DNA of 36,794 nt from SAR86 cluster bacterium AG-422-P06 (GTDB lineage Bacteria; Pseudomonadota; Gammaproteobacteria; Magnimaribacterales; TMED112): NCBI GenBank assembly GCA_003213455.1, contig QCMX01000007.1:1-36794 (forward strand), given 5' to 3'. The notes under the pieces are model-generated. The model ran no database searches, was not told the DNA's origin, and worked only from the letters and a program-made list of their open reading frames with translations. Of the stretch, positions 1 through 36,794 are shown in pieces. How positions within the stretch are numbered: the stretch's first letter is position 1; each line of letters begins with the position of its first letter. Both the position numbers and the translations under genes were made by a program.

Positions 1-564
1 TCTTTAATACAAATTCAAAATACTAATCCTCAAGCAAATATAGTTGTGCCAAAAGGAGACCTAAAACTTCTCAAAAGTGTTGGTTTATCCAATATAAAAG
101 AGTTTGATTGGTGGGAAGAGAAGTCAATATTTGATTTTTCTGTCATCTTTGTTCCTACTAAGCATTGGTCTGCTAGAGGCCTATTTGATAGAAATAAAAG
201 TTTATGGGGAGGTTGGGCTATTAAGTCTAAGTCAAAAACAATACTACATATAGGTGATACTGCATATGCTGATTATTTTAAAAGTTATCCACTTAAGATA
301 GGGCAGATTGATATTGCTTTTATGCCAATAGGTTCATATTCACCAAGAGATATAGAAGCTGAATATCACGTTGATCCGTATGAAGCGATACAACTCACAA
401 GAGATCTTGAGTCTACTTATACCTATGGCATTCACTGGGGCGGCATATTTTTCCAACAAGAACCAACTTATGAGCCTCAAGAAATTATAGAGCAAGAAAT
501 GTTATTGGATCCAACTCTAAATTTTTACACCTCAATACCAGGTATAATTATTGATCTACCTTAA
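1..564 (+). CDS. MBL-fold metal-dependent hydrolase (NAPE-PLD/UlaG-like), 5'-truncated by window edge
   Basis: Frame is open upstream of the listed GTG start to base 1 (SLIQIQNTNPQANIVVPKGDL...). Motifs HWSARG, LHIGDTAY, FMPIGSY and GIHWGG fit the NAPE-PLD-like MBL family. Confidence 0.8.
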   Translation, partial: SLIQIQNTNPQANIVVPKGDLKLLKSVGLSNIKEFDWWEEKSIFDFSVIFVPTKHWSARGLFDRNKSLWGGWAIKSKSKTILHIGDTAYADYFKSYPLKIGQIDIAFMPIGSYSPRDIEAEYHVDPYEAIQLTRDLESTYTYGIHWGGIFFQQEPTYEPQEIIEQEMLLDPTLNFYTSIPGIIIDLP

Positions 565-565
565 T

Positions 566-580
566 TGAGAATGATTCTCA
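566..580. promoter_or_regulatory. Fur box (perfect 15-bp palindrome TGAGAATGATTCTCA)
   Basis: 7-1-7 inverted repeat matching the Fur consensus core, 24 bp upstream of the iron-binding protein gene. Confidence 0.85.
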
Positions 581-603
581 TTTAGAGTATTATTTGAAAC
601 CTT

Positions 604-1632
604 ATGAACAAATTTAAAATACTTATCTCAACAATATTGTTTCTCATGGTGATAACTGGATGTGCGCCTGTAAATGAAGTAAATATCTACACATCAAGAC
701 ATTATGATGCTGACGATATTTTATATGCAGAATTTACAAAAAAAACTGGAATCAAAGTAAATATTATTTCAGGTTCAGGTGGAGCATTAATGGAACGATT
801 AAAATCAGAGGGCTCTAATTCTCCTGGTGATGTTTTTTTTACTGTAGATGCTGGGAATTTAGCAAATTTTCAAAAAGGTGGATATTTGCAAAGTATTAAG
901 TCTCAGACCATTAAAAATTTGGTACCAAAAGAACTTAGAGGAGAAAATGATGAATGGGTAGCTGTTGCAAAGAGAGCTAGAGTTATATTTTACAATCCTG
1001 AATCTGTCTCAGATGAAGAGATTAAAAATATTTCTTATGAGGATTTAGCTAATTCTAATTGGAAGAATAGGGTAGTTATTAGAAGCTCATCAAACATGTA
1101 TAACCAATCACTAGTTGCATCATTGATTTCTAATCTAGGTGAAGCAAATACTGAAATATGGGCAAAAGAGTTTGTTTCTAATTTTGCAAGAACACCTCAA
1201 GGAAATGATAGATCTCAATTAATGGCTGTAGCTAATGGCTTAGCTGATATTGCCGTAGCAAATACATATTACATAGGAATCATGTTATCTGGTAAGGGTG
1301 GAGAGGAGCAAAAAATAGCAGCTTCTAAACTTAAAATTGCTTTTCCTAATCAAGAAAATAGAGGAGCTCATGTAAATATTAGTGGTGGCGGAATTCTTAA
1401 GCATTCACCTAATAGAGAAAATGCAGAAAAATTTCTAGAATTTTTGCTTTCAGAAGAGGCTCAAAAACATATAGTCAATAATACATTTGAATATCCTGTG
1501 CTTGATTCCATAGACCCTCATCCTTTAATAGCTGAATTTGGTACCTTCAACATGGACAAAACATCTGTATCAGACTTTGGTAAATATAATCCATCTGCAG
1601 TAAAACTGATGGATAGAGCAGGCTGGAAATAA
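604..1632 (+). CDS. Fe(3+) ABC transporter substrate-binding lipoprotein (FbpA/FutA/IdiA-like)
   Basis: Lipoprotein signal (LMVITGCAP), NIYTSRHYDADD start and SGSGGALMERLKSEG typical of iron-binding SBPs; Fur box upstream; followed by permease and ATPase. Confidence 0.9.
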   Translation: MNKFKILISTILFLMVITGCAPVNEVNIYTSRHYDADDILYAEFTKKTGIKVNIISGSGGALMERLKSEGSNSPGDVFFTVDAGNLANFQKGGYLQSIKSQTIKNLVPKELRGENDEWVAVAKRARVIFYNPESVSDEEIKNISYEDLANSNWKNRVVIRSSSNMYNQSLVASLISNLGEANTEIWAKEFVSNFARTPQGNDRSQLMAVANGLADIAVANTYYIGIMLSGKGGEEQKIAASKLKIAFPNQENRGAHVNISGGGILKHSPNRENAEKFLEFLLSEEAQKHIVNNTFEYPVLDSIDPHPLIAEFGTFNMDKTSVSDFGKYNPSAVKLMDRAGWK

Positions 1633-1681
1633 ACCTTTAGTTTCTTTATTTGATAATATTGATAATTAATTAATTGCTACA

Positions 1682-3292
1682 GTGAAAAAATTATTTAAGC
1701 TCAGCTTTTGGGAGATCTTTGCTGCTTCAATAGCAGCTTTATTTGCAATCCCCATATTACTCATTCTATTGAGCTTATTTTCAGGATTTAATGAGAATTT
1801 CACTCATATCTATGATGTAGTTTTATATGAATATTCACTAAATTCACTCTACTTAGTTATAGGAGTTTCAATCTTAGTAATCTTTATCGGGGTTATAACA
1901 GCATGGCTTGTTACAAATTATGATTTTATTGGAAAAAAAATCTTTGTTTGGGCATTGATATTGCCTTTAGCTATACCTCCTTATATTTTAGCGTATGTTT
2001 TTACAGAAATATTTGATTATTCTGGGACCGCAAATAACCTTTTAAGATCATTAAATCTAGTATCCGAAGATTATGCCTTGCCTAATATTCGTTCGCTTAC
2101 AGGAGCAATAGTTGTCTTTAGTTTCACACTTTATCCATATGTATATTTAATTACCAGAGTTGCACTGATGAGCATTCTTAAACCCATGTTAGATTCTGCA
2201 AGAGTAATTGGTCTATCAAAATTACAAACTTTCTTTAAAGTAACTTTGCCTATTATTAGACCAGCTATCTTAGCTGGTACAGCATTAGTCGCTATGGAAA
2301 CATTATCCGATTTTGGTGCAGTACAACATTTTGCATTACCAACTTTTACCACAGGAATATTTAGGACTTGGTTGGGTATGTATGATCTAACAACAGCGAT
2401 GCAATTAGCTTCAATTCTGTTATTTGTTATATGTATAGTTTTATATTTTGAAAGATATCAAAGAAGCAAACAAAGATATTCTGCTGCGGGTGTAAAATCT
2501 GAGAAATTAATAAGCACCAAACTTAAAGGTGTATACAGTTACTTAGCTGCAATATTTTGCTTCCTACCAATATTTTTTGGCTTTGTCGTTCCGGTAGTGG
2601 AATTAATAAATTGGGCTACAGCTATAGATAATACCTTTAACAATGATTTTATCTCATCTTCATTCAATACATTATTATTAGCATTTTTGGCTGCTTTAAT
2701 AACCTCTGGAATAGCTTTGATCTTGAATTTCAATGCAAGAATCGATACTAGTAGATCTTCTGAGGAAATAAATAATTTTATTTCGATGGGTTATGCAGTG
2801 CCTGGTTTAATCTTAGCAATTGGCATTACTCAATTTCTCACTTACATTGATTACATCTTATTCAGTACTGGGTTAATAATTACAGGCAGTTTGATAGGTT
2901 TAATTTTTGCATATGTAATTAAATCTTATGCTTTATCAAACAATGTTATCCAGAGTAGTTATAAACAAGTCTCAACTGATATAGATGATTCTGCTAGAAC
3001 TTTAGGGTCTAATAAAAGAAAACTTTTACTCGATATTCATGTGCCTTTACTTAAAACTGGTTTGCTTACTAGTTTCTTATTGGTTATATCCGAAGTAGTA
3101 AAGGAATTACCAGCTACTTTAATATTGAGACCTTTTAATTTTGATACCTTAGCAGTAAATGTATATTTATTAGCCTCTGAAGAAAGAATGTACGAGGCTG
3201 CATTTCCAGCATTATTTATTATTTTAATTGGATTGATACCCATATACTTTATTTCTAAAATGATTAATCATTCAAGGGCTGTTGATGAATAA
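1682..3292 (+). CDS. Iron ABC transporter permease (FbpB/SfuB-like, fused double permease)
   Basis: 536 aa, about 12 TM segments, two binding-protein-dependent transport EAA-like regions (DSARVIGLSKLQTFFKVTLPIIRPA; DSARTLGSNKRKLLLDIHVPLLKTG). GTG start. Confidence 0.9.
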   Translation: MKKLFKLSFWEIFAASIAALFAIPILLILLSLFSGFNENFTHIYDVVLYEYSLNSLYLVIGVSILVIFIGVITAWLVTNYDFIGKKIFVWALILPLAIPPYILAYVFTEIFDYSGTANNLLRSLNLVSEDYALPNIRSLTGAIVVFSFTLYPYVYLITRVALMSILKPMLDSARVIGLSKLQTFFKVTLPIIRPAILAGTALVAMETLSDFGAVQHFALPTFTTGIFRTWLGMYDLTTAMQLASILLFVICIVLYFERYQRSKQRYSAAGVKSEKLISTKLKGVYSYLAAIFCFLPIFFGFVVPVVELINWATAIDNTFNNDFISSSFNTLLLAFLAALITSGIALILNFNARIDTSRSSEEINNFISMGYAVPGLILAIGITQFLTYIDYILFSTGLIITGSLIGLIFAYVIKSYALSNNVIQSSYKQVSTDIDDSARTLGSNKRKLLLDIHVPLLKTGLLTSFLLVISEVVKELPATLILRPFNFDTLAVNVYLLASEERMYEAAFPALFIILIGLIPIYFISKMINHSRAVDE

Positions 3293-3935
3293 CGAATATT
3301 TAAAAATTACTAAACTAAATTATGAAATTGATAAGAAAACTATTATTAATGATTTAAATTTAGCAGTTAAAGAAGGAGAATTTATTTCTATTATGGGTCC
3401 ATCAGGATCAGGCAAAACCTCATTATTGAGATTAATAAGTGGTTTAGCTAAACAGTCAAAGGGCACAATTAAAGTAAATCATAAAGTAATTGCGGATGAT
3501 GATACCTTTATTGAACCTGAAAATAGAAATTTAGGACTAGTTGTCCAGGAAAAGGTATTATTTCCACATCTAAACGTTATAAATAATATCAAATTTGGAC
3601 TTAGCCATAGTTCGATAGATGACGATCTAACCTCCATTATAGAACAATTTAAAATAACGCATTTATTAAACAATTACCCTCACCAACTATCTGGGGGTGA
3701 AGCACAAAGAGTTGCTCTGGCAAGAACTTTAGTCACAAAGCCTAAAATATTATTGTTAGATGAGCCTTTTAATGGCTTGGATGAAGCACTTAAGCATGAG
3801 ATTTATCCAGACATGCAAGCATTTCTGAAAGAACATAAGATAACTACAATTATGGTGTCACATAACATACAAGAAGTTGAAGAGTTATCTGACCGTAGTT
3901 TCAAACTTAATAACTTTGCACTTAAAGCAATTTAA
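3282..3935 (+). CDS. Iron ABC transporter ATP-binding protein (FbpC-like, short form)
   Basis: Walker A GPSGSGKTS, signature LSGGEAQRVALARTL, Walker B ILLLDEPF; overlaps the permease end by 11 bp; no C-terminal TOBE-like region. Confidence 0.9.
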   Translation: MMNNEYLKITKLNYEIDKKTIINDLNLAVKEGEFISIMGPSGSGKTSLLRLISGLAKQSKGTIKVNHKVIADDDTFIEPENRNLGLVVQEKVLFPHLNVINNIKFGLSHSSIDDDLTSIIEQFKITHLLNNYPHQLSGGEAQRVALARTLVTKPKILLLDEPFNGLDEALKHEIYPDMQAFLKEHKITTIMVSHNIQEVEELSDRSFKLNNFALKAI

Positions 3936-4903
3936 TGATGAATAAAATATTTCTAATTCTTACTACTTTTCTATTAGCTACCATGTCTTTAAGCGTTTTA
4001 GCCAAAACAGAAAATTATGCTGATAACGAAGGAATTGAAATTTTTTATGTTGATTATGGTCCTAAAAATCATGAACCTATTCTTCTTGTACAGGGGCTTG
4101 GAGGTCAATTAACTTTCTGGCCTGATGAATTAATTTCATTATTACAGGAAAATGGTTTCAGACCAATTGTCTACGACAATAGAGATGTTGGATTATCAGA
4201 TGGTTTTGAAGAATATGGTAGACCTAATTTTATATGGAATTACATCAAGTTTTATACAGGACTGCCATTAAAATCAGCATATTCATTAGCTGATATGGCT
4301 AGTGATGGTATAGCAGTCTTAGATGATCTAGAACTTAAAGAGTCTCACTTATTAGCTATGTCTATGGGTGGGATGATTACTCAAAGAATGGTCGCTGATA
4401 ATAGTGATAGATTTAAATCTTACGTGCTCATAGCATCTATGGCTAGAACACCAGACTTACAAACCGGGCCTAAAGGTGAATTAAAAAAATTGATTGAAGA
4501 CAGATCATTTCGAGAACAAACAATAGAGGAAAGATTAGATAGATCATTAAAAATGTATAAGATTCTTGGTACTCCTGGCACAGAAATTAATGAAGAAGAA
4601 TTTAGAAAGAACGCATTATTCAATATAGAAAGAAGTTCAAATGAAACAGGTTTTACTAGACAATTAATAGCTATTCTAGCTGATAGAGATCGTTATGATG
4701 AAGTACGTAGCATTAACATACCAACACTAGTTATACATGGTAAGTTAGATCCATTAATTCCATTCGAAGAGGGCAAGAAAACGGCAGATATGATTCCAAA
4801 TAGCCAGTTTTTACCTGTTGATATAATGTCTCATCTAATTGATAAGCCAGTCTTAGAAATTATAGAAGAGCCTTTAGTACAATTTTTATCGGAAAATAAT
4901 TAA
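3935..4903 (+). CDS. Secreted alpha/beta hydrolase
   Basis: Signal peptide; VQGLGGQLTFW oxyanion region, nucleophile elbow AMSMGG, IHGKLDPLIPFEEG and catalytic His near MSHLIDKP. Confidence 0.85.
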   Translation: MMNKIFLILTTFLLATMSLSVLAKTENYADNEGIEIFYVDYGPKNHEPILLVQGLGGQLTFWPDELISLLQENGFRPIVYDNRDVGLSDGFEEYGRPNFIWNYIKFYTGLPLKSAYSLADMASDGIAVLDDLELKESHLLAMSMGGMITQRMVADNSDRFKSYVLIASMARTPDLQTGPKGELKKLIEDRSFREQTIEERLDRSLKMYKILGTPGTEINEEEFRKNALFNIERSSNETGFTRQLIAILADRDRYDEVRSINIPTLVIHGKLDPLIPFEEGKKTADMIPNSQFLPVDIMSHLIDKPVLEIIEEPLVQFLSENN

Positions 4904-5742
4904 TTAAGGACAGTATAAGAACCAATTATCCTCAGTTCTTCTGACATATCTTCTAATTTCTCTAGAAGTTCGATAACGTTTGAGTCTTCGTAATAACCTT
5001 CAAAGTCTATAAAGAATGTATGTAGGAAGTCATTATTCCTTGAAGGTCTAGTTTCAATTCTAGTCATATTAATATCTAGATCTGTAAAGGGCTGAAGGAT
5101 TTTCATTAAAGAACCAGGCTTATCAGCAATATTTATCATCACAGATGTTTTATTGATGTCTGATCTATCTTCTAAACTTTTGCCAATTACTAAAAATCTT
5201 GTTTTGTTATCCGATCTATCTTGTATTTCAGAATTATGAGTTGTTAGGCCAAAGATTTTTATAGCATAAGAATTAGCAATACAAAAAACAGAATCATCCT
5301 CAGCGGCATGTGCTGCTGCTTCAGCTGTGCTAGTTGCAACTATTTTTTCTGCATCAGGAAAGTTATCTCTAAGCCAGTTATTACATTGTCCAAAAACCTG
5401 AGGATGCGAAGTTATTTTTTTTACTTTAGATGTATCTAGTTTTGTATTTTTTGAGCAGAAGTTATGACTTACAGAGAAATTGAATTCTTTAATAATCTTT
5501 AAATCATAGTCAATCAAACAATTTAATGATGAATTAATTACTCCTTGATAGGAATTCTCAAATGGTATGACGCCATAGTATGAATGACTCATTGCAACTT
5601 TTTCGAATATATCTTCAATAGAAGGGAGAGGTACATATGTATCAGTATCTGAGAATATATTTCTAGATGCTAAGTCAGAGTTTGTGCCTTCTGGGCCTAA
5701 AAAGAAAATTTTCATTTGTGGATTGTAAGGTTTTTTAGACAT
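4900..5742 (-). CDS. pheA: Prephenate dehydratase (PDT + ACT domain, no chorismate mutase domain)
   Basis: FLGPEGTNSDLA, GVIPFENSYQGVI, TSTAEAAAHA, NKTRFLVIG and an ACT domain (DKPGSLMKILQPF...NMTRIETRPS). Met10 at 5715 is an alternative start. Confidence 0.92.
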   Translation of the reverse strand: MSKKPYNPQMKIFFLGPEGTNSDLASRNIFSDTDTYVPLPSIEDIFEKVAMSHSYYGVIPFENSYQGVINSSLNCLIDYDLKIIKEFNFSVSHNFCSKNTKLDTSKVKKITSHPQVFGQCNNWLRDNFPDAEKIVATSTAEAAAHAAEDDSVFCIANSYAIKIFGLTTHNSEIQDRSDNKTRFLVIGKSLEDRSDINKTSVMINIADKPGSLMKILQPFTDLDINMTRIETRPSRNNDFLHTFFIDFEGYYEDSNVIELLEKLEDMSEELRIIGSYTVLN

Positions 5743-5767
5743 AAAAAAAACTGAGCAAGCTCAGTTT
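5743..5767 (-). terminator. Rho-independent terminator directly abutting the annotated pheA start
   Basis: Minus strand AAACTGAG-CTTG-CTCAGTTTTTTTT: 8-bp stem, 4-nt loop, U-tract. Confidence 0.75.
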
Positions 5768-5990
5768 CTTTTAAATCGAGTACTGTAGGTGTCAAAAGTG
5801 AGATTATCTTTTGCATCCTTGAGTAAGATCTCTTTTACTCTTGGTGGTCAAGTTTGCTTCATTGCATGCTAAGCTTTCTTGAACTTTCACCTTTCAGTGC
5901 TCTTCCTTGTGTAACGTTTCCTTTCTTTGGTTCTGCAGTTCCTTTCCAGTTCTCGTTACCGCTAGGTAAGATCTAATTTAAAATGTGTTA
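5743..5990 (-). ncRNA. Candidate structured leader or sRNA upstream of pheA
   Basis: About 220 nt with no convincing ORF, several hairpins (ttacc/ggtaa, gagtaa/ttactc, tcaag-gctt/aagc-cttga), five GGA motifs on the minus strand, ending in a terminator. Boundaries approximate. Confidence 0.5.
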
Positions 5991-6208
5991 CTTATTAATG
6001 CAACACTTTAGTGCAAATAAATACTACTTTTTTTAACCTATCTAGGAAAGCCTTTTAAAAAGAGGCTTTTAAGATGAAAAAAATTACAATAAATTTGTAT
6101 AATTAATTTTTATTAAAATTAGTTTGATTAAAAAATGTACAATATGTTTAAAAAATATACAACTTTAAGAAAGTTGCTGATTGAAAATATAAGATATAAT
6201 ACTTCATT

Positions 6209-7000
6209 ATGAAAATTACAATGATTACGGGACCCACTGCTGGCATTGGTAAATCACTTGCATATCAATTAGCAGAACGAGGTGAAAATTTATTATTAAT
6301 AGCAAGAAGAGAAGAACGATTAAAAAACATTTCTGAGGAGATCCAGAATAAATACAACGTAAAGGTTTTATATTGTGTTACCGATTTAACGACACAGGAA
6401 GCGCCAAAGAATATTTATAATTTTTGCAAAGAACATCAACTAGATATTTCAACATTAGTCTTAAATGCAGGTTATCAAATTAATACAAGACTACATGAAG
6501 CTTCAATAGAAGATGAAGAAGCATGTTTAAGAGTGTTAGGTTTATCTGTGATCATGCAAACGAAGCTCCATCTTAATGATCTTGTAAAGAGAGGTGGCGG
6601 TAAAATTATGGTAGTTTCATCGATTGCAGCATTTGCTCCAACTTCTAAAGAATTTGCCGTTCTATATGGACCAGTTAAGACTTTCATGAACAGGTTTGTA
6701 GAAGGCATAAATGGTGCGTATAACAAAGACAATATTTATGCTACTTCAGTATGCCCTGGGTTTACTACCACAGAGTTTCATGAAATGAGTGGCACACAGG
6801 AGAGAATGGATAAGGTGCCTTCATTTATGAAAATGACTGCAGATGAAGTCGCAAAAGAGGGTATAGCAGGCATGGATAAGAAAAAAGAAATTGTTATAAC
6901 GGGTGGCCTTAATAGGTTTCTAGTTAACACACTAAAATTTTTCCCTAGGTCACTTATTACTATCATTGGCAATGCATTAGCGGGTGGTAGGTATAAATAA
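6209..7000 (+). CDS. Short-chain dehydrogenase/reductase (SDR)
   Basis: TGPTAGIGKSLA nucleotide-binding motif, LVLNAGY, catalytic S / YGPVK. Confidence 0.88.
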   Translation: MKITMITGPTAGIGKSLAYQLAERGENLLLIARREERLKNISEEIQNKYNVKVLYCVTDLTTQEAPKNIYNFCKEHQLDISTLVLNAGYQINTRLHEASIEDEEACLRVLGLSVIMQTKLHLNDLVKRGGGKIMVVSSIAAFAPTSKEFAVLYGPVKTFMNRFVEGINGAYNKDNIYATSVCPGFTTTEFHEMSGTQERMDKVPSFMKMTADEVAKEGIAGMDKKKEIVITGGLNRFLVNTLKFFPRSLITIIGNALAGGRYK

Positions 7001-8093
7001 GCTTTATCTCATAGCAATAATAGTATTAACTGGTTGTTCTCAACAAAGTCCAGAAGATATTGCTCAACAATCCTTAATTATAGATACGCATATTGATACA
7101 CCTTATCGTATTAAGGCTGATCTTGATAAGTCAGGAGAATTTGAAAATATTGCTCTTCAAACTAATTATGATTTTGATTACTCAAGAGCTATTACTGGGG
7201 GCTTAAATGTACCATTTTTTTCCATTTACTTACCAGCTCAAACAGAAGAGGAAGGAACCAGTTTTACATTAGCTAATGAATTAATTGATTTAATGAATTC
7301 AATTATTTCTCAAAATAATGATAAATTCTTTTTTGTTGATACTTCTACTTATTTAGGTAATCTGCCAGGTCAGAACTTAATAGGCATTGCTTATGGCATG
7401 GAAAACGGTGCAGCACTTGAAGGAGATTTATCCAACGTTAGATATTTTTACAACAAGGGCATCAGATATATAACTTTAACTCATGCTAAAAGTAATCATA
7501 TTTCCGATTCATCTTATGATGCTAATAAACAATGGGGTGGCTTGAGTGATTTTGGCAAAACTCTTATACCTGAAATGAATCGAGTTGGAATTATAGTAGA
7601 TATTTCTCATGTCTCTGATCCAGCATTTATGGAGGCTATAGATCTTTCTAATACACCAGTAATTGCGAGTCATTCATCATTGCGCCACTTTACCCCTGAC
7701 TGGGAAAGAAATGTTTCTGATGAGATGCTAATAGCACTGGCATCAAAAGGTGGCGTTATCCAGATAAATTTTGGTACAGCCTTTCTCACCGATATAAATG
7801 ATAAATCTGTCGGATATGATCCAAATACCTATATACACGCAGACGTATCTGATGTTGTGGATCATATAGATAGAGTTGTTGAGCTCGTGGGTATAGATCA
7901 TGTTGGAATTGGCTCTGATTATGATGGAGTAGGAGATACTCTCCCTAATAACTTAAAAGATGTCTCAAGTTATCCTAATCTTATTGCAGAGTTACAAAAA
8001 CGTGGCTACTCTACCAGAGACATCCAAAAAATCTTAGGTGAAAATTTTGCTAGAGTCTGGAGAGAAGTAGAAGAATATGCACGCAACAGCTAA
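6984..8093 (+). CDS. Membrane dipeptidase, peptidase M19 family, lipoprotein
   Basis: IDTHIDTPYR, GMENGAAL, RYITLTHAKSN, VDISHVSDP, SHSS, HVGIGSDYDGVG; lipobox VLTGCSQ. GTG start overlapping the SDR end. Confidence 0.9.
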   Translation: MVGINKLYLIAIIVLTGCSQQSPEDIAQQSLIIDTHIDTPYRIKADLDKSGEFENIALQTNYDFDYSRAITGGLNVPFFSIYLPAQTEEEGTSFTLANELIDLMNSIISQNNDKFFFVDTSTYLGNLPGQNLIGIAYGMENGAALEGDLSNVRYFYNKGIRYITLTHAKSNHISDSSYDANKQWGGLSDFGKTLIPEMNRVGIIVDISHVSDPAFMEAIDLSNTPVIASHSSLRHFTPDWERNVSDEMLIALASKGGVIQINFGTAFLTDINDKSVGYDPNTYIHADVSDVVDHIDRVVELVGIDHVGIGSDYDGVGDTLPNNLKDVSSYPNLIAELQKRGYSTRDIQKILGENFARVWREVEEYARNS

Positions 8094-8478
8094 TCCAATA
8101 GAAATATGGCATAAAACTATTTTAGATAATGATCCATCAGAGCTATATTGCATTCTGGATGATTCATTTCAGTTTTATTCACCAGCAGTATTTAAAAGTA
8201 AAGAAAAATATATGGGCTATATTTATTTACTTGCTGCAAGCCAATCATTTCTTACGAGCGATTTTAAATACACCAGAGAAATCATTGATGAAGGGCAAGC
8301 AGTCTTAGAGTTTGAATGCACAATGGGCGGAGTTACTGTTAATGGTATAGACATGTTTAAATGGAATGCCGATAACAAACTTACAGAAATGAAAGTCATG
8401 ATTAGAACAGAGAAGGCATTAGAAGCTGTTAAGCAAGAGATGACAAAAAATTTATCAAGGCCTGAACTTTGGCGTTGA
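8077..8478 (+). CDS. NTF2-like / SnoaL-like domain protein
   Basis: 133 aa, IWHKTILDNDPSELYCILDDSFQFYSP and C-terminal KWNADNKLTEMKVMIR, typical of the NTF2-like fold. Confidence 0.6.
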   Translation: MHATANPIEIWHKTILDNDPSELYCILDDSFQFYSPAVFKSKEKYMGYIYLLAASQSFLTSDFKYTREIIDEGQAVLEFECTMGGVTVNGIDMFKWNADNKLTEMKVMIRTEKALEAVKQEMTKNLSRPELWR

Positions 8479-8512
8479 TTGATGTAAAACTATACATATA
8501 TAATTAATTATC

Positions 8513-8944
8513 ATGGCAAAAAAATATGTAAACTTTCGAGTAGGCGGTGTTCCTGAAACTAAAGAGGACAACTACACCGTCTGGACAAATGACTTACTTA
8601 GCAAACTTATAGCTAGTAAAACAGTAATTGAACCTAGCAAATCAACCTTTGGGCATAGGCTTTTAGAAAGCGAAGTTGTTTTTGTTGTTGTCTCTGGTAG
8701 AGGCATCATGGAAGTAGTTGAATATGCTAACACCTCGGATGGTCATGGACATGACCCTTCCCATGGCATTATGCACAAAGATGAATATGCATTATCAGCT
8801 GGAGATGTGATATTAGCAGAAGAGGGTGATTACGTTAAAGTTTCAAATGAAAGCGATCATGATCAATTAGTTTATTTACGTATTTTTGATAAAGCAGGAT
8901 GGCGAGGCCGTTCTCCTGAATTAGAAGAAGATCCGCAAGCTTAA
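8513..8944 (+). CDS. Cupin-like hypothetical protein with His-rich insertion
   Basis: VFVVVSGRGIMEVVE...LSAGDVILAEEGDYVKV cupin-like pattern; internal DGHGHDPSHGIMH. Confidence 0.5.
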   Translation: MAKKYVNFRVGGVPETKEDNYTVWTNDLLSKLIASKTVIEPSKSTFGHRLLESEVVFVVVSGRGIMEVVEYANTSDGHGHDPSHGIMHKDEYALSAGDVILAEEGDYVKVSNESDHDQLVYLRIFDKAGWRGRSPELEEDPQA

Positions 8945-8949
8945 ATTTA

Positions 8950-9333
8950 ATGAAGAGACTTCTCTTATTAACATTTTTTGCTCAATCTATTTTTTCTGAA
9001 CCTGAGTTATATTTTATTGAGCCCAAAAATGGCTCTATTAATACTGGTACTGTACAAATTAAATTTGGTCTAAAGAATTTTGGTGTTGCACCAGCTGGCT
9101 ACAATATACCTAATACAGGTCATCACCATCTAATAATAGATGCAGATCTACCTAATCTAAATTTACCTATCCCTGCAAATCAGAACTATGTACATTTTGG
9201 TTTAGGTCAAACTGAAACAACTATTAAGCTAGATCCTGGAACTCACACTCTGAGACTTTTAATGGGTAATTATCTTCATATACCACATACAGAGCCAATC
9301 TATTCAAAAGAGATCACTATAACAGTCAAATAA
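8950..9333 (+). CDS. Secreted DUF4399 domain protein
   Basis: Signal peptide, GHHHLIIDADLPNLNLPIPANQNYVHFGLGQTETTIKLDPGTHTLRLLMGNYLHIPH. Confidence 0.85.
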   Translation: MKRLLLLTFFAQSIFSEPELYFIEPKNGSINTGTVQIKFGLKNFGVAPAGYNIPNTGHHHLIIDADLPNLNLPIPANQNYVHFGLGQTETTIKLDPGTHTLRLLMGNYLHIPHTEPIYSKEITITVK

Positions 9334-9336
9334 AAA

Positions 9337-9362
9337 AAAACCGCCCGAAGGCGGTTCTTTTT
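9337..9362. terminator. Bidirectional-looking terminator between convergent genes
   Basis: AAAAACCGCC-CGAA-GGCGGTTCTTTTT with A-tract and T-tract on each side, between the DUF4399 gene (+) and the lipoprotein gene (-). Confidence 0.85.
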
Positions 9363-9376
9363 AAACTTAACTAATT

Positions 9377-11584
9377 TTAGTTATTAGTTTCACCAGTCCA
9401 TGTATGGCTACCGACTGTTGCATAATCGTGTGCATCTTGGTCGGAAATCTTAGTAATTTCCCACCAGCAGTCAGTTGCATCTGTACCAGCTGAAGTAGTC
9501 CATGAATCTGTTCCAGCTTTAGTAGCTTTCTTAATCATTACAGATTCTGAACTTGCTTGTGAATCTCCACATGCTGTCCAATCACTTCCAGGATCTCCTT
9601 GGTAGTCACCAAATACATCCACGACTGTTGCAGTCTGTGATGGATCATCTGATGCAGCAGCTTTCTTAAATAGCTTATAAGCATCATCACCATTATGTGA
9701 AATATCACTACTTACTTGGTCAGTATTATTTCTAAGTGCATCAGGTCCATCTGTTCCTTCTGCTCTTCCAATAACCCAAACATCTCCGTTAGCAATAGTT
9801 GCTCCAGACGTAAAGTTAATAGCAACCTCATACTCTCCAGCTACTGAAGGAGCGTTACTTACTCTTCCTAAGAAGTATTGGTCTAGAGAAACATCTGCAC
9901 CTGTAAAGTTTGCAATTTCAACATACTTAGTCCAGTTAGAACCAACTTCTGATGTTTCTGAGATAAACAGATCATCAGCAGTAGGTGCTGGTGCCGGTGT
10001 TGGCTCTGGTGTATCAGCTACAGCTACAACTACGTTATCATAGAGCATTGCTGTTGGGTGATAATTAGTACCAGTGTTTGAGAAACCAAACTGTATAGGC
10101 CATCCAACCATAGTGCTTATTATGTCTACAGATAAAGATCCATCTGTATTCCATGCGGATGTAGTGTATCCACTAGTATCTGCATAAACACCTGGCTCTG
10201 CTGCATAACCGTTTCCTGGGTTAAGAACTTTTACAAATGCTTGGCAACTTAAAGCTGTTGTACCAGTATCAGTGTTTGTATCACCACAAGCTGTACCTTC
10301 ACTAGGCTTTTTACCATGCCATGTAAACGTTAAAGTTTTACCTACATCTGCTTCTGCAACTGTGTATTCTGTAAAGACATTTGTCTCATGTACTTTAGTC
10401 GCAATTGATGAATCACCATAGTTAGCAAATACTTTTAGATAATTTGTCGCATTACCTTCGCTATCAGTCTCACTTCTTTCAACAGCAGAGATCTGTGATT
10501 GATTAGGGTGAGATGCATTAGGAGCTGCTCCTAAGTAGTTATACTCATATGCACCTGCAGTTCCATCTGCATTTGCGGTAAATACGTTAACTGCATACTT
10601 CCAACCATCAATAGTTTCGTTGTCATCTGTTACAGCTTCAAAATCAGCTTCTGCGTAGTTACCAGATGGTGCTGGTGTTGGCTCAGGAGTTGGCTCTGGA
10701 GTTGGTTCCGGAGTTGGCTCAGGAGTGTAAGCACTTACATCAGCATTATCATAAAGCATGCCTGTTGGCGCATAGTTACCAGAGTAGTTTTTAAATCCTG
10801 TTTGTAAGATATGTCCAACCATTGCTTCTGTTAATTCAAAATCAACGTTTACGGTTTCACCGTCAGTTGATGCACTTGTTGTATCAGTTGAGGCATCTAG
10901 TAGAAGGCTATAGTCAGTACTGTTTACAACTTTAACTATTGCTGCACAAGTCGCACCAGTAGCTCCATTGTCTCCATTAGTACTACCACAATTATTGGAA
11001 GCAGGCGATTTTGCTGTCATAGAGAATCTATAAGTTCCCACCATATCAGCTGTAATATAGCCTTGAGTAGCTCCAAGTTCTCTAATAATGTTTACTTCAA
11101 CAAAACCTGTACCATGAGTACCATCACTATAGTTACTGTAAGTATTAAGAATAGTGTTACCACCATCTTCAGCAACTAAGCCTGTCATGTTATCTAACAC
11201 AGCAGTACCGTTATAGTTGTTTGTGTAATTACCACCTGAATCAAATTGATTCACTGAATACATCCATGGAGCTAGATCCGTTGCAGCTGCATAACCTTCG
11301 AAATCGTCTGCGAAAGTAACACTAGGTGCCGGTGTTGGCTCAGGTGTAGGTTCAGGCGTTGGCTCTGGAGTTGGCTCTGGAGTTGGTTCCGGAGTTGGCT
11401 CAGGCGTCGGCTCTGGTGTTGGCGCCGGTGTAGGCGCTGGTGTTGGCGCCGGTGTAGGCGCTGGCGTTGGCATAGGTGTTGGCGCTGGTGCCGCAGGAGT
11501 TTCATTAAATGAATCTCTGCTAACCCCATCACTACACGCAGCTAAAAAGACTAACGTAAGAAAAGTGGTGAGTTTTTTAAACAT
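9377..11584 (-). CDS. Large repeat-linker lipoprotein: duplicated beta-sandwich-like domains plus C-terminal lamin-tail-like domain
   Basis: Lipobox [18 protein letters not shown] linkers; two similar domains (WMYSVNQF...PTGMLYDN and WKYAVNVF...PTAMLYDN); C-terminus [35 protein letters not shown] resembles LTD. Confidence 0.75.
10669..10728 (-). repeat. Second PTPEP linker coding repeat
   Basis: gctggtgttggctcaggagttggctctggagttggttccggagttggctcaggagt, same unit as the 11325-11491 repeat. Confidence 0.85.
11325..11491 (-). repeat. Low-complexity PT(A/E)P linker coding repeat
   Basis: Tandem hexa/dodecanucleotide units (ggt/gtt ggc tct gga gtt) encoding (PTPAPTPEP)n. Confidence 0.9.
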
Positions 11585-11675
11585 GTTAAGTTATCCCCAA
11601 ATATATTTGTAAATCAAATATGTCATAAAATGTAGATTTTTTAAAGGGAAAAGTTAAAGATTTTAGGCTTGATTT

Positions 11676-12857
11676 TTACTTTTTATGTTTGGTCAGATCA
11701 GTCTCATCTCTATGCTTTCTCAGATACTTCATAAATGGTGTTCCACCTGTACCTCTGACCTTCGAACCACCTGTACCAAATAGAGTGCTTTTAGTACTTT
11801 GATTGTGTATATAATCAGCAGCGTATTGTAGGTGTTGAGATCTAAAAATTGAGATTTCCTGACAACACTCATCAAATAGAGTTTTTAATTCTTCATTATT
11901 AGCAACATCTTGCTTAACTTTAGAATGATCTTCCACGTATTTAATTAATTCTCTGTGTGATGGAGGCATATAAGATTTCATCTCATCAAGATATTCTCTA
12001 AGCTCATCTTTTTCATGCACAACATTAAGCAAAGCATCTAGAGTAGGAACTATAGAACTTTGGGCTCCTGTTTCTCCTCTATATAATTGTGGTTTCTCAT
12101 CAAAACAGCCTTCATAGATTAAACCATCTGGCAGACCTGGATTGTTTTTCCAGCCAAAGATATAAGGTCTGACTCTATGATAGTAGATGTAAGGATCACA
12201 TTTTTCAGGCATCTTTCTAAACAGATGATTAACCTTCAACATAGATTCTTTTATTTTTGTTAACTCTTCTAAAAGTGTTGAATCACTAGCTTCATTAAGC
12301 TCATATGCAGATGCGATTGCAAATGAACTTTTAATGGCTTGATTTGCTGCATGCTCTATACATACATGGATTGTCACAAACCAATCTTCATCTATACCGC
12401 CCAAGAAATTATAATTTAGAGCGACATTATCTAGATTTACCCCTTCATCATCATTTATTTTGTGCCAATTATCTAAACAGTAACTGGCATAACTGAGAAT
12501 TGCTGGTCTACCAAGTTGTTCAGATATTTTAGACCAGGGCAGGGCAATAGCTTTACAAAGCACTTTTGAGGGAGCTAAATCTCCCCAGACGTAGGCATGG
12601 GCTAAGAATGAAAATTGAACGTTTAATAATCTAAGCTCAACTTCAGAGTATTTACCTAAATCATGTGAAAAGAAATCTTCTGGTAGTGCATCAATTTGAT
12701 GTCTAATTTTATTAGTCAGTAAAAGTTTAGGTATGGCACAGGCCAGATCTTCTAATGTTTGTTCATCTGAATTTTTATCGTCTAGGTATCTAAGAGGTTG
12801 TGATTTACCAATAAAACCATCTACATTATCTTTATCAAGTGTCAGATTAGATTTCAT
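11676..12857 (-). CDS. Indoleamine 2,3-dioxygenase-like heme dioxygenase
   Basis: C-terminal LFGTGGSKVRGTGGTPFMKYLRKHRDET, internal GAQSSIVPTLDALL, FRSQHLQYAADYI and N-terminal region consistent with the IDO family. Confidence 0.85.
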   Translation of the reverse strand: MKSNLTLDKDNVDGFIGKSQPLRYLDDKNSDEQTLEDLACAIPKLLLTNKIRHQIDALPEDFFSHDLGKYSEVELRLLNVQFSFLAHAYVWGDLAPSKVLCKAIALPWSKISEQLGRPAILSYASYCLDNWHKINDDEGVNLDNVALNYNFLGGIDEDWFVTIHVCIEHAANQAIKSSFAIASAYELNEASDSTLLEELTKIKESMLKVNHLFRKMPEKCDPYIYYHRVRPYIFGWKNNPGLPDGLIYEGCFDEKPQLYRGETGAQSSIVPTLDALLNVVHEKDELREYLDEMKSYMPPSHRELIKYVEDHSKVKQDVANNEELKTLFDECCQEISIFRSQHLQYAADYIHNQSTKSTLFGTGGSKVRGTGGTPFMKYLRKHRDETDLTKHKK

Positions 12858-12924
12858 GCAATTATTCTATATAAGTTAATAATATTTTCATCTTTTATAG
12901 AGGTTTTTATTGAATATTCATTCT

Positions 12925-12945
12925 AAATGAGAATGATTATCATTT
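12925..12945. promoter_or_regulatory. Fur box 1 in IDO/TBDR intergenic region
   Basis: AAATGAGAATGATTATCATTT. Confidence 0.85.
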
Positions 12946-12992
12946 ATTTTAGTTTTTTGCTTGAAATTACAAAATACCTTCATATAATTCCT

Positions 12993-13026
12993 AAATGAGA
13001 ATGATTATCATTACGATTATCATTTA
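12993..13026. promoter_or_regulatory. Fur box 2 (extended/overlapping sites)
   Basis: AAATGAGAATGATTATCATTACGATTATCATTTA: Fur core followed by another ATTATCATT half-site, just upstream of the TBDR start. Confidence 0.85.
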
Positions 13027-13042
13027 CGAATAACGAGGATAT

Positions 13043-15118
13043 ATGAAAAATTTAATTAAAATTTTATTCTTACTTACAGCTTTTGCATATGCGCAATCAG
13101 CTTCAAACTCTACTGATGTAGATGGTAATGAGATAGAAGAAGTTGTTGTCAAAGGCAATGTTCTTTACTCAGATCAAGTTAATGCACTAAAAACCCCAGT
13201 GCCTGTTTTAGATGTACCTCAAACAGTATCAATTATTACTGATGAAGATATAAGAAAACAAGGCTTTAGAGAAATAGGGGATATCGTTAGATACACTCCT
13301 GGTGTTAACACATCTCAAGGTGAAGGTCACAGAGATTCTGTCGTTTTTAGAGGCGTAAGATCTACTGCTGATTTTTATCAAGATGGTGTTAGAGATGATG
13401 TGCAATACTACAGATCTTTATATAACGTTGAACAAGTTGAAGTTCTAAGAGGACCAAATGCTCTGTTATTTGGAAGAGGCGGAACAGGCGGCATGATTAA
13501 CAGAGTTACAAAAAAAGCTGTTATCGGAGAAACTTTTACTGCTCATGATATCGGTATAGATTCATTCGGCGCATCTGATCTTGGTTTAGATACTAACATT
13601 CAGTTGGATAATAATTCAGCACTAAGAATAAATCTTCATAGTGATGATTTAGCTAATCACAGAGACCATTACGATGGTTCTAGATTAGGAATCAACCCTA
13701 CAATGAAAATTCGTTTAACCGCTGATACAACACTAGATCTTTCTTACGAATATGCAGACCACGAAAGATTTATTGATAGAGGTATACCAACAATTAATGG
13801 TAGACCTGATGAGTCATTAGTTGATGTAGTTTTTGGTGATTCAAGTACAAATATTCAAACTCTAGAAGCAAGCATTATGAGAGCACAAGTCACTCATAAA
13901 ATGTCAGAAACAAAGAAAGCTAATTTCAGTCTAACATCTAGTAGTTTCGAAAAAATGTATCAAAATCTTTATGCATCAGGTTATGACGGAACACTCGTAA
14001 CTATGGATGGATATAGAGACCCAACTGAAAGAGATAATTTTATCCTATCTGGAAATCTTGTTAATGAAATTTCATTAGGTAACATGACTCACACTTTACT
14101 AATTGGTGCAGAGTTTATTGATACAGAAAACAAGAACCTTAGATACGATTCTTTCTGGTCAACTACTTCAGATGATAATGAGGTTTTCAATATCACAAGA
14201 CCTATGGACTTTTCTGTCAACTCAGCTGGCGTAGCTACAGGTGTTGATTTTGCAACTAAGTTAAATCGTCAAACAGAATCTGACATAACTGTTACATCAG
14301 TTTACATACAGGACCAAATAGACGTATCAGATAATCTGAAAGTATTACTTGGTGGAAGAATTGATGATTTTGATATTACTGTTAGAGACATTAAAAATTC
14401 TTCATCAGAATCAAGAAACGATAATACATTCTCACCAAGAGCTGGTTTGGTATACAAGCCACAAGAAAATGTTTCTTACTATGTTAGTTACAGTGAGAGT
14501 TTCTTACCAAGATCTGGTGAGCAATTTAAATCATTAAGCGCAACATCTGCACGTTTAGACCCTGATGTGTTTGAAAGTACAGAAGTTGGTGTAAAAGTAG
14601 CTTTAGCAAACAATATGAGCTTAACAGCTGCGTACTTTGATAGTGAGCAAGTTAGAGCAGAGCGAGATAATGACACTGGTGAAACTTCAGAAGTTAGAGG
14701 TTTAACTGTAAGTGGTATTGAGGTTGAGCTTAAGGGACGAGTAAATGATAGCTTAAATCTTGCTATTGGTTACTCTGATTTAAGCGGTGAAACAAGTTCT
14801 GGTGGTATACCTAGAGAAATACCTGAGCATACTTTATCTGCTTACGTTACATACCAAATGAACGACAAACTAAGTTGGGCCTTAGGTCTTACTCAACAAG
14901 GCGAATCTAAAATTAAAGATAATACGCCTGGTTTAGTTTTACCTGAATACACAAGAGTTGATCTTGCAGCTTACTATCAAGTTGCAAAGAATCTAAGTGT
15001 TCAAATGAACGTGGAGAATTTAATGGATGAATTATATTTCCCACATTCACACAGTACACATCAAGCGTCTGTTGGTGAAAGTTTGAATACAAGAGTATCA
15101 ATGAGGTGGACTTACTAA
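13043..15118 (+). CDS. TonB-dependent siderophore receptor (catecholate-type-like)
   Basis: Signal peptide, TonB-box-like EIEEVVVKG, plug domain DVPQTVSIITDEDIRKQGFREIGDIVRYTPGV, EVLRGPNALLFGRGGTGG, C-terminal aromatic RWTY; Fur boxes upstream. Confidence 0.92.
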   Translation: MKNLIKILFLLTAFAYAQSASNSTDVDGNEIEEVVVKGNVLYSDQVNALKTPVPVLDVPQTVSIITDEDIRKQGFREIGDIVRYTPGVNTSQGEGHRDSVVFRGVRSTADFYQDGVRDDVQYYRSLYNVEQVEVLRGPNALLFGRGGTGGMINRVTKKAVIGETFTAHDIGIDSFGASDLGLDTNIQLDNNSALRINLHSDDLANHRDHYDGSRLGINPTMKIRLTADTTLDLSYEYADHERFIDRGIPTINGRPDESLVDVVFGDSSTNIQTLEASIMRAQVTHKMSETKKANFSLTSSSFEKMYQNLYASGYDGTLVTMDGYRDPTERDNFILSGNLVNEISLGNMTHTLLIGAEFIDTENKNLRYDSFWSTTSDDNEVFNITRPMDFSVNSAGVATGVDFATKLNRQTESDITVTSVYIQDQIDVSDNLKVLLGGRIDDFDITVRDIKNSSSESRNDNTFSPRAGLVYKPQENVSYYVSYSESFLPRSGEQFKSLSATSARLDPDVFESTEVGVKVALANNMSLTAAYFDSEQVRAERDNDTGETSEVRGLTVSGIEVELKGRVNDSLNLAIGYSDLSGETSSGGIPREIPEHTLSAYVTYQMNDKLSWALGLTQQGESKIKDNTPGLVLPEYTRVDLAAYYQVAKNLSVQMNVENLMDELYFPHSHSTHQASVGESLNTRVSMRWTY

Positions 15119-15143
15119 TTATTCCTTAGGAATAATTGGTTTT
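15117..15143 (+). terminator. Rho-independent terminator after the TBDR
   Basis: AATTATTCC-TTA-GGAATAATTGGTTTT, 9-bp stem. Confidence 0.65.
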
Positions 15144-15144
15144 A

Positions 15145-15458
15145 AATGCGTAATCAAAGATGTGTGCAATAACTTTTACCAAGGTGGTTGTGCACATCGA
15201 AACGCTAAAGAACTGATTAGTGGGGGGCAGGCTAATGTATGTGGTACAAAATTGTCATATTCCACCCTTGCAACTTATGATGATTAAGACTCTCTCATGC
15301 TTGCCTACACTATTTGTTCGAGTGAAATAGAACAGTACTTATAGTACAAAGCCTAGATCTATTTCATTCAGTGTGATTACTTTTTAGTTCATATTTTTAC
15401 CTTTCTATTAGAAAGTTAGTCGCACACTAAACCCCTTAGAAATAAGGGGTTTTTTTTA
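15145..15458 (+). ncRNA. Candidate structured non-coding RNA of unknown class
   Basis: About 310-nt non-coding interval with stems GCGT/ACGC + GATGTG/CACATC, GGCAGGC/GCTTGCC enclosing GTGG/CCAC, and GAGTGAAATAG/CTATTTCATTC enclosing GTAC/GTAC, ending at a strong intrinsic terminator. 5' end uncertain. Confidence 0.6.
15429..15458 (+). terminator. Strong rho-independent terminator (GAAA tetraloop)
   Basis: AACCCCTTA-GAAA-TAAGGGGTT followed by a T-tract. Confidence 0.9.
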
Positions 15459-15483
15459 TATTAAAAAGGATTAGACTAAATCT

Positions 15484-15921
15484 ATGAAATTATCATTTCC
15501 ACCTGTAATTACACTAGCTTGCATAGCAGGACAATTCATTCTTTATATGATGTTGCCTTTACAGGTAAATCTAAGTTTATTGTTGGGTCTAATGCTTCTT
15601 ATCGCATCTGTAGCATTAATAGTTATTTCGTTTAAAGAATTACAAAAAAATGACACAACTTACATACCAGATGGAGAGCCAGAACAATTAGTCACTACAG
15701 GTCCATTCTCCTACAGTAGAAATCCAATCTATTTAGGTATGTTTGGCATATTAGTTGCGACTGCCTTTTTAATGCAATCCATGTCAGCATTACTTATACC
15801 CGTTTTATTTATTTCTATTATTCAGAATACATGGATACCACATGAGGAAACTAAATTAAGTGAAAAGTTTACTGATGATTGGGAAGCTTATTCTGCAAAC
15901 ACAAAACGTTGGCTATGGTAA
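15484..15921 (+). CDS. Isoprenylcysteine carboxyl methyltransferase family membrane protein
   Basis: TM segments, TTGPFSYSRNPIYLGMFG, HEETKLSEKFTDDWEAYSANTKRWL. Confidence 0.88.
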   Translation: MKLSFPPVITLACIAGQFILYMMLPLQVNLSLLLGLMLLIASVALIVISFKELQKNDTTYIPDGEPEQLVTTGPFSYSRNPIYLGMFGILVATAFLMQSMSALLIPVLFISIIQNTWIPHEETKLSEKFTDDWEAYSANTKRWLW

Positions 15922-17358
15922 TAGAGCTTTATTGATAAGCTTTTTCCATGTTTCATAATCTTGAGACATAAATTCATGATCTTCTTCATTAGAACTTATG
16001 GTGGATCTAGATTGATCTTTTACTAAATCAAGATCATACACTCTTGAAGCAACGCCCGCTAAAACAGCAACACCTCGAGCTGTAGATTCACTATTTTCAG
16101 GTACTAGTACATCTATATTCAAAATATTAGCTAACTGTTGAGTAAAGATATGATTCGCAACCATGCCGCCATCAACATTTAAGGATTTAAGCTCAATGCC
16201 CATCTTCTGTAAACAGTGAATAATGTCATTAGTTTGATAGGTGATAGAGTTAAAAGCTGCATTAATCATGTCAGCTTTAGATGTGTCTCTAGTTATACCA
16301 TGATAACTAGCTCTAATATCGGAGTTCCAATAAGGAGCTCCAAGACCAGTAAATGCTGGGATAAAATGCACATTATTTGCATTTCCATTTGGTTGTAAGT
16401 AATTTTCTGAATGTTCACTAGCAGGAAAGAATTCTAAATTATCTCTTAACCATTGCACTGTGGTGCCTGCGGCATAGATACTTCCTTCAATAGCATAAGA
16501 AATTTGACCATCTAAGGAATAGCCAATTGTTGTTAATAAACCATCATTAGAAAAAGTTGGTTCTTGACCGATATTAGCCATTAGGAAACAGCCAGTACCA
16601 TATGTACTTTTTAATTCTCCCTTAGTAAGGCATCCTTGACCAAATAATGCTGCTTGCTGATCGCCCAAGACCCCATGAACCTCGATATTATTTAAGGCTG
16701 TTAATGGGCCAAAATTTGCGTCAGAGTGTTCTACTATCGGGAGAAGCGATACCGGAATATCAAATAAACTTAAAAGCTCTTCATCCCACTCCAGTGTATT
16801 AATATTAAAGAGCATTGTTCTGGATGCATTTGTAATATCAGTTTTATGAATTTCGCCGTTTGATAGTTTAAATAATAGATAACTATCAACTGTTCCAAAA
16901 CATAAATCTCCAGCTATTGCTTTTGACCTTGCTCCTTCAACATTGTCTAGAATCCATTTAATTTTTGTAGCTGAAAAATAAGAATCAATAATTAAACCTG
17001 TTTTGTCTTTGATTAAGGATTTGTTTTTATCTGTACTAATTGAGTCGCAATACTCTGATGTTCTTCTATCTTGCCATACGATAGCGTTATAAATTGGTTC
17101 ATGGGTCTGTCGATCCCAAATTAAAGTAGTTTCCCTTTGGTTTGTAATGCCTGCATATTTAATTTCTGATAAATCTAGTTGGTTTAAAGTATTAATTACT
17201 GAGTCGTATAATTTATTAGGCTCAATTTCTACCCAACCATCATTTGGATACAATAATGGATATTCTTCTTGTGCAGATACTTGAATATTGGCATTTTGAT
17301 CAAAAATAATACTTCTTGAGCTTGTAGTGCCTTGATCAATTGTTAAAATTTTACTCAT
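15913..17358 (-). CDS. glpK: Glycerol kinase
   Basis: ILTIDQGTTSSRSIIFD, TNQRETTLIWDRQT, NAIVWQDRRT, FTGLGAPYWNSDIRA, LNVDGGM. Confidence 0.95.
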   Translation of the reverse strand: MSKILTIDQGTTSSRSIIFDQNANIQVSAQEEYPLLYPNDGWVEIEPNKLYDSVINTLNQLDLSEIKYAGITNQRETTLIWDRQTHEPIYNAIVWQDRRTSEYCDSISTDKNKSLIKDKTGLIIDSYFSATKIKWILDNVEGARSKAIAGDLCFGTVDSYLLFKLSNGEIHKTDITNASRTMLFNINTLEWDEELLSLFDIPVSLLPIVEHSDANFGPLTALNNIEVHGVLGDQQAALFGQGCLTKGELKSTYGTGCFLMANIGQEPTFSNDGLLTTIGYSLDGQISYAIEGSIYAAGTTVQWLRDNLEFFPASEHSENYLQPNGNANNVHFIPAFTGLGAPYWNSDIRASYHGITRDTSKADMINAAFNSITYQTNDIIHCLQKMGIELKSLNVDGGMVANHIFTQQLANILNIDVLVPENSESTARGVAVLAGVASRVYDLDLVKDQSRSTISSNEEDHEFMSQDYETWKKLINKALLP

Positions 17359-17634
17359 ATGAAAATTAAAACTATTTTAACCCTATTATCTGTATTTTTT
17401 CTAAATACTGGTTGTGCCTCTACTGATAACACAGATTTTCAAGAAGAAAGAAAAAAGAAACTAGATCAATTAAATGAAGATTGTGATTTTGCAACAGTAG
17501 AATTTGGTTTTCCAGAAGATATTTATGTTTGTTATAAATCACCAACTAATATAAAAAAATCAAAAAAAGATCAAAACAGTGAAGAATTAGATAATGAAAC
17601 TGATTCTGATGTAGAAACAAATGAGCAGCTCTGA
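17359..17634 (+). CDS. Small hypothetical lipoprotein
   Basis: Lipobox LNTGCAS, acidic C-terminus; ATG directly abuts the divergent glpK start. Confidence 0.7.
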   Translation: MKIKTILTLLSVFFLNTGCASTDNTDFQEERKKKLDQLNEDCDFATVEFGFPEDIYVCYKSPTNIKKSKKDQNSEELDNETDSDVETNEQL

Positions 17635-17857
17635 GACATACACTGTTTATTCGAAAAGAAATTGTTCTTTTTGCGTTAGAGCAATAGATCTAATTGAACA
17701 TCAAGGGTTTCAAGTTCAAGTAAAAAAAATTGACGAAAATAGTGAATATTTCCAAGAAATGAGAAATTTGGCTCCGAGCATGAGAACTATGCCTGTAATT
17801 TTTAAAGATAATAATCTTATAGGTGGTTATTCTGACTTAGTTGAGCATTTCTCTTAA
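17621..17857 (+). CDS. Glutaredoxin
   Basis: YTVYSKRNCSFCVRA (CxxC), MRTMPVIFKDNNLIGGYSDL. Confidence 0.9.
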   Translation: MSSSETYTVYSKRNCSFCVRAIDLIEHQGFQVQVKKIDENSEYFQEMRNLAPSMRTMPVIFKDNNLIGGYSDLVEHFS

Positions 17858-17859
17858 CA

Positions 17860-19251
17860 ATGAATAACCTTATTTTTTACGATACTGAAACTACTGGTGT
17901 TAAAGAATTAGATTTTCTTCAAGTTATTCAGTTTGCAGCTATACAAACAACATCAGATTTTCATACCCTAAATAGTTTTGAACAATTATGTTCTCCTTTG
18001 CCTTGGACTTTAGTGTCGCCTAAAGCTCTTTTGGTTAATAAAAAAAGTGAAATATTTCAATCGGATATTAATCATTATCAATTGATCACAAATATTCATA
18101 AAACCTGGACAGAATGGACAAATATTGAACCTGGTATTTTCATAACTTACAACGGCATGAGATTCGATGAAGAAGTTATGAGAAGACAATTTTATTGGAA
18201 TCTCTATGACCCATATTTTACTAACACTAATGGTAATACTAGGTTGGATTTATTCTTAAAGATGTTTGTTATTGCACATTTTTATAATAAAGATTTCCCT
18301 ATTCCTGTGAGAGAGGACAAGCTTTCATTAAAATTAGAAGATTTGGCTCAGGCTTTATCTCTAGACGTATCAAATGCACACGATGCTTTGGCGGATTGTG
18401 TTTTTCTAAAAGAACTTATGAAAAGTATTTCTGGACTATTACCTAATTACTACAAGGAGATAATGTCATCAATTTCTAAAGATGAAGTTATTAAATCTTT
18501 GAAAGAAAAGGATGTACATTTTAATTGTTACTTTATTCCGAGATCTAAAACCACTAAATCCTATCCATTTACAGCCTTTTTAAGTGATTATGCTTTAAAC
18601 AAATATGTGCCAGTATTTGATCTTTCAAAAGATCCAGAGCAGTATTTCGATCTCAGTTATTCAGAACTAGAATCAATTATCTCCAACCCAAAAGAATCTC
18701 CGTTTAAGAGAATTGCAACGAATAAAACACTTCCAATTATTTCACTAGAAACACTTCAACATGACAAGATAGAAATACAGGATGCAGACTTATACGCTAA
18801 GAGAGCTGCATTCATAAGATCTAATGAAAGTTTTGTAGAAAAAGTTCTTGATATATATAACAGTCTAGAATTTTCAGGAGGAGCAAAAACTAACATTGAA
18901 GAACAGATTTATTCAAATGGATTTCCGAGTGCTATCGAAAAAGACAGACTGAGTAATTTTCATAATGCTACAACATATGCAGATAAGCTTATTGTCATAA
19001 ATAGTTTTGATGATGAAAGATATAGGGAATTTGGATATAGAATATGCGCTCAAGAATATGCTGATGAGATTGATACAAACGTACTATTAAATCTAAAAGG
19101 TTTAGTTCATGAGAGATTTAATGAAGACGGACCATGGCCAAATGCTGAAAAAAACTTGCAGGAAGCAAAAGAACTTTTAGAAGAAACGAATTCAGAAAGT
19201 GAAAAAAAATTACTGCAAATTGCAATTAATTCTATTGAAAAGAGTCTATAA
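17860..19251 (+). CDS. sbcB: Exodeoxyribonuclease I
   Basis: FYDTETTGVKELDFLQVIQFAAIQT, TYNGMRFDEEVMRRQFYWNL, SNAHDALADC (DEDDh exonuclease) plus ExoI C-terminal region. Confidence 0.92.
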   Translation: MNNLIFYDTETTGVKELDFLQVIQFAAIQTTSDFHTLNSFEQLCSPLPWTLVSPKALLVNKKSEIFQSDINHYQLITNIHKTWTEWTNIEPGIFITYNGMRFDEEVMRRQFYWNLYDPYFTNTNGNTRLDLFLKMFVIAHFYNKDFPIPVREDKLSLKLEDLAQALSLDVSNAHDALADCVFLKELMKSISGLLPNYYKEIMSSISKDEVIKSLKEKDVHFNCYFIPRSKTTKSYPFTAFLSDYALNKYVPVFDLSKDPEQYFDLSYSELESIISNPKESPFKRIATNKTLPIISLETLQHDKIEIQDADLYAKRAAFIRSNESFVEKVLDIYNSLEFSGGAKTNIEEQIYSNGFPSAIEKDRLSNFHNATTYADKLIVINSFDDERYREFGYRICAQEYADEIDTNVLLNLKGLVHERFNEDGPWPNAEKNLQEAKELLEETNSESEKKLLQIAINSIEKSL

Positions 19252-19312
19252 AAATATAACTAGTTATTATGTATTTTTTTTATATACTTATGCTTGAGTT
19301 TTAAGGGTCACA

Positions 19313-21460
19313 TTGAATAAATTACTTTCCATTTTCTTTTTACCATTTCTAGCATTAGCCAGCATTCAGTTTGATGGCATTGTTAACGATGAAGAATGGG
19401 CAGGGGCAGAAATTTATGATCTGCCATTTGAGATAGATCCTTCTTACAACTCTGAAGCTGAACATAAAACCGATGTCTTTATAAAACACGATGAAAAAAA
19501 TCTTTATGTCGCATTTAAAGCATACGGAAATAGAGATTTTATTAGAGCCAACATAAGATCAAGAGATGGTATCAATTGGTTAGACGATCAAGTTGCAGTA
19601 GGTATCGATACATTTGGGGATGGCAGGTATTACATCAGATTTGCCGCCAACCCTTTAGGCAGTATTGGAGATAATAAAGTAGACAATAACGATAATTTTG
19701 ACGGATCTTATAACGTAGAATTTGATGCCAAAGCACAAATAACAGACTATGGCTATGAAGTTGAATTTCAAATTCCTTTCACTTCACTTAATTTCCCTGA
19801 AACCCGTACACAAGAATGGAAGTTAATGTTATCAAGAAAACTCTACAATAAAGGACTTGAATCAAGATATCTTAACTACGAAAAAATTGATGGCGCTGGT
19901 TGTATTATCTGCCAATCAACTGATTCTTATCTAATTGATAATTTAGTTAAGAAAAATAAAAAAAGACTTATCCCGTCCTTTACTACTAATTCAGTACGAC
20001 AAAAAAATTCAGAAGGTAACATGAACGAGGAACCGATTAATTCAGAAGTTAGCTTAGGTGGTGAATATGAATTCAATGGTAACAATTTTGAATTCTCTAT
20101 AAACCCGGATTTCTCACAAGTTGAAGCCGATCAAAGTAAAATTAATGTTAACTCTACCACTGCCTTAAGATTTGAAGAAAGACGGATTTTCTTTAATGAG
20201 GGTAAAGATTTCTTATCTTCAGACTTATCTACTGTCTACACAAGATCTATAAACAATCCAGACTATGCAATGAAACTCTATAACAGAGGAGAGAAACATA
20301 GTTATTATTTTCTTGACGCTGAAGATAACCAAACACCAATTATCGTACCAGGTTACCAAAGATCTTATAGTGGGCTGCTTGGAAAAAGTCACGCCAATAT
20401 ATTTAGCTATAACTACAATATTGAAAAAGGTCAAAACATTGGATTTTTAGCGACAAACAGAGATTTTGAAGAGGGGGGGAATAGCAGTCTTTTTAGTTTA
20501 AAAGGTAGTTTTTTATTTAATGAGATTTATAACACACGTTTTGAATTGGTCACCACTGCAATGGATGAGCCCTTAAGTGATGTCATAAATACATCAAATG
20601 TCTCAAAAGAACATACATATAATTTAGATGGAGAATCCTTTGATGGCTATGGTGGTGTTTTCGGTATAAATAGAGATACCCAAAACTGGTCCACCAGATA
20701 CTATTTCGCAACAAAATCCCCTAATTATAGAAGTGACTTAGGTTTCACGACTGAAAATGATTGGAAAAAACATTCATTCGAACATAAATATAAATATCGT
20801 TCTGATGGCTTCATACGAAAAGGAAATGTTGAGGTTAGAAAAGATTTGATGATGGATTATGATGATGTAATTCTAGATCAAGAAACAGTCGTCTCAGCTA
20901 GAGTGGAATTAAAGAACCAACTAAACATAAATTTTAGTTGGGACAATTCTCACAAAATATCGTATGAAGGTTTTGTCTTTAATGACGTCAAGGATTACAA
21001 CTTTGGTGTAAGTTATAGTCCTTCAGAAAAATTTTGGATGAGATTTGGATATGACTGGGGCGATTCAGTAGCTAGAAATATCGATGTTCCAGAAATAGGA
21101 AAACGTACGAATTATTCTTTTAATTCCAGCTTTCAAATTAATGATCAATTTAGGCTCCAATATAACTTCAGAAAAAATTCACTTGAAAATCAAACCACCA
21201 AAGAGAATTATTTCTCTGGCTATATCACTTCACTAAAAGGAACCTACCAGTTCGATAAAGACTCCTTCTTTAAAGTTGTTCATGAATACAACAACTTTAA
21301 TGATGATTCTTATACTCAAGCTTTGTTTCAATGGCAGCCAGATTCAGCCACTATTTTTTATTTTGGAGGAACTGTTGATCAGGAAGACATTGAAGGTACT
21401 TGGGAAGTTGAAGGCAGTCAAATATACATGAAACTACAATATTTATTTAATTTTGATTAA
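19313..21460 (+). CDS. CBM9-like / DUF5916-type outer-membrane barrel protein
   Basis: N-terminal FDGIVNDEEWAGAEIYDLPFEIDP (CBM9-like), DFSQVEADQSKINVNSTTALRFEERRIFFNEGKDFL, then alternating beta-barrel-like C-terminus. TTG start proposed. Confidence 0.82.
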   Translation: MNKLLSIFFLPFLALASIQFDGIVNDEEWAGAEIYDLPFEIDPSYNSEAEHKTDVFIKHDEKNLYVAFKAYGNRDFIRANIRSRDGINWLDDQVAVGIDTFGDGRYYIRFAANPLGSIGDNKVDNNDNFDGSYNVEFDAKAQITDYGYEVEFQIPFTSLNFPETRTQEWKLMLSRKLYNKGLESRYLNYEKIDGAGCIICQSTDSYLIDNLVKKNKKRLIPSFTTNSVRQKNSEGNMNEEPINSEVSLGGEYEFNGNNFEFSINPDFSQVEADQSKINVNSTTALRFEERRIFFNEGKDFLSSDLSTVYTRSINNPDYAMKLYNRGEKHSYYFLDAEDNQTPIIVPGYQRSYSGLLGKSHANIFSYNYNIEKGQNIGFLATNRDFEEGGNSSLFSLKGSFLFNEIYNTRFELVTTAMDEPLSDVINTSNVSKEHTYNLDGESFDGYGGVFGINRDTQNWSTRYYFATKSPNYRSDLGFTTENDWKKHSFEHKYKYRSDGFIRKGNVEVRKDLMMDYDDVILDQETVVSARVELKNQLNINFSWDNSHKISYEGFVFNDVKDYNFGVSYSPSEKFWMRFGYDWGDSVARNIDVPEIGKRTNYSFNSSFQINDQFRLQYNFRKNSLENQTTKENYFSGYITSLKGTYQFDKDSFFKVVHEYNNFNDDSYTQALFQWQPDSATIFYFGGTVDQEDIEGTWEVEGSQIYMKLQYLFNFD

Positions 21461-21500
21461 AGTTAAATGTTTTATTAAGATACACAAAAGGTAAAAATTT

Positions 21501-21788
21501 ATGTCAAAAATTACAAAAGAAATATCAAATATTCATGAGATGCTACTTAAAATGCATCAAGACCTTGGATTAACTGGCTTAAATCCAACTGAAAAATTTA
21601 TTTTTCTTAAAATAATTACAGAAATAGAAACCAATAAAACTTGCACTATGCTAAGAGCAGTTGAGGTAGCAGATAAATCACGATCAACTGTTTATAAAAC
21701 TATTAGAAAACTTGTTAACATGGGTATTCTGTCAATAGAAAGTTCAAGTTTTGATAAAAGATCGTTTCTTCTTAAACCTTTAATTTAA
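21501..21788 (+). CDS. Winged-helix (MarR-like) transcriptional regulator, small
   Basis: LNPTEKFIFLKIITEIE...RAVEVADKSRSTVYKTIRKLVNMGILSIESSSFDKRSFLL: HTH followed by wing. Confidence 0.7.
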   Translation: MSKITKEISNIHEMLLKMHQDLGLTGLNPTEKFIFLKIITEIETNKTCTMLRAVEVADKSRSTVYKTIRKLVNMGILSIESSSFDKRSFLLKPLI

Positions 21789-21800
21789 GCTTAGATCACA

Positions 21801-22355
21801 ATGAATAAGTTCATTGAAATTTCAGTCTATACCTTTATTTTTCACATTCTTTGCTATGTTTTGTGGTTGCTGATAGTTGTGCCAGCTGAGGGACCCGCTG
21901 ATATACAAGCATTGGGGAGTTTAGTTTATTTACCAAATGCTGGAAGAGTATTGCCTGTAATATTTTTTGGTTGGCAAGCAATTCCTGCGGTTTTGGCAGC
22001 AGAATTTTTAGAATGGGAAGTATTATGGCAAGGTGCGGAATTTTATAGAACAGTTATAGCTACAACTGTTTCAACAGCGGCAGTTCTAGCTTCATGGTGT
22101 ATCTTTTATTTACTCGGTGTTGATTTAAATCAATCCGATGTACTAAAGAGCACTAATTGGAAACATGTGTTTCTATTTATTTTCTTTACAGCTGGTCTTA
22201 ATGGTTTGGGTAATGGCGCGTGGTATGCTTTTATTCATGAAGTGAATGATCCACTTATATCTTTAAGATTCTTGGTTGGTGATGTAGTGGGAGCAACAAT
22301 AATGTTAATATTGTTGGTATTCTTCTACCCAATGTTTAAAAACTTTCAAAAATGA
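21801..22355 (+). CDS. Integral membrane protein of unknown function
   Basis: 184 aa, about 5 hydrophobic segments. Confidence 0.65.
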   Translation: MNKFIEISVYTFIFHILCYVLWLLIVVPAEGPADIQALGSLVYLPNAGRVLPVIFFGWQAIPAVLAAEFLEWEVLWQGAEFYRTVIATTVSTAAVLASWCIFYLLGVDLNQSDVLKSTNWKHVFLFIFFTAGLNGLGNGAWYAFIHEVNDPLISLRFLVGDVVGATIMLILLVFFYPMFKNFQK

Positions 22356-23110
22356 TAGAAGTTAAAAACTTATCCAAAAAATTTAAAGCACCTAGTGAAG
22401 AGAAGGGCATATTCGGCTTTAAAAAGAAAGATTTCTGGGCTGTCAAAGACTTAAATTTTAATATTAAGGAAGGATCTGTTGCTAGCATCTTGGGACCAAA
22501 TGGGTGTGGCAAAACCACAACTTTAAGAATGATTGCAGGGATGCTTACTCCTTCAAAGGGGACAGCTTTTATAGACTCAATAGATGTAAGAAAAGATAAG
22601 CAAGCCGTTAAATCAAAAATTGGTTACATGACAAACAATACCTCTTTGTACGACAGATTGAATGTCTTAGAAACAATTAAATTCTTCGCTGAACTCAATC
22701 AGATACCTGAAGATATTTACATGCCTCGAGCTGAGAAATTATTTACACAATTGGATATGAATAAATATTTAACAAAAAGAATAGCTGATCTGAGTACAGG
22801 TATGAAACAAAAGACATCTATTGTTAGAACACTTATACATGATCCAGATTTAATTGTGCTTGATGAGCCAACTACTGGAGTTGATGTCACTGGACAGTCT
22901 GTAATTATAGATTTAATCAGAACAATAAAAGATTCCGGAAAAACTTTAATTTTCTCAACCCATCAATTGAATGAGGTAAGAGATATAGCTGATCATATTG
23001 TTGTTATGAAAGCTGGCGAGAAAATTTTTGACGGTGATAATGATTCATTCCAAGCATTAGATTCTAGTAAAAACTTTACAGAAATATTTATGGAGTTAGT
23101 TAATGAGTAA
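22352..23110 (+). CDS. ABC transporter ATP-binding protein (NatA-like)
   Basis: Walker A GPNGCGKTT, signature LSTGMKQKTSIVRTL, Walker B LIVLDEPTTGVD. Confidence 0.9.
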   Translation: MIEVKNLSKKFKAPSEEKGIFGFKKKDFWAVKDLNFNIKEGSVASILGPNGCGKTTTLRMIAGMLTPSKGTAFIDSIDVRKDKQAVKSKIGYMTNNTSLYDRLNVLETIKFFAELNQIPEDIYMPRAEKLFTQLDMNKYLTKRIADLSTGMKQKTSIVRTLIHDPDLIVLDEPTTGVDVTGQSVIIDLIRTIKDSGKTLIFSTHQLNEVRDIADHIVVMKAGEKIFDGDNDSFQALDSSKNFTEIFMELVNE

Positions 23111-24311
23111 GTGGCAAGTCTTATTAATAAAAGAGATTAAACATCTATTTAGGGATACTAAAACGATTGTTCAGACCGTTGTTGTACCCACATTCATTAC
23201 TCCATTATTGTTAGGTGGAATATTCTATTACGTAGGATCAATTGCTAATGAAGAAACAAAGAAAACTTATGATGTAAGTACTTACTCTGCTATTGAGTCA
23301 AATTTAATAACACAATTAACTGAATCGGATAGATTAAATATCTTGTCAGAGGAAAGCATAGCTAATGTAATTACTTCAGTAACAGATGGTAATAGCGAAA
23401 TTGGTTTAGTTTTAGATGAAAATTTTTCTGAAAATTTGACAACAGATAGCAGTGCAAAAATTACAATCTATTCAAAAAATATTGATACTTTTTCGCAAGC
23501 TAAGTCATTGGTAACTAACATCATTGATGATTTTGAAGATGCTGAAAGAGATGACAGGCTGGCAGCTCTTAATCTTACCAATGAATACGTCAATCCAATA
23601 GTAATAGAAGAGGAAGATCTAACTACAGAAGAAGAGTCTGCTGGGTCAATATTTGGAGCAATCTTGGCACTATTTTTTGTTATGTATGTAATGTCAGGTT
23701 CAACTTATCCAGCGGTAGATTTGGGCGCAGGAGAAAAAGAAAGAGGCACGATGGAAACATTGATATCTACTAATATCTCCTCAGTGGATATAATTATAGG
23801 AAAAATGCTCTCAGTAACGACTTCAGCTGTTCTGACTGCAACTTTTTCAATGCTTGGTTTTGCTATACCAATGGTAATCATATTTTTATTTTATGCAGAT
23901 TCAGTAAATGAATATTTATTTAGCTTATTAAGTGCTTTGCTTAATCCAGTAGCATTTTTAGCTGTATTTATATTAATAATTCCACTTAGTGTGTTTATGG
24001 GAGCCTTTTTATTAGCGATTTCTGTATATGCAAAAACTCCTAAAGAAGCAGGCTTGTTGTTAGGTAATGTGCTTATCATCTTTATAGTCCCATGCTACAT
24101 ACCTCTAATCAATCCAGGTTTAGAATTGGACTTTGTGGGAGCGTTAATACCTTGTTATAACCTAGCTTTACTAACTAATAATTTAATTGCTGGTACTGTC
24201 GATTGGTTTTTGTATTCAGTATCATTTATTTCTACGATTGTTTATTGCTGCATAGCTATTTATGTAACTTATATTATGTTTGACGATGAAAATGTAATTT
24301 TTAGAAGTTAA
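23103..24311 (+). CDS. ABC-2 type transporter permease (NatB-like)
   Basis: N-terminal KEIKHLFRDTKT, LGAGEKERGTMETLISTNISSVDIIIGKMLSV, C-terminal TM cluster; overlaps the ATPase gene by 8 bp. Confidence 0.9.
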   Translation: MSKWQVLLIKEIKHLFRDTKTIVQTVVVPTFITPLLLGGIFYYVGSIANEETKKTYDVSTYSAIESNLITQLTESDRLNILSEESIANVITSVTDGNSEIGLVLDENFSENLTTDSSAKITIYSKNIDTFSQAKSLVTNIIDDFEDAERDDRLAALNLTNEYVNPIVIEEEDLTTEEESAGSIFGAILALFFVMYVMSGSTYPAVDLGAGEKERGTMETLISTNISSVDIIIGKMLSVTTSAVLTATFSMLGFAIPMVIIFLFYADSVNEYLFSLLSALLNPVAFLAVFILIIPLSVFMGAFLLAISVYAKTPKEAGLLLGNVLIIFIVPCYIPLINPGLELDFVGALIPCYNLALLTNNLIAGTVDWFLYSVSFISTIVYCCIAIYVTYIMFDDENVIFRS

Positions 24312-24940
24312 TGCAAGTAGTAAATACGCCAATCTCTCCATACGTACAAAATGCACCCATAGCATATTGCGAAGACACAAAGGAATGTATCTATGTTGAT
24401 CCAGGAGATGAATTAGATAAATTGATATCTGTTCAACAGAGTTTAGGTCTTAAGCCTCAATATATTTTTATTACGCATGGGCATATAGATCATGCTGGAG
24501 CTGCTAAAGAATTAGCTGATAGATTGAATTTACAAATAATTGGCCCTCATAAGGCTGATGATTTCCTATTGCAGTCTTTGGAGATTCAAGGACAGATGTA
24601 CAACATGAAAGCCCAAAATTTTATACCTGATCAATGGCTTGAACACGGCGATACCATAAAATTTGGAAATCAAGAACTTGATATCAAGCATTGTCCAGGA
24701 CATGCTCCAGGTCATGTTATTGGTATAAATCACAAAGCAAAACGAATCATTGCTGGTGATGTTTTATTTAATGGATCTATCGGTAGAACAGATTTGCCAC
24801 AAGGCAATTACCAAGATCTTATTGATTCCATTAATAGTCATCTTTTAGTGCTTGATGATTCATTTATAGTTCATTGTGGTCATGGTCCAGACACATCGAT
24901 AGGTCATGAACGACAAACTAACCCTTTTTTAAATGCTTAA
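24311..24940 (+). CDS. MBL-fold hydrolase (glyoxalase II-like)
   Basis: ITHGHIDHAGAAKELA, HCPGHAPGHVIG, IIAGDVLFNGSIGRTDLP, HCGHGPDTSIGHER. Confidence 0.9.
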   Translation: MQVVNTPISPYVQNAPIAYCEDTKECIYVDPGDELDKLISVQQSLGLKPQYIFITHGHIDHAGAAKELADRLNLQIIGPHKADDFLLQSLEIQGQMYNMKAQNFIPDQWLEHGDTIKFGNQELDIKHCPGHAPGHVIGINHKAKRIIAGDVLFNGSIGRTDLPQGNYQDLIDSINSHLLVLDDSFIVHCGHGPDTSIGHERQTNPFLNA

Positions 24941-25394
24941 TTCTATTTCTAAAGAAATCTTTAAAGAAATTATAGAACTATCAGAAACTAACTTAGCAAA
25001 CAATCAAGTTCCAATAGCAGCAATAATCTATGACTATAGAAATAAGAAAATAGTATCTAAAGCTGTTAATAATGATTCACCAATTGGCCATGCTGAGTTA
25101 GAAGCGATAAGAGAAGCCCTAAAACTTAAAAATACAAATAGGTTAGATGACTGCGATATATATGTAAGTATTGAACCGTGCTTAATGTGCGCTACTGCCA
25201 TAAGTAAGTGTCATATAAGAAGGGTTTATTTTGGTGCTGAGGATGAAAAGGGCGGAGCAATATTGAATGGTCCTCGTGTTTACGAGAATAATAACCTAAA
25301 AAAAGTTGAGGTAATCTCTCATATAGAGAAAGATAAAACTAGCAATCTATTAAAAAAATTCTTTAGATCAAAAAGAAATAAAACACAGTTATAA
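24933..25394 (+). CDS. Nucleoside/tRNA adenosine deaminase family (TadA-like)
   Basis: GHAELEAIREALK and IEPCLMCATAISKCHIRRVYFGAEDEKGGAI zinc-binding deaminase motifs. Confidence 0.85.
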   Translation: MLNSISKEIFKEIIELSETNLANNQVPIAAIIYDYRNKKIVSKAVNNDSPIGHAELEAIREALKLKNTNRLDDCDIYVSIEPCLMCATAISKCHIRRVYFGAEDEKGGAILNGPRVYENNNLKKVEVISHIEKDKTSNLLKKFFRSKRNKTQL

Positions 25395-25402
25395 TACAAA
25401 TC

Positions 25403-26725
25403 ATGTCCAAGCTAGATCTAATATTAAAAAATGGAATTGTTTTTTTGCCTCAGGGTAGGACTTCTATAGATGTTGGCATTAAGGATGGCAAAATTACGAA
25501 TATTGGTAACTGTGGTGATGCTAATAAAGTTATAGATTGCACAAATTTATTTATTTTTCCAGGGCTTATAGATACTCAATGTCATTTTAGAGAACCAGGT
25601 GGAGAGCATAAAGAAACAATACAAACAGGCACAATGGCAGCAGCATTAGGAGGTATTGTTGGGATCTTTGAAATGCCAAATACTAATCCTCTTACAACTA
25701 CACCTGAAGCACTAGAACATAAAATTAGGAGGGGCATAGATACAGCTTATACAGATTTTGCTTATTATTTTGGCGGCACAATTCAAAATTCACAGAATCT
25801 TAATGAATGGGAAAATCTAGATGGTGTTTGCGGCATTAAGATATTTATGGGAGCTAGTACTGGTAACCTCTTATCAGCAACAGATGAAGAAGTTGAAGCT
25901 GTAGTATCAAATGGCAAAAGAGTTATGGCTGTTCATGCTGAAGATGAATTTCTAATGAATGAGAATAAAAAAACTATTCTTAAAGAAAGTAATGATGTTG
26001 GCATGCACTGTAAATGGCGTGATGTTAATAGCTCCCTAAACGCAACAAAACGGGTTGTGGGACTTGCTAAGAAACATAATAGACATATTCATGTGCTGCA
26101 TATTACAACCTCTGAAGAAATGGATTTCCTCAGACAAAACAAAGATACAGCAACAGTTGAAGTTTTACCGAATCATTTAACTCTACATGCACCGGATTGT
26201 TATGAAAAACTTGGTACTCTTGCACAACAAAACCCACCTATTAGAGAGAAACATCATCAAGATGCATTATGGAAAGCAATTGAGGATGGTACTGTAGATA
26301 TCGTAGCTTCCGATCATGCTCCCCATACTTTGGATGAGAAATCAGGTATTTATCCTGATACTCCAAGTGGAACACCAGGTGTGCAAACATTGTTACCAAT
26401 CATGCTAGATCATGCAGCAAATGGAAAATTATCATATGAAAGAATAGTAGATTTAATGGCTTACGGACCAATTAGAGTACACAAAATAAAACATAAATGT
26501 TCCATCACAAAAGATTATGATGCTGACTTTACAATCGTCGATCCAAAGAAAGTTCATGTAATTACTAATGAAGAGCAAGCTTCAAAATCAGCTTGGACTC
26601 CATATGATGGCAAAAAAATCACAGGAATGCCTGTTATGACTATCATTAGAGGAAATATAGTAATGAGAGAAGGTGAGTTACTGGAAAAAATTACAGCTCA
26701 GCCAATAGAATTTAAGCTTGATTAA
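25403..26725 (+). CDS. pyrC: Dihydroorotase (amidohydrolase family)
   Basis: GLIDTQCHFREPGGEHKETIQTGTMAAALGGI, KIFMGAST, VLHITTSEE, IVASDHAPHT. Confidence 0.88.
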   Translation: MSKLDLILKNGIVFLPQGRTSIDVGIKDGKITNIGNCGDANKVIDCTNLFIFPGLIDTQCHFREPGGEHKETIQTGTMAAALGGIVGIFEMPNTNPLTTTPEALEHKIRRGIDTAYTDFAYYFGGTIQNSQNLNEWENLDGVCGIKIFMGASTGNLLSATDEEVEAVVSNGKRVMAVHAEDEFLMNENKKTILKESNDVGMHCKWRDVNSSLNATKRVVGLAKKHNRHIHVLHITTSEEMDFLRQNKDTATVEVLPNHLTLHAPDCYEKLGTLAQQNPPIREKHHQDALWKAIEDGTVDIVASDHAPHTLDEKSGIYPDTPSGTPGVQTLLPIMLDHAANGKLSYERIVDLMAYGPIRVHKIKHKCSITKDYDADFTIVDPKKVHVITNEEQASKSAWTPYDGKKITGMPVMTIIRGNIVMREGELLEKITAQPIEFKLD

Positions 26726-26947
26726 TCAGGGAACTGGGTCATGCCCGCATCCACCCCAAGGGTGACACCTTAATATCCTTCTAAAACCCAGCCATCCACC
26801 TTTAAGCGGACCATATTTTTGAATTGCCTCTATGGTGTATTGTGAACAAGTAGGAGTAAAGCGACAACTAGGTCCCAACAATGGCGATATTAGTATTTGA
26901 TAAATTTTTATTGGAACAATAAAAATTAAACTGAAAAAGTTTTTCAT
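26726..26947 (-). CDS. yidD: Membrane protein insertion efficiency factor
   Basis: [58 protein letters not shown]. Confidence 0.95.
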
Positions 26948-28893
26948 TAAGTATCTAAAGGATTTTTTGAACCACTAACTATTTCTTTAATAAAATCATC
27001 TGAACTCATAACAGTATTTTTATCTGAACCAAGCTTTCGAACTGAAACTGTTTTATCTGCGACCTCTTTTTTACCTATAGCTACAATATATGGCACCTTA
27101 TTTAAGCTATGTTCTCGTACTTTATAGCTAATTTGTTCGTTTCTAATATCAATTTCTGTTCTTATTTTATGAGATAAGAGTGTTTTATTTAGTTCCTCAG
27201 CATAATCATTAGCTTCATCAGTAATAGCAGCTATGACAGCTTGTGTAGGTGAGAGCCATAAGGGAAGTTTGCCTTCATAATTTTCCAACAATATGCCTAT
27301 AAATCTCTCGAAAGATCCAAGAGCTGCTCTATGAAGTAATACAGGTGTATGTTTTGATCCATCGGCACCTACATAGGTTGAATCAAATCTTCCTGGTAGA
27401 TTAAAATCAACTTGAAGGGTTCCACATTGCCATTTTCTTCCAATAGCATCTGTTAAGACAAAATCTAATTTAGGCCCATAGAAAGCGCCATCTCCTTCAT
27501 CTATTGTGTAAGGGAGTTTAAGTTTTTCAATAGCATCTTGTAGAGCTTTTTCTGCTTTATCCCAACTTGCATCACTGCCTATTCTTTTTTCAGGTCTGGT
27601 AGATAATTTGATTTTAAAGTCAGAAAATCCTAAATCACTATACATTGCAGATAAGAGATCAATGAAATTTTTAGTTTCACTTTCTATTTGATCTTCGGTG
27701 CAAAATATATGTGCGTCGTCTTGAGTAAAACCTCTTACTCTCATTAGACCATGCATGGTCCCAGATGCTTCATATCGATGACATTTACCAAATTCAGATA
27801 ATCTAAAAGGTAGGTCTCTGTAAGATTTAATGCCTTGATTGTATATTTGTACGTGATTAGGGCAATTCATTGGTTTTAATGCATTTGTTCTTTTTTCGTT
27901 GGCATGTTCTTCATCAATTTCAGTAATAAACATATTTTCACGGTATTTATCCCAATGCCCTGATTTTTCCCAAAGTTTTCTGTCTACAACTTCTGGAGTA
28001 TTTACTTCAAAATATCCAGCCTTCTTCTGCATTTCTCTTACATATTGTTGTAACTGGGTATAAATAGTCCAGCCTTTAGGATGCCAAAAGACCATGCCAG
28101 GAGCTTCTTCTTGGAAATGAAATAAATCCATTTCTTTGCCTAATTTTCTATGGTCTACTTCTTCAGCTTTAGATAGTCTTTCAAGATAGTTATTTAGGTC
28201 TTTTTTGTTATTCCATGCAGTACCATAAATTCTAGTTAACATAGGTTTTTCTGAATCTCCACGCCAATAAGCACCAGAAACTTTAGTTAATTTAAATTCC
28301 CCAATTAAACTAAGATTAGGTAAATGAGGACCTCTACATAAATCAATAAAACTAGAATCATCTTGTGCATAGATTTGAAAATTATCGGTTTGATCAGATT
28401 CATTAATTATTTCAGCTTTAAAGCCTTCTTCTAAATTATCAAACATTGCTATAGCATCATTTTTAGAATGATAGGTTTTAGTAATTTCTGAACTTTTGCC
28501 AATAATTGATTTCATTTCCTTCTCTATGTTTGGTAAATCATCTATAGATATTGGCTTTGTAGGTAAAAAATCATAATAAAACCCATCTTCAATAGTAGGT
28601 CCTATAGCTAATTTGGCATCTGGATAAAGATTTTTAATAGCACTTGCAAGAACTTGAGCTGTTAAAGTATGCCTCATAATCTCAAGGCCTTCATTGGATT
28701 TAATGGTTATTATTGATACTTCAGCATTATTGATTAATTCATCAGATAAATCTCTTTGTTCGTTGTTCACAACTACTGCTACAGCATCTTTTGCTAAGCC
28801 AGGACCTATAGATTTAGCTAAATCTAGACCATTGCTACCCTTTGGCAGACTTTTCTTTGAACCATCTGGTAATGTAATGTCTATAGTTTCCAC
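26947..28893 (-). CDS. thrS: Threonyl-tRNA synthetase
   Basis: TGS domain, RMHxx-like [49 protein letters not shown]-terminal anticodon-binding domain. Confidence 0.96.
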
Positions 28894-30206
28894 TCAGTTT
28901 TCCCGTTAACGTCCTTAATTGATACGTTCATTCTACTTAATTTATCTCTAATTTTGTCCGCTAATGCATAATCACCATTATTTCTTGCAACGTTTCTTTC
29001 ATTTATTAAATCTTCTATTAACTGTGTTGTATCAGAATCTATTGATGTGTCTTGTGTAGAACCTTCAAATATATATTTATATGTTGCTATTTCCTCTGAA
29101 TCAAATTTAGAGGTTTGTACTAAATTCTGCATAATTCTAATAGCTTTTGGTGTATTGAGATCATCCAATAATGCTTTAGCTATTTCTGTAGAACTAATAA
29201 ATTCTGGCTTAATGTTTTCATGTTTATTGATGAACTCAGAAATTTTATTAGCTATAGATTTTGACTGATCTAATAAAGCTTTATTCCAAGGTATTGGTTG
29301 TCTATATTGAGTTGAAAGTAATGCTAACCTAATCTGATTTCCATTATATTCTTTCAATAAATCTTTGATATAAACGACATTGCCAAGAGACTTAGACATT
29401 TTTTCACTACCTAGATTTAAAAAGCCGTTATGAAACCAATAGCGGGCAAAATCCTGTACATTACTTAAGCCATTACAGGCACATGTTTGAGCTATTTCAT
29501 TCTCATGGTGTGGGAATTTGAGGTCGTTGCCGCCACCATGTATATCAAATGGTATATCTAAGGTTATTTCTGACATTACAGAACACTCTAAATGCCATCC
29601 AGGCCTTCCATATCCCCAAGGTGATTCCCAACCAGGTTCATCTACATTGGATGGTTTCCATAAAGTAAAGTCATTTTCATTTTCTTTATAAGATTCAATT
29701 TCAATTCTTTTACCATGTTGTTGCTCATCAATTTTACGACCAGATAAAGACCCATAATTTTTAAAACTACCGACTCTAAATAGGACATTACCATCTATAG
29801 CATAAGCTTTATCTAGATTTATTAATTTTTGAATGTATTCAATCATTTCTTTAATAAAATCTGTAGCAAATGGTTGGATATCTGGAGGGGTTATACCAAT
29901 TAATCCTATATCCTCCATATAAGTAGCAAAGTATTTGTTTGTAAGGTCTTTGATTGAAATATTTTCTTCTTTTGCAGCTGCAATTATTTTGTCATCAATG
30001 TCTGTAATATTTGAAACATAAGTAACCTTTGGATAAATCCCTTTTAGAACCTTAGAAAGTAAATCAGCTGCAATGAATGCGCGTGCATTGCCTATATGAA
30101 TGTTGTTATATACCGTAGGACCACAAGAATAGAAGCGTACATTAGTTTCATCGATAGGTTTAAATGCTTCCTTTTGTTTCGAAAGACTATTATAAATTGT
30201 TAACAT
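28881..30206 (-). CDS. cysS: Cysteinyl-tRNA synthetase
   Basis: RFYSCGPTVYNNIHIGNARAF, WHLECSVMS, DIHGGGNDLKFPHHENEIAQ, EKMSKSLGN. Confidence 0.96.
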   Translation of the reverse strand: MLTIYNSLSKQKEAFKPIDETNVRFYSCGPTVYNNIHIGNARAFIAADLLSKVLKGIYPKVTYVSNITDIDDKIIAAAKEENISIKDLTNKYFATYMEDIGLIGITPPDIQPFATDFIKEMIEYIQKLINLDKAYAIDGNVLFRVGSFKNYGSLSGRKIDEQQHGKRIEIESYKENENDFTLWKPSNVDEPGWESPWGYGRPGWHLECSVMSEITLDIPFDIHGGGNDLKFPHHENEIAQTCACNGLSNVQDFARYWFHNGFLNLGSEKMSKSLGNVVYIKDLLKEYNGNQIRLALLSTQYRQPIPWNKALLDQSKSIANKISEFINKHENIKPEFISSTEIAKALLDDLNTPKAIRIMQNLVQTSKFDSEEIATYKYIFEGSTQDTSIDSDTTQLIEDLINERNVARNNGDYALADKIRDKLSRMNVSIKDVNGKTEWKL

Positions 30207-30638
30207 CTAGCTCCTATAGTAACCTGCAGAATTACTATTATGTTCTGAAACAACTACTGAATTTACCTTCACATCTAAGTTTAAAAAGTGTGCTTCTAAG
30301 AATTTAAATGTAATTTCTGCAAAATATTCGCAGCTAATCTTTTCAAGTTCTACTAATTTAGCTGCCTTTTGATCTAAAGACCTAATTAGATCTAATTCTG
30401 GATCATTTTGAGCAACCAAAAGTGTATGATCAAATTTCTCTCTTAACCATTCTTCAAGAAAAGCAAATTTACCAAAATCATAGACCCAATTATTAATATC
30501 AAGCGTGCTAGATTCCAATTCAACTTTAAAACCTAAGCTGTAACCATGCAGATAACGACAATTACTTTCAGCAGACCATTGTCTAAAAGCGCATGAGAAT
30601 CCTCTTTCTGGTCCATATGTTTTCGTTACTTTATACAT
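30207..30638 (-). CDS. queD: 6-pyruvoyl-tetrahydropterin synthase / 6-carboxytetrahydropterin synthase family
   Basis: FSCAFRQW...CRYLHGYSLGFKVELES, FDHTLLVAQNDP, VVVSEHNSNSAGY. Confidence 0.75.
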   Translation of the reverse strand: MYKVTKTYGPERGFSCAFRQWSAESNCRYLHGYSLGFKVELESSTLDINNWVYDFGKFAFLEEWLREKFDHTLLVAQNDPELDLIRSLDQKAAKLVELEKISCEYFAEITFKFLEAHFLNLDVKVNSVVVSEHNSNSAGYYRS

Positions 30639-31206
30639 ATTGTTTTAATTTTTTTAATAAATTGGTAAACGGAAGTCCATTTATAGCCTCAAGACTCCCC
30701 TCTACTTTTGAAAATAGTTTATACCCATTTTTTTCAAACATATACGATCCACATGATTTTAAAGGTTTATCTGTATCAACATAATTTTTTATCTGCTCAA
30801 TAGACAGGGTTAGCATGGTCATATTACAAACAGTAGTTTCATTAAATAAAACTTTTGAATTTCTAGTAAAAGAATATGAGCCTATTAATTGATGTGTTTT
30901 ACCGGACATTTCAGATAAGTTTAAAACTGCTTTTTCAGTAGTAATAGGTTTGCTAAAAATCTTATTTTCTAACACACATACTTGGTCGCAGCCTAAAATA
31001 ATTTGATCTTTATAATCATTACAAAGGCTAAGTGATTTTTGTTCTGCTAAATATAGACTTAATTCAGCAGGCGTTAATGCGGTATTTTCCTTTCCAATAT
31101 TTTCATCAAATTTATGTTTTACGGCTTCAAACAGACAATTATGATTGTCTAATATCCTTTTTCTTATTTCTGATGAGGAGGCAAGAATAAGCTTATTAGC
31201 TTCCAA
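30631..31206 (-). CDS. Maf family nucleotide pyrophosphatase
   Basis: LILASSSEIRKRIL, ILGCDQVC, LSEMSGKTHQLIGSY, GSLEAINGLPF. Confidence 0.85.
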   Translation of the reverse strand: MEANKLILASSSEIRKRILDNHNCLFEAVKHKFDENIGKENTALTPAELSLYLAEQKSLSLCNDYKDQIILGCDQVCVLENKIFSKPITTEKAVLNLSEMSGKTHQLIGSYSFTRNSKVLFNETTVCNMTMLTLSIEQIKNYVDTDKPLKSCGSYMFEKNGYKLFSKVEGSLEAINGLPFTNLLKKLKQYV

Positions 31207-31785
31207 TTATTTTTTCGGTAAAGTTACAAAGGAAAGAAATTCATTCCTAGTAACTGCATTCTCTTTAAATATTCCCTTCATAGCACTAGTTACAGTTGAA
31301 GATTCATGTTTATGAACTCCTCTTGTTGTCATGCATTGATGGCTAGCATCTATAACGACAGCTACACCCTTAGGTTCTAGTACCGTTTGTATTGTATTTG
31401 CAATTTGGGAAGTCATTGTTTCTTGTGTTTGTAGCCTTTTACCAAAAACATCTACTATACGTGCTAGTTTGCTTATGCCTACTACTCTATTATTTGGAAT
31501 ATAACCGATATGAGCTTTACCTAAAATTGGCACTATATGATGTTCACAATGAGATTCTAATCTTATGTCTTTAACTATTACCATTTCGTCGTAACCTTCA
31601 ACTTCTTCGAATGTCTTTCTTAGAATTTCTTCAGGGTCTAGATCATAACCTTCAAAGAATTCCTCATAGGCTTTAACGACTCTTTTGGGGGTTTCTACTA
31701 ATCCTTCTCTATCTGGATTATCTCCTGCCCATTCAATTAAGGTTCTTACTGCTTGTTCTGCTTGTTCTCTATTTGGTTTACTCAT
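31207..31785 (-). CDS. folE: GTP cyclohydrolase I
   Basis: [73 protein letters not shown]. Confidence 0.96.
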
Positions 31786-31825
31786 AATGGGTTTATTATA
31801 ACTTCAAGATATATGTATAGACTAC

Positions 31826-32791
31826 TTATTTGAGGGGGATTTCTAATGATTCAAGAACATTCATTTGTTCATCTTTCAAAAAAAGCTGTAATTTTGAATT
31901 AGTAAATTCAACAATTCCATAATTGTGAATCGTATGTGTTTTGCCGAGTAGAAGATTATCTGTCTCAGGTATAGGGGGTAAGCCTCTATTAAGAGAGGAA
32001 GATGTAATTTCAACTAAATCTCCTTGTTTATAAATCCCACCTCTATGTCTATCTCCACTTACAATCAATACAGTTGAATCAAGTTGATTTAGCAAAGAGA
32101 TAATCTGTTCTCTTTCATTAGGAAAATTCGACCATTTTTCAAACCTATGTTCAGTAGCTAGTAATTGAATAGAGGTAGCTAGAATTAATATGTCATGTGG
32201 TTTATTTAGTTGTGCTTTTAACCACTTCCATTGTTCATCACCAAGAATTGTGGCACCGCGCTTATCATTAGGTACGTATTTATCATTTACCTTAGTAAGT
32301 TCACTTCTGAAATATCTGGTATCTAAACCTATAAATAAAACTGACTTCTTTCCTATGGTTTTTTCTGAACTAAAATAAATTCCATCTCTTGACCTTCTGA
32401 GGTCATCTTGAGGGATATTCCAAAAGTTATTGAATAATTTTTGAGCATCTGCTTTATTTCTGTAAGATCCACCGCCATCATTTAAACCATAATCGTGATC
32501 ATCCCATATGACTAATTTTTCTGTTTTTTTAAGCCATTGAGGCATAACTGAGTCAAATATTTCATAGGAATGTTTTAAATTTTCTAATTCACCTGAAGGC
32601 ACATCACCATAAACATTGTCTCCAAGAAAGAAGAATGTGTCTAAATTCTCTTTCTGCAGAGCTGACCATGCTGGTGTTGGTAGCCTTTGGTCATTACATG
32701 AACCAAGACCCATCTTGAACTCAATTTCAGAAAAGCATAGGCTGGAAAAAAGTGTAAGAGAGAGTAATCGTGGAAAAAAGAAATTTTTCAT
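31826..32791 (-). CDS. Secreted PhoD-like metallophosphatase
   Basis: Signal peptide; GSCNDQRLPTPAW, FFLGDNVYGD, VIWDDHDYGLNDG, VSGDRHRGGIY. Confidence 0.85.
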   Translation of the reverse strand: MKNFFFPRLLSLTLFSSLCFSEIEFKMGLGSCNDQRLPTPAWSALQKENLDTFFFLGDNVYGDVPSGELENLKHSYEIFDSVMPQWLKKTEKLVIWDDHDYGLNDGGGSYRNKADAQKLFNNFWNIPQDDLRRSRDGIYFSSEKTIGKKSVLFIGLDTRYFRSELTKVNDKYVPNDKRGATILGDEQWKWLKAQLNKPHDILILATSIQLLATEHRFEKWSNFPNEREQIISLLNQLDSTVLIVSGDRHRGGIYKQGDLVEITSSSLNRGLPPIPETDNLLLGKTHTIHNYGIVEFTNSKLQLFLKDEQMNVLESLEIPLK

Positions 32792-32885
32792 TAAATGTAT
32801 TTTACCATTTTAGTGTATTCATCTATCTAATTAACGAATAATTTAGACAAGAAATATAAAAGAATGTATATTATTTAGTCCGTTT

Positions 32886-32960
32886 GCGACCATAGTATAA
32901 CGGCTATTACGAGGCCTTGCCAAGGCTTAGATTCGAGTTCGATTCTCGATGGTCGCTCCA
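32886..32960 (+). tRNA. tRNA-Gly(GCC), CCA encoded
   Basis: Acceptor GCGACCA/TGGTCGC, anticodon arm AGGCC-TTGCCAA-GGCTT (GCC), T-arm TCGAG-TTCGATT-CTCGA, terminal TCCA. Confidence 0.95.
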
Positions 32961-32973
32961 CTTTAGGGTAATT

Positions 32974-33726
32974 ATGGCAAAGAATGATGAACTTAAATTT
33001 TCTTATGAAGAGTTAGATTTCATTCAATCTAAAGAAGGCAGAATTTTTAGAGTGCTTGCCGAGTATCAATATCCAAATCAAAAATTTAAAGAAGAAGGCA
33101 TTGAAAATATGATTGTTTTTTTTGGGTCTGCAAGAGCACCATCCCCTGATATTGCTGCTTCATTAATGAAGGATGATCCCAATAATCCACTACTTAAGAT
33201 GGCACCTTACTATGATGCAGCTGAAAAACTATCATACAAACTAGGGGAGTGGGCTATTAACCAAAAAACTAAAAAGCAATATGCTATTTGTACTGGTGGT
33301 GGTCCAGGCATAATGACAGCAGCTAATAAAGGAGCATTTGAAGCTGGAGCAAAAAGCATTGGTTTGAATATCGACTTACCATTCGAAAAGAGCTCAAACC
33401 CTTACATATCAAAGGGATTAAATTTTAACTTCAAATATTTCTTCCTTAGAAAATTTATGTTTGCTTATAGAAGTGAAGCGTTAATAATAATGCCAGGAGG
33501 TTTTGGGACCTTAGATGAACTTTTTGAAGTTCTGACCTTAATACAGACCCAAAAGATTCAAAGAGATTTTCCTATAGTAATTTTTGGGGAACATTTTTGG
33601 AATGAACTTATGAATACTGATGTCTTGAAAGAATATGGGGTTATTAGCGATAATGATTTAGATCATCTGTTTGTAACTGATTCAGTTACTGAAGCATTCA
33701 AACATATTACTGACCGTCTACAGTAG
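32974..33726 (+). CDS. LOG family protein (lysine-decarboxylase-like, TIGR00730-type)
   Basis: ICTGGGPGIMTAANKGAFEAGAKSIGLNI and PGGFGTLDELFE. Start moved to MAKNDELKF because the listed start at 32917 is inside the tRNA. Confidence 0.9.
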   Translation: MAKNDELKFSYEELDFIQSKEGRIFRVLAEYQYPNQKFKEEGIENMIVFFGSARAPSPDIAASLMKDDPNNPLLKMAPYYDAAEKLSYKLGEWAINQKTKKQYAICTGGGPGIMTAANKGAFEAGAKSIGLNIDLPFEKSSNPYISKGLNFNFKYFFLRKFMFAYRSEALIIMPGGFGTLDELFEVLTLIQTQKIQRDFPIVIFGEHFWNELMNTDVLKEYGVISDNDLDHLFVTDSVTEAFKHITDRLQ

Positions 33727-33769
33727 TGCCCAGCGCACAATTATGATTAAATCTTAGTAGGAGTTAATT

Positions 33770-34201
33770 ATGATTAAAAAAATTATTTTTCTTTTTATAT
33801 TCTTATCTTTAAATGTTTTTTCTCATTCTGTTAAAGAAGGAGATATGGATGGTTCTTGGCGTGTCATTGAAGCATTCATTAATGGAGAACAACAAGAAAA
33901 TGTAGATGGTCTAATGGTTGCTGCAGAAGGATTTTCTTCTGTAAATTGGACTGCACCTGATGGTAATAAATACTTTAATTATGCTTCTTATGAAGTTAAA
34001 GATGGTCTTGTTCATGTTGAGATTCTTAACCACTCTTTAGATGAATATATCGGAGCTAAATTTAGCCATAAACCAAACTTTATGGGCGACAAGAAATCAT
34101 ACATAACAACTTTTACATGGGATGATGTTGAATATACTCATAGATTTGAAAAAGTTAGTTGTGCTTATGAAAAATGCGCACGTATCTCTGATTTTAGATA
34201 A
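33770..34201 (+). CDS. Secreted hypothetical protein (about 143 aa)
   Basis: Signal peptide, good SD (taggag) upstream, beta-rich mature domain. Confidence 0.65.
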   Translation: MIKKIIFLFIFLSLNVFSHSVKEGDMDGSWRVIEAFINGEQQENVDGLMVAAEGFSSVNWTAPDGNKYFNYASYEVKDGLVHVEILNHSLDEYIGAKFSHKPNFMGDKKSYITTFTWDDVEYTHRFEKVSCAYEKCARISDFR

Positions 34202-34211
34202 ATATTAGAGA

Positions 34212-34334
34212 CTATTTATGTCTCCACTTAATACGATCTTTCCTATTGGTTTGCTTCTTATTTGCTCTCACATTAAAAAGCAAATAACTGCCTCCCAATA
34301 GGCAGATCAGTATTACTAAGAGCACTGTATCCAT
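34212..34334 (-). CDS. Predicted 40-aa single-TM membrane protein, unlisted in the ORF track
   Basis: MDTVLLVILICLLGGSYLLFNVRANKKQTNRKDRIKWRHK; start overlaps the upstream stop as TAATG; N-terminal TM with a Lys/Arg-rich tail. Confidence 0.6.
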   Translation of the reverse strand: MDTVLLVILICLLGGSYLLFNVRANKKQTNRKDRIKWRHK

Positions 34335-35119
34335 TATCTACTTCTTAATTTTGCAAGTAATCTTAAGATTTCTAAATAAAGCCAAATTAAAGTAACCATT
34401 AAAGAAAAGGCTCCATACCATTCTAGGTATTTGGGTGCGCCTTGTTCAGCACCTTGTTCAATATAATCAAAATCTAAAACTAAATTTAATGCAGCAATAG
34501 CAACTACCACTAAAGAGAATCCAATGCCAAATATTCCATTGTCATGAATGAAACCAATAGAAGTACCAAAGAACATCATAATGAAATTGACCATGTAGAC
34601 AGCGAAGATAGCAAATGTGCCTGCAAAAACCATTAGCATGAAGTTTTTATCTGGTTTAATAATCCCTGTTTTGTAAGCAAATAACAGACCAAACATAGTA
34701 GCGAAAGTAAGCGTTACTGCTTGCATTGTTATGCCACCAAATTGTGCTTCATACATTGCTGAGATACCACCTAATGCAAAGCCTTTTGCAAGTGCATATA
34801 AAGGTGCTGTGACTGGAGCCCAAGTACGCTTAAATATAGTAATTAAGGCAAAAATAAGGCCTATTATTGAGCCGCCTATCATATAGCCCCCAATAGCAGC
34901 TGGACCATTATCAAAGTATTGTGTCCATGTATAAGAAGCTGACAACATTACTAGCAATAAACTAATACCAACCTTATTGACTGTACCTTGAAGGGTCATT
35001 CTTTCAATTTTTGCGTCTATGATTGTTTCTGAAAACGTTTTATCGGAAAACATAGGATTTCCTGATCTGCCAAAAGTTTGTAAAGCTTGTTTTGAATTCA
35101 TGTCGTTATTATAAGACAA
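34334..35119 (-). CDS. Bax inhibitor-1/YccA family membrane protein (YccA-type)
   Basis: NPMFSDKTFSE N-terminus and 7 TM segments with the YccA-like family pattern. Confidence 0.9.
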   Translation of the reverse strand: MSYNNDMNSKQALQTFGRSGNPMFSDKTFSETIIDAKIERMTLQGTVNKVGISLLLVMLSASYTWTQYFDNGPAAIGGYMIGGSIIGLIFALITIFKRTWAPVTAPLYALAKGFALGGISAMYEAQFGGITMQAVTLTFATMFGLLFAYKTGIIKPDKNFMLMVFAGTFAIFAVYMVNFIMMFFGTSIGFIHDNGIFGIGFSLVVVAIAALNLVLDFDYIEQGAEQGAPKYLEWYGAFSLMVTLIWLYLEILRLLAKLRSR

Positions 35120-35127
35120 TAACCAAG

Positions 35128-36108
35128 ATGATAAATATAGATGATTTGAAGAATAGCTATGAGCGCATCAACAAGTACTTAGTTGATACTCCTATTGTTT
35201 CATCTGATGTCTTAAATAATGAACTTAATGCCAAGATTTACCTTAAAAATGAAGTAGAACAATTAACCGGATCTTTTAAAATAAGGGGAGCTTTGTCTGC
35301 TTTAAGCAACCTTAAAAACCAAGGTGTAGAGGGAGTAGTAGCATATTCATCAGGCAACCATGCTCAAGGAGTCTCAAAAGCTGCTCAAATTTTTGATATG
35401 CATGCAATTATCGTAATGCCAGAGGATGCACCATCAAATAAGATTAATAAAACTAAGGCAAATGGCGCCGAAGTAGTTTTGTATAAAAGACATGTTGAAA
35501 GTAGAGAAGATATTGCTCTAGATATAGCTCATGAAAAAAATTACCCTCTAGTTAAACCATTTGATAATGAAGATATAATTGCGGGGCAGGGTAGTTTTGG
35601 CCTAGAAGCTTGCACTTTCTTTCAAGCAAATGATATTAAGCCAGATATAGTCTTATCATGTACTTCTGGTGGTGGTCTGGTTGCCGGTACAAGTATTGCA
35701 TTTAAACATTATTTTCCAGATGTCGAAATATATCCTGTTGAGCCAGCAACATGTAATGACACAGAGATATCACTTCTAAATAAAACCAGAACACGTATCA
35801 AACACGACAGATCAACTATATGTGATGCTCTTGAAGTCGAAATACCAGGTCAAATTACTTTCCCTATAAATATGAAAAACTGTAAAGCAGGTATATCAGT
35901 AACAGATCAGGAAGTTTGCAGTGCAATGAAATACTTATACGAAGAATTCTATATAAAAGCTGAACCAAGTGGTTGTGTGAGTTTAGCTGCTATCCTGTCT
36001 AAAAAACTCAATATAACTAATAAAACAGTATTAGTTACTATTTCCGGTGGAAATGTAGATGAAGAAAGTTTTCAGGAATACCTTAAATTAGCTGAAAACC
36101 ACAAATAG
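35128..36108 (+). CDS. PLP-dependent threonine/serine dehydratase family
   Basis: LTGSFKIRGALSAL (PLP Lys), SSGNHAQGVSKAA, TSGGGLVAGTSIAFK. Start moved to MINIDDLKNSYERI; the upstream part of the listed ORF is antisense to the YccA 5' end. Confidence 0.9.
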   Translation: MINIDDLKNSYERINKYLVDTPIVSSDVLNNELNAKIYLKNEVEQLTGSFKIRGALSALSNLKNQGVEGVVAYSSGNHAQGVSKAAQIFDMHAIIVMPEDAPSNKINKTKANGAEVVLYKRHVESREDIALDIAHEKNYPLVKPFDNEDIIAGQGSFGLEACTFFQANDIKPDIVLSCTSGGGLVAGTSIAFKHYFPDVEIYPVEPATCNDTEISLLNKTRTRIKHDRSTICDALEVEIPGQITFPINMKNCKAGISVTDQEVCSAMKYLYEEFYIKAEPSGCVSLAAILSKKLNITNKTVLVTISGGNVDEESFQEYLKLAENHK

Positions 36109-36201
36109 AATATAAACAAAACCCAAAATAGAAATAAGGATTGCCAAGAGCATCCCCACTGAATAAGTAATTTGCATGACTTTATCTTCTGGTCTAAACA
36201 T
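36088..36201 (-). CDS. Predicted 37-aa single-TM membrane protein, unlisted in the ORF track
   Basis: MFRPEDKVMQITYSVGMLLAILISILGFVYILFVVFS; start overlaps the photolyase stop by 8 bp. Confidence 0.5.
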   Translation of the reverse strand: MFRPEDKVMQITYSVGMLLAILISILGFVYILFVVFS

Positions 36202-36794
36202 AGGTATTCATATTTCTAAATGTATCTGCTGCTTTGTATATCTTAGCTTTTCTGTCTAAATTAATCTTATCTAGTGACCTTACCATTAAACCTAATCGAG
36301 GATTTGAACTAAAAAATTCTCTATTAGTTTCAATAAATTGCCAATATAACCCATCTACAGCATCGCACCAGTCTCCTTTTTTAAAATTAGACATACGTAA
36401 CATATAGCTTGATCCGCAAATATAAGGTTTCGTTGCAAAGATACCTCCGTCTGAAAAAGTTCCCATTCCATAAACATTGGGAACCATGACCCATTCCGAT
36501 GAATCTACAAACATTTCCATAAACCATGTATAGATTTCGTCTGGATGGATTTGACACATATTCATCACATTGGACAGTACCATTAGTCTATTAATATGAT
36601 GGGTATAACCTGTTTCTTTAGCTCCATTTATTGCATTATCAACTGGAGGCAGACCTGTAGTACCTTCATACCATGTATCTTTCATTTTTCTCATGTGATT
36701 CCAATAGTTTGAATTAAACATTTGCTTTGAATAGTTTTGATAAATGCCTCTAATAAACTCTCTCCAGCCAATTATTTGCCTTATAAAACCCTCT
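36194..36794 (-). CDS. Cryptochrome/photolyase-related protein (FeS-BCP / DPRP type), truncated by window edge
   Basis: Open frame to the window end (FIRQIIGWREFIRGIYQNYSKQMFNSNYWNHMRKMK...), TGLPPVDNAI, YTHHINRLMVLSN, WVMVPNVYGMGTFSDGG. Confidence 0.9.
   Translation of the reverse strand, partial: EGFIRQIIGWREFIRGIYQNYSKQMFNSNYWNHMRKMKDTWYEGTTGLPPVDNAINGAKETGYTHHINRLMVLSNVMNMCQIHPDEIYTWFMEMFVDSSEWVMVPNVYGMGTFSDGGIFATKPYICGSSYMLRMSNFKKGDWCDAVDGLYWQFIETNREFFSSNPRLGLMVRSLDKINLDRKAKIYKAADTFRNMNTYV

Follow-up and report, generated by a model that had tools for sequence, protein, structure and literature searches.

Related regulatory RNAs

In E. coli, katG is repressed by the small RNA RyhB (PMC4666370). 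It is also a target of SdhX, a 3'-end-derived sRNA which pairs with the Shine-Dalgarno sequence of katG and so represses it (PMC6393394). SdhX (RybD) belongs to the sdh-suc operon of enteric bacteria, where it is located behind the final gene of a metabolic mRNA and ends at the Rho-independent terminator of that mRNA; it is Hfq-dependent and cut by RNase E (PMC6393394). RyhB, by comparison, is a free-standing, Hfq-dependent gene, and is linked to iron and to iron-using enzymes as targets, as are its functional analogues PrrF, BrrF and IsrR.

SAR86 is an abundant, uncultured and streamlined bacterial group of the sunlit ocean. The window, i.e., the whole stretch of 36,794 nt that was analysed, is contig C7 of a SAR86 genome of 687 kb. 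In it, 365 bp separate the gene for a TonB-dependent siderophore receptor from that for a methyltransferase of the ICMT/PEMT family. The original prediction placed a structured non-coding RNA between these genes, an observation which has been confirmed in part and an interpretation which is partly supported.

The candidate RNA resembles SdhX in following the last gene of what would be its parent mRNA and in ending at a Rho-independent terminator. The two sequences are, however, unrelated, and the parent of SdhX is a TCA operon whereas that of the candidate would be an iron-uptake gene. Furthermore, the katG site of SdhX in E. coli lies in a variable region beyond the conserved seed, while the proposed katG site of the candidate is a conserved hairpin loop. 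As read here, the candidate would share with the RyhB group the link to iron and to iron-using targets, but it is highly structured, would end the mRNA of a siderophore receptor, and occurs in a lineage without detected Hfq. If this holds, it would work like RyhB or SdhX, although neither by covariance model nor by Hfq can it be counted as a member of RyhB.

Organization of the locus

The features of the locus are collected in Table 1.

Table 1. Coordinates of the candidate RNA, its parts and its neighbours in the window
Feature	Position	Strand	Basis
Fur-box-like sequences, two clusters (AATGAGAATGATTATCATT and overlaps), upstream of receptor	12923–13021	+	read directly
TonB-dependent siderophore receptor gene	13043–15118	+	TIGR01783 above cut-off, 271 bits; Pfam plug and barrel
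Stem 1, optional domain, loop ACCAAGGUG	15146–15206	+	MFE fold, alignments; restricted to five genomes (clade of the window)
Stem 2, core, with an outer helix, the helix GGCAGGC/GCTTGCC and an inner hairpin whose loop CCACCCUUGCAA is near-invariant	15215–15316	+	covariance model, all 12 orthologs
Stem 3, optional domain, GAGTGAAATAG/CTATTTCATTC	15320–15369	+	MFE fold, alignments
Hairpin 4, open 18-nt loop UUCAUAUUUUUACCUUUC at 15388–15405, antisense to the katG ribosome-binding site	15368–15428	+	MFE fold
Rho-independent terminator, likely end of receptor mRNA and RNA	15429–15456	+	terminator scan, alignment
TAGACT, -10-like element of the methyltransferase gene, beyond the RNA	15472–15477	+	
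ICMT/PEMT-family methyltransferase gene, downstream of the RNA	15484–15921		start codon at 15484

Elsewhere in the window, a tRNA-Gly (GCC) is present at 32886–32960 (plus strand), and a secreted-looking protein with long PTPEPTPAP repeats separating repeated domains is encoded at 9377–11584 (minus strand). The window also carries a copy of the known marine motif IMES-1 (RF02034; 108.8 bits against a gathering score of 81) at 5767–5960 on the minus strand. Like the candidate, IMES-1 is a structured RNA of marine bacteria, but it represents a different family, and its model does not match the candidate.

Predicted structure

On the plus strand, positions 15140–15460 fold with a minimum free energy (MFE) of -97.9 kcal/mol, whereas 100 dinucleotide shuffles gave -65.3 ± 5.0 kcal/mol (z -6.6) and not one equalled it; the opposite strand gave a z of -2.3. 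The predicted fold consists of four stem-loops and a Rho-independent terminator. All three stems named in the original prediction are part of it and lie where they had been proposed, and the terminator with a GAAA loop was found by the scan at 15429–15452, followed by a run of eight U's in 11 of the 12 orthologs. Nevertheless, the three-stem layout holds among orthologs only for stem 2; stems 1 and 3 do not occur in all of them, and hairpin 4, the most informative part, had been missed. Stem 2 together with hairpin 4 and the terminator makes up the core common to the orthologs.

The region was rightly described as devoid of a plausible coding sequence: it holds only a GTG frame of 41 codons which has no Pfam match and whose first part falls within stem 1, absent from the short orthologs. 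On the other hand, the terminator ascribed to the receptor gene itself (15119–15145) is a weak AT hairpin (TTATTCC-TTA-GGAATAA) which was not called by the scan and occurs in no relative. The supposed local richness in G and C is also hardly discernible, the content being 35.7%, compared with 33.5% in the whole window and 36.3% in the receptor stretch upstream.

Loop 4 is predicted to be open, with an unpaired probability of 0.70–0.93 among the 12 orthologs. Pairing between loop 1 (CCAAGGUG, 15178–15187) and loop 2 (CACCCUUG, 15261–15275) was calculated at -8.9 kcal/mol with one bulge, and the long RNA form possibly contains a kissing interaction between both loops. A pseudoknot involving GTGG/CCAC was considered as well and rejected, as it is not kept in genome G006.

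Distribution and conservation

The results from BLAST analyses place the RNA sequence in nine genomes, that of the window included. With the covariance model of stem 2, single copies were found in 12 genomes of the genus (E values 4e-21 to 4e-5), and in each of the 12 the RNA is flanked by the same receptor and methyltransferase genes. Among 21 genomes of the genus, 13 contain an ortholog of the receptor; the RNA occurs in 12 of these 13 and in none of the eight lacking the receptor. The exception is G020 (97% complete), in which receptor and methyltransferase are retained with a gap of 45 bp and the RNA is absent. Searches with the covariance model located the RNA in no SAR86 family other than that of the window. 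Two weaker matches outside the genus, in other families (L087 and L088; E values 0.001 and 0.008), were attributed to chance, being in or overlapping coding frames at places where the syntenic locus is absent. The methyltransferase gene has different neighbours in the other SAR86 families where it was examined, and phage records gave no DNA match.

The alignment of orthologs that had been suggested as a check comprised 12 genomes, and it revealed both compensatory changes and covariation of stem 2 above controls. All 12 orthologous RNAs fold better than their shuffles (z -2.5 to -6.6; -1.1 to -6.1 with the terminator removed). In stem 2, 92.6% of the cells of the alignment are paired and seven pairs show two-sided changes; the covariation score was 0.265 against 0.137 for shuffled and at most 0.129 for slid alignments, although the alignment was fitted to the structure, which favours the score. 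Stem 3, which like stem 1 is confined to the five genomes of the window's clade, exhibits clear compensatory changes there (GAGTGAAATAG/CTATTTCATTC versus AAGTGATATTG/CAATATCACTT). The loops are the most conserved part and the helices vary by compensation: the stem 2 loop CACCCTTGC is identical in all 12 orthologs, and the hairpin 4 loop UUCAUAUUUUUACCUUUC in eight genomes belonging to two clades. We regard it as practically certain that the locus encodes a conserved structured RNA.

A second check, the comparison with Rfam, returned no family at gathering score for the candidate, which leaves its novelty intact. Matches under relaxed conditions were all below the cut-offs, and several of them cover hairpin 4 and the terminator. 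The covariance model of RyhB (RF00057) gave no match, either at gathering score or at E ≤ 10. Given the strong fold, the orthologs, the covariation and the result with Rfam, the description as a new sRNA of no recognised class is upheld.

Origin of the transcript

The core helix begins 15–41 nt past the receptor stop codon in seven orthologs, and 85–107 nt past it in the clade of the window. The short gaps in the seven orthologs leave little room for an intergenic promoter, and no conserved promoter is evident between the stop codon and the core helix. Since promoter-like sites detected by the scan are moreover no commoner in the region than in shuffles, the 3' UTR of the receptor mRNA is the parsimonious reading. 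The original view of an RNA lying outside the receptor transcript is therefore not followed here; the RNA is quite probably part of the receptor 3' UTR. Two properties recall 3'-UTR-derived sRNAs: the RNA lies on the same strand directly after a coding gene, with which it shares a terminator, and it has, as judged from the sequence, a conserved unpaired seed complementary to the translation start of a target (loop 4 and katG). A 3' UTR, or an sRNA derived from it, of the siderophore receptor mRNA appears to be the most likely identity.

Upstream of the receptor, the Fur-box-like sites differ from the 19-bp consensus at 4–5 positions, and in 7 of 7 relatives checked the receptor is likewise preceded by similar sites. 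At up to 5 mismatches, the window contains 10 such sites against 0–6 in shuffles, so that the evidence for Fur boxes rests on clustering and conservation. Divergent from the receptor is a gene (11676–12857, minus strand) for a protein of the indoleamine 2,3-dioxygenase family (PF01231, E value 3e-85), itself a family of haem enzymes; the 5' end of this gene faces the same Fur-like sites.

Complementarity of loop 4 to the katG start

The complement of loop 4 reads GAAAGGUAAAAAUAUGAA and corresponds to a Shine-Dalgarno sequence, a spacer and an AUG. It was used for an ungapped search of eight genomes, in which the start of katG, which encodes the haem catalase-peroxidase, was the best non-self site of G009 (1 mismatch in 18); the katG start of G019 (2 mismatches) was joint best with one other site. 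The katG gene was then fetched from 18 genomes and its starts were examined. Seven genomes, representing only two clades, combine the conserved loop with a katG start that can be read; in all of them, the predicted duplex of loop 4 with the katG of the same genome has an energy of -18 to -25 kcal/mol. Per genome, 0–3 of 743 sampled starts (a sample, not every gene) pair equally well and katG surpasses 740–743 of them, a ranking that is partly post hoc as katG was noticed after the pattern search. Of 2000 shuffled loops, 0–5 pair with katG as well as loop 4 does. Within the duplex predicted for the window's own genome, AAGGUAAAAAAUGAAC and GUUCAU[A]UUUUUACCUU form a 16-bp stretch in which one base is bulged. 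N masking covers the upstream side and the first codons of katG in the otherwise near-complete genome G012 (L236).

The katG genes of G009 and G019 belong to a different lineage, with about 75–80% identity, while most of the others share more than 90% among themselves. Complementarity to loop 4 thus exists in two katG lineages. In G020, which has the receptor and lacks the RNA, the katG start pairs poorly (-5 to -11) with the six loop sequences tested. Genomes with a diverged loop 4 show weaker pairing, katG being within the top 6–7% of 386 starts in G003 and the top 4% in G004, and not special in G006. A complementary katG start is kept in G013, G014 and G016, in which neither receptor nor RNA was seen; these are metagenome-assembled genomes of 64–83% completeness and the locus may be unassembled.

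The total number of loop-4-like sites is no higher than in the reversed-pattern control. A few ribosomal-protein starts with strong Shine-Dalgarno sequences equal katG in pairing with loop 4, and in the subset examined of AAGGTAAN{2,4}ATGA sites across 8 genomes the other real starts (rpsG, pal, tatC) are weaker than katG. On balance, these comparisons lead us to favour, with some reserve, the view that the RNA is a base-pairing regulator of katG.

Strong pairing with loop 4 (-20.7) was also calculated for another start, ACAAGGTGAAAATATGAA, which recurs in three genomes (L200, G002:C4:3585; G010:C3:127144; G018:C14:13895). It precedes a protein of at least 401 amino acids, the first 110 of which have no Pfam match, and possibly constitutes a second target of loop 4.

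Candidate targets of loop 2

The complement of loop 2, TTGCAAGGGTGGA, used as a pattern in 12 genomes, gave 157 sites, whereas the reversed control gave 90; the matches examined were mostly within coding sequence. When loop 2 was compared with 55 sampled starts of G005, iscU ranked first and sdhB second. Both are iron-sulphur genes of the type regulated by RyhB. At sdhB, the predicted site comprises 8 bp (GCAAGGGU) at the Shine-Dalgarno position and is identical in three close genomes, but it sits in the 3' end of sdhA, where conservation can be coding. We therefore treat sdhB and iscU as leads to potential loop 2 targets. A third gene, ispG, also ranked high and was discarded, its start being probably mis-called.

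Alternative explanations

The RNA might be a purely structural 3' UTR, whose stems protect the receptor mRNA from 3' exonucleases and whose terminator ends it, with no targets in trans. Its position directly past the receptor stop codon and its strong hairpins would agree with such a role, as would the failure to detect Hfq (PF17209), which was found in 0 of 10 SAR86 genomes, near-complete ones included, while 5 of 14 controls matched. Stabilization alone, however, predicts neither the invariant CACCCUUGC loop nor the complementarity to katG, and it is the unpaired loops that are most conserved while the helices change by compensation; we consider a purely structural function rather unlikely. 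Less probable still is a separate sRNA gene, transcribed from a promoter of its own that would lie within the receptor gene or past its end; its product would pair with the same targets and would not require control by iron. Promoters located inside a gene are known for some 3'-end sRNAs (PMC9438474), and the window has a weak promoter-like site at 15107–15136, but the chance-level frequency of such sites and the lack of an evident conserved promoter ahead of the core helix speak against it.

As the terminator ends about 30 nt before the methyltransferase gene, the RNA could also be imagined as a cis-acting leader, riboswitch or attenuator of that gene, and it has a sub-threshold match to Phe_leader (RF01859; 32.8 bits, gathering score 55). 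This match is nonetheless limited to hairpin 4 and the terminator, and the methyltransferase gene has a -10-like element of its own past the terminator. Whether or not a genome carries the RNA, the hexamer keeps its place in 19 of 19, its end lying 6 nt (16 genomes) or 9 nt (3 genomes) upstream of the ATG; because such hexamers are frequent by chance in AT-rich DNA (326 of 650 starts), it is the fixed position and not the mere presence that counts as evidence. A role as methyltransferase leader is for this reason very improbable. Finally, the original prediction had mentioned a divergent housekeeping RNA (6S, tmRNA, RNase P or SRP), for which length and structure are the only arguments. No tmRNA, RNase P, SRP or 6S model matched the candidate, even at E ≤ 10, the 6S model (RF00013) among them; of the 10 SAR86 genomes tested, 9 have a 6S RNA at another, conserved locus of its own; and the candidate is absent from most SAR86 genomes, occurring in one genus and always beside the receptor gene. 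A housekeeping function thus has a negligible probability. The 6S RNAs of the genus (L192–L199) score 39–44 bits against the Rfam gathering score of 46.4 and were present in every near-complete genome tested.

Proposed mechanism and significance

We propose, with moderate confidence, that the structured 3' UTR of the siderophore receptor mRNA is a base-pairing, iron-sparing sRNA which would act on katG in a RyhB-like manner. When iron is plentiful, Fur probably represses the receptor mRNA. Under iron scarcity, this mRNA would be made and its structured tail would accumulate, and the tail could act as a base-pairing small RNA, or be cut or started into one. The open loop of hairpin 4 would then pair with katG mRNA over its Shine-Dalgarno sequence and start codon, so that translation would be blocked and iron saved, and the near-invariant loop CCACCCUUGCAA of stem 2 probably has further targets. 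The scheme builds on the observed conservation of structure and synteny, the Fur-box-like sequences, the lack of space for an intergenic promoter in several genomes and the exceptional match to katG; from these we infer Fur control, transcription, processing, accumulation in trans, repression and Hfq-independence, and iron sparing would be its physiological outcome. It counts against the scheme that no Hfq, the customary partner of sRNAs, was detected.

A more far-reaching and decidedly tentative version is that, without detectable Hfq, one receptor transcript both imports iron and, via its exposed loops, turns off enzymes that use iron (katG, possibly also sdhB and iscU), with a match between loop and target that survived the replacement of the katG lineage.

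A working principle of this kind is already known, while the RNA family is new. The review of 3'-end sRNAs mentions neither siderophore nor TonB (PMC9438474), and no description of an sRNA in SAR86 was found in the open-licence literature; what would be new is the location in an mRNA for iron uptake, and this in bacteria in which Hfq was not detected. If the proposal is true, it would represent a simple route to RyhB-like iron sparing, in which the import protein and the sparing RNA come from one mRNA, and structured loops would serve as seeds instead of an Hfq-bound single strand. The RNA may in this way help the cells to save iron when it is scarce.
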